Below are positions 1-64,000 of a stretch of 64,000 bases of DNA, piece by piece. Source of the stretch: Microbacterium nanhaiense (GTDB lineage Bacteria; Actinomycetota; Actinomycetes; Actinomycetales; Microbacteriaceae). The notes beneath the pieces are model-generated. The model worked only from the letters and a program-made list of their open reading frames with translations, searched no databases and had not been told where the DNA came from. The DNA lies in contig NZ_BMMQ01000003.1 in assembly GCF_014646015.1 (NCBI RefSeq), positions 62,001-126,000 on the forward strand. Direction: 5' to 3'. Each line of letters opens with the position of its first letter. Position 1 is the first letter of the stretch. Position numbers and translations under genes: made by a program.

Positions 1-57
1 TGCGGCGGAGAGCCGCTGGGCGACCACGCGCTGCGCGGTGCTCTCGGGGCGCGTCAC
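1..57 (-). CDS. start of an unidentified gene, cut by the left edge
   Basis: A minus-strand frame opens with GTG at 57-55, overlapping the TGA of the neighbouring membrane-protein gene as GTGA, a coupling seen many times in this window. Only 19 residues are visible (VTRPESTAQRVVAQRL and three more), too few to assign a family. It could be chance, but the overlap argues for a real second gene of a two-gene unit. Confidence 0.35.
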   Translation of the reverse strand, partial: MTRPESTAQRVVAQRLSAA

Positions 58-293
58 TGCTTGTGGGCCCTGCCCCGTCGCGCGAAGCTCATGACGAGCA
101 GGACCAAAAGGAGCAAGAAGGCCACGATGGGGCCGTACGCCTGCACGATGATGACAATGGGCCACACGCCTTCGCCGATGATCATCGTCGCGAAGAAGCA
201 GGCCACCGAGATCAGCAGCAGCCCGAGCGAGGCGAACGCCAAGATCCTGTCGATACGGCGAACCACCGGCGCGCCGTCGTCGTTATTGCTCAT
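54..293 (-). CDS. small membrane protein, about 79 aa
   Basis: The protein starts MSNNDDGAPVV and has a short polar N-terminus followed by two hydrophobic segments (about residues 15-35 and 45-68), ending in a basic tail (ARRGRAHKQ). This pattern fits a two-helix inner-membrane protein with positively charged cytoplasmic ends. A GTG nine bases upstream (302) is an alternative start; the ATG at 293 is preferred because it gives the more usual N-terminus. I do not recognise the family. It is divergent from the cold-shock gene and its stop overlaps the next minus-strand gene. Confidence 0.6.
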   Translation of the reverse strand: MSNNDDGAPVVRRIDRILAFASLGLLLISVACFFATMIIGEGVWPIVIIVQAYGPIVAFLLLLVLLVMSFARRGRAHKQ

Positions 294-395
294 CGTGCCC
301 ACGATACCTTCCTTGGCTGTGCGCGGTACCCTGGGATACGAGGGATCGCTCGATCCCTTTTTCTTTGTTGGCAGCAGTTTTCAGTGAGGTGTGCC

Positions 396-776
396 ATGCC
401 CACCGGCAAGGTCAGGTTCTACGACGAGGAGAAGGGCTTCGGCTTCATCGCCTCCGACGACGGACAGGACGTCTTCCTTCACGCCAGCGCGCTCCCCGAT
501 GGGGTGACCGTTCGCAAGGGAACGCGCGTCGAGTTCGGCGTGGCGGATGGACGCCGTGGGCCCTCGGCGCTGTCGGTGTCGGTCCTCGACGCGCCGCCGA
601 GCGCCGTCAAGGCCCAGCGCAAGAGCGCCGACGACATGGCCGTCATCATCGAAGACCTCGTGAAGCTGCTCGACGACATGGGCGGCGACCTGCGGCGCGG
701 TCGCTACCCCTCGAACTCGCACGCGCGCAAGATCGCGGCCGTGCTCCGGAAGGTCGCTGATGACATCGACGCGTGA
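396..776 (+). CDS. cold-shock domain protein with C-terminal extension
   Basis: The first 65 residues are a cold-shock domain: GKVRFYDEEKGFGFI carries the RNP1-like aromatic motif and DVFLHASAL the RNP2-like motif, so single-stranded RNA/DNA binding in the cytoplasm is expected. At 126 aa it is about twice the usual CspA length; the extra 60 residues are helical and charged, an arrangement common in actinobacterial csp genes. The frame stays open to 63 upstream, but the ATG at 396 is where the domain begins. The stop lies 17 nt inside the DUF3027 gene, so the two are probably translationally coupled. Confidence 0.9.
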   Translation: MPTGKVRFYDEEKGFGFIASDDGQDVFLHASALPDGVTVRKGTRVEFGVADGRRGPSALSVSVLDAPPSAVKAQRKSADDMAVIIEDLVKLLDDMGGDLRRGRYPSNSHARKIAAVLRKVADDIDA

Positions 777-1248
777 CATCGAGGACCGCCTCGACGAATC
801 TCGGGAGCTGGCCCTCGCCGCGCTGCACGAGGTCACTCCCGCCTCGTCGATCGGCGAGTTCGCCGGACACGAGGCGAGCGACGACGGGGTGACGCTGCTG
901 CGATTCGAGACGACGCTGCTCGGCTACCCGGGCTGGTTCTGGACGGTCGCGCTCGCGTCGGTCCCCGGATCCGCGCCGACCGTGCTCGAGCTGGAGCTGC
1001 TCCCCGGCGACGGGGCGCTCCTGGCCCCGGACTGGGTGCCGTGGTCGCAGCGCCTCGAGGAGTTCAAGGCGCAGCAGGCGCTGGCGGCGCAGGAAGCGGC
1101 CGAGGGCGATGACGCCGACGACGATGAGGACGACGATCTGGAAGGCGACGACGACGCCGACGAGGCGGGGGAGTACCTCCACGCCGGCGATGTCGACGGC
1201 GTGGACATCGACGAGTTCGACGACGAGGCCGACGACGAGGAAGAGTAG
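760..1248 (+). CDS. DUF3027-like protein with acidic tail
   Basis: The 162-aa protein has an N-terminal globular part with the phrases GWFWTVALASVPG and LLPGDGALLAPDWVPW, which I recognise as typical of DUF3027. From about residue 110 it becomes extremely acidic (runs of D and E to the end), suggesting a soluble protein with a disordered tail that might contact basic partners. It starts inside the csp gene and shares its transcript. The biochemical function of the family is not known to me. Confidence 0.8.
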   Translation: MTSTRDIEDRLDESRELALAALHEVTPASSIGEFAGHEASDDGVTLLRFETTLLGYPGWFWTVALASVPGSAPTVLELELLPGDGALLAPDWVPWSQRLEEFKAQQALAAQEAAEGDDADDDEDDDLEGDDDADEAGEYLHAGDVDGVDIDEFDDEADDEEE

Positions 1249-1268
1249 GCCCCGACGGGCGCGGCTAA

Positions 1269-2389
<1,121 letters not shown>

Positions 2390-2390
<1 letters not shown>

Positions 2391-3088
2391 TGGCTGACCT
2401 CATCGACACGACCGAGATGTACCTTCGCACCGTCCTCGAACTCGAGGAGGAGGGGATCGTTCCGCTGCGCGCGCGCATCTCCGAGCGCCTCGGGCACTCG
2501 GGGCCGACGGTCTCGCAGACCGTCGGGCGGATGGATCGCGACGGTCTCATTCGTGTCGGCGAGGACCGCCGCCTCGTCCTGACGGAGACGGGACGCCGCA
2601 AGGCGATCGAGGTCATGCGTAAGCACCGCCTCGCGGAACGCCTGCTGAGCGACGTGATCGGTCTCGACTGGGCCTACGTGCACGAGGAGGCCTGCCGCTG
2701 GGAGCACGTGATGAGCGAGCTCGTCGAGCGACGCCTCGTTGAGCTGCTGGGGCACCCCGACGAGTCGCCGTACGGCAACCCGATCCCCGGCCTCGGCGAG
2801 ATCGGCGAGACGGCCGCGGCCGGGTCTTTCGACGAGGGAGTGGTGTGCGTGGTGAAGCGCCTCGAGGCCGAGGGCGGACCGATCATCGGCACCGTGCGCC
2901 GGCTCGCGGAGCCGATCCAGGTCGAGCCCGAGCTCCTGCGTCAGCTTCGCGAGGCCGGCGTCGTGCCGGGTGCGCGCGGCACCTTCCGGTTCAACGAGGG
3001 CTATGTCCTGATGCAGATGGACGGGGTCGAGGGCGGTCTCGAGCTGCCGCTCGACCTTGCCTCGCACGTCTTCCTTGTCGCCGAGTGA
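2390..3088 (+). CDS. DtxR/MntR-family metal-dependent regulator
   Basis: The N-terminal 70 residues form a winged helix (TTEMYLRTVLELEEEG at the start, SGPTVSQTVGRMDRDGL as recognition helix). They are followed by the DtxR dimerisation/metal domain, with HRLAERLLSDVIG, HEEACRWEHVMS and the GHPDESPYGNPIPG phrase typical of the family. A C-terminal SH3-like domain fills the rest, giving 232 aa, full length for DtxR/IdeR. It should bind DNA with Fe2+ or Mn2+ and regulate metal uptake genes. IdeR and MntR cannot be separated by eye. It starts one base inside serC. Confidence 0.9.
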
Positions 3089-3205
3089 CCTCCGAAACTC
3101 CGGTGCGCGAACAAGAATATCGAATCCGAGCGTGACAGATTCGTTATCTTTCGTTACCGTAGAGTGACCCCAATCACGAGCCGGTCATCCGGCGGAGGAA
3201 AACAC

Positions 3206-4180
<975 letters not shown>

Positions 4181-4193
4181 TTTTTCTCGCTTC

Positions 4194-4229
4194 TTTAGGC
4201 GCTCGTTCCCTCGGGAACGGGCGCCTAAA
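4194..4229 (+). terminator. terminator after the M23 gene
   Basis: TTTAGGCGCTCGTTCCC pairs with GGGAACGGGCGCCTAAA (one G-T wobble) across a two-base turn, giving a stem of about 17 bp just after the M23 stop. A/T-rich outer ends on both sides fit an intrinsic terminator. Confidence 0.75.
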
Positions 4230-4378
4230 TGCATTTCCGGAAGAATTTACCTCGGCGTCATTCCCCGGGCGTGTCGTATGGGTTACTCTCGACGTGTCGC
4301 CGCAGTGCGCCCATCGCACTGTGTGAGCACAGGTCTTGTCCCCGGAAGCCATCCGGGGCGTGAAGAAAGGCGGCCGGC

Positions 4379-4876
4379 ATGCGCACACTTGTCCTCAACG
4401 CGGGATATGAACCCCTCGCGATCGTCTCGTTCAAGCGCGCGCTCATGCTCGTGATGAGCCAAAAGGCCAACATGGTCGAATGCGATGAAGATTCGCCGGT
4501 GTGGGGAGCGTCCGAGATATTCGACCGCCCGGCCGTCATCGTTCTCACGCGCTACGTTCGGGTTCCGCGCGCCGAGAAGGTTCCGGTCACGCGTCGCGGG
4601 GTGCTGCGCCGTGACGGCCACCGTTGCGCCTACTGCGGACGCTCCGCGAATACGATCGACCACGTGTTTCCGCGCTCGCGCGGCGGAAAGAACACCTGGG
4701 AGAATCTGGTCGCCGCGTGCGTGAAATGCAACAACACAAAGAGCGATCGCACGCCCGCCGAGATGGGGTGGGAATTACGCGTCAGGCCGACCGCTCCGCG
4801 GGGGACCGCATGGGAAGTCCGCGGCTCCGAACAGGCGGAACCGGCGTGGGAGCCCTATTTGCAGATGGCGGCGTAA
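4379..4876 (+). CDS. HNH endonuclease-like protein
   Basis: The 165-aa protein has an N-terminal half (MRTLVLNAGYEPLAIVSF) typical of the actinobacterial HNH group. Then comes a zinc-bound HNH module from about residue 80: CAYCG, DHVFPRSRGG, ENLVAACVKCN. The catalytic His follows Asp in DHVFP and the two CxxC pairs hold the structural zinc. It probably cuts or nicks DNA, but this chromosomal group is conserved and usually not part of a restriction system; the target is unknown. It has its own leader of about 150 bp and precedes lsr2. Confidence 0.85.
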   Translation: MRTLVLNAGYEPLAIVSFKRALMLVMSQKANMVECDEDSPVWGASEIFDRPAVIVLTRYVRVPRAEKVPVTRRGVLRRDGHRCAYCGRSANTIDHVFPRSRGGKNTWENLVAACVKCNNTKSDRTPAEMGWELRVRPTAPRGTAWEVRGSEQAEPAWEPYLQMAA

Positions 4877-4933
4877 TTCGCTATTTCCTTTGCCGTTTCC
4901 GATATTGCTCGGAATTGCGCTATTGTTGCGAAT

Positions 4934-5278
4934 ATGGCACGTAAGATCATTCATCAGCTTGTTGACGACCTCGACGGAACGGTGCTCGAGCCGGGTGAGG
5001 GACAGAGCGTTCAATTCGCCCTCGATGGCCGCGGTTATGAAATTGACCTGACCGACGCGAATGCGACGGCCCTGCGCGAGCTTCTCGCACCGTACATCGG
5101 CGCCGGTCGCCGCACGATCGGCTCGGTTGCCTCGGCGAAGCCCGCTCGCGCCCGCACCGTGGGCAATATCCGCGACCTGCAGAAGGTTCGCGAATGGGCG
5201 CGCGAGAACGGTCACACCGTGAGCGACCGCGGTCGAATTCCTCAGACGATCCTCGACGCCTATGACGAGGCGAACTAA
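4934..5278 (+). CDS. lsr2: Lsr2 nucleoid-associated protein
   Basis: The N-terminal 60 residues (KIIHQLVDDLDGT, IDLTDANATALRELLAPYI) are the Lsr2 dimerisation domain. The C-terminal 40 residues (VREWARENGHTVSDRGRIP, then QTILDAYDEA) are the DNA-binding domain with the AT-hook-like RGR motif. At 114 aa it is the usual length. It is a xenogeneic silencer that bridges AT-rich or foreign DNA and may therefore act on the element inserted downstream. No clear Shine-Dalgarno precedes the ATG, so translation may be leaderless. Confidence 0.95.
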   Translation: MARKIIHQLVDDLDGTVLEPGEGQSVQFALDGRGYEIDLTDANATALRELLAPYIGAGRRTIGSVASAKPARARTVGNIRDLQKVREWARENGHTVSDRGRIPQTILDAYDEAN

Positions 5279-5293
5279 CCGCGTCTCGCGTCA

Positions 5294-5328
5294 CGCGCCC
5301 GGCCCAGTAATATAGGTCGGGCGCGTTT
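5294..5328 (+). terminator. possible terminator after lsr2
   Basis: CGCGCCCG (5294-5301) pairs with CGGGCGCG (5318-5325) and is followed by TTT. The loop is 16 nt and A/T-rich (contains TAATAT), so part of it could instead be the -10 region of the tRNA-Arg promoter. Confidence 0.45.
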
Positions 5329-5338
5329 CGCGTTCTTC

Positions 5339-5411
5339 GCCCCCGTAGCTCAGGGGATAGAGCACCGCTCTCCTAAAGCGGGTGTCGATGGTTCGAATCC
5401 ATTCGGGGGCA
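5339..5411 (+). tRNA. tRNA-Arg (anticodon CCT)
   Basis: The acceptor stem GCCCCCG (5339-5345) pairs with CGGGGGC (5404-5410). The D arm GCTCAGGGGATAGAGC, the anticodon stem CCGCT/AGCGG with loop CTCCTAA, and the T arm with GGTTCGAATCC are all present. The anticodon CCT reads AGG. CCA is not encoded. Confidence 0.95.
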
Positions 5412-5447
5412 CAGGATCTTCTCGGCCGAGCGCCGAGAAGATCCTGT
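5411..5447. terminator. bidirectional terminator between tRNA-Arg and tag
   Basis: ACAGGATCTTCTCGGC (5411-5426) is perfectly repeated in inverse at 5432-5447 with a 5-base loop. It lies between the convergent tRNA and tag genes and could end transcription from both sides, or process the tRNA 3' end. Confidence 0.7.
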
Positions 5448-5460
5448 CGTCTGCGGCGGA

Positions 5461-6072
5461 CTACCCCCAGACGCCGCTCGTGCCGCGGCGGTGGGAGCCG
5501 ACGAGGTGCGTGTCGACGAGACCGATCGCCTCCATGAGCGCGAACATCGTGGTGGGGCCGACCCAGCGGAAGCCGCGTCGCTTCAGTTCCTTTGACAGCG
5601 CGACGGATTCGGCGCTGGCGGTGGGGATGTCCGCGATCGCGCGCGGGGCCGGCGTCTGTGCGGGGCGGAAGCCCCACACGAGCTCCGCGAGATCCGTTCC
5701 CTCCTCGCGGAGAGCGAGGGTCGCGCGCGCGTTGCCGATGGTCGCGAGGATCTTCGCACGATTGCGAATGATGCCGGCGTCGCTCATCAGGCGCTCGACC
5801 TCGAGTTCGCCGAAGCCCGCGACGGCCTCGGGGTCGAAGCCGGCGAAGGCCTCGCGGAACGCGGGGCGCTTGCGCAGCACCGTCGCCCAGCTCAGCCCGG
5901 ACTGGAACGCCTCGAGGCTGAGCCGTTCGAAGACGCCGCGCTCGTCCGTGACGGGCATGCCCCATTCGGTGTCGTAGTAGGCGCGCAGGAGCTCGCTCTG
6001 CTCCGCCCAGGCGGGCCGTGCCAGCCCGTCGGGGCCGATGACGAGGCCCGTGGTCGGTGTGGAATCGCTCAT
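5461..6072 (-). CDS. tag: DNA-3-methyladenine glycosylase I
   Basis: Tag removes 3-methyladenine from alkylated DNA to start base-excision repair. The 203-aa protein shows YYDTEWGMPVTDERGVFERL, LEAFQSGLSW and a C-terminal KRRGFRWVGPTTMFALMEA helix, all hallmark Tag regions. The ATG at 6072 is preferred over the longer open frame upstream because the family N-terminus begins shortly after it. The end (HLVGSHRRGTSGVWG) is shorter than in enteric Tag, where a zinc-binding His/Cys set ends the protein; only part of that set is visible. Confidence 0.88.
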   Translation of the reverse strand: MSDSTPTTGLVIGPDGLARPAWAEQSELLRAYYDTEWGMPVTDERGVFERLSLEAFQSGLSWATVLRKRPAFREAFAGFDPEAVAGFGELEVERLMSDAGIIRNRAKILATIGNARATLALREEGTDLAELVWGFRPAQTPAPRAIADIPTASAESVALSKELKRRGFRWVGPTTMFALMEAIGLVDTHLVGSHRRGTSGVWG

Positions 6073-6281
6073 GGATCCATCATGTTCGTTTCCGCCGTTC
6101 CCCGCCCTCGCGCGGCGACCGATTGTGGAAAGAACGGGCAATTCGGGGGTCATGAATCGTTTCCGCGGACGACATTGCCGAAAAGCGGCGATCCCCACGC
6201 AAAAATCGCCGCATACCCCGTACCCTTGCGCGTGTGTGGCGTATCAGAGGCTCGGCGGCGCTGTCCGGATCGGAAGAAGGC

Positions 6282-9200
6282 GTGACGGCGGATACCCCTG
6301 CGGAGGGGGCATTCGCCGAGAGACTGCGCGCCGTCGCAGGCGGCCTCGGCGGATCCTCGACGCTGCTGCATTATCACGAGGCACCCGAGTCGTTCATCGA
6401 GATGACGACGGCCCACCCCGGAAGCCTTCCGCAGTTCATCACCGGCCGATCGACGCTCCTGTCGAATCTCTTCCGCGATGAGGTCGCGCTGCGCGGTGCG
6501 CGGCTGGCGGCCGAGCGCATCGCCGCCAAGAACGTCGAGCTGCGCACCTCGCGCGGCATCGACGCCGTGCGCCTGGCCGTCGGCGTCGCCTCCTGGCGCG
6601 TCGGCGCCGAGCAGTTCACCGCACCCGTGCTCCTGCGTCCCCTCGGTCTGCGTCGCCACCACGCCGACTTCGAGCTGAAGCTCCGCGGGCACTTCAGCGT
6701 CAACCCCGAGCTCGTGCGCGCGGTGCGCGAGCACTTCGGCGTCGAGCTCGACGGGGCTTCGCTGGCGTCGCTCGCCTACGACGACGGGCTGTTCCAGCCG
6801 CAGCCCGTGATCGACCGGCTGCGGCAGCTCACGAGCCACGTCGACAGCTTCTCGGTGAAGGCTCGTCTGGTGGTGTCGACGTTCGCGGACGTCGCCGGCG
6901 GCATGGTGCGTGACCTGCAGCGGATCGACCACCCGATTCTCGGCGCGCTGGCGGGCGACCCCGAGCACCTGCGCCTGGTGCAGGAGACGCGCCCGGTCGC
7001 GATGCCGACCAACCCGGACGACCGCTCGCCCGCCTCGGACACGCTCCTCCTCGACGCGGACGCGGAGCAGGAGGCGGTTCTGGCGCGCATCGTCGGTGGC
7101 CAGTCGCTCGTCGTGCACACGCTCCCCGGCACCGGCAGCATGCAGACCGCGATCAACGCGGTCGGCGAACTGGTGCGCGCCGGTAAGCGCACCCTTGTCG
7201 TCAGCGCGCGCCGATCGACGCTCGAGGGCGTCGCCCACCGCCTTCGCGGGATCCACCTCGACGGCCTCGCGGTTTCGCCGACGACGCTGCGCGCCGACCT
7301 GATCCGCGCCATCGGCCGCAACGAGCGGGCCACCCAGCCGAAGGTGAGCGACATCGACGAGGCGCTCGTGCGGTTGCGGGGCATGCTCCGCGACTACCGC
7401 AGCGCGCTCGCCGAACCGCGGCGCGAGCTCGGCGTCTCGGTTCTCGAGATGACGCGGGAGCTGACGCGCCTCGCGTCGCTCCCGATCCCGCCGACCTCGT
7501 CGGCACGATTGACGCCCGACGCGTTGGCGAAGCTCGCGGGGGACCGCAGCGAGGCCGCGCGCACGCTGGCGCTCGCGGCGCGACTCGGCGAGTTCCGCGT
7601 CGGCCCCGACGATTCGCCGTGGTACGGCGTGAGCTTCTCGACCACGCAGCGCGCGCGTGACGCGCATGCTCGCGCGAAGCGCCTGCACGAGACCCTCGTC
7701 CCGCAGCTCCTCGAGCGCGGCTACGAACTCATCTCGCAGACCCGGATGCGGCCGTTCACGACGGTCGACGAGCTCGGCGAGTACCTCACCCTGCTCGAGG
7801 GCGTTCGCGACTCGCTCGACAAGTTCCAGCCCGCGGCGTTCTCGCGGCCGCTCAACGACATGATCAAGGCCCACGGCTCGCGCCGCGACGCCGCCGGCAT
7901 GTCGAGTTCGCAGCGCCGCCGCCTGAAGCGGCTCTCCAAGGAGCTCGTCCGTCCCGGGATCCACATCGCCGATATGCACGAGTCCCTCACGCGGATCCGG
8001 CATCAGCGCGCGCAGTGGAAGGACCTCGTGGAGGGCGTGAGCGCGCCCGAGGTCCCGCTCGGCCTGTCGGAGACGCACGACGAGTGGCGGCTGGTCGAGG
8101 CGGAGCTCTCCGCTCTCGACCGCGATCTCGCGCGCGGGACGCGCCTCGCGTCACTCCCGATCGAGCGCCTGATCCGCACGATCGCGGGCCTCGCGGCGGA
8201 GTCGGACGTCTTCGAGAACATCGTCGAGCGCGCCGAGCTGCGCACGACCCTCGACGCGTGGGGGCTGTCGCCGCTGCTGACGGAACTGTCCGTCCGCCAC
8301 GTCGACGAGGCGCGCGTGGGGGAGGAGCTGGAGTTCGCCTGGTGGCAGTCCGCGCTCGAGCACACGATGCGTTCGGATCCCGCGCTGCTGGGCGCGTCGA
8401 CCTCGGTCGTCGACCGGCTCGAGAAGGACTTCCGCCTGGTCGACGGCGCGCACGCCGCGGCCTCCGGCGAGCTGCTCGCATGGCAGCTCGCGAGCGAGTG
8501 GAAGATCGGGATCGTCGACGAACCCGACGAGTCCGACCGCCTGCGCCGTGCGCTGATGCGCGGCGAGGTCACGCCGGGGCAGCTCTTCGCCGACGCCCCG
8601 CGGCTCATGCGGATCCTGGCGCCCGTGTGGCTCTGCTCGCCCTACGACGTGCCCATGCTTCCCGAGAACGAACGCTTCGACGCGGTCATCCTCGTCGACA
8701 GCGCCGCGCTGGACATCGCGGAGGTCGCACCCGCGATCCGGCGCGGAGCGCAGCTGGTCGCCTTCGGCGACCCGGTCACGCAGCGCCCCACCTCGTTCGA
8801 CGTCTCAACGGCGGTACCGACGGCGCACGCCGGGCTGTCGGAGGAGCCCAGCGCCTTCGAGCAGCTCTCCGAGATCCTTCCCGTCGAGACCCTCACGCGC
8901 AGCTACCGCGCGGGCGGCGAGGATCTCGCGAAGCTCGTCAACGACGCCTTCTACGGCGGCGAGATCCACTCGCTGCCGTGGGCGGGTTCGTACCTGGGCC
9001 GCGGCAGCCTGACGGTCGACTTCGTTGAGGGCGGATCCGGTGCCCCGGACCCAGAGACGGGTGCGGTGGAGAGCCCGGACCCGGAGGTCGCGCGCGTCGT
9101 GACGCTCGTCGTCGAGCACGCCGTGAACCGGCCGAACGAGTCGCTCATGGTTGTGACGGCGAGCCGCAAGCACGCCGACCGCGTGCGTGCCGCCGTGACG

Positions 9201-9890
9201 GCGGCGTTCGCCGGACGCAGCGACGTCGCCGACTTCGTCTCCCGCGAGACCGCCGAGCCGCTCGCCGTGCTTACCCTCGAAGAGTCCGTCGCGGAGAGCC
9301 GCGATCGCGTGATCTTCTCGCTCGGCTACGGCAAGACCCGGCACGGCCGGGTGCTCAGCGAGCTCGGCGACCTGTCGAGCGACGATGGCGAGCGCCTGCT
9401 GACGGTGGGCATGACGCGCGCGCGTCGATCGATGGTCGTCGTCTCGTGCGTGCGCCCGCCCGACATCGACGACGGTCGTTTCTCGAACGGCGCGGCCCTC
9501 TTGATGGACATTCTGCGCTCCTACGAGGAGAGCCGTTCTACGCCGCGGCGCGAGGACGACGCGGATCCGCTGACCCTCGCTCTCGCGCGCGAGCTGCGCC
9601 GAATGGGAGCGGCCGTCGAGGTCGACTATCGCGGTCTCCTCCCGCTCGTCGCCCAGGCCAACGGCAAGGCCCTCGTCGTGGAGTCGGATCCGGAGGCCCG
9701 CCAGGAATCGCTGCGCGAGACGCTGCGGCTTCGGCCGCAGGTGCTGCGCCGTCTCGGATGGCACTACGTGCGGGTGCACGCCTTCGACCTGTACAGCGAC
9801 CCGCGGGCCGTCGCGGCGCGGGTGGCGTCGGTGCTCGGCATCGGTGACGACGTCGCGCGCGTCGACGACGACACCGCGCCGCTGCCGTGA
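6282..9890 (+). CDS. degenerate superfamily 1 helicase-like protein with Vsr-like end
   Basis: This protein of about 1200 aa has the layout of UPF1-like SF1 helicases joined to a C-terminal Vsr/REase-like domain. Visible landmarks are the P-loop position (HTLPGTGSMQTAI), the motif II position (DAVILVDSAALDI), motif IV (LTRSYRAGGEDLAKLVNDAF), motif VI (VGMTRARRSM) and a final LRETLRLRPQVLRRLGW segment like the nuclease end of such proteins. The P-loop lacks the GK[ST] Lys and motif II lacks the DE pair, so ATP hydrolysis is doubtful. GTG 6282 follows AGAAGG closely; GTG 6234 is an in-frame alternative. Confidence 0.8.
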   Translation: MTADTPAEGAFAERLRAVAGGLGGSSTLLHYHEAPESFIEMTTAHPGSLPQFITGRSTLLSNLFRDEVALRGARLAAERIAAKNVELRTSRGIDAVRLAVGVASWRVGAEQFTAPVLLRPLGLRRHHADFELKLRGHFSVNPELVRAVREHFGVELDGASLASLAYDDGLFQPQPVIDRLRQLTSHVDSFSVKARLVVSTFADVAGGMVRDLQRIDHPILGALAGDPEHLRLVQETRPVAMPTNPDDRSPASDTLLLDADAEQEAVLARIVGGQSLVVHTLPGTGSMQTAINAVGELVRAGKRTLVVSARRSTLEGVAHRLRGIHLDGLAVSPTTLRADLIRAIGRNERATQPKVSDIDEALVRLRGMLRDYRSALAEPRRELGVSVLEMTRELTRLASLPIPPTSSARLTPDALAKLAGDRSEAARTLALAARLGEFRVGPDDSPWYGVSFSTTQRARDAHARAKRLHETLVPQLLERGYELISQTRMRPFTTVDELGEYLTLLEGVRDSLDKFQPAAFSRPLNDMIKAHGSRRDAAGMSSSQRRRLKRLSKELVRPGIHIADMHESLTRIRHQRAQWKDLVEGVSAPEVPLGLSETHDEWRLVEAELSALDRDLARGTRLASLPIERLIRTIAGLAAESDVFENIVERAELRTTLDAWGLSPLLTELSVRHVDEARVGEELEFAWWQSALEHTMRSDPALLGASTSVVDRLEKDFRLVDGAHAAASGELLAWQLASEWKIGIVDEPDESDRLRRALMRGEVTPGQLFADAPRLMRILAPVWLCSPYDVPMLPENERFDAVILVDSAALDIAEVAPAIRRGAQLVAFGDPVTQRPTSFDVSTAVPTAHAGLSEEPSAFEQLSEILPVETLTRSYRAGGEDLAKLVNDAFYGGEIHSLPWAGSYLGRGSLTVDFVEGGSGAPDPETGAVESPDPEVARVVTLVVEHAVNRPNESLMVVTASRKHADRVRAAVTAAFAGRSDVADFVSRETAEPLAVLTLEESVAESRDRVIFSLGYGKTRHGRVLSELGDLSSDDGERLLTVGMTRARRSMVVVSCVRPPDIDDGRFSNGAALLMDILRSYEESRSTPRREDDADPLTLALARELRRMGAAVEVDYRGLLPLVAQANGKALVVESDPEARQESLRETLRLRPQVLRRLGWHYVRVHAFDLYSDPRAVAARVASVLGIGDDVARVDDDTAPLP

Positions 9891-10081
9891 CGGAAGAGCC
9901 GCGTCAACGCGTCGAGAAGGTCCGCGGATCCCGCCGAGCCCGGCTCACGCGCGTCGAGGGCACGCTGAGCGACTCCGAGGCCGAGGCGACGCTGCGGGAG
10001 CAGGAGCAGGAGGCACGGCCCCCGGGGCCCGCGGGGGCGAACGACGCCCGTCTCCTCGGCGACAAGCCCCCGCATTACTGA
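9887..10081 (+). CDS. small charged hypothetical protein, 64 aa
   Basis: GTG overlaps the TGA of the helicase-like gene (GTGA), so the two are coupled. The protein is highly charged (RQRVEKVRGSRRARLTRVEG, then EAEATLREQEQEARPP) without membrane segment or cysteines and is probably disordered or a small adaptor. I do not recognise a family. The position suggests a partner or accessory of the helicase-like protein. Confidence 0.6.
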   Translation: MTEEPRQRVEKVRGSRRARLTRVEGTLSDSEAEATLREQEQEARPPGPAGANDARLLGDKPPHY

Positions 10082-10082
10082 G

Positions 10083-10128
10083 GCACACACGAAAATTCCG
10101 CCCCTCGGGGCGGCATTTTCGTGTGTGC
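10083..10128. terminator. bidirectional terminator
   Basis: GCACACACGAAAAT(T)CCGCCCC pairs with GGGGCGG(C)ATTTTCGTGTGTGC around a TC turn: 21 bp with one mismatch. The AAAAT/ATTTT part gives U-rich tails in both directions between convergent genes. Confidence 0.85.
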
Positions 10129-10130
10129 GG

Positions 10131-10532
10131 TCAGCGTGCGTTGCGCTGTGCGGCGAGCAGGTCGCGGATCTCCGTGAGGAGCTCCTCCTGGGTCGGCGGC
10201 ACGTCGGCGGGCACCTGGCCGCGGGCGCGGCGCTCGGCCAGCTTGTTCATCGGCAGCACGAGGGAGAAGTACACGACGGCGGCGATGACGAGGAAGTTGA
10301 TGGCCGCCTGAATGATGGCGCCGATGCCGATCGAGGCCGGGTCGAAGAGGCCCGGGACGGTGACGACCCAGCCCGACAGGCTGCCGGTCGGCACGAACGC
10401 GCCCAGGAGCGGGTTGATAAGGTTGTCAACGAACGCCGTCACGATGGCGCTGAACGCTGCGCCGATGACGACCGCGACGGCAAGCTCGATCACGTTGCCG
10501 CGCATGATGAATTCTTTGAATCCCTGGAACAT
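10131..10532 (-). CDS. mscL: large-conductance mechanosensitive channel
   Basis: MscL is a pentameric inner-membrane channel that releases solutes on hypo-osmotic shock. FKEFIMRGNVIELAVAVVIG is the hallmark N-terminal amphipathic helix and TM1. FVDNLINPLLGA and a second hydrophobic segment (AIIQAAINFLVIAAVVYFSL) follow, with a charged C-terminal helix (QEELLTEIRDLLAAQ). The 133-aa length is normal. It is followed at its 3' end by a shared terminator. Confidence 0.95.
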   Translation of the reverse strand: MFQGFKEFIMRGNVIELAVAVVIGAAFSAIVTAFVDNLINPLLGAFVPTGSLSGWVVTVPGLFDPASIGIGAIIQAAINFLVIAAVVYFSLVLPMNKLAERRARGQVPADVPPTQEELLTEIRDLLAAQRNAR

Positions 10533-10577
10533 GTTCCCCCTTAGGTGCGTGCCCGCCGGCCTCTCCGGGCGGTCCCG

Positions 10578-10811
10578 TCAGCTCGAGGCCGACGAAGACG
10601 ATGATGCCGTAGAAGAGGCACCCGCGCCAGCAGACGCGCGCGAGTCGGTGCGGTAGAAGCCGGAGCCGTTGAAGGTGACACCGACCGTGCCGTAGCGCTT
10701 GCGCAGCGCGCCGCCGCACTCGGGGCATTCGGTCAGGGCCGCGTCGCTGAACGACTGCACGGCGTCGAAAGCGTGCCCGCACGACGTGCAGGCGTAGGCA
10801 TACGTGGGCAT
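10578..10811 (-). CDS. FmdB-family zinc-ribbon protein
   Basis: The start MPTYAYACTSCGHAFDAVQSF and the second pair ECPECG (TECPECGGALRKRY) form the CxxC...CxxC zinc ribbon of the FmdB family. The remaining residues end in a Ser/Ala-rich low-complexity tail (ASSTASSSSSASS). Members are small putative regulatory or metallochaperone-like proteins with no settled role. It lies upstream of mscL on the same strand and may share its transcript. Confidence 0.85.
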   Translation of the reverse strand: MPTYAYACTSCGHAFDAVQSFSDAALTECPECGGALRKRYGTVGVTFNGSGFYRTDSRASAGAGASSTASSSSSASS

Positions 10812-10853
10812 GGGGGCCTCCCGGATACACCGGCTCTCGAGGAAGCCCTCGGA

Positions 10854-11423
10854 TCACCGGTCGAATGTCAGCGTTCGGGTCGGCGTGAGAACTCCGCTGA
10901 CGGCGACATCATGCGCCTCGTGGGGTACGCGCGCGACCACTTCAGAATCATAGAGCACCGCGAATGCGGGGATCCCCCCGGCCGGACCGGAGAGCGCGCG
11001 GTCGTAGTAGCCTCCACCCCAGCCGAGACGGAAACCCGCGGAATCGACGGCGCACGCCGGGGCGAGAACGATGTCCGCCTGGTCGACGGCATCGGGGCCG
11101 AGCGGCGCGCCCGTCGGCTCCGGCACGCCCAGGGGCGTCATCCGCTCGGCTCCCGCGTGCTCCGCCCAGTCCAGCACCCGTCCCGCGCGGGCGAGCGGCA
11201 GCAGCACGCGGATCCCTCGGTCCGCCGCGGCGGCAATCAGTGCGCGCGTGGGCGGCTCGGAGGGGGAGGAGAGATAGCACGCGAGGGTGCGGGCCCGCCG
11301 CGCCTCGATGAGGGCGAGGCCGCGCTCCGCGATCGCGGCGTCGGCCGCCGCGCGCTCCGCGAGCCCGCGCTCGGCGCGCGCCGCGCGGATCCGGGTGCGG
11401 ATCGCGTTCTTCTCGGCGTCCAT
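10854..11423 (-). CDS. 5-formyltetrahydrofolate cyclo-ligase
   Basis: The enzyme converts 5-formyl-THF to 5,10-methenyl-THF with ATP. The 189-aa protein carries KNAIRTRIRAARAERG (N-terminal nucleotide-contacting region), YLSSPSEPPTRALI and the C-terminal signature FRLGWGGGYYDRAL followed by FAVLYDSEVV, which define the 5-FTHF_cyc-lig family. The ATG at 11423 faces galU, whose start is 60 bp away on the other strand, so the two probably use back-to-back promoters in that gap. Confidence 0.92.
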   Translation of the reverse strand: MDAEKNAIRTRIRAARAERGLAERAAADAAIAERGLALIEARRARTLACYLSSPSEPPTRALIAAAADRGIRVLLPLARAGRVLDWAEHAGAERMTPLGVPEPTGAPLGPDAVDQADIVLAPACAVDSAGFRLGWGGGYYDRALSGPAGGIPAFAVLYDSEVVARVPHEAHDVAVSGVLTPTRTLTFDR

Positions 11424-11482
11424 ATATCCAGGCTATGGGGGCAAAGTCGGGTTTTCCCACCCACGTCGCTTATGGTGTTCGG

Positions 11483-12370
11483 ATGGAACCTGCGAAGATC
11501 AAAGCCGTTATGCCGGTGGCGGGTCTCGGTACCCGCTTCCTGCCCGCGACGAAGGCGACGCCGAAGGAGATGCTTCCCGTCGTCGACAAGCCCGCGATTC
11601 AGTATGTGGTCGAAGAGGCTGTTGCAGCCGGCATCCGCGACGTGCTGATGATCATCGGCCGTAACAAGAACGCCATCGCGAACCACTTCGACGCGATGCC
11701 GGAACTCGAGGGCAAGCTCACCGAGAAGGGCGATGACCGCAAGCTCGGTCACGTGCAGCACTCGAGCTCGCTCGCCGACATCCACATGCTGCGCCAGGGC
11801 GAGCCCAAGGGTCTCGGTCACGCGGTCTACCGTGCGAAGTCGCACGTGGGCGACAGCGCCTTCGCGGTCATGCTGGGCGACGACCTGATCGACGAGCGCG
11901 ACCCGCTGCTGCCGAAGATGATCGAGGTCAACGAGCAGAAGAAGGCCATGGTCATCGCGCTCATGGAGGTCGACCCCGAGCAGATCAGCATGTACGGCTG
12001 CGCCTCGGTCGAGGCGACCGACGACCCCGACGTCGTGAAGGTGCTCGACCTCGTCGAGAAGCCGGCGAAGGAGGAGGCTCCCTCGAACCTCGCCATCATC
12101 GGCCGCTACCTGCTCACCCCCGAGATCTTCGATGTGCTCGAGCACACGCAGCCCGGCAAGGGCAACGAGATCCAGCTCACCGACGCCCTCAAGGAGGTCG
12201 CGGCCGACGACGACAACGTCGACGTGTACGGCGTGATCTTCCGCGGCCGTCGCTACGACACCGGCGACAAGCTCGACTACATCAAGGCGATCCTGCAGCT
12301 CGCGAGCGACCGCGACGACCTCGGCCCCGAGCTGCGTCCCTGGATCAAGGACTTCGCCGCTACGCTGTAA
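11483..12370 (+). CDS. galU: UTP-glucose-1-phosphate uridylyltransferase
   Basis: GalU makes UDP-glucose from UTP and glucose-1-phosphate for cell-wall polysaccharide synthesis. AVMPVAGLGTRFLPATKATP is the nucleotide-binding loop, KEMLPVVDKPAIQYVVEEA follows, and VMLGDDLIDE is the metal-binding Asp region. ATG 11483 starts just before the domain (MEPAKIKAVMPVAG); a further in-frame start at 11435 would place the N-terminus over the divergent promoter and is rejected. In many actinobacteria a moeA-like glp gene follows galU; here the acetyltransferase comes directly after. Confidence 0.95.
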   Translation: MEPAKIKAVMPVAGLGTRFLPATKATPKEMLPVVDKPAIQYVVEEAVAAGIRDVLMIIGRNKNAIANHFDAMPELEGKLTEKGDDRKLGHVQHSSSLADIHMLRQGEPKGLGHAVYRAKSHVGDSAFAVMLGDDLIDERDPLLPKMIEVNEQKKAMVIALMEVDPEQISMYGCASVEATDDPDVVKVLDLVEKPAKEEAPSNLAIIGRYLLTPEIFDVLEHTQPGKGNEIQLTDALKEVAADDDNVDVYGVIFRGRRYDTGDKLDYIKAILQLASDRDDLGPELRPWIKDFAATL

Positions 12371-12403
12371 ACCTGCTCGTCAGGAGACGTTAAGGAGAGC
12401 CGG

Positions 12404-13048
12404 ATGGACACGCTCGAAGCCTCGCACGGGGCGGTGTCCATCCGGCTCATTCGTTCCCGCGACGCGCGACCGCTGCAGCAGGCGTTGATGGACAACCGCG
12501 CGTGGCTCGTGCCGTGGGAGGCGACCAATCCCGACGGTGCGGTGCCGCTCGAGATGCGCGGGGCGATCCGCCGGCTGCTTCAGCAGTATCGCGACGGCAG
12601 CGGGGTGCCCTTCGTCATGGAGTACGACGGCGAGGTGGCGGGTCAGCTCAATGTGTGGGGGATCTCGCGAGGATCGATGTCGTCGGGCACGATCGGGTAC
12701 TGGATCGACGAGCGCTTCGCGGGCAAAGGGATCACGCCGACCGCCGTTGCGCTGGCCACCGACCTGTGCTTCTCGACGCTGCGGCTGCATCGAATGGAGA
12801 TCTGCATCCGGCCCGAGAACGCGCCGAGCCTGCGCGTGGTTGAGAAGCTGGGCTTCCGTTACGAGGGCTACCGCGAGAAGTACATCCACATCAATGGCGC
12901 CTGGCGCGATCATCACGCGTTCGCCCTGACGCGCGAGGACGTGCCCCAGGGTGTGCTGCAGCGCTGGATCCGGGGGCAGGTTCCCGAGGGTGCGGGCGTG
13001 GTACCCGGGTCGCGTGCGATGGGCCCCGGGGGTTCCGAACGGGCGTAG
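12404..13048 (+). CDS. RimJ-type GNAT N-acetyltransferase
   Basis: The GNAT fold is visible: IRLIRSRDARPLQQAL (beta1-alpha1), TIGYWIDERFAGKGITPTAV (acetyl-CoA loop, RxxGxA-like), LHRMEICIRPENAPSLRVVEKLGF (beta5-alpha4) and EGYREKYIHINGAWRDHHAFAL, the RimJ/RimL ending. It probably acetylates a protein N-terminus such as a ribosomal protein, but the substrate is not certain. AAGGAGA precedes the ATG by 7 bases, 34 nt after galU, so it is in the galU operon. An unusual low-complexity tail (GAGVVPGSRAMGPGG) extends the C-terminus. Confidence 0.88.
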   Translation: MDTLEASHGAVSIRLIRSRDARPLQQALMDNRAWLVPWEATNPDGAVPLEMRGAIRRLLQQYRDGSGVPFVMEYDGEVAGQLNVWGISRGSMSSGTIGYWIDERFAGKGITPTAVALATDLCFSTLRLHRMEICIRPENAPSLRVVEKLGFRYEGYREKYIHINGAWRDHHAFALTREDVPQGVLQRWIRGQVPEGAGVVPGSRAMGPGGSERA

Positions 13049-13096
13049 GCTCGGCCCCAGCGCATATCCGCGCCGCCTCGCAGAAGGGACACACCT

Positions 13097-14812
13097 ATGC
13101 CCACGCTCGCCAAGAACATCGTCGATACTCTCCGCACGAGCGGGGTGAAACGCGTCTACGGACTGCCGGGGGACTCGCTCAACGGGTTCACGGACGCGTT
13201 GCGCGTGACCGATGGGATCGAGTGGGTGCACGTGCGTCACGAGGAGGCCGCGGCGTTCGCCGCCGGAGCCGAGGCGGCGCTGACCGGCGAGATCGCGGTG
13301 TGTGCGGGAAGCTGCGGCCCCGGAAACCTGCACCTCATCAACGGGCTCTTCGACGCACAGCGGTCGCGCGTTCCCGTGCTCGCCATCGCCGCGCACATCC
13401 CGAGCGACGAGATCGGGTCGGGCTATTTCCAGGAGACGCACCCGCAGGAGCTGTTCCGCGAGTGCAGCGTGTACGCGGAGCACGTCTCGAGCCCCGAGCA
13501 GATGCCGCGCATGCTGCGCATCGCGATGCGCGAGGCGATCGAGAAGCGGGGCGTCGCGGTACTCGTGATCCCCGGCGACATCGCGCTGGCAGACGTCGCG
13601 GCTCACGTCGAGGAGATCCGCGGCTATGCGTCGACGGTGATCCCGGCCGAGTCGCAGCTCGAGAGCGCCGCCGCGGCGCTCAACGGGGCGAAGAAGGTCA
13701 CGATCCTCGCCGGGGCGGGCGTCGCCGGCGCGCACGAGCAGTTGATCGCCCTCGCCGAGCGGCTGCAGGCGCCGATCGTGCACGCGCTGCGCGGTAAGGA
13801 GCACGTCGAATACGACAACCCCTTCGACGTCGGCATGACGGGTCTTATCGGCTTCTCGTCCGGCTACCACGCGATGCGCGAATGCGATGCGCTCGTGATG
13901 CTGGGCACCGACTTCCCGTACCAGCAGTTCTTCCCGGAGAACGCGACCGTGATCCAGGTCGACATCCGCGGCGAGCAGATCGGGCGCCGCACCCACGTCG
14001 ACATCGGGCTCGTGGGAGGCGTCGCCGAGACGATCGACGAGTTGCTGCCGCGGCTCGAGGGCAGCAAGGATGGCGGTCACCTGAGGGCCTCCGTGAAGCA
14101 CTACCGCCGCGCGCGCAAGGACCTCGACGACCTCGCCACGCCGTCGAAGCGGACGATCCACCCCCAGTACCTCGCGAAGCTCATCGATGACCACGCCGAC
14201 GACGACGCGATCTTCATCCCCGACGTCGGATCGCCCACCGTCTGGGCGGCGCGCTACCTCACGATGAACGGCCGCAGGCGGCTCATCGGATCCTTCACCC
14301 ACGGATCCATGGCGAACGCGCTCTCGCAGGCCATCGGTGCACAGGCGCAGGACCGCTCCCGCCAGGTGATCGCGCTCGCGGGCGACGGCGGGCTCGCGAT
14401 GCTGTTGGGCGAGCTGATCACGCTCACGCAGAACGGTTTGAACGCCAAGGTCGTGGTCTTCGACAACGCGTCGCTGAACTTCGTCGAGCTCGAGATGAAG
14501 GCGGCGGGCTTCGTCACCTTCGGCACGGGGCTCGACAACCCCGACTTCTCGAAGGTCGCCGAGGCCGTCGGCATCAAGGGGATCCGGGTGGAGAAGTCTG
14601 CCGATCTCCCCGCCGCCGTCGAGGAGTTCCTGGAGCACGACGGCCCCGCCGTGCTCGACGTGACGACGGAGCGGCAGGAGCTGTCGATGCCGCCGAACAT
14701 CACGATGGAGCAGGCGAAGGGCTTCGCGCTCTACGCGATCCGCACGGTGCTGTCCGGCAAGGGTGACGAGCTGATCGATCTCGCGAAGACGAATCTGCGC
14801 CAGTTGTTCTAG
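13097..14812 (+). CDS. poxB: pyruvate dehydrogenase (quinone)-like ThDP enzyme
   Basis: This 571-aa ThDP-dependent enzyme has the three-domain layout of PoxB: an N-terminal PYR domain (VYGLPGDSLNGFTDAL, HEEAAAFAAGAEAALTG with the catalytic Glu), a central domain, and a C-terminal PP domain with GDGGLAMLLGELITLTQNGLNAKVVVFDNASL, the GDG...N magnesium-ThDP motif. PoxB decarboxylates pyruvate to acetate and CO2, passing electrons to quinone at the membrane. Acetolactate synthase is an alternative, but the start and the ending (LAKTNLRQLF) fit PoxB better. It lies alone between the rimJ-like gene and a membrane coiled-coil gene. Confidence 0.88.
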   Translation: MPTLAKNIVDTLRTSGVKRVYGLPGDSLNGFTDALRVTDGIEWVHVRHEEAAAFAAGAEAALTGEIAVCAGSCGPGNLHLINGLFDAQRSRVPVLAIAAHIPSDEIGSGYFQETHPQELFRECSVYAEHVSSPEQMPRMLRIAMREAIEKRGVAVLVIPGDIALADVAAHVEEIRGYASTVIPAESQLESAAAALNGAKKVTILAGAGVAGAHEQLIALAERLQAPIVHALRGKEHVEYDNPFDVGMTGLIGFSSGYHAMRECDALVMLGTDFPYQQFFPENATVIQVDIRGEQIGRRTHVDIGLVGGVAETIDELLPRLEGSKDGGHLRASVKHYRRARKDLDDLATPSKRTIHPQYLAKLIDDHADDDAIFIPDVGSPTVWAARYLTMNGRRRLIGSFTHGSMANALSQAIGAQAQDRSRQVIALAGDGGLAMLLGELITLTQNGLNAKVVVFDNASLNFVELEMKAAGFVTFGTGLDNPDFSKVAEAVGIKGIRVEKSADLPAAVEEFLEHDGPAVLDVTTERQELSMPPNITMEQAKGFALYAIRTVLSGKGDELIDLAKTNLRQLF

Positions 14813-14864
14813 ACACGCCGCGCATACGGGCCGCGTTTAGGCCTGATGGCATACCGTTTACCGC

Positions 14865-15800
14865 ATGGATGGGCAGATTCTCGGCGGTGGTGTGATCGCT
14901 CTTGTTGTCGTGCTGCTGTGGCTGATCTATCTGCTGCCCACGTGGTACGCCCGCGCGCGGGACAACGCCGCCGAGCGCAACGCCGTGCGCCTGAACCAGG
15001 CGCTACGCGTGCTCGCCGAGTCGAGCGAGGCCTCGGAGGAGGTGCGGATCGAGCTGTCCTCCCGCGAGGTGGCGCGCCAGCAGCGGCTCGTCAAGAAGCT
15101 CGAGGCCGAAGAGGCGCGCCTCCAGGCCGAGTACGAGCGCGCCGAGACGCAGCGCCGCCGCGAGGAGCACGAGGAGAAGCTCGAGCGCACCCGCCGCGAC
15201 GCCGAGGCGGCGCGGCTGACCCGGGCGATCGAGGCGGAGAACCGCCGGCGTGAGCTCGAGGCGCTGAAGCGGGATCCGCGGGTGCGGCTGCAGGCGGCGC
15301 GTCGCCGCGGGCGGCTCGCCGCGACCGCGACGACCGTCGCGGGGCTCGCGGCCGCCGGCCTCGGCGCCTGGCAGACGCTCGCCTCGGGCGTCTGGGCATG
15401 GCTCGCGATCGGCATCGTCGTGACCGTGCTCGGCATGACGGCCCTTCGCCGCATGGCAGCCGTCGCGGGACGCGCGCGGCGGGCCCCGCAGACCGCGCCC
15501 GTCGCGGTCCCGGCCGCCCCCGTGCGCCCGGAGCCCGTGCTGCTCAACCCGGAGGACCGGGGCTGGACGCCGCGCCGCCTGCCGACGCCGCTCACGGCGA
15601 CCGCCGGATCCCGCGCCGCGGACGAGGTGGCCGCTGCGACGGCGCGCGAGAAGCTGGAACAGGCCGCCCGCGAGGAGGTCGCCCGCCAGCGCGTCGCCGC
15701 GCGCCACCCGCGCCCCGTGTCGCTCGCCGAACGCCGCGAGGAAGACGCCGCGATCGAGCGGCACGTGCGCGAGATGCTCGCGCGACGCGCCGCGGGATGA
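14865..15800 (+). CDS. membrane coiled-coil protein, possibly GlpR-like
   Basis: A membrane segment near the N-terminus (IALVVVLLWLIYLLPTWYARAR) leads into a long charged coiled coil (about residues 50-150). Two more hydrophobic segments (about 150-195) and a Pro/Arg-rich cytoplasmic end follow. The WLIYLLP signature and the location shortly after galU–rimJ resemble the actinobacterial membrane protein described in corynebacteria as GlpR, the receptor of the gephyrin-like division protein Glp. That link is inference from position and topology, not from alignment. No Shine-Dalgarno is obvious, so the transcript may be leaderless. Confidence 0.65.
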   Translation: MDGQILGGGVIALVVVLLWLIYLLPTWYARARDNAAERNAVRLNQALRVLAESSEASEEVRIELSSREVARQQRLVKKLEAEEARLQAEYERAETQRRREEHEEKLERTRRDAEAARLTRAIEAENRRRELEALKRDPRVRLQAARRRGRLAATATTVAGLAAAGLGAWQTLASGVWAWLAIGIVVTVLGMTALRRMAAVAGRARRAPQTAPVAVPAAPVRPEPVLLNPEDRGWTPRRLPTPLTATAGSRAADEVAAATAREKLEQAAREEVARQRVAARHPRPVSLAERREEDAAIERHVREMLARRAAG

Positions 15801-15809
15801 GCCGATTTT

Positions 15810-17576
15810 TCATTTCACGAGCAGCCGGGTAAAGTTGTTCGAGTTGTAAGGGGCTATGGCGCAGTTGGTAGCGCGCTTCGTTCGCAATGAAGAGGTCAGG
15901 GGTTCGAATCCCCTTAGCTCCACCCCACGCACAAGGCTCGAACCCTTGCCAACGGAAACGCTGGCCGAGGTTCGGGCCTTGTTGGCGTCTGCGGCCCAGG
16001 TCAGGGCATTCGCGTTGACTTGCGGATCAAGGAGCATCTCGAAGGGCCGGTTGTGCTCGACCCGCAGCTCGTTGTCCTCGTCGATGAAGACCTTCGTGAA
16101 GAACGCCTGGTTGCACAGCCGCCGGTTGGTGTCGTCGCAGCGGGTGTAGATGTCGGCGCAGTTGGCGAGCAGGCCGAGGGCGTCGTCGAGGTGGGCGCGG
16201 GCCTCGGCGTAGTCGCCGAAGTGGGCGTCGATGCGGCGGGTCACCTGGTCGAGTTCGACGACGATGCGCTCTTGTTCGCGCTTGAGCACTGAGAGCGGGA
16301 TCGCGTCGGCGTAGTGCGCCTGCATGAGCCGGTCCTGCTCGCTTTCGAGCCGGTCGCGGTTGGTGGTGAGGCGTTCCAGCTCCTCGGTCTCGGCAGCCAT
16401 GAGCCGATCGAACTCGTGGTGGAGCATGCCCGCGAGCGCATCCTGCTGGGCGGGCGTGATCTGGACGCGGGTGTAGTAGTCCTCGACGAGCTTCTCGACG
16501 TCTTCGATGAGCATCGCCTGGCGTGTGCAGTCGGTGCGCTTGGAGTGCCGACCGGAGCATACGAAGTAGCAGTAGACGTTGCCGTGGCGGTTCTTCGCGT
16601 TGGAGACGATGAGTCGGGAGCCGCACTGACCGCAGTGGATGGTGCCTTTGAGGTAGTGGCCGTGGACTTGGGTTGCCTCGACGGCGCACTGGTGCGCGGT
16701 GAGCACGGACTGGACCTGGTACCAGACCTCGGCTGGCACGAGTGCCGGGTGGTTTCCCTTGTAGCGGGTACCCCTGTAGATGACATCGCCCTTGTAGTAC
16801 GGGTTGGTCAGGAGCCGGTGGATGGTGGATACCGCCAGAGGCTTCGCCGGCCTCTTCGGCGTGGGCAGGCTGCGCAGCCCGCGCGAGGTGAGTTCGTCGT
16901 GGAGTTGGCTGACGCTCCAGTTGCCCGAGGCGTACGCCTTGAACGCCCACTCGATCATCGGTGCTCGCTCGGGATCGAGCTCGATGGTGCGGACTTCGCG
17001 CCCGAGTTCGTCGCGCTTGCGGACGTTCAAGTAGCCGATGGGCGCGCGCCCGTTCGTGCCGCCGCCGATGGCCTTTTGGTTCATGCCCTTGGCGACCTCG
17101 GTGGCGAGGTTGCGGGAGTAGAACTCGGCGATGGTGGACATGATGCCGTGCAGCAGCATCCCGGAGGGGGTCTCGTCGATGTTCTCGGACGCGGACACGA
17201 GCATGACCCCGCACTGTTGGAGTGCGAGGTGGATGCTCACGTCGTCGGCGCGGTTGCGGGCGAGCCGGTCGACCTTGTGAACGATGCAGTACGCGACCTT
17301 GTTGGCCTTGACGTACTGGATCATCCGCATCAGCTCGGGCCGGTCGGACGACTTGGCTGAGGCTCCCGCGTCGACGAACTCCTCGACGATGGCGGCGCCG
17401 AGCTGTTCGGCCTTACGCCGGGTCGCTTCGCGCTGGGCAGGGATCGAGAAGCCTTCGTCGGTCCCGCCCTTCTCGGCCTGCTCGCGGGTGGAGACCCGCA
17501 GGTACGACACGGCGGCAGCCGCAGTCTTGGGCGGGTCGATGAGGCTGGCTGCCGGATCGTCGGCAATGGTGGTCAT
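15810..17576 (-). CDS. large serine integrase
   Basis: The N-terminal resolvase domain contains AVSYLRVSTREQ with catalytic Ser29 and VHKVDRLARNRADD. A recombinase domain follows (NGRAPIGYLNVRKR, STIHRLLTNPYYKGDVIYRG), then a zinc ribbon (IHCGQCGSRL, FVCSGRH, DCTRQ) and a coiled coil, as in phage-type large serine recombinases. It catalyses integration and, with a directionality factor, excision. The last 38 or so residues are translated from the antisense strand of the tRNA-Ala and the host DNA beyond it, so the natural C-terminus in the excised circle must differ. Confidence 0.92.
   Translation of the reverse strand: MTTIADDPAASLIDPPKTAAAAVSYLRVSTREQAEKGGTDEGFSIPAQREATRRKAEQLGAAIVEEFVDAGASAKSSDRPELMRMIQYVKANKVAYCIVHKVDRLARNRADDVSIHLALQQCGVMLVSASENIDETPSGMLLHGIMSTIAEFYSRNLATEVAKGMNQKAIGGGTNGRAPIGYLNVRKRDELGREVRTIELDPERAPMIEWAFKAYASGNWSVSQLHDELTSRGLRSLPTPKRPAKPLAVSTIHRLLTNPYYKGDVIYRGTRYKGNHPALVPAEVWYQVQSVLTAHQCAVEATQVHGHYLKGTIHCGQCGSRLIVSNAKNRHGNVYCYFVCSGRHSKRTDCTRQAMLIEDVEKLVEDYYTRVQITPAQQDALAGMLHHEFDRLMAAETEELERLTTNRDRLESEQDRLMQAHYADAIPLSVLKREQERIVVELDQVTRRIDAHFGDYAEARAHLDDALGLLANCADIYTRCDDTNRRLCNQAFFTKVFIDEDNELRVEHNRPFEMLLDPQVNANALTWAADANKARTSASVSVGKGSSLVRGVELRGFEPLTSSLRTKRATNCAIAPYNSNNFTRLLVK
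15850..15922 (+). tRNA. tRNA-Ala (anticodon CGC)
   Basis: GGGGCTA (15850-15856) pairs with TAGCTCC (15915-15921) and includes the G3-U70 wobble that identifies alanine tRNAs. The anticodon stem CTTCG/TGAAG holds the loop TTCGCAA, anticodon CGC (reads GCG). The T arm GGGGTTCGAATCCCC is intact, so the gene should still work after insertion of the element. Confidence 0.95.
15850..15925. other. putative attachment site at the host–element junction
   Basis: Host-type genes end at 15800 and the integrase gene begins on the opposite strand right after the tRNA-Ala, with the tRNA itself as boundary. This is the usual picture for tRNA-targeted integration. The partner site would be a direct repeat of part of this tRNA at the far end, which is not in the window, so the exact core cannot be named. 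Confidence 0.6.
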
Positions 17577-17770
17577 CGGGGGCTCACTCTCACGCGGTTC
17601 GACCCTCGCGCTCCCACTGTTGGTGGGAGGGGTGTTGATCGTGAGAGCAGCCGTTGAAGGCTGTAGGGCGAGACCCGATGGTCTCGGTGCGTGTTGCCCG
17701 CCGAGCGGCGAGGTTTAGGCGACAACACCCCGCATCGCGAGGTTTGCACGGTCCATTCTACCGGGCGGCT
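17577..17770. promoter_or_regulatory. leader of the integrase, no gene seen
   Basis: About 190 bp separate the integrase from the next minus-strand gene. It contains the hairpin CTCCCAC (17611-17617)/GTGGGAG (17623-17629), enclosed by CTCTCACG (17587-17594) and CGTGAGAG (17640-17647), a nested inverted repeat just upstream of the integrase start. This could be an operator or an attenuator controlling integrase expression. Confidence 0.4.
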
Positions 17771-17986
17771 TCAATGGCGGCCAGGGTCATCCGGTGCCGC
17801 CCGGTAGGTGTCGGGCACCCGCGCGGCCTCGCGGGCTGCGCGGCTCTCGCCGGTCTCCTGCAATGTCAGCCGGATGAGAACCTCGGCGAGTTTGTGCAGG
17901 TCGGCGCGTTCGCGGTGGACGGCCCGGACGGAGAACGACCGCTCCTCATACGGGCGTCGCTCGGTCTTCTTGGCGTAGCGGCTCAT
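17771..17986 (-). CDS. small conserved element protein, 71 aa
   Basis: The protein starts MSRYAKKTERRPYEERSFSV and continues with HKLAEVLIRLTLQETG. It is basic at the N-terminus with one amphipathic helix in the middle. I have seen this type of small protein at the end of actinobacterial transfer operons, but no function is known to me. Its start is 4 nt from the stop of the DUF4913-like gene, so it is the last gene of that unit before the integrase. Confidence 0.65.
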   Translation of the reverse strand: MSRYAKKTERRPYEERSFSVRAVHRERADLHKLAEVLIRLTLQETGESRAAREAARVPDTYRAAPDDPGRH

Positions 17987-17990
17987 CGGT

Positions 17991-18548
17991 CTACGGCGCT
18001 TCGTCGTCGTCCAGGCTGGCGTAGAACTCGTCTTCGGCCTCCTGGCGCTTGCGGACTTGCGCGATGACGAACTCGGCGAATTCGGTGTCGCGGTCGGTGA
18101 AGGTGAAGTCCTGGATCGTCGGCGCCGGGTCCTCACCAGGCCAAGCAGCTTGCCGGGTCGGGCGGTCTCGGTCTCCACGAGTACCGCAGGCGGTGACCCA
18201 GTAGCGAAGGCGCTCTCGTGCGTCGGCGAAGTCGCGGTGCCAGCCGAGCGGCGCGGAGGCGTTCTGCTCGGGGTCGTAGGCACCGAGCCAATGCAGGTGC
18301 AGCGCCGACAGCTCCCAAACCATCTCCGGGTGGTGATGCCAGAACGGCGGCACCACCGCGACGGTGAGGCCGTAGGTGCGACGCAGCCAATCAACCCACC
18401 GGTTCAGCGCGAGCCATTCCTGCTCCAGCTCGTGCGCCGTCAGCAGGTTCCAGTTCACGGGGTGAGGCGGCTCGGGCATGTCCGCGTTGGTGACACGGGG
18501 CGGCCCGTCGAAGACGTCCGGCTCATCCATCTCATGTTGATCGTTCAT
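17991..18548 (-). CDS. DUF4913-like protein
   Basis: The 185-aa protein has a central module rich in Trp and His (NWNLLTAHELEQEWLALN, WVDWLRRTYGLTVAVVPPFW, then HPEMVWELSALHLHWLGAY) that matches the DUF4913 family pattern. The family is found almost only in actinobacterial mobile elements and has no known biochemical role. The C-terminal third is charged. The ATG at 18548 is the only reasonable start; it follows the SSB-like gene by 19 nt. Confidence 0.75.
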   Translation of the reverse strand: MNDQHEMDEPDVFDGPPRVTNADMPEPPHPVNWNLLTAHELEQEWLALNRWVDWLRRTYGLTVAVVPPFWHHHPEMVWELSALHLHWLGAYDPEQNASAPLGWHRDFADARERLRYWVTACGTRGDRDRPTRQAAWPGEDPAPTIQDFTFTDRDTEFAEFVIAQVRKRQEAEDEFYASLDDDEAP

Positions 18549-18567
18549 GGTGCTGTCGCTCCCGAAC

Positions 18568-19008
18568 TCACATGGAGACCGGGGCGTGCGCCGCGGTCGC
18601 TGCTCGCTGCGTCGGCTCGTACGCCGCTGCGTCCCGGCCGACTCCATTGCGCGGCGTGCGGTCCACCTCGTAGCGGGTTCGCGCGGCGTCATGGCCGATC
18701 TTCTTGGCAACGAACTCCTCGCCCTCGATCGCCTGACCGTTGCGCTCGTAGCTGACCGGCCGCGTGTATCCCTCGGCGACGAAGTTGTCGCCCTGCGCGA
18801 AGTTCGCGTGCGCATGCTCAGCGGAACGCCCGAACATCACCAAGTGGTGGTAGGTCGTCTCGGTCTGCGTGAAAGAGCCGTCGTCCTCGCGGCGGAAATG
18901 CTCCTTGCCGATACGGGCGAAGAACCTGGCGTCTCCCTTGGCCGTCTCGGTGAGCAACGGCTCCGACGCGATGAAGCCTGACAGCGATTCCTGCGTGTGA
19001 ATGGCCAT
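18568..19008 (-). CDS. single-stranded DNA-binding-like protein
   Basis: The 146-aa protein has an OB-fold-like beginning (LSGFIASEPLLTETAKGDARFFARIG) and the phrase TETTYHHLVMFGRSAEHAHANFAQGDNFVAEGY, close to the SSB pattern of a conserved H..V..FG..AE....L.KGD.V.VEG. It lacks the acidic C-terminal tip of housekeeping SSB (it ends AAHAPVSM), as do many plasmid-borne forms. It probably coats transferred single strands. GGAGG lies well placed before the ATG. Confidence 0.75.
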   Translation of the reverse strand: MAIHTQESLSGFIASEPLLTETAKGDARFFARIGKEHFRREDDGSFTQTETTYHHLVMFGRSAEHAHANFAQGDNFVAEGYTRPVSYERNGQAIEGEEFVAKKIGHDAARTRYEVDRTPRNGVGRDAAAYEPTQRAATAAHAPVSM

Positions 19009-19059
19009 GATGGCCTCCTCCTGACTCGGGCGACCAACTGCGTGTGGGTCGCTCTGTCA

Positions 19060-19070
19060 GGCAGGTGCAC
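19060..19070 (-). promoter_or_regulatory. shared intergenic motif, copy 1
   Basis: Read on the minus strand, GTGCACCTGCC lies about 50 nt upstream of the SSB-like gene. Close copies (GCGCACCTG core) precede other minus-strand transcription units of the element at 52138, 55709 and 57643, with a weaker one at 60850. Confidence 0.35.
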
Positions 19071-19088
19071 CCCGATTCCCAAGCGCCG

Positions 19089-20867
19089 TCAGGCTGAGGG
19101 ACGGTGGCGCAGCAGCGCTTCGAGTTCGTCGCGATCGCTGCGGAGCTGCGCGGCGTCGGGCCGGGTCGGCCAGGCGCGCAGGTCGGTGACGATGGGTGGC
19201 GCGGAGCGCAGCATCGTGATGCCGGTGCCGAATGGCAGGGTGCGGATGCGGTCTGCCGGCAGGATCGGGACGCGGCGGATCGAGCGCTGGTTGGAGCGGG
19301 TGCCGTGGTCGCCGAGGGTCACGCTGTCGGTGTACTCGTCTCGCTCTCCGATGAGGGTGGAGAGGTCTTGGAGGTCGCGGCTGTTGGATGCGCCGCCGAG
19401 GATGATCTTGACGATGCTGGCGTCCCAGATCGCGCCGGCCTGGTGCTCACTCCACCGGTCACGGGCTTGGGCGAGGGACTGCAAGACCGGCATCGTCGTG
19501 ATCCCGGTGCCTCCGCCTTCGGCCATGAGCGTCGGCAGTGACGGCAGCGGCGCGAGGTTCCCGATCTCGTCGAGCGCGAGCAACAGCGGCGGATCGAGCC
19601 GGGCTCCGGGTGAGCGTGCGGCGAGCCGTCGGGCGGTTTCGATGAGGTCTTCGACGAACGCCGCGACCAGCGATGCGGAGGCTCCTGCTCCGGCACCGGT
19701 GGCGAGCAGGTAGAGGGTGCCTTGCTCGGTGAGGAAGGTCTCGGGGTCGAAGTGTTCGTGCGGGCCTGGTGTGACGGCATCGAGCACGCGGGGGTCGGCG
19801 AGTGCGGCGAGGGCGAGGGAGACGCCTTGCCAGATGCTGTCGCGGGTCTTGGGGTCAGCGTCAATCATCGCGGCCAGGGAGTCGTCCCAGCCCATCGCCG
19901 CGTTCGGGTGGGAGTTGAGGATCGCGACGGCCTCCGATGCCGCGCTGGGATCAAGAGTCCACCTGAACAGCTCGGCGGGCGGGCGGCCGTCCAGCGCGGC
20001 AGCGTGCAGCAGGCTCTGAAGTGCGGTGCGGGTCTTGCCCTCCCAGAACCCGCCCGACTCGACCCCTCCGGCGGACAGTCCCGTGGCGGCGGCGAGTCCG
20101 TTAGCGCGGATCATCGCGGTCAGCGGATCGTCACAGCCGCGAATGGGCGACCAGCGCAGCCCGGCGGGGATGCCTTCGGCGAGGTGTTGCGGGTCGAACA
20201 CCGCGACCGGCCCGCCCTTGCGGCGTCGAGCGCGAAGGGTCGCGGTGAGGTTGTCGGGCCTCGTGCTGGTCGTGACGACCGCGCCGGGTGCGTCGAGGAT
20301 CGCGTTGATGACGACATGCAGGCCCTTGCCGGAGCGGGGCGGGCCGATCAGCAGGATCGAGTCTTCGACCGATGCCCAGACCTTCGTGCCACGGCTGGCC
20401 CCGAGCAGGTAGCCGACATCCTGCGGTGCTGGCGACTCCAAGGAGGGCCGCAGCGTGGCCGCGCGGTGAAGAAGTGCCTTCGCGGATGCGGCGGCCTTGA
20501 CCTCGTGGCTGGTCGCGATCCCCGCCAGTCGGTGCGGGTCGGTCTCGGTCTTCCGCGTGTGGCGGCGTAGCACGATCCACACCCAGACGATCCCGGTGGC
20601 GAGTCCGCCGAGCAGTGCCGTGCTGACGAGCCAGTAGACGACCGGGTTGAGCCCGTCGGCACCGAGTGCGGTCGCTGGGTCGGCGGGGTTGAACAGCACG
20701 GCGAGCCCCGCCGCTGCGCCGGCGTCGGGCTGCGGCGTGCCGGTGAGGAACGCGGTGACGCTGCCGGCCGCGCGGAGAACGAGAGCGATTCCGAACATGC
20801 CGATCAGACCGATGAGGGCGGCGTTGGTGATTTCGTCGCCCATGCCCCCGGCCTGCCGCTGGTTCAT
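19089..20867 (-). CDS. TraD/VirD4-type coupling ATPase
   Basis: The coupling protein brings DNA to the type IV secretion channel. Two membrane segments (about residues 17-40 and 76-100) precede a cytoplasmic ATPase domain with Walker A GPPRSGKG (175-182), Walker B LLLALDEIGNL and the TraM-recognition part with TGITTMPVLQSLAQARDRW. The 592-aa length fits the actinobacterial group. Its ATG overlaps the TGA of the upstream gene (ATGA), so it is translated within the transfer operon. Confidence 0.9.
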   Translation of the reverse strand: MNQRQAGGMGDEITNAALIGLIGMFGIALVLRAAGSVTAFLTGTPQPDAGAAAGLAVLFNPADPATALGADGLNPVVYWLVSTALLGGLATGIVWVWIVLRRHTRKTETDPHRLAGIATSHEVKAAASAKALLHRAATLRPSLESPAPQDVGYLLGASRGTKVWASVEDSILLIGPPRSGKGLHVVINAILDAPGAVVTTSTRPDNLTATLRARRRKGGPVAVFDPQHLAEGIPAGLRWSPIRGCDDPLTAMIRANGLAAATGLSAGGVESGGFWEGKTRTALQSLLHAAALDGRPPAELFRWTLDPSAASEAVAILNSHPNAAMGWDDSLAAMIDADPKTRDSIWQGVSLALAALADPRVLDAVTPGPHEHFDPETFLTEQGTLYLLATGAGAGASASLVAAFVEDLIETARRLAARSPGARLDPPLLLALDEIGNLAPLPSLPTLMAEGGGTGITTMPVLQSLAQARDRWSEHQAGAIWDASIVKIILGGASNSRDLQDLSTLIGERDEYTDSVTLGDHGTRSNQRSIRRVPILPADRIRTLPFGTGITMLRSAPPIVTDLRAWPTRPDAAQLRSDRDELEALLRHRPSA

Positions 20868-21415
20868 GTCAGCCTCCGCACCGCGAACGTGCCCGAGATG
20901 CGCCCAAGGAGGATCACCTCGCGCGAGCTTCCCTCGGGCAGGTCGTCGAGGTCGACGAGTGCGCGGGCTTCGCCGGTTCCGGTGGCGTCGGTGTGGGAGA
21001 TGATCGTCGCGACGGCGACATCCTCGCCGGGCACGAACCCATCGGCGGCGACCTCCGCCAAGCGCGGCACCCGGCGGGCGTGGCGACTCCGGCGAGTCTC
21101 CGGCACCGGGGTCTCGGACGGAGCCACGGCGCGTCGGGGCTTGCGGGTGCGGAGGATGTCGGTGAAGACGCTGCCATCGTTCTCGCGCACCTCGACCCGG
21201 ACCGCCATGGTGCGGTCCTTGGTGATGGCATCCATGAGCGGCCCGAACGTCGCGCGCGTCCACACGCTCGCGTCCGGCGACGCGAACGGTGTCCCATCGA
21301 CCATCGCGGCGAGGGTGCCGTCTTCGGCGACGGTCAGGAGGACATGCGGCAGCTCGACGGGAGCCGTTGCATCGTCGTCATTCGGGCCTGATCGGCGCGG
21401 GCTGGTGAGGTTCAT
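20864..21415 (-). CDS. conserved element protein of unknown function, 183 aa
   Basis: The protein starts MNLTSPRRSGPNDDDATAPV, has a central LPHVLLTVAEDGTLAAMVDG segment and a basic stretch (RKPRRAVAPS...RRSRHARRVPR), and ends LGRISGTFAVRRLT. There is no membrane segment or catalytic motif. It overlaps both neighbours by 4 nt between the VirB4-like and coupling ATPases, a fixed position in related elements as far as I know, so it probably belongs to the transfer machinery. No function is assigned. Confidence 0.7.
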   Translation of the reverse strand: MNLTSPRRSGPNDDDATAPVELPHVLLTVAEDGTLAAMVDGTPFASPDASVWTRATFGPLMDAITKDRTMAVRVEVRENDGSVFTDILRTRKPRRAVAPSETPVPETRRSRHARRVPRLAEVAADGFVPGEDVAVATIISHTDATGTGEARALVDLDDLPEGSSREVILLGRISGTFAVRRLT

Positions 21416-22896
21416 CGGTGGCCTCCTGCTGCGCGGCTGCTGGTGTCGAATAGCGCGAGTTCGTCGGGGTGGAGTTGGTGCTGGCAGACGAAGCTCCTGG
21501 CCTTGATCCGCCACAGGCCTTGGCCGACGCCGAGGTTCGGCAAGAGCTGCTGCTCGGTGCCGGTCAGGCCGAGCGCGGTCGCGGTCGGCCCGAGCTGGTC
21601 GGACTCCTGCCGGTACACGATCCGCGTCTCTGCATTCGCCAGCAGCGAGTTCGCCAGGGAGCGCATGGCGGAGCCTTGGTCGCCCACGTTGTCGAGGTCG
21701 GTGAGCTTGTGGAAGATCAGCATGTTCGCGATCCCGTAGTGCCTGGCGAGCCGCCAGTGCGCATCCATCCGCCGCAACAAGGCAGGGTGGGACATGAGCC
21801 GCCATGCCTCGTCGTAGATCACCCACCGCTGCCCGCCGTTCGGGTCGAGCAGCGCGGACTCCATCCATGCCGACGAGCACGTCATCAACACCGAGATGAG
21901 CGTCGAGTTCTCGGTGACCCGGGAGAGGTCGAGCGAGATCATCGGCAACGACGGATCGAACGCGACCGTCGAAGGCCCGTCGAACAGCCCGGCCAGGTCA
22001 CCGGCGACGAGACGGCGTAGCGCGTGGCCGACGAGCCTGCCGTCCTCGGCCAACCGGCCGTCGGCATCCGCGCTCGGGGCAAGGATGCGGTCAACGACCA
22101 TCGGCAGGATCGGCACGTCGTTCTCCCGCACGGTCTGGGTCAGGGCGATGTCGATCGCGGTGTGCTCCAACGGCGACAACCCGCGCGCGAGCACGGTCTC
22201 GGCCAGTGCGCGGATCAGATCACGCCGTCGCGCGGCGACGGTTGAGGCCCACTGCTCATCCGACAGGCCGCTGGGCCGGCGGCCTTCATCGAGGGGGTTC
22301 AGGCGCGTGTTGAGGCCGTGCCCGAGGACGATGGCTCTGCCGCCGACGGCGTTGGCGACGGCAGTGTGTTCCCCTTTCGGGTCGCCGGGAACGTACACGC
22401 GCCTTCCGAACGGCAGCGACCGTGTGTAGAGAGACTTGGCCAGCGATGACTTGCCGGAACCAACGATCCCGGCCAGCACCACGTTGGGTGCGGTGATGAT
22501 CCCGCTTGCGTAGAGCACCCACGGGTCGTAGACGAAACTCCCGCCCGAGTAGAGGTCTTGGCCGACGAATACACCGTCGGCACCGAGACCGCCCTCGGCG
22601 ACGAATGGGTAGGCGCCCGCCAGCGTCGCCGACGTGTCCTGATGCCGCGTCAGATGGAACCGGCCCGGAGTGCGCAGCCGCGCCGCGCCAGGCTCGCCGG
22701 CCTTTGGCAGGTAGATAGTTGCGCGGCGCTCGGCCCGCTCCTCCTCGGCCTTTGCCTTCGCGGCGGCGATCGCGGTCCTTCGCTGCTCGGTGTGGAGCCT
22801 GGCCTCGGCCTTGCGGCGCTGCTTGCGGAGCTTGCGCCGCTCCTTCGACGGTGCCACCAATACAGCGGTGTGCAGCCGCGCGCGATCCTCGGTCAC
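21412..22896 (-). CDS. VirB4-type ATPase of the transfer apparatus
   Basis: VirB4/TraC ATPases power assembly of the conjugation channel. The 494-aa protein has a basic coiled-coil N-terminus (KERRKLRKQRRKAEARL), Walker A GIVGSGKSSLAKS (residues 143-155), Walker B WVIYDEAWRLMS and the downstream FHKLTDLDNVGDQGS segment typical of VirB4-like proteins. It is shorter than proteobacterial VirB4 (about 800 aa) because the N-terminal half is a separate protein, probably the SCO6880-like one. GTG 22896 overlaps the upstream TGA; a longer open frame upstream reads another gene out of frame. Confidence 0.9.
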   Translation of the reverse strand: MTEDRARLHTAVLVAPSKERRKLRKQRRKAEARLHTEQRRTAIAAAKAKAEEERAERRATIYLPKAGEPGAARLRTPGRFHLTRHQDTSATLAGAYPFVAEGGLGADGVFVGQDLYSGGSFVYDPWVLYASGIITAPNVVLAGIVGSGKSSLAKSLYTRSLPFGRRVYVPGDPKGEHTAVANAVGGRAIVLGHGLNTRLNPLDEGRRPSGLSDEQWASTVAARRRDLIRALAETVLARGLSPLEHTAIDIALTQTVRENDVPILPMVVDRILAPSADADGRLAEDGRLVGHALRRLVAGDLAGLFDGPSTVAFDPSLPMISLDLSRVTENSTLISVLMTCSSAWMESALLDPNGGQRWVIYDEAWRLMSHPALLRRMDAHWRLARHYGIANMLIFHKLTDLDNVGDQGSAMRSLANSLLANAETRIVYRQESDQLGPTATALGLTGTEQQLLPNLGVGQGLWRIKARSFVCQHQLHPDELALFDTSSRAAGGHR

Positions 22897-23723
22897 CGCA
22901 CCAGCCCCCGCGACTGCTTGACCGCTGTGATCTTGGCTGGCTCGAACCACGACCCATCTCGCTTCGGGGACGGCAGGTCGGCTCGCTTCGGAGCGCCCGG
23001 CGACGAGTACGACACCAGCAGCTCCGGCCCCGGCTGCACCGGAACCGGTCCGACCTGTTCGGCATCCGAGCGCTCTGCCTCCGGCTCTGTGTAGCGGCGC
23101 AGCAGCGAGACATGGCCGACGTGCGGGTTGACGACCAGCGCGTAGTCGCCCGAGAGCGCCACCCGGTCGTTCGTGCCCTGGCCGGGCTCGTCGTAGACGT
23201 ACCCGTTCTCCAGCGCAGCCTGTGTGGTCTCGTCGCCGTAGTCCCACTGGGCGAGGAAGTCCACCGCATCGACATGCCCCAGCTCGCCGAGGATGCGCAA
23301 CGGCCGGTCGGCCTCCTCGTCTTGGAGGAAGACCACGCTGACCCACCGCGACGGCGCGGCCTCCTCGACAGTCGGCTCGGGGTGCCAGGCGATCCGCCCG
23401 GCGGCGATGAACCCTTCCGCGAGCCGGTCGTACGCCCGGTCGACGAGGTTCGCGGCCTGACGCAGTTCCTCCGCAGCAGCGAGCGCGTCCCGCACTCCTG
23501 CCTCGTGGCTCCCGTCATCATTGAAGGCGTGCGCGGCCTTGCGCTCGTGAACATCAGCGATCTGGTCGAGCGCCTGCCGCAGCGAGCGCATCCCCGAAGA
23601 CAGATCACCGATCACCCCGTACATCTCGGCGGGCTGATCGAACCCCCGGCTCGCGTGCGCCAACCCGCGCAACGCCTCGGATGCCTCAGCGGCATCGGCA
23701 GTCGAATCGAAGAACGTGGGCAT
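22893..23723 (-). CDS. conserved element protein of unknown function, 276 aa
   Basis: The N-terminal half is helical (ADAAEASEALRGLAHASRGF, MRSLRQALDQIADVHERKAA, ELRQAANLVDRAYDRLAEGF). The C-terminal half is mixed, with ALVVNPHVGHVSLLRRY. No membrane segment or catalytic motif is visible. Its stop overlaps the VirB4-like start. It is the last gene of this half of the operon, and its presumed upstream neighbour, the SCO6880-like gene, is now 25 kb away. GAGGAGG precedes the ATG. Confidence 0.7.
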   Translation of the reverse strand: MPTFFDSTADAAEASEALRGLAHASRGFDQPAEMYGVIGDLSSGMRSLRQALDQIADVHERKAAHAFNDDGSHEAGVRDALAAAEELRQAANLVDRAYDRLAEGFIAAGRIAWHPEPTVEEAAPSRWVSVVFLQDEEADRPLRILGELGHVDAVDFLAQWDYGDETTQAALENGYVYDEPGQGTNDRVALSGDYALVVNPHVGHVSLLRRYTEPEAERSDAEQVGPVPVQPGPELLVSYSSPGAPKRADLPSPKRDGSWFEPAKITAVKQSRGLVR

Positions 23724-23858
23724 GGTCGGCCTCCTCGCAAGTCGTGTGATGGGGAGGTGTGCTGCAATGACCCCGGGCGCCGTCGGAGGTGGCTGACATA
23801 CTTGATGGAGGCGTCGGAGGGAGGCACGAGGCAGTCACCGGCGAGAAGGAGAGCCCAC

Positions 23859-24836
23859 ATGGACGACCCGCGCGACGAGTCCGGTAGCGACGATGCCGTT
23901 GGCAGACAGACCTCGGTAGATGGTCAGATCAGGTCCGACGCACTTGAACTCGCAGCGTCCACGACCCTCGTCGAGGTGACGCCAGGCGTCGCAGTCGTAT
24001 TCGGCGAAGTCCCCGACGGTCTTGAACTCATCAGCCTTGACATGGTGCCGTCCTTCGACCGCGCTCAGCTCTCCACCGCTCTCGGTTCCTTCGGCAACGC
24101 CGGCACGATCGTCGGGAACGTCGCGGAAGCTGTGTCGAGCGCGCAAGGCCTCTTCCGCGTCAACGATGCGACGCTGTCTCTGTTGAAGAGCGGCGGCCAG
24201 ATGGCCGCGAAGGACGGTGCAAAGCTCGGAGCGATCTTCAAGAACGGTGAACTGGTCGCGCAGGCACGCTTCATCCCCGCGTCGATGACGGCCGCCACGG
24301 CGATCGCAGCCATCGGCCCGGCTGTCGCCATGATCGCGCTCCAGATGCAGCTCGGTGAGATTTCGGGCCTCGTCCGCTCCAACATTCAGCTCACGACGCA
24401 GACGCTCAAGGCCATCCGGAACGAGCAATGGGCAGAGCTTGAAGGGTTGGCGGAGTCCGTGGATGAGGCGGTCAAGGAGACCCGTGAACTCGACGCCATC
24501 ACCGATTCTGTGTGGGAACCCATCGCGCCCAGTCGAGACGGCATTCGCAAGCAACTGAAGCTGTACCGCAAGAACGTGGCGGGCCACATCCAGGAGATCG
24601 GGAAACTGGACGGACGTCCCCGCCGCCAGTACCTCGAATCCAACGCCGAGGCAATCGTCTTCGACACCTACGCGCTTCTCAGCTCGCTGAAGACCTACGC
24701 AGAGTATCAGGCTGCCGCGCAGCCCTCGCCAGAACCCGAGGTGCCAACGACGAAAGCGAAGCTCAACTCTTCGACCGGATCGCTCGGAACACCCCCGCCG
24801 AGATTGACGAGTCACTCTCCGAAATCCGGGCACTAA
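23859..24836 (+). CDS. first part of a split two-frame protein, membrane-interacting
   Basis: This plus-strand gene is divergent from the transfer operon and starts with ATG after GAGAAGGAG. The 325-aa product has an acidic N-terminus, a helical region, a hydrophobic stretch (MTAATAIAAIGPAVAMIALQ, near residue 150) and then regular helices (GLVRSNIQLTTQTLKAIRNE, KQLKLYRKNVAGHIQEI, NAEAIVFDTYALLSSLKTY). After about position 24740 the protein becomes Ser/Pro-rich and codon usage turns atypical, while frame +2 continues with normal helical protein. I therefore think this gene and the next were one gene, split by a single-base loss. Function unknown. Confidence 0.7.
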   Translation: MDDPRDESGSDDAVGRQTSVDGQIRSDALELAASTTLVEVTPGVAVVFGEVPDGLELISLDMVPSFDRAQLSTALGSFGNAGTIVGNVAEAVSSAQGLFRVNDATLSLLKSGGQMAAKDGAKLGAIFKNGELVAQARFIPASMTAATAIAAIGPAVAMIALQMQLGEISGLVRSNIQLTTQTLKAIRNEQWAELEGLAESVDEAVKETRELDAITDSVWEPIAPSRDGIRKQLKLYRKNVAGHIQEIGKLDGRPRRQYLESNAEAIVFDTYALLSSLKTYAEYQAAAQPSPEPEVPTTKAKLNSSTGSLGTPPPRLTSHSPKSGH

Positions 24837-24847
24837 CAGAATCGCTT

Positions 24848-25549
24848 GTGCGTGAGTTGCGGATCATCGCCGAGCTTCCTGGCAGAGCGACCGTGCCGCT
24901 CACGAAGAAGCGGAAAGACGCGAAGGCGTCTCAACTCACATGCAAGCAACTCATCGAAGCCATCGGACCCCTGGCCGACATGCTCCAGCCCGCAGTCGCC
25001 GTGCCAGCAGCACCGGAGACCGTGTGCGCGCCTGACGGGCTTGAGCTCGATTCGTACCTGCGCATCCTTCGGTGGTTCCTTGAGGACGGCGAGACGCTTC
25101 GCAGCGTGGCGTTCCCGTACGAAGTGGGGACCCACAACTTCGCCGGAGTCGTGCCAGCGATTCTCGCTAAACGGGTTGATGCGACATGGGATGCGCTTGC
25201 GCCAGGAAGAGGAAGTGCGATCGTTGAGAAGTTCGCGTCGAGCACTTTCGTGGCTGTCACTGACCGACGGATCGTCACGGCCAATCCAGGGAATCTTCTA
25301 CGACGAGGCGAACTGGGCCCGATCTACTCCCTGGACGAAGTGCGCAACGTGCGCGGTCGATCAGCCCGCGGAGTGGGTGTCCGGCCCACCATCGACGTCG
25401 CCACAGACGAGCGCGATCTGCACTGGATGTTCCCCGGTGTCGCGGCCCACGAGGACATAGACAGCCTGGCTGCTGTCCTCTCCGAGGCGAGCCCCCAGGC
25501 AGTCCCGGCTCCGGCAACGCTTGAACAGCTCCCAGCAGCGGACTCCTAG
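24848..25549 (+). CDS. second part of the split protein, PH-like domain
   Basis: The frame carries credible protein from about 24743 (DESEAQLFDRIARNTPAEID), but no start codon occurs before GTG 24848, which lacks a Shine-Dalgarno site. The C-terminal half (EKFASSTFVAVTDRRIVTAN, GPIYSLDEVRNVRG, IDVATDERDLHWMFPG) has the strand-rich rhythm and VAVTDRR phrase of bacterial PH-like domains, suggesting membrane or protein docking. Joined to the upstream frame the protein would be about 560 aa. As it stands, this piece is either unexpressed or needs a frameshift. Confidence 0.6.
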   Translation: MRELRIIAELPGRATVPLTKKRKDAKASQLTCKQLIEAIGPLADMLQPAVAVPAAPETVCAPDGLELDSYLRILRWFLEDGETLRSVAFPYEVGTHNFAGVVPAILAKRVDATWDALAPGRGSAIVEKFASSTFVAVTDRRIVTANPGNLLRRGELGPIYSLDEVRNVRGRSARGVGVRPTIDVATDERDLHWMFPGVAAHEDIDSLAAVLSEASPQAVPAPATLEQLPAADS

Positions 25550-25560
25550 AGATTTTGCCG

Positions 25561-26388
25561 ATGACAAGCTTGAACGAACAAGAAGGTTTCAGGCCGACAG
25601 GTCAACGATCAAAGGTCGGTCGATGCACGTTGTGCGGGGCCAGGGCAAGGCTCACCAAGGCGCACGTACCGCCGAAGGCAGCGTTCAACAACCGGTCCTT
25701 CTCGTGGGGCGGTGCGACTGCTGATAGCCAGCTCGTTTATGGGAGGCCGCGCCTTGGCGGCGCCAATCTATACGCACACTGTGAGCCCTGCCGAGTGGCC
25801 ACGTCACCTTGGGACGACGAGTACATTCGATGGGCATATTCATTCGCGAACGTCCTGGTCAATTCACCATTGAAGGGAGAGCGAACGCAGATAGTGGGCA
25901 CCTTGAGTGGCGTGCGCCCCGGTAGATTCATACGCTCCGCGCTCGCGGGGATGACCGCGCTGGCACCCAAGTTGCTCGACTCGCATCCTGACCTCGTCCG
26001 GGCAGTTCGGCAGGGCACACCATCTTCGCCGACAGATGACCTCCGTTTCTTGGTGGCTGTTGCGCCTGACGGAGCAGCAGCCACCGTGGAAGGTGCGCAC
26101 GAAGCTTTGGCGCTCAAGATGTCGTTCGACGATGAAGACGGCTCCGGATGGAAGACGGAGACCGCCCCGACGATATCTGCTGTTATCCATTTCCCCCCAT
26201 TCAGCCTGCTGCTGGCTGATCGCCAGCTCGCGGCATCCTTGCCCCATCTCGACTGCACGGACTGGTTGAATCTCGGTGTCGATGACGAGGCCAACGTTCA
26301 GATCGTTCTCCCTGTGGTTGACCTGCCGAAGACCCCGAACGCGCCTGTTCCCGTCTCGATGCTTCGGTTCGCTGAGGCTCGTGCGTGA
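25561..26388 (+). CDS. HNH-like zinc protein, 275 aa
   Basis: The N-terminal 80 residues contain CTLCGARARLTKAHVPPKA and, later, LYAHCEPCRVATSPWDDEYI. This is a CxxC pair, a conserved His-Pro, then HCxxC, the arrangement of HNH/McrA-type nucleases. The remaining 200 residues are mixed and unrecognised. It begins 11 nt after the PH-like frame (ATG 25561; TTG 25555 is an alternative) and is therefore in the same transcript. Together they look like a cargo module, possibly defensive; the nuclease call rests on metal-site spacing only. Confidence 0.6.
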   Translation: MTSLNEQEGFRPTGQRSKVGRCTLCGARARLTKAHVPPKAAFNNRSFSWGGATADSQLVYGRPRLGGANLYAHCEPCRVATSPWDDEYIRWAYSFANVLVNSPLKGERTQIVGTLSGVRPGRFIRSALAGMTALAPKLLDSHPDLVRAVRQGTPSSPTDDLRFLVAVAPDGAAATVEGAHEALALKMSFDDEDGSGWKTETAPTISAVIHFPPFSLLLADRQLAASLPHLDCTDWLNLGVDDEANVQIVLPVVDLPKTPNAPVPVSMLRFAEARA

Positions 26389-26444
26389 GTGCCGTGCGAA
26401 GGTGGAGAACTGCGCAGCGGGTCAACTCGCGTTCGCGACTTTGG

Positions 26445-27374
26445 CTAGGGCGTGTCTCCCAATAGGCGTTGCCAGGTGAGGATCGCGCAGAGGGTGACGC
26501 CGGCACGGTAGGTGATCGCGAGCTTGTCGTAGCGTGTCGCGATGCCGCGCCACTGCTTGGCGAGGGCGAAGAACCGCTCGACGACGTTGCGGCCCTTGTA
26601 GGCGGCGGCGTCGAGCCCGGGTGGCCTGCCACCCTTGCTGCCGCGCCGTTTCCGGGCGGCGGCCTGGTCGCGCTTGTCGGGGATGACGGCCTTGATCCCG
26701 CGGCGGCGCAGTTCGGTGCGGATCACGCCGGTCGCGTAGGCGCGGTCCGCGATCACCGCCTCGGGCCGGGTGCGCGGCCTGCCTCTCCCGTGCCGGGGGA
26801 CGTGGATCTGAGCGAGCACCTCGGCGAGCATGGCGCCGTCGTTACGCTGCCCGCCGGTGACGATCATCGCCAACGGTCGGCCGTGCCCGTCGACGGCCTG
26901 ATGGATCTTCGTCGTCAGCCCGCCGCGGGAGCGGCCGATGCCGTGACCGGGCGGCTCAATCTCGTGCCAGGGCAGATTCTTGTGATTCGATCCCGCCCCC
27001 TGTGTCCTGCTCCGGGCGGGTGGTGTTCGTCGCGTGCTGATGCGCACGCGCGATCGTCGCGTCCACCGACACCGCCCAGTCGATCTTCCCCGCCGCGTCC
27101 GCCTCCGCGAGAATCCGCGTCAGCACACGGTCCCAGGTGCCGTCCCCGCATAACGGCGGTGCCGCTTCCACACCGTCTGCCACGGCCCGAACTCATCGCG
27201 AGGCAGATCACGCCACGGGATCCCCGTGCGAAACCGGTACGCGATGCCCTCCACGACCCGACGGTTGTCGCCGAACGGGTGACCGCGACGCCCCTCGTTC
27301 GACGGCAGCAACGGCTCGATCCGCTCCCACTGCTCATCCGTGAATACCCGATACCGCGAACCCGTCGACCTCAC
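26445..27374 (-). pseudogene. IS5-family transposase with two frame changes
   Basis: The N-terminal part (YRVFTDEQWERIEPLLPS, FRTGIPWRDLPRDEFGPWQT) lies in one frame and the DD part (IDWAVSVDATIARAHQH) in a second. The rest (PPGHGIGRSRGGLTTKIHQ, then VIADRAYA and NVVERFFALAKQWR with the catalytic Glu) is back in the first. One shift at the G run near 27150 could be the programmed -1 shift of this group, but returning at the G run near 27010 needs a second, so the gene is probably broken. The stop falls in the terminal repeat (LLGDTP). Confidence 0.85.
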
Positions 27375-27421
27375 CCGACCAGACTGCCGCGAGCCTCACT
27401 CTCCATATGGGAGACACGCCC
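26448..27421 (-). mobile_element. IS5-family insertion sequence, about 974 bp
   Basis: Terminal inverted repeats GGGCGTGTCTCCCA (26448-26461) and TGGGAGACACGCCC (27408-27421) bound the transposase. Both ends are flanked by TA within CTA...TAG, consistent with a short target duplication. The right end cuts an IS3-type transposase gene. A lone copy of the same terminal repeat lies at 48874. Confidence 0.85.
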
Positions 27422-27424
27422 TAG

Positions 27425-27972
27425 TCAACCGGAGATTCGTCGCGGATGGGCCGCGCAAGCTCTGGGTGTGCGACGTGACCTACGTCGCTACCTGGTCTGG
27501 GTTCGCGTATGTCGCGTTCGTCACCGACGTGTACTCGCGCAGGATCGTGGGCTGGAACGTTGCTGCGACGCTGAAGTCTGAGGTCCTGCCGATGCAGGCG
27601 CTCGATATGGCGGCCTGGCAGTCAGGCGGCCGGCTCGATGGGCTCATCCATCACGCCGATCACGGGTCGAACTACACCGCCATGGTCTACACGGATCGCA
27701 TCGCGGAACTCGGAGCGGTGCCCTCGACCGGAACTGTCGGCGACAGTTTCGAGAACGCGATGGCTGAGGCGGTCAACAACCTCTACAAGACCGAGCTCAT
27801 TCGTCAGCAGGGGCCGTGGCGGACGGTTGAGCAGGTCGAGCTCGCGACGCTCGAATATGTGTGGTGGTGGAACCACGAACGCCTCCACGGAGAACTCGAC
27901 ATGCGCACACCAACCGAGGTCGAGCAGGCGTACTACGCTGGAACCGAGACGCTTCTGTCACTGACCGGCTGA
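27425..27972 (+). pseudogene. 3' part of an IS3-family orfB transposase
   Basis: The retained part shows the rve/DDE core: KLWVCDVTYVATWSGFAYVA (first Asp), LIHHADHGSNYTAMVYTDRI (second Asp) and DSFENAMAEAVNNLYKTELI (Glu), then the common ending WWNHERLHGELDMRTPTEVE. The N-terminal half and orfA are missing because the IS5-type element inserted here; any longer frame starts with IS5 sequence. The IS3 right end runs to about 28010 (CCGGTCGGAAC...CCAATTCA). It is related to the remnant at 35961. Confidence 0.85.
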
Positions 27973-28010
27973 CAGGAAAACCGGTCGGAACTGAAACCAG
28001 GCCAATTCAA

Positions 28011-28315
28011 TCGCGTCGGCAGGGCTGATCCTCGCCAGCTCTGACCCGCGTTCGGTGCTCTCAGTGATCGAACTCTCACGTGCTGCCTACCGCAAGATGA
28101 AACAGAACCTGTGGTGGGCGGCGGGGTACAACCTGATTTCGGTGCCGCTTGCCGCCGGTGTGCTCGCCCGCGTCGGGTTCGGGCTGCCGATGTCGGTCGG
28201 AGCGATTCTGATGTCGCTGTCGACGATCGTCGTGTCGCTGAATGCCCAGCTCTTGCGCCGCATCGATCTCAGCTCAGAAGCCAGCACTCGCGCCGTGCTC
28301 GAACGCACGAACTGA
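28011..28315 (+). pseudogene. C-terminal fragment of a CopB-type copper ATPase
   Basis: The frame reads [20 protein letters not shown] followed by [20 protein letters not shown], nearly identical to the end of the complete copB at 40346-42475 ([20 protein letters not shown]). Only the last two membrane helices remain; everything upstream was replaced by the IS3 end at 28010. It cannot work as a transporter. It shows that an older copB copy, on the other strand, was destroyed here. Confidence 0.85.
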
Positions 28316-28339
28316 ACTCACGCAGCCCAGGATCAGCAC

Positions 28340-28651
28340 ATGTCATCAACCGCTGAATCGCATGCGTCGCACCACGGGTGTATCGGCGATATGAAGCGCT
28401 ACCTGCAGCGCATGAAACGAATCGAAGGTTTGGCCCGGGGCATCGCGAACATGATCGACGAAGAGCAGTACTGTATCCACATTCTGACCCAGGTCAGTGC
28501 GCTCACCCGCTCGCTGCAGGGGGTGGCGACGGGGCTGCTCGATGACCACCTGAAGCACTGTGTGCTCGATGCCGCCAAGCTTAGCGACGAGGCCGCCCAC
28601 GAGAAGATTCAGGAGTCCATTGCCGCGGTCAACCGGCTGATCCGATCGTGA
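28340..28651 (+). CDS. CsoR-family metal-sensing repressor
   Basis: The 103-aa protein has the CsoR ligand set at Cys45 (EEQYCIHILTQ), His70 and Cys74 (LLDDHLKHCV), which in CsoR hold Cu(I) and release DNA. The N-terminus is longer than usual and has a His cluster (SHASHHGC). It sits directly downstream of the truncated copB, and convergent with a P-type ATPase gene. Its operator may be elsewhere, since its own upstream region shows no clear G/C-tract palindrome. Confidence 0.88.
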   Translation: MSSTAESHASHHGCIGDMKRYLQRMKRIEGLARGIANMIDEEQYCIHILTQVSALTRSLQGVATGLLDDHLKHCVLDAAKLSDEAAHEKIQESIAAVNRLIRS

Positions 28652-28673
28652 CTGTGTGAGTCGGTCTCGCGGG

Positions 28674-30551
28674 TTAGCCTACCGGCATTTCCCGCCGAGC
28701 AGGGCCCTCGCGCCGCGCACCCCGGTGCGCTCGGAGCGCGCGGAGCGCCGACAGAATGGCCACAAGGTCAACAATCTCTTGCAGCAGCGCTCCCACCACC
28801 GCCGGCAAATAGCCGAATGCGGCGACGAGCATCAAACCGACTGAGATGATGATGCCCATCCAGATCGACTGCAGGGCGATCTGCACCGTGCGCCGCGAGA
28901 CATAGGCCACATCTGCCACTCGCGCGATGTCGTTCGAGGTGATCACCGCCGCTGCTGACTCGCTCGCGACCGTTGCACCCCTGCCCGCCATCGCAACACC
29001 GACGTCGGCGGCCGCCAGCACCGGGGCATCATTGATCCCATCGCCGACCATGAGTACGGGTCTCGGCCGCATCGCCTGCACAATCCGCACCTTGGTCTGG
29101 GGAGTGGTCTCAGCGTGCACCGTCTGAATGTCGACCGCGTGTGCGACAGACTCCGCGGTCGACGTGATATCACCGGTCACCATCGCGATCTCGGCTACGC
29201 CTGCTCGGCGAAGACGGGACACCGTCTCTGCAGACTGCTCACGAATCGGGTCGGACAAGATGATCACTCCGGCGAGCTCGTCACCGACCGATACGTAGAC
29301 GGCCGTCTCCCCAGCTGAGAGTACGGGTCGATCGATCGGCCCGGTCACCTCTTCGATAAATGAGGGCTTGCCCACTCGCACCGAGGTGCCGTCTGCCAGG
29401 GAGGCGAGGACACCGTTTGTTGCCACCTCGTCGGCCGTCACCACTTCGGGAAGCTCAAGTTGCTGTGTGCGTGCCGATGCCACGATCGGATCGGCGAACA
29501 CGTGCACGGAGTACTGCTCGGCGGCGGCCGCGAGCTGCAGCGTCTCGTCTACGGTGCGAGCAGCAGGGTGAATCTCGACGACGTCGGCTTTACCTTCGGT
29601 CAAGGTGCCGGTCTTGTCGAATGCGACTGCACGGACCCGGGCGAGCACCTCTAACACGCCACCGTCTTTGATGATGACGTTGAGCTTTGCCGCGGAACTC
29701 ATCCCGCCCATGAACGCGACCGGGGTGGCGATGAGCAGCGGGCACGGCGTCGCCACGACGAGCACCTCGGCAAATCGCACCGGGTCCCCGCTGAGAAACC
29801 ACGCGAAGCCCGCAATCAGCAATGACACAATGGTGAACGGCACCGCATAACGGTCGGCGAGTCGCACCATCGGTGCCCGGGAGTCCACGGCCTCCTCGAC
29901 CAACCGTACGATCGAGGCGTAGTTCGAATCGGCTGCCACCTTCTGCGCGCGCATCGTGAAGCTCGTCGTGCTGTTGACCGTTCCAGAAAGCAGTGGGTCG
30001 CCCGCGCGGTAGTTCACCGGGATCGGTTCACCGGTCACGGATGATTCATCAATCGTCGCGTGATCCGATAGGAGCACCCCGTCGACGGGGAGGATCTCTG
30101 AGGAGCGCACCAGCAGTTCGTCGCCGACTTTCACCTCTTCGATCGCGATGCGTTCGACCTCACCTGTTACCTGGTGAATTCGACCCGCGAATGCTGGGGC
30201 TCGGCTCAACAGTTGGTCGAGTTCTCGGCTCGCGCGGCGAGCGGCGAGGTCTTCGAGCGCTTCCCCTCCGGTGAGCATCAACGCGATGATGAGCCCCGCG
30301 ACATATTCCTGTACGGCGAGTGTCGCGATCATGGCGATGACCGCAAGAATGTCGAGCCCCCAATGCCCACGCATCAGATCTTTGAACATGTCGATCGCGG
30401 TGATCACGATCACGATACCGAGCACCAAGTATGCGGTGACCCCGAGAGCCATCTCTGCGCCGGTCAGCCAGAACATAACCCCGGTCGCCAAACCGACGAG
30501 CACGAACATCATGAGCTTGCGGTTGCGAAGAAATTCCACCGTCGATGACAT
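28674..30551 (-). CDS. heavy-metal P-type ATPase, CPL type
   Basis: About 625 aa with the P1B-ATPase plan: membrane helices, actuator (DESSVTGEPIPVN), the ion-path motif VVATPCPLLIATPV (CPL rather than CPC), phosphorylation site AFDKTGTLTEG and hinge VGDGINDAPVLAAADVGVAM. No N-terminal metal-binding domain is present. The usual SEHPLA is replaced by YSVHVFADPIV, a variation I associate with this CPL subgroup. Substrate cannot be read; Zn/Cd or Cu export is likely. GTG 30599 is an alternative start. It lies downstream of the Crp/Fnr gene. Confidence 0.88.
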   Translation of the reverse strand: MSSTVEFLRNRKLMMFVLVGLATGVMFWLTGAEMALGVTAYLVLGIVIVITAIDMFKDLMRGHWGLDILAVIAMIATLAVQEYVAGLIIALMLTGGEALEDLAARRASRELDQLLSRAPAFAGRIHQVTGEVERIAIEEVKVGDELLVRSSEILPVDGVLLSDHATIDESSVTGEPIPVNYRAGDPLLSGTVNSTTSFTMRAQKVAADSNYASIVRLVEEAVDSRAPMVRLADRYAVPFTIVSLLIAGFAWFLSGDPVRFAEVLVVATPCPLLIATPVAFMGGMSSAAKLNVIIKDGGVLEVLARVRAVAFDKTGTLTEGKADVVEIHPAARTVDETLQLAAAAEQYSVHVFADPIVASARTQQLELPEVVTADEVATNGVLASLADGTSVRVGKPSFIEEVTGPIDRPVLSAGETAVYVSVGDELAGVIILSDPIREQSAETVSRLRRAGVAEIAMVTGDITSTAESVAHAVDIQTVHAETTPQTKVRIVQAMRPRPVLMVGDGINDAPVLAAADVGVAMAGRGATVASESAAAVITSNDIARVADVAYVSRRTVQIALQSIWMGIIISVGLMLVAAFGYLPAVVGALLQEIVDLVAILSALRALRAHRGARREGPARREMPVG

Positions 30552-30609
30552 TGCGTGTGACGCTTCCAAGGTACGTGGGGCGATGGTCTGGGCTGGCACG
30601 GTGCTGTTC

Positions 30610-31338
30610 TCAGTCTCTCTTCGTGAGGGTTGAGAGTGCGGTGAGCGCGGTCACATCAGTGATCGTGATCCGCCCCTGTTCCTGTTGTGAGATCACCCCG
30701 GTGTCGGTGAGTTTGCGAAGTTGCCGACTGAGGGACTCTGGTGTCGTGGACAGGAGCGAAGCGATGTCCTTCTTTGCGAGCGGCAGCGTCACGTCGATGG
30801 CTCCTCGCGGCCCTGGCGTCGCAGGGAGCGAGAGCAGGTAATCGGCGAGACGAGAGCTCACGTTTCCCGAGATGACAGAAGCCAGCCGCGCCTCAATATC
30901 ATCCAAGCGCTGACTCACTCCTTGCAGCATGCGCAGCCCGATGCTCGGATGCTTCTCGACGAGACGCCCGAGATCGGCATGACGGAACACGCACAGTTCG
31001 GTATGCACGAGCGCTTCTGCTGCGTGATCCGGTCTCGTGCCGGTGAGAAACGCGGATTCTCCGATGAAGTCGCCCGGACCGAGGACCCGGATCACCTGCT
31101 CGTGCCCAGCCGCACTTGTGCGAGCGATCTTCACCTGACCGGTGTGCACCACCATCAACTGCGACATATCCGAGCCTGCTGTATACGCCTGCTCGACAGC
31201 GTCTAATCGGACTGTACGTGCAAATCCCGCAACTTCCACTTGCTGCGCATGTGTGAGCCCTTGAAACAGTGGTACACGGGCCACGCAGAGATCATTTGCT
31301 GGATCAGCATCCACATCGGTCGAAACAGCCAACGGCAT
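30610..31338 (-). CDS. Crp/Fnr-family transcriptional regulator
   Basis: A cyclic-nucleotide-binding-like domain (LFQGLTHAQQVEVAGFARTV, GQVKIARTSAAGHEQVIRVL, GPGDFIGESAFLTG) is followed by a winged helix with PLAKKDIASLLSTTPESLSR and a wing ending. There is no Cys cluster for an Fe-S sensor; one Cys (DLCVARVP) lies near the N-terminus. GGGAAGG stands just before the ATG at 31338, so that start is chosen over one 36 bases upstream. It likely controls neighbouring metal or redox genes; an FNR-type box is seen at 35860. Confidence 0.88.
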   Translation of the reverse strand: MPLAVSTDVDADPANDLCVARVPLFQGLTHAQQVEVAGFARTVRLDAVEQAYTAGSDMSQLMVVHTGQVKIARTSAAGHEQVIRVLGPGDFIGESAFLTGTRPDHAAEALVHTELCVFRHADLGRLVEKHPSIGLRMLQGVSQRLDDIEARLASVISGNVSSRLADYLLSLPATPGPRGAIDVTLPLAKKDIASLLSTTPESLSRQLRKLTDTGVISQQEQGRITITDVTALTALSTLTKRD

Positions 31339-31386
31339 CCTTCCCTTCCCTTCTAGTATGGCGACTCGTGGCACAACACACGCGCT

Positions 31387-32055
31387 TCAGCTGAAGCCAG
31401 GGGTGGCGCGTGCAGTGATGTACGCGTGTGGCGTCCGCGGGTTCGAGCGCTGCCCGATCACCTCGAACCCGGCGTAGGTGAGGGCTTCGACCATTTTGTT
31501 CATCGGCCACCGGTATGCGGCGGCGATCGGATGGTCGAATGCCTCCCGCCGCGGCCCCACGAAAAAGGACATCAGCAGCGATCCGCCGTCACCCAGCCGA
31601 GTGCGCAGTGTTACGAGCGCGTGTAAGAGCTCTTCTGAGCTCATGTGAATGGTCGAATACCAGGCGAGGATCCCGCCCCAGCGGGTCTCGCAACGGGCGA
31701 GATCTTCGATGGAATCGTGATGGAACACAACCGCGGGATGTCTGGCTCGGGCAATCGTGATGAGGCGATCCGATGGCTCGAGCCCTTCCACCGTGTGTCC
31801 GAGGCGTGCGAGGTGACCGGTCCAACGCCCGGTACCCGCGCCGACATCAAGAATGGGGCCATCGACTGCCGCGGCCCACGGCTCGATGACCGCACGGTCA
31901 GGGTCATCCGGTGAGATCTCGGCGCCGAGAATGCCCTCGATATCAACCTCAGGCGACCCGTATGCATCGGCCACCCGGTTTATTGAGGCCACAGGATCAG
32001 ACGTCCGTACTGCTGTGAATACGGCGTCCGTCGGTGCCTCAGGCCGCTGGGTCAT
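31387..32055 (-). CDS. SAM-dependent methyltransferase
   Basis: The class I motif I is clear (GPILDVGAGTGRWTGHLARL), followed by motif II/post-I (GLEPSDRLITIARARHP) and a motif IV region (GILAWYSTIHM). The 222-aa length suits a small-molecule or free-standing methyltransferase; the substrate is unknown. Its ATG overlaps the oxidoreductase stop (ATGA), so the two are co-translated, which ties it to the redox/metal cluster rather than to rRNA modification. Confidence 0.85.
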   Translation of the reverse strand: MTQRPEAPTDAVFTAVRTSDPVASINRVADAYGSPEVDIEGILGAEISPDDPDRAVIEPWAAAVDGPILDVGAGTGRWTGHLARLGHTVEGLEPSDRLITIARARHPAVVFHHDSIEDLARCETRWGGILAWYSTIHMSSEELLHALVTLRTRLGDGGSLLMSFFVGPRREAFDHPIAAAYRWPMNKMVEALTYAGFEVIGQRSNPRTPHAYITARATPGFS

Positions 32056-32957
32056 GGTTCGATGATCACTTTGCCGGCAGTGTGCCCGGCCTCCACCATG
32101 GCGACGGCCTCCGCAGCCCGATCGAGACTGTACCGGTCCGTCACCTGCGGGTCGACGAGACCGTACTGGGCGACGCCGGTGACTTTCTCGAGCCCTTCAC
32201 GCGTGCGCACCACCGCTACGCCACCGAGTTGCTGCACGGTGGTCGGGTCTGCGGTACTGATGATGACGCTCGGGTCTTTGGCGACGACCGCGAGATCACG
32301 AAGCGCCTGCCCACCGACCAGGTCGATGAGCACATCAACACCCTCCGGCGCGATGGCACGCACCCGGCCAGCCGCACCCTCCCCGGAGGCAACGAACGTC
32401 GCACCGGTCGACTCCACCAGTTCCTGCTTCGCTGCACTGGCCACACCGATGACCGTGAACTTGTGCACATTGCCGATCTGCGCCGCCATCAGCCCGACCC
32501 CACCTCCGGCGCCAAGAATCAGCATCGTCTGACCAGGTTCCAGCTCGATCTGATGCGTCACGTCATACGCAGTCGCCCCTGCGACAGGCAGTGCTGCAGC
32601 GTCAGCAAAGGAAAGCTCTTCGGGCTTCTGGACGGTTTGTGCCGCATCCAACACCGTGTGCTTCGCGAACGTTCCCTGTCCTTTGGCCGCGAGGCCGAGC
32701 ACCATGTCACCGACAGCGAAGTTCTCGACCTCTGCGCCTACGGCGGTGACGACACCGGAGGCCTCTCGGCCCATCGGTGCGGGAAGCGGCCAGTGGGAGC
32801 CCATCTGCCCCGCACGGATCTTCCAGTCAGCAGGGTTCACCCCGGCCGCTTTCACTTCGATCGCGAGCTCTCCAGGCCCAGGCGCCGGAGCGGTGCGTTC
32901 AACGAGTTCCTGCGTCTCGGGGCCGCCATAGGCGGCGAAGACCAGCGCTTTCGACAT
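32052..32957 (-). CDS. NADP-dependent zinc-free alcohol dehydrogenase/quinone oxidoreductase
   Basis: Medium-chain dehydrogenase fold: an N-terminal GroES-like part (AYGGPETQELVERTAPAPGP, AGVNPADWKIRAGQ, MGREASGVVTAVG) and a Rossmann domain with LILGAGGGVGLMAAQI. It lacks the catalytic and structural zinc cysteines, so it resembles QorA-type NADPH:quinone oxidoreductases that detoxify quinones or aldehydes. ATG 32957 follows AGGAGAAG; a start 24 bases upstream is possible. It is the first gene of a unit with the methyltransferase. Confidence 0.88.
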   Translation of the reverse strand: MSKALVFAAYGGPETQELVERTAPAPGPGELAIEVKAAGVNPADWKIRAGQMGSHWPLPAPMGREASGVVTAVGAEVENFAVGDMVLGLAAKGQGTFAKHTVLDAAQTVQKPEELSFADAAALPVAGATAYDVTHQIELEPGQTMLILGAGGGVGLMAAQIGNVHKFTVIGVASAAKQELVESTGATFVASGEGAAGRVRAIAPEGVDVLIDLVGGQALRDLAVVAKDPSVIISTADPTTVQQLGGVAVVRTREGLEKVTGVAQYGLVDPQVTDRYSLDRAAEAVAMVEAGHTAGKVIIEP

Positions 32958-32992
32958 TATTGACTTCTCCTCATTCTCCATGTGAGTGACAC

Positions 32993-33424
32993 TTACGTGG
33001 TTGCCTGTGGCGGAGCGTCTTCACCAGAAGCCTCTGCCGCATCAGCGAGTTCCTTCGTGGCATACTCCGCGTCAATTGCGTGCTCCGGAGGTGAATAGAC
33101 GGTGTAGAGCACCAAAGACTCATCGCCAGTGTTGCGGAAGTTGTGGCGAGTACCGGCCGGGACAGCGCACAGGTCGCCAGCATCAACGGTGTGCGTCTCG
33201 CCGTCAAGGTCGGCCTCTCCGCTGCCCGACACAAAACTCAGCAACTGGTCGGTGGTGTCATGCACCTCGTCGCCGATCTCCCCGCCCACCGGAATCGTCA
33301 TCGCAACGAGTTGGGAATGCTTTCCCGTCCAGAGCACCTGACGAAAATTCGTGTTTGCTTTCGCGACCTCGTCGATGATGAAGTGCGTCGCCTTCTCGCC
33401 GACGCTGAACTGGTTCTCACTCAT
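32993..33424 (-). CDS. cupin-domain protein
   Basis: A single cupin barrel: motif 1-like GGEIGDEVHDTTDQLLSFVSG and motif 2-like LCAVPAGTRHNFRNTGD. The metal-ligand His of motif 1 (EVHD) and of motif 2 (TRHNF) are present. The 143-aa single-domain form may bind a metal or a small ligand, or act as an isomerase or oxygenase; the reaction is unknown. It lies between a P-type ATPase and the oxidoreductase, on the same strand with short gaps. Confidence 0.85.
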   Translation of the reverse strand: MSENQFSVGEKATHFIIDEVAKANTNFRQVLWTGKHSQLVAMTIPVGGEIGDEVHDTTDQLLSFVSGSGEADLDGETHTVDAGDLCAVPAGTRHNFRNTGDESLVLYTVYSPPEHAIDAEYATKELADAAEASGEDAPPQATT

Positions 33425-33439
33425 GTGTGTGGTCCTTTC

Positions 33440-35479
33440 TCAAGATGGAAGTTCGGATGAACTCTGGGCCGTGGCTGGTTCGACCGGGCGGCCTGTTTCA
33501 TGTGCGGCTCGGGCGCGTTCACTCCTCGACAACGCAGTGGCTCCTTGGGTGTTGCGCAGCAGGCGCATCGCGTTGAGGATTACGATGAGCACCGATCCCT
33601 CGTGCACGAGCATGCCGATAGCCATCGTGACACCCCCTGCGAAGACCCCGACGAGCAGCACGACAACGGTGATGAGCGCGATCCAGATGTTCTGGCGCAT
33701 GACGTTCACGGTGCGTTTGGCGAGGCCGATTGCTTCGGGCAGTTTCAAGAGGTTGTCGCCCATCAGGGCAATGTCTGCCGTCTCCACGGCCACCGCTGAG
33801 CCCGCTGCACCCATGGCAACACCAATGTCGGCGGTCGCGAGGGCCGGGGCGTCGTTCACGCCGTCGCCCACCATCGCGACCGTGTGCCCCTCGCGCTGCA
33901 ACCGCGCGACAGCGTCGAGCTTGTCCTCGGGTAGCAACGAAGCATGGATCTCATCGATACCGACCGCCTCACCGATGGCTTCGGCGACAAGGCGCGTATC
34001 TCCGGTGAGCATCACCACCTTTTGCACCCCGCTAGCGTGCAAGCGCCTGATCATCTCGGGGGCATCCTCGCGGATCGTATCTGCGACACCGATTACGCCA
34101 AGCACGCTCTCATCGACCGCGACAATCATGGGGGTCTTGCCTGCCGCTGCCAGTTTGTTCGCAGCCACAGCCGCCCCCGCGTCGTTCACGATCCCGTACT
34201 GTTCGAGCAGCGGCACGTTACCGATGAGTACCCGCTTGCCGTGAGCGTCGGCCACGATCCCCTTGCCCACGACCGGTGTGACCGATCCCGGAAGGCCCTC
34301 GGGGGCCACTCCTTCTTCTCGTGCGGTGTCGAGGATCGGGCGGGCAAGTGGGTGCTCGGACCCTGCTTCTGCTGCGGCGGCCCAGCGAAGCACCTCGCGC
34401 CGATCCGCTTCAGGATTGAGCACAACGATGTCGGTGAGTACCGGGCGGCCCTCGGTGAGAGTCCCCGTCTTATCGACTGCGACGGCCGAGATCTTGGCCG
34501 AGGTTTCGAGGTACTCGCCGCCCTTGATGAGAATCCCGTTGCGGGCCGAGCGGCCGATTCCCGCTACGATCGCCACGGGAATCGAGATGACGAGCGCGCC
34601 CGGGCAACCGATCACGAGCAACGTGAGGCCGAGCACTACGTCACCAGAGATGAGGCCCGCCGCAAGCGCGAGTACCATCACCGCGGGCGTATACCACTTC
34701 GAGAATCGGTCGATGAATGCCTGCGTTTTCGCTTTCGCATCCTGCGCTTCTTCGACACGGTGAATGATGCGCGCGAGCGTCGTGTCGGCTCCGATGCCGG
34801 TCGCCATGACCTGTAGGAATCCGCCCCGCGAGATCGTGCCCGCAAACACGTGATCTGACTTCGTCTTTTCGACAGGGATCGACTCACCCGTGATCGATGC
34901 CTCGTCGATCGCTCCGGTGCCTGACACGACCTGCCCGTCGACGGGAACTTTCGCTCCGTTCTTTACGAGCACGATCTCGCCCATGCGCACCTGATGTGCG
35001 GCGATCTCGACCTGCTCACCGTCGCGCATCACGACTGCAACGTCGGGCGCCACCGCGACCAACTCAGCGAGCGCTGCACGGGTCTTGTTCATCGTGCCGG
35101 CTTCGAGTGCGTGACCGATCGCGAAGAGGAACGTCACGGCGGCAGCTTCCCAGAAGTTGCCGATAAGTGTCGCGCCGATCGCTGCAATCGATACGAGCAG
35201 GTCGATACTGATGAACTTTACGAGCAGTGCCCGGACGGCCTTCACGACGATTCCGTACCCCGCGACAATTGCTGCGGCGAGCATGAACGCGTTCGCAAGG
35301 GTAAACACATGACCAGAACCGTGGGCGTGTTCGCCAGCGTCGATCCACCATTGCGGACCGACCGTGACATTCCAGCTGCCGCCGAAGAGCTTTTCGACGC
35401 CGAACGACACGAGAATGAGGAGGCCCGAGACAACGGGAATGAACCAGTTGCCATACCGCCACTTACGGAACGCGTTCAC
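33440..35479 (-). CDS. heavy-metal P-type ATPase, CPG type
   Basis: A 679-aa P1B-like ATPase: N-terminal helices with a short His-rich loop (GEHAHGSGHV), actuator IDEASITGESIPVEKTKSD, ion-path motif LVIGCPGALVISIPVAIV (CPG), phosphorylation site AVDKTGTLTEGRP, SEHPLARPIL and VGDGVNDAPALATADIGVAM. All catalytic motifs are intact, so it should pump. The CPG motif replaces the second Cys of CPC and points to an unusual substrate. A heavy-metal domain protein lies 51 nt upstream on the same strand and may deliver the ion. Confidence 0.9.
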   Translation of the reverse strand: MNAFRKWRYGNWFIPVVSGLLILVSFGVEKLFGGSWNVTVGPQWWIDAGEHAHGSGHVFTLANAFMLAAAIVAGYGIVVKAVRALLVKFISIDLLVSIAAIGATLIGNFWEAAAVTFLFAIGHALEAGTMNKTRAALAELVAVAPDVAVVMRDGEQVEIAAHQVRMGEIVLVKNGAKVPVDGQVVSGTGAIDEASITGESIPVEKTKSDHVFAGTISRGGFLQVMATGIGADTTLARIIHRVEEAQDAKAKTQAFIDRFSKWYTPAVMVLALAAGLISGDVVLGLTLLVIGCPGALVISIPVAIVAGIGRSARNGILIKGGEYLETSAKISAVAVDKTGTLTEGRPVLTDIVVLNPEADRREVLRWAAAAEAGSEHPLARPILDTAREEGVAPEGLPGSVTPVVGKGIVADAHGKRVLIGNVPLLEQYGIVNDAGAAVAANKLAAAGKTPMIVAVDESVLGVIGVADTIREDAPEMIRRLHASGVQKVVMLTGDTRLVAEAIGEAVGIDEIHASLLPEDKLDAVARLQREGHTVAMVGDGVNDAPALATADIGVAMGAAGSAVAVETADIALMGDNLLKLPEAIGLAKRTVNVMRQNIWIALITVVVLLVGVFAGGVTMAIGMLVHEGSVLIVILNAMRLLRNTQGATALSRSERARAAHETGRPVEPATAQSSSELPS

Positions 35480-35530
35480 GAATGTGCCGCCTTTCGAATT
35501 GGTGAACTTAGTGCGTTAGGAGCCGTTTGG

Positions 35531-35767
35531 CTAGAACGCGGAGGCCTTCGACTTATAGCCGGCCTTATCGACAGCAGCAATGAGATCGTCGACGGAACTT
35601 CTTGTCTCATCGTGGTCGATCTCAACGCGACCCGAGGCGAAGTGCACCGTCACGTTCTCGACGCCATCGAGCTTGCCGACCTGCTTCTCGATCTTGGTCA
35701 CGCACGACGGGCACGAGAAACCCTCGGCGCGCAGCAGAGTGTGGGTGGTGTCAGTAGCGTTCGTCAT
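35531..35767 (-). CDS. heavy-metal-associated domain protein (CopZ-like)
   Basis: A single HMA ferredoxin-like domain of 78 aa: the metal site is GFSCPSCVTKIEKQVGKLDG, with CxxC, followed by VENVTVHFASGRVEIDHD and VDKAGYKSKASAF. It would carry Cu(I), Zn or Cd to the adjacent CPG-type ATPase. The motif has Phe-Ser in place of the usual Met-Thr before CxxC, as in some Zn/Cd-type domains. It is the first gene of the unit, with a possible FNR-type box upstream. Confidence 0.88.
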   Translation of the reverse strand: MTNATDTTHTLLRAEGFSCPSCVTKIEKQVGKLDGVENVTVHFASGRVEIDHDETRSSVDDLIAAVDKAGYKSKASAF

Positions 35768-35859
35768 GATGAGTCCTTTCGCTTCACCCCGAAACGGGGA
35801 TCGACCAGGAGGTTCCTGGCCTTTACGACCCAGACTATTGTGTTGACAGAGCCTCAGCC

Positions 35860-35873
35860 TTGACCTAGATCAA
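35860..35873. promoter_or_regulatory. possible Crp/Fnr-type binding site
   Basis: TTGACCTAGATCAA is a near-perfect match to the TTGAT-N4-ATCAA dyad of Fnr-type regulators, about 95 bp upstream of the HMA gene. A Crp/Fnr-family gene lies at 30610-31338 in the same cluster. Promoter elements around it are not certain. Confidence 0.45.
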
Positions 35874-35960
35874 GTCGTGCTAGGAGCTCCTCTCTGTGGC
35901 TCACCAGCTACTTGGGTGCCGTGAGTCGCTTCTTGGTTGATCTGCTGGGCGCCATGAAGG

Positions 35961-36183
35961 TCTACAAGACCGAACTGATCCGTCAGCAAGGCCCTGGCGG
36001 ACGGTCGAGCAGGTCGAGCTTGCGACCCTCGAATACGTGTGGTGGTGGAACCATGAGCGTCTCCACGGGGAACTCGATATGCGTACTCCGATCGAGGTCG
36101 AACAGGCGTACTACGCTGAAACCGAGACGCTTCTGTCACCGACCGGCTGACAGACAAACCGGTCGGAACAAGAACCAGGCCAA
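35961..36183 (+). pseudogene. 3' remnant of an IS3-family orfB
   Basis: The DNA matches the 3' end of the IS3-type gene at 27782-28010 from TCTACAAGACCGA to the terminal CCAATTCA with scattered differences. A one-base loss near 35991 (GGCCCTGG versus GGGCCGTGG) breaks the frame. Only the last 63 or so codons and the right end remain. It has the same orientation as the other copy, so the pair flank the CPL/CPG ATPase cluster as direct repeats. Confidence 0.8.
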
Positions 36184-36562
36184 TTCAGTTTGCCTCCGGC
36201 GACACCCATGCCTAACCAGCACGCGATTACTGGCTGAAGGTAGGGGCAGACGCCCCTGAGTCCTGCGCGCCGTAAACGATCGTTTCCGGTGCGGTCCAGA
36301 ACTAAGGCTCGGAAGGCCTGCCACAAACGTTCGTCATAACCACCAAACGGCAAGGGTTTCCGGCTGATCTCGCGGAGACACACGCAGTCCGTTCGCGAAC
36401 GGCGACGGCAGGTGTCGCGCAACCCATCGTTTCTGACTGATTCGGTTAGAGTCTCACGGCGAGCTGCCGCAGTGGCTCTCCGAAACTCATTCGGTGGTGG
36501 GGACTTTCAGCGGACCTCGGTGACTATCTCGTCGCAGACATCTGGGCCACGCCCGGGCGTCG
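36184..36562. other. non-coding stretch with a palindrome
   Basis: No convincing gene lies between the IS3 remnant and the next membrane-protein gene. The only marked structure is the palindromic GCCGTAAACGATCGTTTCCGGT at 36269-36290 (core AAACGATCGTTT). The short open frames here have no ribosome site and unnatural composition. Confidence 0.6.
36269..36290. repeat. palindromic element, left copy
   Basis: Core AAACGATCGTTT (36274-36285) is a perfect 12-bp palindrome, with further GCCG/CCGG-like arms. The same core with longer arms occurs at 46827-46852, so the two bracket the copper and cadmium modules. Confidence 0.6.
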
Positions 36563-37159
36563 CTACTCGTCGTCGGTGCATTCACGGTCGGCAGCCCGGT
36601 CGAAGTCGGGAACGGGCCGGTTCTGCGCGTCCTCGGGTGTCGTGGCGAGTCCGTTGCGTTCAATATCGTCGATCAGCCAGTCCATTTCTAGGATCTCTCG
36701 CCGCTGAGCTTCGCTGATCCCGACGGCGAGCTCGCAGACCCGGATGTCCTGAATCTGCGCTCGTTCAGATCTGGTGATCGCAAGGGAGTGGTGGGGAATC
36801 ATGGCCCGCATGTATGCGGTGTCGTCGACGGTGATCTGGCTACGGTCGAGCGCGACGCCGCCTCCGAGCAGGAGGACGCTGACGATGACGACGGCGATGT
36901 TCGCTTTGGTGTTCTTGTACATGTTCAGCATCCAGGCGAGCATAACGAGGCCCATGGCGCCGCCCATGGTGAGAGCCATGAATATGCGGCTCTCGCTGAA
37001 GCGGATGTGTCCCCATTCCCACACTCCGGCGAACATCGTCCAGTACATCACGACCATGCCGGTGAGGATCATCGCCGCGAAACGCAGGTACATCTTCAGC
37101 GAGCCGTGCTTCTTGTCCTTTGCTTGTCGTTCGCTTCCTTCATGGGCATCCTGTGACAT
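36563..37159 (-). CDS. membrane protein with DUF305-like C-terminus
   Basis: Three hydrophobic segments (about residues 27-47, 60-80 and 87-105) come before a soluble C-terminal part containing YMRAMIPHHSLAITRSERAQ, the M..MIPHH motif of DUF305. DUF305 proteins are usually secreted and linked to copper. The fused helices would place the domain at the outer face of the membrane. ATG 37159 is preferred to the GTG at 37168. It lies at the far end of the copper module. Confidence 0.75.
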   Translation of the reverse strand: MSQDAHEGSERQAKDKKHGSLKMYLRFAAMILTGMVVMYWTMFAGVWEWGHIRFSESRIFMALTMGGAMGLVMLAWMLNMYKNTKANIAVVIVSVLLLGGGVALDRSQITVDDTAYMRAMIPHHSLAITRSERAQIQDIRVCELAVGISEAQRREILEMDWLIDDIERNGLATTPEDAQNRPVPDFDRAADRECTDDE

Positions 37160-37216
37160 GTGATTCACCTGTTCGTCTGGATTGGTTGCGCGTCGCGCGG
37201 TTGACGAGCGTCCGGT

Positions 37217-37618
37217 TCAGAGGGTTGCGAGGAGCGTGGCGCACGCGTCTTCGCATCGCCGGCAGGCCGCGGCACACACGGTGCAGTGTTCGTGCATGGT
37301 GTGCTTCTCGCACTCGTCGGCGCAGCTCGCGCACGCGGTGCGGCACGCTTCCAGGGCTGCCCGGGTGAGGTTGGTGTCGTAGCCGGTGTGTCGGGACAGG
37401 ATGCGCGCGGTGGTGTCGCAGAGGTCGGCGCAGTCCAGGTTCGTGCGGATGCACTTCGTGAGCTCTGAGACCATCTCCTCGCTCAGGCACGCATCCGCGC
37501 ATGCGGTGCACGATTGGGCGCAGTCCATGCAGGCCTCGATACAGTCCACGAGCGCCTTCTGGTCGACCTGTCCGAGGTCCTTCGGATAGGAGCGGAGCAT
37601 TTCTGCCACGACAGTCAT
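37217..37618 (-). CDS. four-helix-bundle Cys-rich copper-storage-like protein
   Basis: The 133-aa protein has 18 cysteines spaced CxxxC and CxxC along predicted helices (CIEACMDCAQSCTACADAC, HCTVCAAACRRC). This matches the Csp/DUF326 group, whose four-helix bundle stores many Cu(I) ions inside the tube. There is no signal peptide, so it should act in the cytosol. A CsoR-like operator lies 70 bp upstream, which supports a copper role. Confidence 0.85.
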   Translation of the reverse strand: MTVVAEMLRSYPKDLGQVDQKALVDCIEACMDCAQSCTACADACLSEEMVSELTKCIRTNLDCADLCDTTARILSRHTGYDTNLTRAALEACRTACASCADECEKHTMHEHCTVCAAACRRCEDACATLLATL

Positions 37619-37687
37619 GATCGAATCCTCTCGTCGTCCTGGAACTCTCAAACTACGATCACGGTGTCGCCTGCGGCACCCCGTTGA

Positions 37688-37704
37688 ATACCCCGGGAGG
37701 GCAT
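37688..37704. promoter_or_regulatory. imperfect CsoR-type operator
   Basis: ATACCCCGGGAGGGCAT resembles the perfect CsoR-type palindrome at 43179 (C and G tracts flanked by AT), with the right arm degenerate. It lies 70-86 bp upstream of the Cys-rich copper-storage-like gene. Confidence 0.45.
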
Positions 37705-37815
37705 GGTAACCCCAGCCGTGATGCGGCCTCAACGCTCAGGGCGCAGTGTCTCGCTGATCCGTTCCCCCAGGCGGGGGATCCCGCAGGATCAATGCCACGG
37801 CAGCCATGACGATGA

Positions 37816-37995
37816 TCAGCGCGTGTCGTAGCTGGCGACTGTGTAGGTCCACCAGGCGGCATCGGTCGATTGCGTGTCGCTCAGCAAGTGCGCGAGTGCG
37901 AGGACCGGGCCCGTGGCCAGGAGCACGTACCCGAGGCGAACGAGGCGTCGATGCGTTCGCACAGGATCGAGCGGGTGGGTTCCGGCGCGGGTCAT
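37816..37995 (-). CDS. small membrane protein, 59 aa
   Basis: Starts MTRAGTHPLDPVRTHRRLVR and has one clear membrane helix (LGYVLLATGPVLALAHLL) followed by a short outer segment with Trp pair and an Asp/Thr-rich end. A basic N-terminus suggests an inside orientation. Its ATG overlaps the stop of the preceding 38-aa gene (ATGA). I do not recognise it; the place in the copper module suggests a small subunit or membrane anchor. Confidence 0.6.
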   Translation of the reverse strand: MTRAGTHPLDPVRTHRRLVRLGYVLLATGPVLALAHLLSDTQSTDAAWWTYTVASYDTR

Positions 37996-38108
37996 TGGAA
38001 GATCGCTCCGATCGTGAGGAAGCTGGCGGTGGCGAGGAGGGCGACGGCGATCGTCGCGGCTGTGATGAAGAACGTGAGATTCCGCAATGGGTTCTTGGGC
38101 TTGTTCAT
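37992..38108 (-). CDS. very small membrane protein, 38 aa
   Basis: A single-helix peptide beginning MNKPKNPLRNLTFFITAA and ending ASFLTIGAIFQ. It has a basic N-terminus and one membrane helix. The TGA overlaps the next ATG and it follows the propeller lipoprotein gene by 42 nt. Translational coupling and natural codon use support it despite its size. Function is unknown. Confidence 0.55.
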   Translation of the reverse strand: MNKPKNPLRNLTFFITAATIAVALLATASFLTIGAIFQ

Positions 38109-38149
38109 GAGAAGTCTTGGAGCGCGGGGCTTTGTCGGTATCCGCCCCC

Positions 38150-38989
38150 CTATTGGGCGGGGCTGAGGACGGTCGTGCCGTTTGTGGAGATCTCGACGAT
38201 GCCACGGTCGTCAACGAGGATGATGCGCTCGTCGATGACGGAGAGGGCTTGCACGGCGCCGCGCAGCGATTCCAGCTGCTGCCAGGCACCGCTTTCGTCC
38301 TGTGACCACAGGACGCCGTCCGTACCAGCACCAAGAAGGGTACCGTCCGTGCGCGCCTCCAGGGCGTACAGGACAGGGGCCGCATCGACGGGCGTGAAGG
38401 TGTTGCCGCCGTCGGTGCTGAGGAGGAGGCCTTCTTCGGCGGCGGCGTACACGCCGGATTCGGTGGCGGCGAGATCAGCGACACCGAGGGGTGCACGCTC
38501 TGTCCAGGTGCTTCCCTCGTCGGTGCTGGTGAGCAGGTTCACCTGACTGGAAGGGACGCCGTAAAGGACGCCGTCGGGTCCTGCGGTCAGGACGTGGAAG
38601 TCGGTGGTCCCGTTGAGGGCGATCGGGGACCAGGAGTTCCCGTAGTCGTCGCTGCGGATGATGCCGAGGTTCGGGGCTCCCAGTTCAGGCGGGGTGTCTT
38701 CCCCGGGGTGTCCGGACGCGAACAGCGTGTCTTTCCAGGCGGTGAACCCCATGGCGTCGAAATCGTGTTCGCCGATCGGGCCGGAGATCTTCCCGCCGGG
38801 GTCGAGGGTGAAGATGCCGTTGTGCGTGGCGATGAACAGGTCATCGCCACGTGGGTCTTCGGCGATGCCGTGGATGTGGTCGATGCGGGGTGCCGAGTCG
38901 GGGTTTCCGAGCGGTGTTGCGGTGCAGCCGGTGGCGATGACGGCGAGGGCGGTCACCGTGGCAGTGGCGAGAAGGAGTGAGCGTTTCAT
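38150..38989 (-). CDS. secreted lipoprotein, F510_1955-type beta-propeller
   Basis: A signal peptide ends in a lipobox (LAVIATGC), then the protein contains repeats typical of BNR/propeller blades (DDYGNSWSPIAL, TSTDEGSTWTERAP, LLSTDGGNTFTPVD, WSQDESGAWQQLE). This matches the glycosylhydrolase-like F510_1955 family, often found with copper genes, and is probably surface-exposed and not necessarily a glycosidase. It uses ATG 38989 (MKRSLLLA). A GC-rich hairpin overlaps the stop (CCGCCC/GGGCGG) and may end transcription partly. Confidence 0.8.
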   Translation of the reverse strand: MKRSLLLATATVTALAVIATGCTATPLGNPDSAPRIDHIHGIAEDPRGDDLFIATHNGIFTLDPGGKISGPIGEHDFDAMGFTAWKDTLFASGHPGEDTPPELGAPNLGIIRSDDYGNSWSPIALNGTTDFHVLTAGPDGVLYGVPSSQVNLLTSTDEGSTWTERAPLGVADLAATESGVYAAAEEGLLLSTDGGNTFTPVDAAPVLYALEARTDGTLLGAGTDGVLWSQDESGAWQQLESLRGAVQALSVIDERIILVDDRGIVEISTNGTTVLSPAQ

Positions 38990-39134
38990 GATGGCTTCCG
39001 GTGGCGGCCGCGGGACGGCTTGGCTTCGCGGCGCGCGGCAGGAGCGCACCGACATGTAATGGATGTCGAGGGCGTGGCAAAGAGGTGGCCGGTGAGGGCG
39101 GGCCGAACGTTTCTGGGCCCGCCCGAGTCGGGTC

Positions 39135-39743
39135 CTAGAGCTGTTCCAGGAGTTCCTGCATTGTGGCGATCTCTGCGGTCTGATCGTCGATCACTTGCTG
39201 GGCGAGGTCGAGGACGTCCGGGCTCTGCGCGTCGTCAAGGGCAGTTTGCGCCATGTCGACGGCACCTTCGTGGTGCACGATCATCTGTTCGAGGAACAGA
39301 CGGCTGGCCTCGGCGGCGTCTGCGTTCTCCAGCAGGGTCATGTCTTCTTCGGACATCATGCTGTCGTCACCGCCCATTGACCCATGGTCCATGCCGCCCA
39401 TGGAGTCAGGGTCGTAGTCCACGCCCCAGTCTTCGAGCCATCCGAGCATCTTGTCGATTTCGGGACCCTGCGCTGCTTTGATCTGTTCGGCGAGCTCGAC
39501 CACGCGTGGGTCTGCCCCGTCCTTGGCGAGCAGGATGTCGGCCATCTCGATGGCCTGCTGGTGATGCGGGATCATCATCGTGACGAACATCTCATCCGCC
39601 TCAGTCGCCTGTGAGGTCGACGACGACTGCGACGGGGAGGTGGTCTCGCTGGACGGCGCGGTGCCGCTGTCCGCGCAGCCGCTGAGCGCCAGCGCGAGTG
39701 TCAGAATGCCGGTGCTGACAGCGAGGGCGATCTTCTTGTTCAT
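39135..39743 (-). CDS. DUF305 lipoprotein
   Basis: After a lipobox signal (LALALSGCADSG) and a Ser/Thr linker, two DUF305 repeats appear: MFVTMMIPHHQQAIEMADIL and LFLEQMIVHHEGAVDMAQTA. Between them is a Met/His/Asp-rich loop (MGGMDHGSMGGDDSMMSEED). The His pairs and Met/His loop suggest copper binding at the cell surface. ATG 39743 follows GGAAC at proper distance. Confidence 0.88.
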   Translation of the reverse strand: MNKKIALAVSTGILTLALALSGCADSGTAPSSETTSPSQSSSTSQATEADEMFVTMMIPHHQQAIEMADILLAKDGADPRVVELAEQIKAAQGPEIDKMLGWLEDWGVDYDPDSMGGMDHGSMGGDDSMMSEEDMTLLENADAAEASRLFLEQMIVHHEGAVDMAQTALDDAQSPDVLDLAQQVIDDQTAEIATMQELLEQL

Positions 39744-39833
39744 GATTGTTCCTTCGATAAGTCGTATGAGGGTTCGCAAATAACGGCGCCAGGTGGCGCC
39801 ACGAAACCGACCGCTCGGGTCGGCGGCGACTAC

Positions 39834-40283
39834 TCAGGTGCGACTTATCGAAAGGAACGTGAGCGAGGGAGCCCGCGGAAAAACACCGGTCGCACCCCAT
39901 CTCACCAGGCTCATCGCTCGGTGAAGGGGCAGGCCGCGACCGTGGATCAGCGTCGGAGGAAGCAGCAGCAGGAGGCCGGCGAGTAGCGCGAGCACGCAGG
40001 CCGTCAGCATGTCGTTGTGGCCCTGGTCGGGCCCGGTGCTTACGTGACAGGGCCCATCGCAGGCGGTGCCCACGCTGTCGGGGCTGCCCATCACGTCAGG
40101 GGCGTGCTCATCGCCGGCTGCGGATGTTGAGTGGGTGAGCCCGGGCGATCCGTGCCCGGCTGGTTCGGCGGTGAAGGTGTGCATGGCCAGCAGCCCGACG
40201 ATGACCATGAGCGTGGCCGCGCCGAGCATCAACAGCGCGCGCAGCGACAGCTGCGGGCGTGCGCTGCGAAACGCGACATGCAT
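39834..40283 (-). CDS. DUF6153-like membrane protein
   Basis: A 149-aa protein with an N-terminal helix (LLMLGAATLMVIVGLLAMHT), a His/Gly-rich outer loop with CDGPCHVSTG, and a second helix (MLTACVLALLAGLLLLLPP). Small membrane proteins of this layout (LLAMH start, Cys/His loop) accompany copper genes in actinobacteria and are called DUF6153. Role unknown; the His and Cys in the loop could bind copper outside the cell. Confidence 0.65.
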   Translation of the reverse strand: MHVAFRSARPQLSLRALLMLGAATLMVIVGLLAMHTFTAEPAGHGSPGLTHSTSAAGDEHAPDVMGSPDSVGTACDGPCHVSTGPDQGHNDMLTACVLALLAGLLLLLPPTLIHGRGLPLHRAMSLVRWGATGVFPRAPSLTFLSISRT

Positions 40284-40345
40284 GCGGGGACCCTCCACTC
40301 TGCTCAGGATGCTAACACCGCAGACTATGCGCCTCTGATTCCCGG

Positions 40346-42475
40346 CTACGTGCCCGTCACCGCGTCCGGGCGCAGATCCAGTCGGCGCAGCAGCTGTGCA
40401 TTGAGGGCGACCACGATGGTCGACAGAGACATCAGCAGCGCACCCACTGACATGGGCAACACGAACCCGATCGGGGCGAGCACGCCGGCCGCGAGGGGGA
40501 CGGAGAGCAGGTTGTAGCCGGCGGCCCACCAGAGGTTCTGTTTCATCTTCCGGTAGCTGGCCCGCGACAGCTCGATCACCGACAGCACCGAACGGGGGTC
40601 GTCGCTGGCGAGGATGACGCCCGCGGACGCGATCGCGACATCCGTTCCCGCGCCGATGGCGATACCGACGTCGGCCTGCGCGAGCGCGGGGGCATCGTTG
40701 ACACCGTCTCCAACCATCGCGACCTTGCGGCCTTCGCCCTGAAGCTCTTTCACCTTCGAGGCCTTGTCCTCCGGTCGGACCCCGGCGAAGTAGCGGTCGA
40801 TGCTGAGTTCGCTCGCGACCGAGGCGGCAACCGCGTCGGCGTCACCGGTGATCATGACCACCTGCACGCCGCGCTCATGGAGGGCGTCGACGGCGTGACG
40901 CGACTCCGAGCGGATCTCATCCGCCAAACGCAGCGCTCCGGCGACCTGGCCGTCGACGAGCACGTGGAGGATGATCGCCCCCTCATCGCGCCATTCGTCG
41001 GCGACCGGCAGCTCGGAGGCGTGCTCCTGCTCGAGCATGTACGGGCCACCGACCTGCACGATGCGTCGATCGACACGTGCACGCACCCCAACCGCCGGGG
41101 AAGATTCGAAGTCGGAGGAGGAATAGACCGTGAGAGTCTTCTCCTTCGCCGCGTTCACGATCGCGCGAGCGAGCGGGTGCTCGGAGTCTGCTTCCGCGGC
41201 CGCCGCCCACGCCAGCAACTGATCAGGGTCGGTTCCGGAGACGGGGTCGATCGCGGTCACAGCGGGAGTGCCCTTGGTGAGCGTGCCGGTCTTGTCGAAC
41301 AGGACGGTATCGACGGTGCGCATGCTCTCCAGCGCGAGACGATCCTTGATCAGAACGCCTCCACGCGCGGCCCTCTCGGTCGCGATCGACACGACGAGCG
41401 GAATCGCCAGGCCCAGAGCGTGCGGGCAGGCGATTACCAGCACGGTGATCGTGCGGATCACTGCGGCGTCGGGCAGGCCGACGACCGTCCAGACGATCGC
41501 GGTGATGGCGGCAGCGCCGAGTGCGAACCAGAACAGCCACCCTGCCGCCTTGTCTGCGAGTCGCTGCGCTCGTGAGGATGAGTTCTGCGCCTCGGTCACC
41601 AGTTTCTGGATCCCGGCGAGAGCAGTGTCTTCACCGATTGCGGTGATCTCGACCCGGACCCCGGAATCGGTGGCGACGGTGCCGGCGATGACTTGGTCGC
41701 CGTCGCTGCGACGTACCGGGCGCGATTCGCCGGTGATCATCGACTCGTCCATGCTGGCCGAGCCCTGCACGATCCTCCCGTCCGCGGGCACCCGCCCACC
41801 CGGGCGCACCACCACGATGTCACCCACCTGCAGATCAGACGGGGCGACCGTCACGGTCGTATCTCCCTCGATCTTCTCCGCCTCGTCGGGCAGCAACGCA
41901 GCCAGGGAATCCAACGCTGAGGTCGTCTGTGCGAGCGAACGCATTTCTATCCAGTGACCGAGCAGCATGATCACGATTAGCAGCGCCAGCTCCCACCAGA
42001 AGTCCAGCTCGTGATGCAGCAGCCCGAGGCTCGCACCCCAGGATGCGAGGAACGCCACAGTGATCGCCAGGGCGATCAGCAGCATCATGCCGGGCTTACG
42101 GGCACGCAGCTCACTCACCGCGCCGGTGAGGAACGGGGCACCACCCCACACGTACATGACCGTCCCGAGAACCGGGGATACCCACCCGATCCACGCGGCC
42201 TCCGGCAGCGGGTACCCGAGCAGCATCGAGAACATCATCGAGAACCCGACAACAGGGACCGCGAGGATCAGCATGATCCAGAACAATCGCCGGAACTGGC
42301 CCACGTGATCGCCGTGGCCGGCGTGGCGGGCGTGGCCCTCGTGACCGCTGTGACCGGCGTGTTCTTGAGGAGCGCCGTGATCGTGGCTCATCGCCGCGTG
42401 GTCATGCTGCGCTGTCGGCGCACCGCCGTGATTCTCGTGTTCAGTGTGATGGGTGTGTTCGTCGTGCTGGCTCAT
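40346..42475 (-). CDS. copB: copper P-type ATPase, CopB type
   Basis: A 709-aa P1B-3 type ATPase with a His-rich N-terminus (EHTHHTEHENHGG and further HAGHGDH), actuator MDESMITGESRPVRRSDGD, ion-path motif LVIACPHALGLAIPLVVS (CPH), FDKTGTLTKGTP, SEHPLARAIV and VGDGVNDAPALAQADVGIAI. CPH plus the His-rich tail indicates copper efflux. It is in the csoR–copZ-like–copB order and should be derepressed with csoR. A truncated paralogue of its last 100 codons lies at 28011. Confidence 0.95.
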   Translation of the reverse strand: MSQHDEHTHHTEHENHGGAPTAQHDHAAMSHDHGAPQEHAGHSGHEGHARHAGHGDHVGQFRRLFWIMLILAVPVVGFSMMFSMLLGYPLPEAAWIGWVSPVLGTVMYVWGGAPFLTGAVSELRARKPGMMLLIALAITVAFLASWGASLGLLHHELDFWWELALLIVIMLLGHWIEMRSLAQTTSALDSLAALLPDEAEKIEGDTTVTVAPSDLQVGDIVVVRPGGRVPADGRIVQGSASMDESMITGESRPVRRSDGDQVIAGTVATDSGVRVEITAIGEDTALAGIQKLVTEAQNSSSRAQRLADKAAGWLFWFALGAAAITAIVWTVVGLPDAAVIRTITVLVIACPHALGLAIPLVVSIATERAARGGVLIKDRLALESMRTVDTVLFDKTGTLTKGTPAVTAIDPVSGTDPDQLLAWAAAAEADSEHPLARAIVNAAKEKTLTVYSSSDFESSPAVGVRARVDRRIVQVGGPYMLEQEHASELPVADEWRDEGAIILHVLVDGQVAGALRLADEIRSESRHAVDALHERGVQVVMITGDADAVAASVASELSIDRYFAGVRPEDKASKVKELQGEGRKVAMVGDGVNDAPALAQADVGIAIGAGTDVAIASAGVILASDDPRSVLSVIELSRASYRKMKQNLWWAAGYNLLSVPLAAGVLAPIGFVLPMSVGALLMSLSTIVVALNAQLLRRLDLRPDAVTGT

Positions 42476-42531
42476 CGGAAACCCTTGCTCGGATGCGCCC
42501 GGGGATGACCCGGGTGCGGACGGATAGTGGG

Positions 42532-42855
42532 TCAGGCGTGACCGGTCGCGAGGCTGTAGCCGGCCTCTTCGACCGCAGCCCTCACGGCAGCGGGATCGAC
42601 AGGGGATGCGCTGTGGATCGTCACTCGGGACGGGCCGCCAGTGTTCAGGTCGACGGTGACGGACGCGACACCGTCCAGGGCGCTCAGTTCCTCACTGACG
42701 CTCGACACACAGTGTGAGCACGTCATCCCGGTGACCAGGACATCCTCCGAGACCGGGGTCGTGACAGGAGTGGATGCTTCGGTGTTCGATGGAGCGGCGC
42801 AGCACGCGCAACCAGCGTTCGCGTCCTTCAGTCCGAGTTCGATGCGGTCAGTCAT
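42532..42855 (-). CDS. copper chaperone-like HMA protein
   Basis: The C-terminal 70 residues are an HMA domain: VLVTGMTCSHCVSSVSEELS with the CxxC copper site, SVTVDLNTGGPSRVTIH and VRAAVEEAGY. An N-terminal extension has an additional CACCAAP cluster, so the protein could hold two copper ions. It lies between csoR and copB and probably delivers Cu(I) to CopB. Confidence 0.88.
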   Translation of the reverse strand: MTDRIELGLKDANAGCACCAAPSNTEASTPVTTPVSEDVLVTGMTCSHCVSSVSEELSALDGVASVTVDLNTGGPSRVTIHSASPVDPAAVRAAVEEAGYSLATGHA

Positions 42856-42887
42856 GGTGAGTTCCTCCCAAGTAGTTTGACGAGTGG

Positions 42888-43169
42888 TTATGAACGGACC
42901 AGGCGAGCGATGGCATCGTTTGCTTCGCGGACCTTCTCCGCGGCAACCTCGCCACCCTCAGCGCTTGCCTGGGCGACGCAATGACTCAGATGGTCGCTGA
43001 GAAGCGACAACGCCACAGTTTCAAGCGCCTTCGTGGCCGCAGCGACCTGCGTCAGGATGTCGATGCAGTACTTGTCCTCATCGACCATCCGAGAGATACC
43101 CCGCACCTGACCCTCAACCCGACTCAATCGCTTACGCAGATCCGCCTTGTTGTCGGTGTAACCGTTCAT
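42888..43169 (-). CDS. csoR: copper-sensing repressor CsoR
   Basis: A 93-aa CsoR: N-terminal helix (ADLRKRLSRVEGQVRGISRM) with basic DNA-contact residues, and ligands Cys35 (DKYCIDILTQ), His60 and Cys64 (LLSDHLSHCV), the Cys-His-Cys set that binds Cu(I). It starts 9 nt after a perfect operator palindrome, so it should repress itself and the downstream copZ-like and copB genes until copper binds. Confidence 0.93.
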   Translation of the reverse strand: MNGYTDNKADLRKRLSRVEGQVRGISRMVDEDKYCIDILTQVAAATKALETVALSLLSDHLSHCVAQASAEGGEVAAEKVREANDAIARLVRS

Positions 43170-43178
43170 GCTCACAAG

Positions 43179-43195
43179 ATACCCCCTAGGGGTAT
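43179..43195. promoter_or_regulatory. CsoR operator
   Basis: ATACCCCCTAGGGGTAT is a near-perfect dyad with C and G tracts, the classical CsoR/RcnR-type site. It lies directly upstream of csoR. Confidence 0.8.
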
Positions 43196-43356
43196 CCAAC
43201 TCAACGGGTGCCGGTCTATTCCCGAAAGGCAGCCTTGATACCCGGGTCGTCTTTGGCGCCGCCGGCCAGGCGTCGACGATGCCGGAAGTGATGCCCGCCC
43301 AGGCGAGCGTCTCGAACCGGTGGAAGCCGTTTGAGGATGCATGAAGACGGCGGTAA

Positions 43357-43380
43357 ACTGTACATCGCACAATGTATAGT
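43357..43380. promoter_or_regulatory. probable CmtR operator
   Basis: ACTGTACAT (43357-43365) is repeated in inverse as ATGTATAGT (43372-43380), 8 of 9 matching, ending 6 bp before the regulator's ATG. Such AT-rich dyads bind ArsR-family repressors; occupancy would block the promoter of the whole operon. Confidence 0.6.
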
Positions 43381-43386
43381 CATCGT

Positions 43387-43746
43387 ATGCTGACTATTTC
43401 AGATCGACTTGACGTGATGAACCGGCTCGGGCGGGCGATGGCTGACCCTACTCGTTCGCGCATCCTGCTGACCCTTCTTGACGGACCGAGCTACCCGGCG
43501 GTGTTGTCTCGGGAGCTGGGGCTGTCTCGTTCCAACGTCTCGAATCACCTGACGTGTTTGCGCGGGTGCGGGATCGTGGTGGCTGAGCCCGAGGGGCGGC
43601 AGACTCGCTACGAGGTCGCAGACCCACACCTTGCCCGCGCCTTGACGGCGCTGGTTGACGTGACGCTCGCGGTCGATGAGAGTGTGCCGTGCATGGACCC
43701 GGACTGTGGGGTCGAAGGATGCGTGGCGGGGGAGTTGCGGGCGTGA
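43387..43746 (+). CDS. cmtR: CmtR-type cadmium/lead repressor
   Basis: A 119-aa ArsR-family winged helix (LGRAMADPTRSRILLTLLDG, LGLSRSNVSNHLTCLRGCG). Cys57 and Cys61 fall in the recognition helix (LTCLRGC), and Cys102 in the tail (VPCMDPDC), exactly the Cys57/61/102 Cd(II)/Pb(II) ligands known for M. tuberculosis CmtR. Further tail cysteines (DC, GC) may add ligands. It starts the cmtR–ATPase–lspA–cadD operon and overlaps the next gene by 4 nt. Confidence 0.92.
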   Translation: MLTISDRLDVMNRLGRAMADPTRSRILLTLLDGPSYPAVLSRELGLSRSNVSNHLTCLRGCGIVVAEPEGRQTRYEVADPHLARALTALVDVTLAVDESVPCMDPDCGVEGCVAGELRA

Positions 43747-45647
43747 GCTCGGTCACGGGTTCGCACGTCGAGCATGTCGACCTCGACGACGATGATGACG
43801 ATGACCGGCCGTGGTACCGGAGCCCGGGCGTTCTGATCCCGATTTTCTCCGGCGTGGTGTTCGGCGCCGGCCTGGTGTGCGAGTGGACCGGCGCAGAGGC
43901 CGCGGGCCTGGTGCTGTTCTGGGTGGCTCTGTTGTTGGGTGCGTCGACTTTCGTTCCGGGTGCGCTGCGCAAGCTGTTCGCGAAGCGAAAGCTCGGGATC
44001 GGACTGTTGATGACGATCAGCGCTACCGGTGCAGTCATCCTCGGCTACGTCGAGGAAGCCGCCGCGTTGGCGTTCCTGTACTCCATCGCGGAAGCGCTGG
44101 AGGACAGGGCCATGGACCGTGCACGCGCGGGCTTGCGGGCGTTGTTGAAGCTCGTACCCGAAACCGCACTCGTCAAGAGAGGCGACGCGACGTCCGAAGC
44201 GGAGGCGAAGGATCTGCGCGTGGGAGACGTGCTCGTGGTGCGCCCGGGTGAACGGGTAGCCACAGACGGCATTGTGCGGACTGGGCGGAGCAGCCTGGAT
44301 ACCTCAGCGATCACGGGCGAGTCGATCCCGGTCGACGTCGATCCCGGCAACGAAGTCTCTGCCGGGTCGATCAACACCACAGGCGTTCTCGAAATCGAGG
44401 CGACCGCTGCTGGCACCGACAACTCGCTGACGACGATCGTCGAGCTGGTCGAGCAGGCGCAAGCTGAGAAGGGCGACCGGGCGCGACTGGCTGACCGGAT
44501 CGCCCGTCCTCTCGTTCCCGGAGTGATGATCCTCGCGGTTCTGGTCGGTGTGCTCGGTTCGCTCCTGACTGGCGATCCTGAGCTGTGGATCACCCGCGCC
44601 TTGGTCGTGCTGGTCGCCGCGTCCCCGTGCGCCCTGGCGATCGCTGTTCCGCTCACCGTCGTAGCCGCGATCGGTGCAGCATCGAAGTTTGGTGTGGTGG
44701 TGAAGTCCGGGGCCGCGTTCGAGAGGTTTGGTGGGATCCGCCATCTCGCTGTCGACAAGACCGGCACCCTGACCCGCAATGAGCCCACCGTGGCCCGCGT
44801 CGTCACCGTCGCGGGGACGACCGAGGACGATGTGCTCGCGTGGGCGGCGAGCTTGGAGGGTCACAGTACGCACCCCCTGGCTGCTGCGATCACCACCGCC
44901 GTTTCCGAGGCCCGAACCGCGGAGGCCGTCAGTGAGACTGCCGGACACGGCATCTCTGGCACGCTCGACGGTGCCCGTATCGCGGTGGGTAGCCCGCGCT
45001 GGCTGGACGCCGGTTCGCTGGACGGCGAGGTGCAGGCAATGGAATCCGAGGGGATGACTGTGGTTATCGTGCACCGCAACGACCAGCCTGTTGGCGCGGT
45101 AGGAGTGCGTGATGAGCTGCGCCCTGAAGTTTCCGATGTCATCGCAACCCTCACCCGACGTGGAATCGCGGTGACAATGCTCACCGGCGACAACGCTCGC
45201 ACCGCCGCAGCTCTGGCCGCACAGGCCGGGATCAGCGATGTGCGCGCCGAGCTACGCCCCGAGGATAAAGCTGCCGCTGTCGCAGCACTGTCGAAGTCGC
45301 AACCCACGGCCATGATCGGGGACGGCATCAACGACGCCCCCGCGCTGGCTTCCGCGGACTTGGGAATCGCGATGGGAGCGAAGGGCGCGGATGCCGCGAT
45401 CGAGTCGGCCGATGTTGCGTTCACTGGACATGACCTGCGCCTTATCCCGCAGGCACTGGAACACGCACGCCGTGGCCGCAACATCATCAATCAGAACGTT
45501 GTGCTGTCCATCGCGATCATCGCGGTGCTGTTGCCCTTGGCGATTACCGGATACCTAGGTCTGGCAGCCGTCGTCCTTGTTCACGAGGTCGCAGAGGTTG
45601 TCGTTATCCTCAACGGGCTCCGAGCGGCGCGACGGAGAAAGGCATGA
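43743..45647 (+). CDS. heavy-metal P-type ATPase, SPC type (Cd/Pb/Zn/Co)
   Basis: A 634-aa P-type ATPase with an acidic N-terminus (HVDLDDDDDDDRPW), actuator LDTSAITGESIPVDVDPGN, ion-path motif VAASPCALAIAVPLTVV (SPC), AVDKTGTLTRNEP, STHPLAAAI and IGDGINDAPALASADLGIAM. SPC is typical of P1B-4 pumps (Co/Zn/Cd). The CmtR neighbour argues for Cd/Pb. GTG 43743 overlaps the cmtR TGA, so the Asp run is real N-terminal protein. Confidence 0.9.
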   Translation: MSSVTGSHVEHVDLDDDDDDDRPWYRSPGVLIPIFSGVVFGAGLVCEWTGAEAAGLVLFWVALLLGASTFVPGALRKLFAKRKLGIGLLMTISATGAVILGYVEEAAALAFLYSIAEALEDRAMDRARAGLRALLKLVPETALVKRGDATSEAEAKDLRVGDVLVVRPGERVATDGIVRTGRSSLDTSAITGESIPVDVDPGNEVSAGSINTTGVLEIEATAAGTDNSLTTIVELVEQAQAEKGDRARLADRIARPLVPGVMILAVLVGVLGSLLTGDPELWITRALVVLVAASPCALAIAVPLTVVAAIGAASKFGVVVKSGAAFERFGGIRHLAVDKTGTLTRNEPTVARVVTVAGTTEDDVLAWAASLEGHSTHPLAAAITTAVSEARTAEAVSETAGHGISGTLDGARIAVGSPRWLDAGSLDGEVQAMESEGMTVVIVHRNDQPVGAVGVRDELRPEVSDVIATLTRRGIAVTMLTGDNARTAAALAAQAGISDVRAELRPEDKAAAVAALSKSQPTAMIGDGINDAPALASADLGIAMGAKGADAAIESADVAFTGHDLRLIPQALEHARRGRNIINQNVVLSIAIIAVLLPLAITGYLGLAAVVLVHEVAEVVVILNGLRAARRRKA

Positions 45648-46195
45648 CCCGGCCCGATGACGGAATCACTCTCGGCAGAGCCACTCGTGGGGACGCGACG
45701 AGTTCGCCCGACCGAGCGTCCGCGCGAAGCCGATTGCTGCGGTTCCTACTCGCAGTAGGTGTCGCAGCGGTCGCCGTCTGGGTCGACCAAGGCACGAAGG
45801 CACTCGCCCTTGCACGGCTCAGCGAGGCCGACCGAGTCCCCATCCTCGGAGACTGGCTCGGGCTGCAGCTCGCGTTCAACCCTGGCACCGTGATGTCTCT
45901 CGGCGCCGACGCGACCTGGCTCCTGACCGTCTTGGCCGCTGCCGCATCCATCGCGCTGCTCATCGCCGCGACGCGCGCCCGAACGGCTGGGTGGGCGATC
46001 GCGATCGGACTCCTGTGGGGAGGCGCGGTTGGCAACCTGCTGGACCGCTTGCTCGCTCCGCCCGGATTCGGTCGCGGTCACGTCACCGACTTCCTGGCCT
46101 ACGGCAACCTCTTCATCGGCAACCTTGCCGACGTCATCCTCGGCGTCGGCGTGGGACTTGGCTTGTTGCTCTATCTCCGGAAAGCGAACACATGA
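45644..46195 (+). CDS. lspA: signal peptidase II-like protein
   Basis: A 183-aa protein with four membrane helices and both catalytic Asp motifs of LspA: GGAVGNLLDRLL (first Asp) and FIGNLADVIL (second Asp). The NPGTVMSLG loop replaces the usual N.GAAFS. LspA cleaves lipoprotein signal peptides; extra copies occur in metal-resistance operons (for example next to pbr/cad genes). Here it overlaps the ATPase and cadD genes by 4 nt each. Confidence 0.9.
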   Translation: MTRPDDGITLGRATRGDATSSPDRASARSRLLRFLLAVGVAAVAVWVDQGTKALALARLSEADRVPILGDWLGLQLAFNPGTVMSLGADATWLLTVLAAAASIALLIAATRARTAGWAIAIGLLWGGAVGNLLDRLLAPPGFGRGHVTDFLAYGNLFIGNLADVILGVGVGLGLLLYLRKANT

Positions 46196-46791
46196 TTCTC
46201 TCTGTCCTCCAAGCGATCGGTCTGTTCCTAGCCACGAACATCGACGACATCATCGTGTTGTCCCTATTCTTCGCCCGCGGCGCGGGGCAACGCGGCACGA
46301 CAACTCGAATCCTGGCGGGTCAGTACCTGGGATTCGTCGGCATTCTCGGCGCTGCCGTACTCGTTTCCCTCGGCGCCGGAGCCTTCCTTCCGCCCGAGGT
46401 CATTCCATACTTCGGCCTCATCCCGCTGGCGTTAGGACTATGGGCAGCTTGGCAAGCATGGCGCCGCCGGCACGACGATGATGACGATGAGGCGAAGATC
46501 GAAGGCAAGAAGGTTGCTGTCTGGGCCGTAGCTGGGGTCACCTTCGCTAACGGCGGTGACAACATCGGCGTCTACGTCCCCGTTTTCCTCAACGTCGGAC
46601 CCGCGGCGGTGGTCGCATACTGCGTCGTGTTCCTCGCGCTCGTTGCTGTGCTCGTCATCGTGGCCAAGTTCATCGCCACGCGACGTCCGGTCGCCGAGAT
46701 CTTGGAACGTTGGGAACACGTCCTGTTCCCTCTCGTCCTCATCGGGCTCGGTGTATTCATCCTGATCAGCGGAGGAGCATTCGGGCTCTGA
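46192..46791 (+). CDS. cadD: CadD-type cadmium resistance transporter
   Basis: The CadD signature is clear: IGLFLATNIDDIIVLSLFFA at the start and GVTFANGGDNIGVYVPVF in the second half. There are several membrane helices and a His/Asp-rich cytosolic loop (RRRHDDDDDEAKIEGKK) that could capture metal. CadD exports or sequesters Cd(II). At 199 aa it is full length. It ends the operon, overlapping lspA by 4 nt. Confidence 0.9.
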   Translation: MILSVLQAIGLFLATNIDDIIVLSLFFARGAGQRGTTTRILAGQYLGFVGILGAAVLVSLGAGAFLPPEVIPYFGLIPLALGLWAAWQAWRRRHDDDDDEAKIEGKKVAVWAVAGVTFANGGDNIGVYVPVFLNVGPAAVVAYCVVFLALVAVLVIVAKFIATRRPVAEILERWEHVLFPLVLIGLGVFILISGGAFGL

Positions 46792-46826
46792 GACCGCGCA
46801 ACGCCGTCAAACAGGCTGACTGCCCC

Positions 46827-46852
46827 CTGCCGTAAACGATCGTTTTCGGCAG
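46827..46852. repeat. palindromic element, right copy
   Basis: CTGCCGTAAACGATCGTTTTCGGCAG has 13-bp arms with one mismatch pair and the same AAACGATCGTTT core as 36269-36290. It lies 35 bp after cadD. The surrounding 260 bp carry no convincing gene. Confidence 0.65.
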
Positions 46853-47030
46853 CTGCATAGAAGTCGACGGCCAGGTGTACGACACGCCGAGGATTGACCC
46901 ACCGAAACCGCCTGCCGAAACCGATTCGCGCCAAAAGTCTGACGTCTCCCTTTTGGCGAGCTCACGGAACTCTACGGGAGGACACGGCACGGACTCTTAG
47001 GCCTCAGTTCGTGCTCACCTCGGCCTCCAG

Positions 47031-47050
47031 CCGTGTCCGTTTGGGGATCG
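47031..47050. repeat. 20-bp direct repeat, left copy
   Basis: CCGTGTCCGTTTGGGGATCG matches 47841-47860 (CCGTGTCCGTTTAGGGGTCG) at 18 of 20 bases in direct orientation. The two frame the Abi-like gene. Confidence 0.65.
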
Positions 47051-47052
47051 AT

Positions 47053-47712
47053 CTATGGCCGCTCAAAAACGATGGCGGTGACATCTTCCATGGCGCGTAC
47101 CCAATCTGAGGTGCTGCGGTTGCGGAGTTCGATTAGGTCGAGAGTGCGTGTGAGGTCGTCGAGGAGGTTCCGTGTGAACACTGGCTCGTGGTGAGCAAGC
47201 CGGTTGCGGAGGTTGCGGAGGATGTCGAGGTCTTGGTAAATCCGGCTGCGCAGACTTGCTGCGGGCATGCTCGCCGCTGCGTAGGGAAACGCCCACGCGA
47301 TATGGGGTTCCCAAAGGCGGACATCGTTACGCCCAGTGAAGAGCTTCTGCCAGAACACGAACTTCAGTTCAGCGATCACCTTGCCGGTCGTCCCGTTCCA
47401 GTGGCGGGTGTTCAGCAGGTCCCGACGCGGGTTGTATCGACCCGTATTCGGCAAGCTGGCTTCAAACGTCGTGTTCCAGGGCCAGCGGGGTCCGTACACG
47501 CGCTCGAGTACGTCCGCTGCTGCATTGCGTGTGGAGATCTCTGCGAAATGCGCGGGGAGCATGAAGGCTGCAGACACCCGGGCGTTCCAGCCGTAGAGCT
47601 CCACTGCCTTGACGGTGTCCCCACCGGTCGCCGCAACGTAGGTGCTGGAGCGTGGCGCGCTGAGGGTCGCGCGGATCTCGACGTCGTCGGGCGGGCTGGC
47701 AGCGGGCACCAT
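47053..47712 (-). CDS. Abi-like protein
   Basis: The 219-aa protein shows the pattern of the Abi (abortive infection-like) family: LSAPRSSTYVAATGGDTVKA, ELYGWNARVSAAFMLPAHFA with EISTRNAAAD, and near the end ILRNLRNRLAHHEPVFTRNL, where RNRLAHHE resembles the HEPN RNase R-x4-6-H site. It may act as an RNase toxin in phage defence. ATG 47712 is preferred; an upstream open frame would run through a strong hairpin. It lies alone between direct repeats next to a resolvase gene. Confidence 0.75.
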   Translation of the reverse strand: MVPAASPPDDVEIRATLSAPRSSTYVAATGGDTVKAVELYGWNARVSAAFMLPAHFAEISTRNAAADVLERVYGPRWPWNTTFEASLPNTGRYNPRRDLLNTRHWNGTTGKVIAELKFVFWQKLFTGRNDVRLWEPHIAWAFPYAAASMPAASLRSRIYQDLDILRNLRNRLAHHEPVFTRNLLDDLTRTLDLIELRNRSTSDWVRAMEDVTAIVFERP

Positions 47713-47785
47713 CTCAATGTACAATGGGCCGTACGCGTCGCGGGACTTGCGGGCTTCGGCCTCCCCCCGCGGACACACGAAATTT

Positions 47786-47814
47786 GAAGGCCCCGTCATA
47801 TTGGCGGGGCCTTC
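47786..47814. terminator. terminator-like hairpin upstream of the Abi-like gene
   Basis: GAAGGCCCCG (47786-47795) pairs perfectly with CGGGGCCTTC (47805-47814) over a 9-base loop. On the minus strand it is followed by AAATTT. It could insulate the Abi-like gene from upstream transcription. Confidence 0.55.
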
Positions 47815-47840
47815 TTCGTGCCACTCGGCTTACTATCCCA

Positions 47841-47860
47841 CCGTGTCCGTTTAGGGGTCG
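47841..47860. repeat. 20-bp direct repeat, right copy
   Basis: CCGTGTCCGTTTAGGGGTCG, partner of 47031-47050, located about 130 bp upstream of the resolvase gene. It may be part of a recombination site used by that enzyme. Confidence 0.65.
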
Positions 47861-47988
47861 TCCACCGGTACAGGTGCGGACCATCCGGGTGAACGACCAG
47901 AACCCAGCAACTACCTAAGCCTTCGATTCCCGTAAGACTGTCCCGCAAAAATGCCCGGTGAAGGTGCCCTAAACGCTACAGTCGCCGC

Positions 47989-48570
47989 ATGCTTGTCGGA
48001 TACGCCCGCGTCTCAACCTCTGGGCAGGACCTCGCCGCGCAGCGGGACGGCCTCCACTCGCTCGGCGTCGATCCCGAGAACGTGCACGTCGACCACGGCA
48101 TGACCGGAACGAACCGTGAACGCCCGGGGCTCCGCGAAGCGCTTGCCGCGGTCCGCAAAGGTGACGTCCTGGTCGTCACCAAGCTCGATCGCCTCGCAAG
48201 ATCACTCCCCGACGCTCGTGATATCGCCGACGAGCTGACGCGCAAGGGCGTGACGTTGAACCTCGGAGGTTCCGTCTACGACCCAACCGATCCCGTTGGG
48301 CGACTGCTGTTCAACGTCCTCGGGATGGTCGCGGAGTTCGAAGCCGACCTCATCCGTGCCCGCACGCGCGAGGGGATGGCGATCGCTAAGGCCGCGGGCA
48401 AGCTCCGCGGAAAGAAGCCCAAGCTCTCCGTCTCACAGGAGAAGCACCTGGTCGCGCTGCACCGTGCCGGCACGCACACCACGAGCGAAATCGCCGAGCT
48501 CTTCGGTGTCGCCCGCTCAACCGTGTACCGAGCGATCCAGCGCGGCGGAGCGAACCCACCCGCCGCCTGA
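47989..48570 (+). CDS. small serine resolvase/invertase
   Basis: A 193-aa serine recombinase: MLVGYARVSTSGQDLAAQRD with catalytic Ser9, VVTKLDRLARSLPDARD, VGRLLFNVLGMVAEFEADLI and a C-terminal helix-turn-helix (SEIAELFGVARSTVYRAIQR). Size and order match Tn3-type resolvases or DNA invertases. No Tn3 transposase is nearby, so it may act on the repeats or palindromes around the cargo. It should be active; all motifs are intact. Confidence 0.92.
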   Translation: MLVGYARVSTSGQDLAAQRDGLHSLGVDPENVHVDHGMTGTNRERPGLREALAAVRKGDVLVVTKLDRLARSLPDARDIADELTRKGVTLNLGGSVYDPTDPVGRLLFNVLGMVAEFEADLIRARTREGMAIAKAAGKLRGKKPKLSVSQEKHLVALHRAGTHTTSEIAELFGVARSTVYRAIQRGGANPPAA

Positions 48571-48717
48571 CGACACCGAGCGAAGCGAGAAGGACGACAC
48601 CGAGCGAAGCTGCTCACATCGCTGGGCCCGAGCACGTCGCGGACAAAGGTGTCGGTGCTTCCCCGGGCTACCTCACCGCCGCACTGCACGCAGCCACCAA
48701 CGTGACTCCATCGTGAC
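48571..48717. other. non-coding stretch after the resolvase
   Basis: The motif GACGACACCGAGCGAAGC occurs twice in tandem just after the resolvase stop (48571-48616). Nothing else is recognisable up to the large hairpin at 48718. Confidence 0.5.
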
Positions 48718-48761
48718 GAGTGTGTCGCTGTGCGATCTGAACATCGCACAGCGACACACTC
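48718..48761. repeat. perfect 19-bp inverted repeat
   Basis: GAGTGTGTCGCTGTGCGAT (48718-48736) is repeated exactly in inverse at 48743-48761 around CTGAAC. It may be two abutting IS ends left by a deletion, or a strong hairpin. No coding frame crosses it convincingly. Confidence 0.8.
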
Positions 48762-48776
48762 GACGAGATCGTAGTC

Positions 48777-48870
48777 TCAGGCGGGGAGCTTAGAGGCCAG
48801 GACGTCCAACTTCTCGATCGTGGGTTCGCTGAACAGTTTGCCGGCCAGAATCGCGGGTCACCCCCCCCGC
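48777..48870 (-). pseudogene. C-terminal fragment of an unknown gene
   Basis: A minus-strand frame reads PAILAGKLFSEPTIEKLDVL followed by ASKLPA and a stop, with natural codon use, but has no start: it is cut at 48871 by the IS end. The source family is not recognised. It is bounded by the inverted repeat on the other side. Confidence 0.4.
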
Positions 48871-48873
48871 GAT

Positions 48874-48889
48874 TGGGAGACACGCCCTA
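48874..48889. mobile_element. isolated terminal repeat of the IS5-type element
   Basis: TGGGAGACACGCCC followed by TA is identical to the IS5-type end at 27408-27421 and, one base further out, to the other end of that IS. No transposase is attached. The TAG created here is the stop codon of the SCO6880-like gene. Confidence 0.8.
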
Positions 48890-50356
48890 GACACGCCGAC
48901 ATAGCGGCAGCGCGGCGGCGGTGAACGCGGCGGCTTGCTGGCCGACGAGGAGTCGGGTTTCGCAGGAGGCTTGGATCGCTGCCTGCTCGATCGCTGCGAC
49001 GGTGGCGTCGAGTTCCTCGATGGTGGGTGCGGAGACGGCGATGAGGCCCGTGTAGCGGAGGATGCCGTGGCCTGCGGTGAGGTCGGCTTCTTGCTGGAGC
49101 ACGTCGTGGTACTCGGCGGTCTGGGAGGCGTCCTCGATCTGGCCGATCTTCGCCCGCTGTGCCTGGTCGGAGATGTGCTCGACCTTCTTCTTACGGATGT
49201 CGCGAGCAGCGGCATCGGAGCGCATCGGCGTGAAGATCAACGAGAACGAACGTTGGATGCCGGTGGACAGCAACACCGGCGACAGGAACCCCGGATACAC
49301 CAGTGATCGCGGCCACTCGCTGACCCAGAGCACCGCATGGTGAGCGGAGTCGGTGCGCAGCCTGCCCCAGGTCTCAGTGACTGCAACCGGCCCTGCGGTC
49401 GCGAGGGGCTGGCCGAGCCTGCCGTGGCGTTCGAGGGTGGCAGCGATCGCGGGGTCATAGGCGGAGCGCAGCATCACCGCGATCTGCCCCGGCGTCAGCC
49501 AGCCCGACGGCGACAGATCGGCAGAGCGGAGCGCGGTAACGAGGGTGTTCATCTCCTGCCGCAGCACGGCGGCAGCACCACGAATCCCGCCTCCCGCAGT
49601 CCTGATCTGCCGGGCACTGGTCCTCATGTCGAGTGACAAAGAGAGCGTGGTCGCGTGGCGTTCGCCGGCGGGTCCAGCGCGGTCGATGAGTTCGGCGTAG
49701 GTGTCGGCCGCCCATGATCCGTCCGGGGTGCCGTGGGTGGCCCACCATTCGGCCAGTCCGGTGCCAGAGTCCGGCAGCGTGCGCTCCAAGACCTGAAGCG
49801 TGGCGATCCGCCCGGAGCGGCAGACGGTTGCGAGCACGCGGCCCCAGGAGCCGACGCGGCGTTCCTGCTCGCCGGGATCGAGGAGCACGAACGCGGGATG
49901 GGTGACCTCGCACACCACGGTCAACGTGGCCGCGTGGGGGTCGTGGATCATCCCGGCTCCGGTGTCGGGGTCGGTGTATTCACGCAGTCGCGCCATGTCG
50001 CCGGGCAGCGCGAGGGTGCCGACGGGACGCGGGACGACGATCCTGCGCCGGTACAGCAGTTGCCCGCCGGTGGCGCGCCACAGCCACCAGCAGGCGATGG
50101 GCAGCCACTCCACGATGGGCCTGCCCGCGATCGGTATCCAGGTCAGCGCGGCGGCGAGTACCCAGACGGGGGCGGTGTAGGCGAGCAGCATCCCGCCGCC
50201 TGCGTAGAACGCGCCGATGAGCGTGGCTCCGCCGATGGCGAGCGTGATGAGCTGGGGCAGCGACAGGCCGAGGAGGACACCGCGGCGGGTGAGTCGGGAG
50301 AACTTCACCGGCACGAGTTCGCCCGCGGTGGGCCGGTCGTGGTTCGTGCTGCTCAT
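48887..50356 (-). CDS. SCO6880-like type IV secretion protein
   Basis: A 489-aa protein with two membrane helices near the start (about residues 25-70, LPQLITLAIGGATLIGAFYA). A large cytosolic part has RLREYTDPDTGAGMIHDP, LAEWWATHGTPDGSWAADTY, and a helical end (ELDATVAAIEQAAIQASCET, TAAALPLCRRV). This matches actinobacterial SCO6880-family proteins, which act with the VirB4-like ATPase, as the N-terminal VirB4 half does elsewhere. Its last codons run into an IS end, so a few native residues may be lost. Confidence 0.85.
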   Translation of the reverse strand: MSSTNHDRPTAGELVPVKFSRLTRRGVLLGLSLPQLITLAIGGATLIGAFYAGGGMLLAYTAPVWVLAAALTWIPIAGRPIVEWLPIACWWLWRATGGQLLYRRRIVVPRPVGTLALPGDMARLREYTDPDTGAGMIHDPHAATLTVVCEVTHPAFVLLDPGEQERRVGSWGRVLATVCRSGRIATLQVLERTLPDSGTGLAEWWATHGTPDGSWAADTYAELIDRAGPAGERHATTLSLSLDMRTSARQIRTAGGGIRGAAAVLRQEMNTLVTALRSADLSPSGWLTPGQIAVMLRSAYDPAIAATLERHGRLGQPLATAGPVAVTETWGRLRTDSAHHAVLWVSEWPRSLVYPGFLSPVLLSTGIQRSFSLIFTPMRSDAAARDIRKKKVEHISDQAQRAKIGQIEDASQTAEYHDVLQQEADLTAGHGILRYTGLIAVSAPTIEELDATVAAIEQAAIQASCETRLLVGQQAAAFTAAALPLCRRV

Positions 50357-50359
50357 CGT

Positions 50360-51727
50360 CTACTCCTTCGGTTGGCGTGGCGCGGGCGGTGGTGGCTGCT
50401 TAGGCGGCGGTGACGTGTCGGTGCTCGGCGGTCGTGGTGCCGGGCTCGACGGCGGTGCCGCAGGCGATGCGGCGGGCGGTGGCGGTGTTTGCGCTGCCGC
50501 ATCGGCGGCGTGCTCGCCCTGGGCTCCCAACGCGGTTCCAGCCTTCGGCCCGGCGGTCGCGGCGCCCTTGGCGACACTCGCCCCAACCACGACGCCGGCC
50601 GCGACGGGACCGGCGGCCGCGGCACTGCCTCCGCTTGCCGCAGCTCCTCCGCCGGCGGCCCCTCCGCCACTCGCGGCGGGTGCCGGGGCCTTCGGCGGTG
50701 GCGGTGCGCTACTTCCTCCGCCGGAGCCTCCGCCCGCGTTCCTGCTGCTGCTGGTTCCGTCGAGCACCTTCTTCGGGTCGCCGCCACCTTGTGGCTTGGC
50801 CGGGACGGGGATCGGGCGGTTGAGGGCGCTCTTGGCGTCCTGCTCGGAGCCGATCGCGTGGTACATGTCGAACCCGACGAACGCGATGAACTTGTAGGTG
50901 AGATATGGGGCGAACGCGGCCATCGCCATCAGCACGATCCCCGCGATGGGGTCGCTTATCGAGGCGAGGTCGGCGTCGATCGGTGCGGAGACCTGGGTGA
51001 TCGCGACGAGGAACATCACGACGAGCACGAGCTTGGAGCAGATCAGCGCGACGACAAACATCGCCCACTTCCCGATCCAGCCTCGCGAGGCATCCCAGGA
51101 GGCACCGGAGAAGGCGAGCGGCGCGAACACAACCGCGACCAGCAGGAGCGCTTTCCTGACGAGGAGGGACAGCCACACGATCGCGGCGGCGGTGATAGCG
51201 AGGCCGGCCATGAAGATCGTGATGATCGCGCCCACGCCGGGAGCGGCGATGTTGATCCCGACCAGCCCTGCGGCGAGGAGGGTGATCTTGTCGCCCATCG
51301 ACTCAGTGGTTTCCCCGGCGGCCTGCACGATCCCGATGCACAACTGATCGACGACTTCCAGCAGCAGTGCCGTGAGCGTGACGACCACGAACGATCCGAG
51401 GACGGACTTCGCCAGGCCAAGCGCGGCTCGGGTGAGGGCGGTGGGGTCGCGTCGGATCAGGCCGGTGATGAGTTGGAGGCAGAAGAAGATCAGCATCACG
51501 AAGACCGCGATGCCGAACAGCAGGTTGTAGACGGCGATGTAGCCGGGCTTGGTGACATCTACCAGAGTCGTGGTGTCGAAGACCGACCAGACCGCCTCGA
51601 ACAGCCACCCGGCAGCGGCACCCATCGCCTGGGCGAGCCAGTCGAATGGGGCCGCGACCAGAGACGCGGCTCCTTCGCCGACGGCATCGCAGACCGAGGA
51701 GATCACGGGAACGTTGCACACGCCCAT
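50360..51727 (-). CDS. TrbL/VirB6-like polytopic membrane protein
   Basis: About 455 aa. The N-terminal two thirds hold several membrane helices (YNLLFGIAVFVMLIFFCLQL, LGSFVVVTLTALLLEVVDQL, AIITIFMAGLAITAAAIVWL, GIVLMAMAAFAPYLTYKFIA). The last third is a long Pro/Ala/Gly low-complexity tail. This is the usual look of the inner-membrane channel component (TrbL/VirB6) in Gram-positive conjugation systems. ATG 51727 (MGVCNVPVI) is preferred; GTG 51736 is close. It lies 3 nt upstream of the SCO6880-like gene. Confidence 0.85.
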   Translation of the reverse strand: MGVCNVPVISSVCDAVGEGAASLVAAPFDWLAQAMGAAAGWLFEAVWSVFDTTTLVDVTKPGYIAVYNLLFGIAVFVMLIFFCLQLITGLIRRDPTALTRAALGLAKSVLGSFVVVTLTALLLEVVDQLCIGIVQAAGETTESMGDKITLLAAGLVGINIAAPGVGAIITIFMAGLAITAAAIVWLSLLVRKALLLVAVVFAPLAFSGASWDASRGWIGKWAMFVVALICSKLVLVVMFLVAITQVSAPIDADLASISDPIAGIVLMAMAAFAPYLTYKFIAFVGFDMYHAIGSEQDAKSALNRPIPVPAKPQGGGDPKKVLDGTSSSRNAGGGSGGGSSAPPPPKAPAPAASGGGAAGGGAAASGGSAAAAGPVAAGVVVGASVAKGAATAGPKAGTALGAQGEHAADAAAQTPPPPAASPAAPPSSPAPRPPSTDTSPPPKQPPPPAPRQPKE

Positions 51728-51757
51728 CACGAACACCAGCTCTCGACGACAGGCGGG

Positions 51758-52078
51758 TCAGACGGACTGGCCGACGTTCCAGAAGAAGTTGATGAGCGTC
51801 ACGCTCGCGCCGCAGATCACCGCAGCGCCGCAGGAGACGAGGACGCCGATCTTCCCGCGCGAGGCGAGGTGCGGGTTGGACGAGTTCGCGCCGAAGCCCC
51901 ACACGATCGCGGACACGATCAAGGCGAGCACCGACAGGATCAGGCCGATGGTCATCACCGCGCCGACGATGGTGCGCAGCTGGTTGATCCCCGGCAGGCC
52001 GTTGGTGTTGGGGTCGATGTTGATGTCCATCGGCACCAGCAGCGGCGCGGACATGACGTTGGCGAGCAGATCGAACAC
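51758..52078 (-). CDS. DUF6112-like small membrane protein, copy 1
   Basis: A 106-aa protein with a polar N-terminus (PMDINIDPNTNGLPGINQLR) and two membrane helices (AVMTIGLILSVLALIVSAIV and VLVSCGAAVICGASVTLI), ending FFWNVGQSV. I recognise the pattern as DUF6112, the VirB2/pilin-like or small channel subunit of actinobacterial conjugation systems. GTG 52078 has AAGGAGA in front. A paralogue lies at 53114. Confidence 0.78.
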   Translation of the reverse strand: MFDLLANVMSAPLLVPMDINIDPNTNGLPGINQLRTIVGAVMTIGLILSVLALIVSAIVWGFGANSSNPHLASRGKIGVLVSCGAAVICGASVTLINFFWNVGQSV

Positions 52079-52137
52079 GGTAGGTCTCCTTGGCGACGGG
52101 CGGCCCGCCAACGGACTCGCAGACGGGGTACACGCCA

Positions 52138-52148
52138 CAGGTGCGCGC
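52138..52148 (-). promoter_or_regulatory. shared intergenic motif, copy 2
   Basis: Minus-strand GCGCGCACCTG, about 60 nt upstream of the first DUF6112-like gene; related to the copies at 19060, 55709 and 57643. Confidence 0.35.
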
Positions 52149-52241
52149 TCGTCGCCGTCCCCGTCGGTGGCCGCCCGTAGCCTTGGAGTATCTGTGCGTC
52201 GCTCGCCCGCACGGGACCGCCGGACGAGAGGTGCAAGGAAC

Positions 52242-53099
52242 ATGAGTCAGTACGGGGTGGATTACCTCCAGCGATTGCGTGCCGCTGTCGAGAAGTTCGA
52301 GGAAGCGTTCGACGCCTGGATGAGCACTCAGGTTGAGTCGGATCACATGTCGGCGCGCGGACTCTTTCCTACTGTGTGGACAAAGGAAGGCCAGGATCAG
52401 AGCGAGGTTCAACGGCTCGAACTCGGTGTCGCGGAGGCTGCTGGCCTGGCGGCGAGCGCTGTGTCAGTGACCGGCGCCTACATTGGGATCGCTGGTCTCG
52501 GAGCGATCGACCCGATCTCCAACTGGTCATTTATGTCTGCGCCCAAGGCCCCCATCGCGCCTCGGAATATTCGGACTACGACCGCCAACGTCAAGGGCAG
52601 GCTCGACGCGATGATCGTCGACGCCGAGTCACGTACGGACTCTGACCTTCCGACCTTCGCTCCCGCACAGTTTCACCCCGTGGTCTGGGCTGGTGCTTCC
52701 GCCCATTGGACGACGCATCAGTACCGAGTTGCAGTTCGTGAAGCGACCGAAGGCCTCACGGTCCACTGGAAGGAACGTCTCGGCCGGAACGATGTCGATG
52801 ACACGGTCTTTTGGCAGCAGACGTTATCGCCGGGCGCTCCTGAACCGGGCAAGCCGAAGCTCACCTGGCCGGGAGCGTCGGATGACAAGACGGTGAAGAG
52901 CATGCGCAGTGGTCTTGAACCGCTCGCTAAGGCCCTCAACGCGCTGGCCACTGGTCTGAACCTCACGGTCCGCAACGTGACGCGCACCGAACTGTCCGAG
53001 CAGGAAGCGATGGAGCGCCTCGCGGCATACAGTTACCTCGCGCGCCTGCTCGACCAGTGCGAGACAGCGAGCGCCGACGCGCAGGAATCGGACCGATGA
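52242..53099 (+). CDS. TIGR02391/Ymh-like protein on the opposite strand of the transfer operon
   Basis: The C-terminal half follows the TIGR02391 (Hypoth_Ymh) pattern: FHPVVWAGASAHWTTHQYRV, AVREATEGLTVHW, LEPLAKALNALATGLNLTVR and EAMERLAAYSYLARLLDQCE. In that family RNP..H is a HEPN-like site; here the stretch reads RNVTRTE, without the His. The first 130 residues are unrecognised, with helical parts (YLQRLRAAVEKFEEAFDAWM). Start ATG 52242 with AAGGAA. It is the only plus-strand gene inside the operon, so likely cargo such as a defence gene. Confidence 0.7.
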   Translation: MSQYGVDYLQRLRAAVEKFEEAFDAWMSTQVESDHMSARGLFPTVWTKEGQDQSEVQRLELGVAEAAGLAASAVSVTGAYIGIAGLGAIDPISNWSFMSAPKAPIAPRNIRTTTANVKGRLDAMIVDAESRTDSDLPTFAPAQFHPVVWAGASAHWTTHQYRVAVREATEGLTVHWKERLGRNDVDDTVFWQQTLSPGAPEPGKPKLTWPGASDDKTVKSMRSGLEPLAKALNALATGLNLTVRNVTRTELSEQEAMERLAAYSYLARLLDQCETASADAQESDR

Positions 53100-53113
53100 C
53101 CGCGACGCCGCAG

Positions 53114-53380
53114 CTACAATCTTGAACCGACTGTGAGTAGCCAGTTCATCCAGGCCACGCCGCCTCCGGCGAGGACGGCGGCGCCGACCGCGACGAGCAC
53201 TCCGATGCGGCCCTTGCTGGCTGTGGCGTAGTTGCCGTGGGCTGTCGCGATGGCCCACACGATCGCGGAGACGATCAGCATGAGGACGGCGACGATGAGG
53301 ACGAAGGTCAGGAGCGCGCCGACCACGGCGCGGAGGTCGCCGATGCCGCCGAGCCCGTCGAAGTCGGGGAAGACACCCAT
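53114..53380 (-). CDS. DUF6112-like small membrane protein, copy 2
   Basis: 88 aa: FDGLGGIGDLRAVVGALLTF, two membrane helices (VLIVAVLMLIVSAIVWAIAT and IGVLVAVGAAVLAGGGVAW), ending MNWLLTVGSRL. It is parallel to the gene at 51758 (similar SAIVW and SKGRIGVLV phrases), so the operon has two paralogues, now separated by the Ymh-like gene. It lies 6 nt after the wall-hydrolase gene. Confidence 0.78.
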   Translation of the reverse strand: MGVFPDFDGLGGIGDLRAVVGALLTFVLIVAVLMLIVSAIVWAIATAHGNYATASKGRIGVLVAVGAAVLAGGGVAWMNWLLTVGSRL

Positions 53381-53386
53381 CGTCGA

Positions 53387-54997
53387 TCACCCTGCCTTGA
53401 CGGTGACGTGGAGGTGGTCGTAGTGGCCTCCGGTGATGGAGGCGGGGTCGTGCATGCCTCCGCCGTTGTAGGGTCGCCAGCCTTCGCTGTCGCGGGCGAC
53501 TGACCAGATTTGGCCTTGCCAGATCAGGTATTCGACGCCGAGGACGTCGGCGTTGTCCTTCATCCAGTTGGTGACCTTCCAGCAGGCGTCGAGCTGTGCC
53601 GGGGTGGGTCGCTGGCCGATGCGGTTGCCGAAGGTGATGTCGCACGCTCTGCCGAGGGGATGCTCGGACTTGGTGCCGGGGCGGGGTGAGTAGCAGCCCC
53701 AGCCGGTGTCGGGGAACGCGGTCAGGGTCTGCTGGTAGAGGTGGAGCATGCGGGCGGTGATCTTGCCCGAGTTGGTGGGGTCGTCGACGAGCCGGTCGGG
53801 GTCTCCATCGACGCCGGTCGGCGTGCCAGCGGTGGCGTTGTTGCAGGAGTCGGGTGATCCGCTGGTCGCCGTCGGCAGGTTCGCGGCCCGGTGCTGGTTG
53901 AGCCAGGCTGCGGCGTCGATGGCCTCGCCGTTCGCGCCGCCGGGCCGGACCTCGAAGTGCAGATGTGCGCCGGTGCTCATGCCCGAGGAGCCGACATCGC
54001 CGATGTGCTGCCCGGCGCGCACGCGGTCTCCGGGACGGACGTGGATGCCGCTCTGCCACATGTGCACGTACGCGGTCGCGACGGTCTTGCCGTCGATGGT
54101 GTGCTCGATGACGATGAGGCCGCCGTACCCGCCGGAGAACTCCGCGACGGTGACAGTGCCGTCCGCGGCGGCGAGGATCGGGGTGCCGTCGGGTGCGGCG
54201 AAGTCGGTGCCGGTGTGCATCTTCCGTTCGCCCGTGATCTGGTGCACCCGCATCCCGAACGGCGAGGTCAGCACCCAGGTGCCCTCGGGTAGCGGGAACA
54301 CCACCCGCGACGACGAGACTGCCGGGCCACCCACGCCAACCGGAGCGCTGCCTCCGCTGGTGAGGGCGGCGAGGATGCTGTCGGCGACGGGCTCGTAGTT
54401 GCGGTAGCGGTCGGGGTAGGCGGAGACTTCGACGGCTTGGGCGGCTTCGCCGGGGTCCATCTGTTGCCAGCCGGGGATGTCGAGTAGGCCGCGTGGTGAG
54501 GGGTAGTTCGGTCCGGTCGGCCCGCCGAAGAACGCTCGCGCCTGGTAGGCGGGGTCCATCAACTCTGCGACGGTGCCCCATCCCGATTGGGGGCGCATCT
54601 GGAACAGGCCGAGGGAGTCGTGGTCGCCGCCATTGCCGTCGTTCGGGTAGTTCGCAGATTCCGGGTAGGTACCGGTGTTGGTGAGCATGCGCAGCGTGGA
54701 CTCGGTGAGCGCCGCCATCAGCGCGATCTTGATTCCCGGCCTGCCCACGTCGGTGATGCCGTTGCCGACGGCGATGATCGTTGCCGCGTGCGTGAGCTGC
54801 TGACGATTGAGCGTGAAGGTCTCGCCGTTCGCGGTGGTGACGGTGAGCGAGTCCGGGATCGGGCCGAAGTTCACCGTCCCGGCAGGGGTGGCGCAGTAGG
54901 CCGCGGCGGGGTTCATCAGCACCCCGATCCCGAGGAGTGCTGCGGCGGGTGCGAAGAACAGCAGCGCCAGGGCTGCGATGGCGGCTTTGCGGAACAC
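53387..54997 (-). CDS. three-domain secreted peptidoglycan hydrolase
   Basis: A signal/anchor helix (AAIALALLFFAPAAALLGIG) is followed by a lytic transglycosylase-like domain with MAALTESTLRM (catalytic Glu) and DSLGLFQMRPQSGWG. Next comes an M23 domain (LTSPFGMRVHQITGERKMHT, GTDFAAPDG, HLHFEV). A C-terminal domain has SEHPLGRACDITFGNRIGQ and HYDHLHVTV, like the His/Asp metal site of ARB_07466-type ends. Such enzymes open the wall for the conjugation channel. 536 aa from GTG 54997. Confidence 0.85.
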   Translation of the reverse strand: MFRKAAIAALALLFFAPAAALLGIGVLMNPAAAYCATPAGTVNFGPIPDSLTVTTANGETFTLNRQQLTHAATIIAVGNGITDVGRPGIKIALMAALTESTLRMLTNTGTYPESANYPNDGNGGDHDSLGLFQMRPQSGWGTVAELMDPAYQARAFFGGPTGPNYPSPRGLLDIPGWQQMDPGEAAQAVEVSAYPDRYRNYEPVADSILAALTSGGSAPVGVGGPAVSSSRVVFPLPEGTWVLTSPFGMRVHQITGERKMHTGTDFAAPDGTPILAAADGTVTVAEFSGGYGGLIVIEHTIDGKTVATAYVHMWQSGIHVRPGDRVRAGQHIGDVGSSGMSTGAHLHFEVRPGGANGEAIDAAAWLNQHRAANLPTATSGSPDSCNNATAGTPTGVDGDPDRLVDDPTNSGKITARMLHLYQQTLTAFPDTGWGCYSPRPGTKSEHPLGRACDITFGNRIGQRPTPAQLDACWKVTNWMKDNADVLGVEYLIWQGQIWSVARDSEGWRPYNGGGMHDPASITGGHYDHLHVTVKAG

Positions 54998-55010
54998 GAC
55001 GCCAACCCCT

Positions 55011-55703
55011 TCAGCGCAGCGGGTTGTCGAGCTGGGACAGCCGCAGCAGGTGGCAGGTCGGGTAGGTCGGGGCGCAGACGACGAATACGGTGAACGCGAC
55101 CGGATGCTCGCTGGTGACCGGCTGCCCGTTCCAGACCCCGGCACGGTGGCGAGTGCCGTCGATCGTGATAGCCGTCGTTCCCGGCGCGAGCTGCCCGGGC
55201 TGGGCTTGCGCGACGGCGTCGGCCCAGGCGTCGGGGACGTATGCGGTGTCGATGGTGAGGTGCTGGCGGGTGGCGTACTGCCGCAGCTCGATCCAGGCGT
55301 CCCGGGTCGGCAGGTACGTCGCCACGTCGGAGGCCAGCCCGGCTTGCTCGTCCCCGCTGGGATCACCGACCGCGAGGATCGCCGAGGTGTAGTCCAGCGG
55401 CCACAGCCCCGAAGCCGTGTCCCACGCGAACAGCGTGGACGCGACGCCCCGGGCGAAGGTCTCGGGATCGGCCGAACGCGGAACCGTTGGCACCTGCGGT
55501 GGCCGGGGCGTGCTTGGGGCCACCGCAGGCGGTGCCGTCGTGACCGGGCCGGGCTCCGAGTCAGGATCGGGGCTGGTGTTACTGCGGGGGCCGGTGAGGA
55601 GTCCGTAGACGCCGACGCCCGCGAGGAGCAGCAGGACGATGCCGGCGGCGATGAGGGCGACGAGGCGGCGACGGTTCCGGGTATCAGCAGGTGCAGGACT
55701 CAT
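55011..55703 (-). CDS. membrane-anchored protein of the transfer operon, possibly VirB8-like
   Basis: One N-terminal membrane helix (RRRLVALIAAGIVLLLLAGV), a Pro/Thr/Ser linker, then a soluble outer domain (PETFARGVASTLFAWDTASG, ALAVGD-like region, AGVWNGQPVTSEHPVAFTVF, CAPTYPTCHLLRLSQLDNPL). Length (230 aa) and layout fit VirB8/TcpC-like NTF2-fold subunits, but I cannot confirm the fold. It precedes the wall hydrolase by 13 nt. Confidence 0.65.
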   Translation of the reverse strand: MSPAPADTRNRRRLVALIAAGIVLLLLAGVGVYGLLTGPRSNTSPDPDSEPGPVTTAPPAVAPSTPRPPQVPTVPRSADPETFARGVASTLFAWDTASGLWPLDYTSAILAVGDPSGDEQAGLASDVATYLPTRDAWIELRQYATRQHLTIDTAYVPDAWADAVAQAQPGQLAPGTTAITIDGTRHRAGVWNGQPVTSEHPVAFTVFVVCAPTYPTCHLLRLSQLDNPLR

Positions 55704-55708
55704 GCCGA

Positions 55709-55720
55709 GCAGGTGCGCAC
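55709..55720 (-). promoter_or_regulatory. shared intergenic motif, copy 3
   Basis: Minus-strand GTGCGCACCTGC, only 6 nt before the start of the VirB8-like gene, so here it also lies in the ribosome-binding region. Confidence 0.3.
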
Positions 55721-55739
55721 CCGGCAACCTGGATTGTGG

Positions 55740-56738
55740 TCAGAGCGCGCGGAGTCGTGGCCGCTCCGTCGCGCCTTCGCGGGCGGCTCGGAGGGCATTG
55801 GCGAACCGGACGGTGCCGTCGGTGATGGCGAGGAAGTTCTCGAACTGCTCGTCGGTCAGTTCACCTGCGAGGGTGTCGGCGTCGTAGTGGGTCCACCAGT
55901 TCGTCAGTTCACCCCAGGTCTGGATGAACGCGCGCAGCGGGTAGCGGACAGGCTGGCCGTTGTCGGTGACGAGCGGCAGTGGCCGCGGTGGGGTGCGTTT
56001 GCCCTTCTTGATCGACTTCGCGCGGGCCACTGCGGCTTCGGCGCGGGCGTGCAGCTCGGCCTCGCGCCGCTCCCGCGCGGTGGTGTCGGCGTCGCGGATC
56101 GCTTGGTAGATCGGATGCACCGGGTCGCCGGCCTCGATCCGTTCCAGCCCGGCGGTGGCCTCGGTGCGTAGAGCCTCGGTTTGGTTGGGGTTGTTGGTGA
56201 TGTCTTCGAGGTAGCCGATCTTCTCCAGTGTCGTGTGTGACGCACCGCCGGGGATCATCGCCGCCGCTTGCTCGCGCGCATCGCCGAGCGCGCTCGACGG
56301 TCCCGCAAATTTTGCGGGACCGTCGTTCCCGGGCTGGTTCTCGCTGCTGAACTGGGTAGCGCTCTTGCGTCGGGCGGCGTCTTCGGCCATGACCTGCTTG
56401 ATCTCGCGGTAGAGGCCGGCGGCTTCGAGCTGGGTGTAGGGCTTGTGGAGCATGTTGTCGTCCTGCTCGGCGAGGAGTTGCCCGAGCCGGTCGGACAGGC
56501 CGCTGCGCACCCAGACGTTGACGGTGCGCCAGCCGAGCTTCTTGATCGCGGTGAGCCGTCGTGCCCCGCACACGAGCACGCCGTCGATGGTGATCGTGAG
56601 AGGTTGCAGCAGTCCGTCGCGCCCGATGGATGCCGCGAGGGCGTCGATGTCGCCGAGGTCGGCGCGGTGCCGGGTGCCGACGAGGATCGAATCGACGGTG
56701 CGGTCGAGCTGGATGCTGCCGATCTGTGGCTCCGTCAC
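55740..56738 (-). CDS. ParB-like nuclease-domain protein
   Basis: The N-terminal ParB/Srx domain is clear: GTRHRADLGDIDALAASIGR, GLLQPLTITIDGVLVCGARRL and LGWRTVNVWVR. A helix-rich middle (LLAEQDDNMLHKPYTQLEAA, LYREIKQVMAEDAARR) resembles the ParB DNA-binding part. The C-terminal 130 residues are unknown. It could partition the excised element or regulate the operon. GTG 56738 overlaps the upstream stop. Confidence 0.82.
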   Translation of the reverse strand: MTEPQIGSIQLDRTVDSILVGTRHRADLGDIDALAASIGRDGLLQPLTITIDGVLVCGARRLTAIKKLGWRTVNVWVRSGLSDRLGQLLAEQDDNMLHKPYTQLEAAGLYREIKQVMAEDAARRKSATQFSSENQPGNDGPAKFAGPSSALGDAREQAAAMIPGGASHTTLEKIGYLEDITNNPNQTEALRTEATAGLERIEAGDPVHPIYQAIRDADTTARERREAELHARAEAAVARAKSIKKGKRTPPRPLPLVTDNGQPVRYPLRAFIQTWGELTNWWTHYDADTLAGELTDEQFENFLAITDGTVRFANALRAAREGATERPRLRAL

Positions 56739-57622
56739 GACGACTCACCGCCTCCACCACTCGGAGCGGCCAGTGCCAGTGCCAGGATCAGGTCGTCGTC
56801 GCGAAGCAGCAGATCAAGGGTCTCGCCGAGCAGGAGACGGAGCAGGACACCGCGACCACTGCTGGTGGCCACATAGGCCGGGTGCGGGTTCCCGAGGAGC
56901 GCTTTCAGCAGCGCGGCCCAGGAGCGGCGCGGCAGGTCGAGCAGTGCCCGCGCGTGCCGATCGCGGCGCAGAGCTTCGTAGGCGGACTGGCGGGTGCCGG
57001 CCTTCATCAACGCCCCGCAGACGTGCTCGACAGCGGCCCGCGCGGTGTCGGTCGGCCAGTCGAGCAGGCACAGCATCGCGATGGCGTCCTCGGCCGCCGA
57101 TCCGGCGGACATGCACGCCTGAGCCGACCCGAGTCCGTCGCGCGGCTCCGGGTCGAGCTCGCTGGGACGGAGATCGGTGGTGTGGAACGCGGGATGGTAG
57201 TCGGCCAGCGCGGTGTCGCGTTCGGAGAACCGCTCGGGATCGTGGAACGCCGAGACGTGGGCGCGGCGGGCCTGGTGCACCGAGCAGAGCAGACCTTGGG
57301 CGCGTTCCTCGTAGACGCAGGTGATCCGCACGGCGTGGGTGATGATCGCCCACGGATCGTTGGCCTCGCGGGTCGAGCGGTACTGCATCGCGTCGAACGC
57401 CGCCGTGACCGCTTCCCAGGTGTCGAGCTTGTGCTTCCTCGCGAGAGCGCGGTACTTGTCGGCGGCGAACTCCATCAGGTCGCGGGCCACCGGGTCGTGA
57501 ACCCAGGCATCCTCGCCGCCCTCGGCGAGACGGTTGAGCAGGGCGCGCAGGCCCTCGCCGGTGGTGAAGTCCTCAGCCTGGTCGGCCGTCGGAGCGGTAC
57601 TGGTGTGGGTTGGTGTGGTCAT
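56735..57622 (-). CDS. conserved element protein of unknown function, 295 aa
   Basis: A soluble, mostly helical protein (LRALLNRLAEGGEDAWVHDP, AVTAAFDAMQYRSTREANDP, AAVEHVCGALMKAGTRQSAY). It ends in a Leu-rich region and GGGGESS. There is no membrane helix or catalytic motif that I can name. It overlaps the ParB-like gene by 4 nt and starts the leftward unit after an intergenic gap with the shared motif. Such genes accompany ParB in related elements, probably in regulation or replication. Confidence 0.65.
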   Translation of the reverse strand: MTTPTHTSTAPTADQAEDFTTGEGLRALLNRLAEGGEDAWVHDPVARDLMEFAADKYRALARKHKLDTWEAVTAAFDAMQYRSTREANDPWAIITHAVRITCVYEERAQGLLCSVHQARRAHVSAFHDPERFSERDTALADYHPAFHTTDLRPSELDPEPRDGLGSAQACMSAGSAAEDAIAMLCLLDWPTDTARAAVEHVCGALMKAGTRQSAYEALRRDRHARALLDLPRRSWAALLKALLGNPHPAYVATSSGRGVLLRLLLGETLDLLLRDDDLILALALAAPSGGGGESS

Positions 57623-57642
57623 GGTGTCGGCACCTCCTGGCA

Positions 57643-57655
57643 GGCAGGTGCGCGC
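57643..57655 (-). promoter_or_regulatory. shared intergenic motif, copy 4
   Basis: Minus-strand GCGCGCACCTGCC, 21 nt upstream of the gene at 57622. It sits next to a hairpin (CGCGCTCG at 57651-57658 with CGAGCGCG at 57665-57672). Confidence 0.35.
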
Positions 57656-57715
57656 TCGCTCCCACGAGCGCGTCCTGCATGCCGGTGCCGTCGCAGCCAT
57701 GACCTCTCACCACCG

Positions 57716-58120
57716 TCAACTCATCGAGACCCCGGAGCGGGACATCTGCGACGCAGGTGCGGTGCTGCGCCCGAACGCCGAGATCGGCGGCAGCCGCCGG
57801 GCACGGTCCCCGAGACGACGAACACCAGCGCCAATCGGGGTGCGGGTGCGGCGTGCGAGCTCGGCCTGGAAGTCGAGGCCACGGCCGGCTGCGTGCGCCG
57901 AGTGCCGGGCGATCAGGTCGGTGGGGCGTACCCACTCCACGCCGCGGCCGGGAACGAGGGCGTGCTGCTTGTCGTCGCGGGCGACCTGCGCGGCCCGCAC
58001 CGCCTCCGGCGTGCTCGTTGCCTCGACGTGCTCGGGGCGTTCCCTCGGCTCATCGGGCACCAGCCGTGCTGGATCGGGCCTTGCGGGATCGTTGCGCTGC
58101 GGGTTCTCAGTGGTGTTCAT
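57716..58120 (-). CDS. small basic element protein, 134 aa
   Basis: Starts MNTTENPQRNDPARPDPARL, contains VEWVRPTDLIARHSAHAAGR and GLDFQAELARRTRTPI, and ends in a Ser/Arg-rich tail. The middle segment looks conserved in related actinobacterial elements. Its start overlaps the DUF2637-like gene's stop by 4 nt. Function unknown; the C-terminal end is less certain. Confidence 0.55.
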   Translation of the reverse strand: MNTTENPQRNDPARPDPARLVPDEPRERPEHVEATSTPEAVRAAQVARDDKQHALVPGRGVEWVRPTDLIARHSAHAAGRGLDFQAELARRTRTPIGAGVRRLGDRARRLPPISAFGRSTAPASQMSRSGVSMS

Positions 58121-58794
58121 GGGGTCGTCTCCTCCCGCTCATCGACGGTGTCGGTTGTGTCAGTGAGGTGCGCGACGGCGAACCAGCGGCCCACGGTCGA
58201 GGGATGCACCCCGAGTTCGCGGGCGATCCGCTTGTTCGACCAGCCCGCCTCCCGAAGCTCCCAACCCAGCGCCCGCCGATCCGCCACAACGTCGCCCCGA
58301 CGGGTCGGCTCCGCCTCGCCAGATGACAGCGCGGGCATCGACTCCGCAGTGACCGTCGGACGCGAGGCGACAGGCTGCACGCCGGGGTCGGCGGTCCGGG
58401 TGAGGATCACGGTCAGGTGCGTGATCGCAAGCAGCACGACGGGCGGAACCGCGGCGACCGAGGCCGCGAGCATCCGTGGCACGTCGGCGTCTGCGGCGAC
58501 GACGGCGTGAATGGCGTTCGCTGTCACTGAGACGAGCGCGCCGCCGACCAGCAGCGCCCACGGATACCAGGCCGAGCGCTGCCCGGCGAGGGCGACGACG
58601 GCGACCGTGGCGACGACGATGATGCCGTCCACGATCAGCGGCCACGCCCACGCTTGCCCCGATCCGATCCCGGAGCGAGCGGCCAGATCGGCCAACGACG
58701 TGAACGACAGCCAGAACGCCCCGGCGGCGATGAACACCGTCCCCGCGACCGCCGTCATAGCGGCCCAGCGCCGCCCCTCCGATTCACGCCTCAC
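58117..58794 (-). CDS. DUF2637 membrane protein with helix-turn-helix end
   Basis: Four membrane helices in the first 130 residues (AGTVFIAAGAFWLSFTSLAD, LIVDGIIVVATVAVVALAGQ, WALLVGGALVSVTANAIHAV, PPVVLLAITHLTVILTR) match DUF2637, a family of actinobacterial plasmid-spread-type proteins. The C-terminal 45 residues form a helix-turn-helix (LREAGWSNKRIARELGVHPS). It may link DNA to the membrane during transfer. GTG 58794 overlaps the primase stop by 4 nt. Confidence 0.82.
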   Translation of the reverse strand: MRRESEGRRWAAMTAVAGTVFIAAGAFWLSFTSLADLAARSGIGSGQAWAWPLIVDGIIVVATVAVVALAGQRSAWYPWALLVGGALVSVTANAIHAVVAADADVPRMLAASVAAVPPVVLLAITHLTVILTRTADPGVQPVASRPTVTAESMPALSSGEAEPTRRGDVVADRRALGWELREAGWSNKRIARELGVHPSTVGRWFAVAHLTDTTDTVDEREETTP

Positions 58795-59722
58795 AGCCCC
58801 GCCCTCCCCAGCGCTGCGGATGGTGGGCTCGCCGAACGACCGAACCAGCGACCCGCGTTCCGGCTCCGGCCGTCTGACGCGGTCTCGGATGCGGGCTGAA
58901 TGGCTCGGTAGGCAGAGCGCACGGTCGTGGTGATCTCGCGATCACCCAGACCCGCCGACTGTGCCGCAGCACCCAAGGCATCGAGCGCGTCGGCGGGCGA
59001 GACGCCGTTCTCGGCGAGGCGACAGGCAGCCCAGAACAGGCCCCGGTTCCGCTCGCCCTCACCCCGCCCGGCGACCCACGCCGCCAACCGCTCAGCATCC
59101 ACCTCCATCGAGCCGCTGCTGGCGCGTGGTGGAGCGACGGGGCGCGGGTCGAGAAAGTCCCGCAGCCGGGCCGCGTCCACCGTGCCGACCGAGTGCGCGG
59201 CGATGTCCGCGACCTCGTAGAGCTTCACATTGCCGTCGATGATTCGCCGGGAAGGAGGAGCGATGATGTAGCCGCCGTCGCCCCGGAAATCGACACCCGC
59301 CGTGGCTGCCTGCCACGAACGCTGCTCGCTGCCTGGTGTCGCCGGGAAGTACACGCGCGCGCCACCGGTGGGTGTGCGCACCAGCAGCCCCGCGCCATCG
59401 ACGAGCCCCGCGTCGGTGGCGCGCTGGTACGCCGCGCGGCCATCGTGGGGCCGTGGACATCGACATCCACGACGACAACGCCCGATGCCGCTCCCGTCGG
59501 GATGCCGATGTTCGCATTCGGTGTGCGCGACCACCACGCGGCAACCTGTTCCGGGTCGTTGCTCGCGTCGAGGAACCCACGGCGGGTCAGCGGACGTTTC
59601 CCCTCCACGAGGCACGGGAACACGGGCACCCCCGCCGCCGCGAGACTCCGCGCAGCCAAGGCCAGGTTTGGTGAGCGATCCACGCGAATGAGCGCCGCAA
59701 GGACATCGAATGGCTCGGGCAT
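58791..59722 (-). pseudogene. primase-polymerase (prim-pol), frameshifted
   Basis: The first part (RGFLDASNDPEQVAAWWSRT, NIGIPTGAASGVVVVDVDVH) and the rest (GRAAYQRATDAGLVDGAGLL, YFPATPG, DFRGDGGYIIAPPSRR) together make a bifunctional primase/polymerase N-terminal domain plus a helical end. They are in different frames: at GGCCCCACGATGG (near 59450) one C is missing from a C run. Without correction the protein stops early. DVDVH carries the metal-binding Asp pair. This could be a true mutation or a homopolymer error. Confidence 0.8.
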
Positions 59723-60795
59723 CACAGCCTCCGCCCCGCCAGCGCCGACGCAGCACGCGGACGATCGGTCTCTACCGCAGGCGCAGCCGTGCGGGAAGTG
59801 CGCGGACTGGGGGTGTCACGGTCGAGGCCGGGCGGGGTGCCGTCGCCGACCTGGAGCGTGTCGAGCTGGTCGAGGATCGCCAGCGCGGTCTTCCGCACCC
59901 TCTCGCCGGTGGCCTGCACCACCTGGACGGGCTCGTGGCCGTCCACTCGGGCGGCCCAGGTCGAGACGTACGGGATCGTGTACCCGGCGGTGTCCATGCC
60001 GTGCGCGGCACCGATCATCAGCGCGACGGACTCGGCTTCGACCTCGCGGATGCCGCGATGCTGCCGCGCCTCCTCGTCGTCGGGATCGTGCATCAGCACA
60101 TGCGCCAACTCGTGCGCGAGGGTCTTGACCTGCGCGGCAGGGTCCATGTTCTCTCGCACCGCGACCGTGCGCGCCTCGTAGTCCGTGAGGCCGTTCGCGC
60201 CGGAGATCATCCCCTCGTGCGGCACCCGCAGCACCTCAAACCCCGCGCCGCGAATCTGCCCGGCCAGCCCCTCCCACAACCCTGACGGTGCTTCGCCTTC
60301 CAGCAGCGTCGGAGCGGGCGGCACCGGCAGCGGTTCGCCGTCGGTCTGCGAGGCGTCCCACACGTAGGCCGGGCGCGCTCCGACCATCCGCGAGCGCACC
60401 ACCTCGTTGACCTTGTGCTTCTCTCGCGGCCCCAAGCGACGCCAGGAGTTCGGATCGGCAGGATTGGACGACGCGAACCGGCCCGTCACCGGCGCGAAGA
60501 TCATGTACCCGGTCTGCCCTTTCATCACCTGCCGCCCGAGCCCCTGCCACTGCCGGTACCCGGCAACCAAAGTGGGGAAGGGCTCGGGCACGCGGCCCGC
60601 CTCGAACGCGGCCTCGTGCTGCACCCAGATCAGCATCGTGTTGTTGAATGACCGCGACCTGAACCGTGCGGCGAAGGCGAGCGCCTGCCGCCAGTCGTCA
60701 CCCGAGACCAGCGACTCGACCGCGCCGGTCAGTTTCTCGTGCAGCTCGTCGAGCTTCGCCTCTCGCGCCGCGCGGGCGTCCTCGTTCGATGCCAT
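59722..60795 (-). CDS. ArdC-like ssDNA-binding protein with metallopeptidase domain
   Basis: The N-terminal ArdC-like domain (LDELHEKLTGAVESLVSGDD, RSFNNTMLIWVQHEAAFEAG, GYRQWQGLGRQVMKGQTGYM) is followed by a zinc peptidase region with HELAHVLMH (HELAH at residues 228-232) and EVEAESVALMIG. ArdC binds single-stranded DNA and protects incoming elements from restriction. ATG 60795 has GGAGG in front. It is the first gene of the leftward operon next to the palindrome cluster. Confidence 0.85.
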   Translation of the reverse strand: MASNEDARAAREAKLDELHEKLTGAVESLVSGDDWRQALAFAARFRSRSFNNTMLIWVQHEAAFEAGRVPEPFPTLVAGYRQWQGLGRQVMKGQTGYMIFAPVTGRFASSNPADPNSWRRLGPREKHKVNEVVRSRMVGARPAYVWDASQTDGEPLPVPPAPTLLEGEAPSGLWEGLAGQIRGAGFEVLRVPHEGMISGANGLTDYEARTVAVRENMDPAAQVKTLAHELAHVLMHDPDDEEARQHRGIREVEAESVALMIGAAHGMDTAGYTIPYVSTWAARVDGHEPVQVVQATGERVRKTALAILDQLDTLQVGDGTPPGLDRDTPSPRTSRTAAPAVETDRPRAASALAGRRL

Positions 60796-60849
60796 GCTCC
60801 GGCCTCCTCTTCGGCGGGCCGCGCCAAGGTTGCGCGCGGCGGTACACCT

Positions 60850-60863
60850 GGCAGGTAGGCGCG
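60850..60863 (-). promoter_or_regulatory. shared intergenic motif, weak copy
   Basis: Minus-strand CGCGCCTACCTGCC, about 55 nt upstream of the ArdC-like gene, resembles the four GCGCACCTG copies but has two differences. Confidence 0.25.
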
Positions 60864-60939
60864 AACACCCGCGACCGGACCGTGAGCTGGACATCGTTCA
60901 CCTCCTTGAGGCAGCCCGAGCCGAGACCGGGACGCGACA

Positions 60940-61044
60940 TTGAGCATGCTCAAAATGTCCCAGAGTCCTGTTCTAACACCGACCGTTGAGCATGCGCAAG
61001 CCTTGATTTGTGCATGCTCAACGAGTACGGTTGAGCATGCACAA
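60940..61044. promoter_or_regulatory. four copies of a 14-bp palindromic operator
   Basis: TTGAGCATGCTCAA (60940-60953), TTGAGCATGCGCAA (60986-60999), TTGTGCATGCTCAA (61008-61021) and TTGAGCATGCACAA (61031-61044) lie between the divergent ArdC-like gene and the EspR-like regulator gene. The last three are spaced 22-23 bp, about two helix turns. They are probably sites for the EspR-like regulator, controlling both directions. The rest of the 310-bp gap (60796-61105) shows no gene. Confidence 0.8.
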
Positions 61045-61105
61045 CCATCCTCCGGGTGGACTACATCGATGCCTTGCCCGTCGCGAAGGGAAGGGGGTCA
61101 CCGTC

Positions 61106-61537
61106 ATGACCGAAGACGAGAGCCAGGCTGCGGCCGAAGACCTCGCCAAGCGTCTGCGGCTCCTGATGGATGTCGCTGTTGCCGAGTCCGGCACTGAGCC
61201 GACCTACTCGCAGATCGCCGACTACCTCCGCGAACGAGGCACGAACCTGTCGCGGTCGCGCTGGACGTACATGGTCAACGGCCACCGCTACGTACAGGAC
61301 CCCGCCGTGTTCGAGGGGCTCGCGGAGTTCTTCGACGTGGATGCCGCGTTCCTGCTCGGCGAGGACGGTGCGGCCACTCCCGAGAAGGTCTCGGCGCAGC
61401 TCGATCTGGTTCGGTCCATGCGCGCGGCGAAGGTGAAGTCCTATGCTGCCCGCACCCTCGGCGACATCTCGCCGAAAGCACTTCATGCCATCACCAAGTT
61501 CCTGGATGAGGAAATGACACACATGCCCGAGCACTGA
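61106..61537 (+). CDS. EspR/XRE-like DNA-binding regulator
   Basis: The 143-aa protein has an N-terminal helix-turn-helix (EPTYSQIADYLRERGTNLSR, SRWTYMVNGHRYVQDPAVFE) and a C-terminal dimerisation helix set (GLAEFFDVDAAFLLG, AQLDLVRSMRAAKVKSYAAR, ALHAITKFLDEEM). The whole layout resembles mycobacterial EspR. GAAGGGAAGGGGG precedes the ATG. It starts a four-gene plus-strand unit and probably binds the four palindromes upstream of it. Confidence 0.82.
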   Translation: MTEDESQAAAEDLAKRLRLLMDVAVAESGTEPTYSQIADYLRERGTNLSRSRWTYMVNGHRYVQDPAVFEGLAEFFDVDAAFLLGEDGAATPEKVSAQLDLVRSMRAAKVKSYAARTLGDISPKALHAITKFLDEEMTHMPEH

Positions 61538-61598
61538 CCGGCACCGCACGACACGGAGCCGACGCCCGTCTCTGCTCCCCACAGATAAGGGGCAAACC

Positions 61599-62063
61599 GT
61601 GAATATCGAACAGACCGTATCGGCGGCTCTCGCGGGCCTTCAGCTCGGCAACACCTTCACCTTCGACAACCTCCGCCACACCGTCCAATACCGACGGCAC
61701 CGGCGGCTCCGCATCGTCGAACTCGCAGACCTCGACGCCCACGACGGCCTCTGCGCGGCATTGCTCTCCACCGACGCCGGAGACTACGTGCTCCACGCCC
61801 GCAGCGACTCCGCACTCCACCGCCAGCAGTTCGTGCTCCACGAACTTGCTCACATGATCCTCGGGCACTGCGACGGCGACGACTGCGCCGTCGAGGAAGC
61901 ACTACTGCCCAGCATCCCGCCGCACACCCGCGCACGCCTGCTCACTCGGCAAGACCTCGACAGCGAAACCGAGATCGCCGCCGAGTCCCTCGCCGACCGG
62001 CTCGCCGCAGGCATCCGAGGATCGGTCTTCGCCGAATCGGCCTACTCGGAGGTCTTCGGATGA
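61599..62063 (+). CDS. ImmA/IrrE-like metallopeptidase
   Basis: A 154-aa protein with FVLHELAHMILGH (HELAH at residues 81-85) and a later Glu-rich segment (ETEIAAESLADRLAAGI) that would give the third zinc ligand, as in ImmA/IrrE proteases. In ICEBs1 ImmA cleaves the XRE repressor ImmR to release transfer genes; here the neighbour is an EspR-like regulator, so an analogous pair is likely. GTG start 61599 with AAGGGG. Confidence 0.85.
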   Translation: MNIEQTVSAALAGLQLGNTFTFDNLRHTVQYRRHRRLRIVELADLDAHDGLCAALLSTDAGDYVLHARSDSALHRQQFVLHELAHMILGHCDGDDCAVEEALLPSIPPHTRARLLTRQDLDSETEIAAESLADRLAAGIRGSVFAESAYSEVFG

Positions 62064-63070
62064 TCCAGACGCTCGTCGCGACGCTCATGTGGGCGCTCGT
62101 GGCGAGCCTGCTCATCTTCCGCCGCAAACGCACCGACCGCAGCATCACCTACGCCGCCCTCACCATCGCCATCGCCATGACGCTGAACGTCGATGACATC
62201 TACACGGTCGTCGATCCGCTCCTCGGCGGCACGAACATCGCGACACTGATCGCGGACGCGCTCCTGATGACAGGGCTCTTCTTCCTCGGGCGCGGCGTCA
62301 TGAAGTCTGGCGAGTACCGGCCCAGGCTCGTCCGCGCCGCCGTCAGCGCACCCGTCCTGCTCGTCGCGCTGCTCGCGATCACCGCATCGTTCCTGTTCAT
62401 CGACCGCGGCACCACCACGACACGATTCATGAACGACCTCGGCGCGCAACCGGCGGCAGCGGTCTATTCGATCATCAACTTCAGCTACGGAGCACTCGTC
62501 ATCGCGACGATGCTCGTCCTCGCAGCCCGGCAGTATCGGCACAGCGCCGGCATCCAGCGCCTCCCCGCCGCACTGCTCAGCCTGGGATCGGCGTTCGGTG
62601 TCACGCTCTGCCTCGCCGTGATCGTCATCGACATCGCCCACGCCGCCGACCACCTCGACCTCATGCACGCCATCCAGGCCGCCTACGATCCGCTTTCTGT
62701 CCTCACTTTCGTGTTCCTCTGCGCTGGGTTCGCGGTCCAGCCCGCCGTCCGCCGCGCCCAGCACCGCTCCCGGCGTCGGCACACGATCTCGTTCACCGCG
62801 CAGTTGGAGCCGCTCTGGCTCCGAGCGACACATGCACGGCCCGGGCTGAGCCAAGCCGACCCCCTCGCCGCCAACCGCGAAGACCCCGAAGGGCACCTCC
62901 ACCGAGTGATCGTCGAAATCCGCGACGCGATGATCGACCCGCGCATCACCTTCGACATCAGCACCGACGACCGCGACCTACTCGAACGCGCCGAGACCCA
63001 CCTCGTCGGAAGCGATAGCGCCCTCGCAGCGACCTTGCACGTTCCCAACGTTGAGGAGCGTGGAGCGTGA
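62060..63070 (+). CDS. membrane protein, DUF6545/MAB_1171c-like
   Basis: Seven or so membrane helices in the first 230 residues (LVATLMWALVASLLIFRRKR, ALLMTGLFFLGRGVM, LLVALLAITASFLFI, GALVIATMLVLAARQ, FGVTLCLAVIVIDIAHA, LTFVFLCAGFAVQPAV) and a cytosolic C-terminus (LEPLWLRATHARPGLSQADP, LHRVIVEIRDAMIDPRI) are typical of the DUF6545 family, often found with XRE and ImmA-like genes. It may sense a signal at the membrane. The ATG overlaps the ImmA-like stop. Confidence 0.75.
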   Translation: MIQTLVATLMWALVASLLIFRRKRTDRSITYAALTIAIAMTLNVDDIYTVVDPLLGGTNIATLIADALLMTGLFFLGRGVMKSGEYRPRLVRAAVSAPVLLVALLAITASFLFIDRGTTTTRFMNDLGAQPAAAVYSIINFSYGALVIATMLVLAARQYRHSAGIQRLPAALLSLGSAFGVTLCLAVIVIDIAHAADHLDLMHAIQAAYDPLSVLTFVFLCAGFAVQPAVRRAQHRSRRRHTISFTAQLEPLWLRATHARPGLSQADPLAANREDPEGHLHRVIVEIRDAMIDPRITFDISTDDRDLLERAETHLVGSDSALAATLHVPNVEERGA

Positions 63071-64000
63071 TCGGCCGCATCGTGCTTGGCGGCGGGATCG
63101 CGGCGGCAGCGGCTGCCGGGCTCGGGTGGACCATCGCGCGGCGACTCACGGCACCCGTCGGCCCACGCACGTTCGACCTCACCATCCGCAGCGTTGAGCA
63201 CGACGACAATGGCGACCTGATCGTGCTCGACCGAACCGAGCAGACCACCGCGCACGGCATCTACAACCTCTGGTTCGAGCACGGTGGGTGGGCGCAACTC
63301 TCCACCGAGGTCATCGGTCGCGGACCCACCCGGGTCGCCCGCAGAATCACGGGCCTCACATCGGGCTCCACTCCAAAGGCCGGCGACCGGACCTCCTGGA
63401 GCGGCATCTACTACGCCACCCCAGCCGACGCCGGACTCCACGCCCGTGACATCACCATCACGTCCCCCGCCGGACGATGCCCGGCCTGGCGCATCGAGGG
63501 AGACCCCTCGGTCTGGGCGATACACATCCACGGCCTCGGCAGCACCCGCGCCGGCACCCTGCGCGGCGTCCTCGCCGCAACCGAACTCGGCTACACCTCC
63601 CTCGTCGTCAGCCACCGCAACACCACAGAAGGGCCACGAGTCGGCACCGGCCGAACAACCCTCGGCCACACCGAGACGAGCGACGTTGACGAAGCCATCG
63701 GATACGCCGTTCGACGCGGAGCGCAGCAAGTCGTGCTCTTTGGCTGGTCAATGGGGGCCGCCATCGCCCTCCAACTCGCCGACCACCCGCGACACGATGG
63801 ACTGATCGCCGCGCTCGTACTCGACTCACCAGTCCTCAACTGGACCGAAGTCATCAAGACCAACTGCGTTCGCAGTGGACTGCCCGCAGCAGCCGGGCAC
63901 CTTGCGATCCCGTGGCTCACCGTCGGCCCGCTGGCTTGCGCAGTTGGCTCGCCGGGCAGCATCCCGCTCCGCTCCTTCAACTGGACCGCACGAACCGCAG
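63067..64000 (+). CDS. alpha/beta hydrolase, cut by the right edge
   Basis: GTG 63067 overlaps the preceding TGA (GTGA) and the frame stays open to 64000. After a short hydrophobic start (VLGGGIAAAAAAGLGWTI) and a beta-rich region, WAIHIHGLGSTRAGTLRG marks the oxyanion region and VVLFGWSMGAAIALQLADHP the nucleophile elbow (GWSMG, Ser). LVLDSPVLNW follows with the likely Asp. It is a serine hydrolase, membrane-near, substrate unknown. The final His and the end of the gene are outside the window. Confidence 0.8.
   Translation, partial: MIGRIVLGGGIAAAAAAGLGWTIARRLTAPVGPRTFDLTIRSVEHDDNGDLIVLDRTEQTTAHGIYNLWFEHGGWAQLSTEVIGRGPTRVARRITGLTSGSTPKAGDRTSWSGIYYATPADAGLHARDITITSPAGRCPAWRIEGDPSVWAIHIHGLGSTRAGTLRGVLAATELGYTSLVVSHRNTTEGPRVGTGRTTLGHTETSDVDEAIGYAVRRGAQQVVLFGWSMGAAIALQLADHPRHDGLIAALVLDSPVLNWTEVIKTNCVRSGLPAAAGHLAIPWLTVGPLACAVGSPGSIPLRSFNWTARTA

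Follow-up and report, generated by a model that had tools for sequence, protein, structure and literature searches.

A frame-split gene with a PH-like end and its HNH-like neighbour: candidate defence cargo of an integrative and conjugative element in Microbacterium nanhaiense

PH-like ends, HNH-like proteins and defence cargo on integrative and conjugative elements (ICEs) are known kinds of parts. In this study, we analysed a locus of Microbacterium nanhaiense in which such parts stand together, and compared it with the closest described systems and domain families, namely GmrSD/DUF262 type IV restriction (PF03235, PF07510), bPH_3 (PF14470) and HNH_5 (PF14279). The window is the whole stretch of 64,000 nucleotides that was analysed (contig NZ_BMMQ01000003.1, positions 62,001 to 126,000); it holds a split gene, here called AB, followed by a gene for an HNH-like protein, here called C. 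In the titles and abstract openings of the open-access literature searched, neither an AB-like protein nor a placement of AB after GmrSD was found, and no paper joined a bacterial PH domain with antiphage, or DUF262 with a PH domain and phage. The reading we favour, at a probability of about 40%, is that AB is associated with defence and acts together with a neighbouring effector that can be exchanged, in this case C.

The split gene, its neighbour and the element

The features of the window discussed below are as follows.
15810 to 17576, minus strand: large serine recombinase (integrase; PF00239, PF07508, PF13408)
19089 to 20867, minus strand: VirD4/TraG-type coupling protein (PF12696, PF02534)
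21412 to 22713, minus strand: VirB4-like transfer ATPase (named by eye; weak AAA_10 match, E 0.0036)
22893 to 23723, minus strand: 276-aa ICE backbone gene, left border of the cargo slot and divergent neighbour of AB
23859 to 25549, plus strand: AB, whole split gene
23859 to 24836, plus strand: AB 5' open reading frame, with the conserved start, the hydrophobic stretch and a probably helical part
24714 to 24736, plus strand: frameshift stretch, by alignment one base shorter in the window than in seven relatives
24737 to 25549, plus strand: AB 3' part in the next frame, where homology resumes
25088 to 26441, plus strand: block shared with locus L029 at 98%, covering the AB C-terminal segment and C, both flanks being more divergent
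25561 to 26388, plus strand: C, HNH-like zinc protein of 275 aa from the ATG (alternative start, TTG at 25555)
26449 to 48886: 22.4-kb insertion separating C from the 489-aa gene, with inverted ends and CTAG on each side
48887 to 50356, minus strand: 489-aa backbone gene of the transfer cluster, right slot border in relatives without the insertion

The contig carrying the window measures 449 kb and belongs to a 3.23-Mb draft genome of 25 contigs. Beyond the window end, at 0.6-7.3 kb, the contig encodes a methylase fragment, a ResIII/T5orf172 protein and GmrSD, the gene of the last being about 44 kb away from AB; a TrwC relaxase follows at 8.4 kb. The serine recombinase, coupling protein, VirB4-like ATPase and TrwC relaxase together indicate an ICE, and AB and C sit on the plus strand inside its transfer cluster, between the minus-strand backbone genes at 22893-23723 (for which no Pfam family was found) and 48887-50356. 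The same cluster was also present in Micropruina, Herbiconiux, Leucobacter, Actinotalea and Arthrobacter records, and in L029 the site of the 22.4-kb insertion is uninterrupted. The preliminary description had regarded AB and C as ICE cargo next to other defence-like genes, which agrees with this setting in several hosts, with the three genes past the window end and with the defence genes found beside relatives. For the attachment sites, short words at the integrase end were compared with those on the right side, which gave matches of only 14-18 bases.

The same description had reported a jump of the coding frame by one base at about 24740, splitting a protein of about 560 aa, and both points were confirmed. 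Homology of the 5' frame stops at about 24713, its final codons to 24836 being out of frame, and a net shift of one base falls within 24714-24736. Six of the seven aligned relatives (G227/L029, L016, L018, L019, L020 and L023) are unbroken at 563 aa, and their first and second parts are 92-97% and 85-93% identical to those of the window; the seventh, G020, is likewise unbroken and more distant (75 and 65%). Unsplit homologues thus exist and the halves are not always separate genes: among 37 AB loci, 30 have one uninterrupted frame that spans 430 profile positions or more, three have AB split over frames (the window, L092 and L102), and in four it is partial. A programmed frameshift was rejected, since the close relatives carry no shift.

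Both parts of AB are under purifying selection, with synonymous changes greatly outweighing replacement changes. For pairs including the window, dN/dS was 0.06-0.10 in the first part, 0.12-0.17 in the second and 0.11-0.29 in C, the AB values lying within or near those of intact pairs (0.05-0.22 and 0.13-0.15), so that the shift is either recent or a sequence error. The window's copy of AB is probably inactive through recent mutation, unless the latter holds. That the shift is a sequencing or assembly error and the gene of the strain intact is a possibility we take seriously while leaning against it: the low dN/dS in both parts, the absence of a stop codon inside either of them and the 25-contig draft state of the genome would fit, but the site lies outside any long homopolymer and neighbouring bases also differ from the relatives.

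The alignment of 27 AB members showed a conserved start with the pattern LVE..PG.AVVFG. The hydrophobic segment noticed earlier is present at about residues 143-161, with a best 19-residue Kyte-Doolittle mean of 1.9-2.05 in the closest relatives; among all 27 members the best window scored 1.3-2.05, at these residues in 20 and elsewhere in 7. The PH-like C-terminus was also recovered: residues 462-544 (about 25241-25489 in the window) aligned over 79 columns with a set of seven bPH_3 matches from other genomes, three of them above the Pfam cut-off, at an hhalign probability of 91.5%, compared with 0.1, 0.1 and 1.1% for three other AB segments. One modest hydrophobic stretch and a PH-like domain are no proof of membrane binding, so the membrane docking proposed earlier is withdrawn to a possible membrane location suggested by sequence features. 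The window AB had no significant match in Pfam, NCBIfam or PADLOC, and the window proteins gave a single match to PADLOC-DB 2.0.0 (REase_II, E 0.035). Three PADLOC models each matched a single one of the 27 members (ZorA, E 8e-5; a second ZorA model, 0.032; Csm2, 0.016). A profile sequence search of the PDB with AB returned two matches (best E 0.076), and relatives of AB or C were not found among the viral contigs searched. A structure prediction from a few close relatives reached a mean pLDDT of 34.5; in this low-confidence model, a long helical region in the middle of AB is a hint only.

The HNH-like zinc protein was placed correctly in the preliminary description, its ATG at 25561 following the AB stop, which ends at 25549, after a spacer of 11 nt. 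Across 17 aligned sequences C22, C25, H35, N43, C74 and C77 are invariant (CxxCG, HxPP, N, CxxC), which we take to be the HNH positions; the third residue of the HNH motif is not conserved in the family, and the second CxxC is followed by R in the close group, by N in the distant one. HNH_5 gave weak matches in 3 of the 17 relatives (best E 0.00061) and none for the window C at E 1. The structure model of C (pLDDT 73.9) had 292 Foldseek matches in the PDB at E up to 10 and none at 0.001; VIA returned one entry (Z 2.4, rmsd 2.1 over 33 aligned residues), the matches listed in the fold searches included no HNH entry, and a PDB sequence search with the C profile gave no match. "HNH-like" is therefore a fair name for C, whose motifs suggest a putative nuclease; the part of the earlier claim that stood is the HNH-type motifs, and a convincing fold match in the PDB did not accompany them.

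Linkage, genomic company and exchange of AB and C

With the profiles run on each other's loci, seven loci proved to hold both AB and C (the window, L029, L016, L018, L019, L020 and L023), out of 37 with AB and 24 with C, and all seven belong to one ICE lineage; AB stood without C in 30 loci and C without AB in 17. L018 equals L023 over the 8,000 bases compared and L019 and L020 are nearly identical up to C, so that the seven amount to about five distinct sequences; L026 and L039 share the same C protein. Since AB and C are mostly apart, they are not an obligate pair and can be separated, and the HNH-like gene, taken together with AB in the preliminary description, is not conserved with AB outside the ICE lineage, an outcome which that description had named as counting against its reading. 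L029, the closest relative, inverts the situation of the window, with an intact AB and a C that leaves its frame after residue 213, so one partner is broken in 2 of the 7 joint loci unless either case is a sequence error.

The seven joint loci have a common backbone order as far as the stretches reach, the window's insertion excepted. Of the 37 AB loci, nine contained backbone genes, namely the joint seven plus L087 and L086 (a remnant), and 28 showed none of the five backbone genes within the available stretch; among the 17 C-only loci such genes appeared in two, L017 and L021. In L087, AB is alone in its slot, and the space separating the VirD4-like gene from the VirB4-like gene is occupied by a GmrSD gene; in L017 and L021 that second position is filled by C, with AB absent. 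These arrangements indicate at least two cargo slots in the transfer cluster. Relative to the transfer genes, AB and C run on the opposite strand and the GmrSD gene of L087 on the same one.

The company of AB was counted for two families, GmrSD and N6_Mtase; other neighbours for family searches were picked by eye, and their list therefore gives no rate. The 27 AB genomes had 36 matches to GmrSD_N (PF03235); 6 of these, each in a different genome, fell within 3 kb of AB, where 0.086 would be expected, and 7 fell within 10 kb, against an expectation of 0.23. The comparison family N6_Mtase (PF02384), with 52 matches, had 1 within 3 kb (expected 0.125) and was within 10 kb in 5 of 27 genomes (expected 0.34); these expectations use rounded genome sizes, and fragmented assemblies can hide neighbours. 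The counts suggested that AB lies in defence surroundings and that its short-range link with GmrSD exceeds general clustering. The count of 27 genomes left out weak first-part matches (G028, G040, G080, G128, G132, G158 and G190) and the weak G739 and G836, and kept the weak or partial AB of G1386, G1354, G1142, G1159 and G424 together with the window's genome.

In several loci the contact is close. With starts as chosen (by rule or eye, on gene calls from a rough GC-frame method), AB overlaps the stop of GmrSD by 11 nt in L032 and by 1 nt in L098, and that of ZacC by 4 nt in L101. Directly upstream of AB stand GmrSD in L090 (210 nt) and McrBC in L095 (211 nt); also directly upstream are SIR2 in L092, 125 nt to the profile match and with AB itself split, and an ADP-ribosylglycohydrolase in L093 (255 nt), a kind of gene that in L042 shares one open frame with AB. 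DrmD and DrmA are near AB in L094, BrxHI in L095 and PglX in L063, where AB is partial. The GmrSD_C model was also matched in one of the six GmrSD-type proteins scanned (L032) at the cut-offs used, which makes "nuclease partner" weaker than the name suggests. Many AB loci had ordinary neighbours by eye (for example L031, L059, L060 and L091), a carboxyl transferase stands beside AB in L086, and the AB neighbours scanned in L096 and L097 matched no Pfam family; in the short loci of 3-6 kb (L088, L103 and L039-L041) a missing neighbour means little. C, for its part, is followed by GajA and GajB (Gabija) in L022, faces Avs3b and Avs3a in L026 and faces a NACHT protein in L028; ten C neighbours compared with PADLOC comprised four Gaj/Avs, one RecD-like and five without a match, the NACHT protein included.

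Comparison of L029 with its relatives revealed a mosaic. L029 and L019 share 99-100% identity over the region that begins with the VirB4-like gene and extends to AB residue 400; their identity is 84.0% over the rest of AB (residue 401 onwards), 70.0% in C and 92.4% in the next backbone gene. Compared with the window, L029 is 91.2 and 82.6% identical in two earlier AB parts, then 98.4% from AB residue 401, 98.0% in C and 93.0% in the next backbone gene. This pattern suggested that the C-terminal segment of AB and C were exchanged together between two ICEs. The left crossover falls between window position 25087 and about 25111, around residues 411-418; the stretch aligned to bPH_3 begins some 45-50 residues further on. 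The right crossover falls after C and ahead of the next backbone gene. C alleles are 95-100% alike within a class and 67-78% between classes in most 250-base windows, where the surrounding backbone reaches about 90%. The AB C-terminal segment and C are thus probably an exchange cassette, swapped as one block, as judged from these identities. The exchange hints at a functional unit of AB and C; it is a single event, and proximity alone could explain it. A reading as polymorphic toxin and immunity gene was set aside, as the exchanged end of AB stays homologous and AB occurs mostly without C.

Readings of the locus

In the reading we favour, AB would sit at the membrane or on the surface of a partner by means of its PH-like end, may react to the entry of foreign DNA, and would recruit or release a separate, adjacent effector, which in turn might cut the nucleic acid of a phage or rival element. 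The partner would vary by lineage, being GmrSD-type in several loci and C in the window's ICE lineage, and any anti-phage function of AB and C is putative. This reading draws on the excess of GmrSD_N within 3 kb, the AB starts that overlap upstream GmrSD and ZacC, the other defence neighbours of AB and of C (Gabija, Avs3, NACHT), purifying selection on both AB parts and on C, and the joint exchange. Counted against it are the mostly separate occurrence of AB and C, the ordinary neighbours of many AB loci, the single GmrSD_C match in six, the low pLDDT of the AB model, the absence of a convincing PDB fold and the R/N variation in C, the broken C of L029, and an exchange seen once, with an edge ahead of the bPH_3 stretch. 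The earlier idea of an undescribed anti-phage or inter-element system accordingly survives in part: the split protein, the HNH-like neighbour, the ICE cargo and the defence company stood, and the obligate pairing did not.

AB and C could instead be unrelated single-gene cargoes of one ICE slot, each acting alone or with partners of the host, which we hold to be a considerable possibility, although short of probable; the 30 AB loci without C, the 17 C loci without AB, and the slots where C (L017, L021) or AB (L087) is alone are as it would predict, but AB and C stand 11 nt apart on one strand and the AB C-terminal segment was probably exchanged jointly with C, both of which speak against it. 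It is rather unlikely, in our estimate, that AB assists or regulates restriction-type systems (GmrSD, McrBC, Zac) instead of being a defence effector, with C a separate gene that replaced GmrSD in this lineage. Such a role would account for AB starts overlapping the preceding GmrSD and ZacC, for the L087 cluster, where GmrSD fills one slot and AB the other, and for the GmrSD gene on the window's own contig; many AB loci, however, have no restriction neighbour among those scanned, and 21 of the 27 genomes have no GmrSD_N within 3 kb. A unit serving the element itself, through transfer control or exclusion of rival elements, seems improbable: its position between backbone transfer genes in all seven joint loci and L087 is in keeping with such a service, yet AB and C lie on the opposite strand, are missing from the same place in L021, and most AB loci show none of the five backbone genes.

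Extending the favoured reading of AB with an exchangeable effector, we propose, as a speculation that is more likely wrong than right, that AB defines a defence family of actinobacteria not described before: a platform with a PH tip that serves exchangeable effectors (GmrSD, ZacC neighbours, HNH-like C), with the C-terminal segment and the effector forming a cassette traded between ICEs, like specificity modules, in fixed slots of the transfer cluster. AB is a long family without a clear model in three libraries, standing beside restriction and defence genes in actinobacteria; should it serve several effectors as a common partner, it would illustrate how proteins of the restriction type acquire a membrane or sensing arm. 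The AB/GmrSD loci are a directly testable pair, and the ICE comparison brings to light cargo slots, embedded in a conjugation cluster, where defence-type genes are kept and swapped.

Comparison with known systems

Compared with GmrSD/DUF262 type IV restriction, the locus is linked by position: GmrSD adjoins AB within 3 kb in 6 of 27 genomes, L032 including GmrSD_C, but neither AB nor C matched GmrSD_N or GmrSD_C among the matches listed for their scans. Genes of Zac, McrBC, DISARM, BREX, Gabija and Avs neighbour AB or C in single loci, whereas the models of these systems were unmatched by AB. The arrangement of CxxC, H, N and CxxC in the C family resembles HNH_5, from which the window C differs in carrying R where distant relatives carry N after the second CxxC. 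The C-terminus of AB, finally, aligns with a small bPH_3 set, but the Pfam model itself was matched by 1 of 27 AB members (E 0.0086), and the rest of AB yielded scattered weak Pfam matches, such as Apolipoprotein in one member (E 0.002).

Related copies of the element in different genera

The locus in a Herbiconiux MAG (L018) was identical to that in Arthrobacter (L023) across the 8,000 bases compared, and the Leucobacter (L019) and Actinotalea (L020) loci were nearly identical through C, the gene for the HNH-like zinc protein. Such likeness in sequence may reflect either recent transfer between genera or, in the MAG case, contamination. Between L019 and L020, identity fell from about position 6870 onward, reaching some 92% in the backbone gene that follows C, and this drop is read from the alignment as a second breakpoint at the same border of the cargo slot.

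Insertion downstream of C and apparent continuation of the element

Two further segments were delimited on the contig of the window.

Window 26449-48886: 22.4-kb insertion directly 3' of C; its ends are inverted (GGCGTGTCTCCCAAT), and CTAG flanks it on each side
L111:595-12046 (contig C3 of G000, from 0.6 to 12 kb beyond the window): methylase fragment, ResIII/T5orf172 protein and GmrSD protein, followed by a TrwC relaxase

The insertion carries a DDE transposase gene at its left end and encodes three E1-E2 ATPases, and comparison with L029, the closest relative, showed its insertion site uninterrupted there; it looks like a composite transposon carrying metal-resistance-type genes. Past the window end, the start of the GmrSD protein was closely similar to that of the GmrSD in the cargo slot of a related ICE (L087), and the element seems to extend there with additional restriction genes.

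Genes beside C and AB

Near C and Gabija, L022:1087-2193 encodes a distinct protein beginning CAFCG...LTREHVF, by eye another HNH-like gene product. Beside Avs3, a 269-aa gene (L026:5100-5906) overlaps the start of C; it had no match in Pfam or PADLOC scans and is possibly another partner of C. On a Rhodococcus plasmid (L042:5020-7668), the frame of AB, the gene that precedes C in the window, runs stop-free upstream into a full ADP-ribosylglycohydrolase domain; in L093 the two are separate neighbouring genes.
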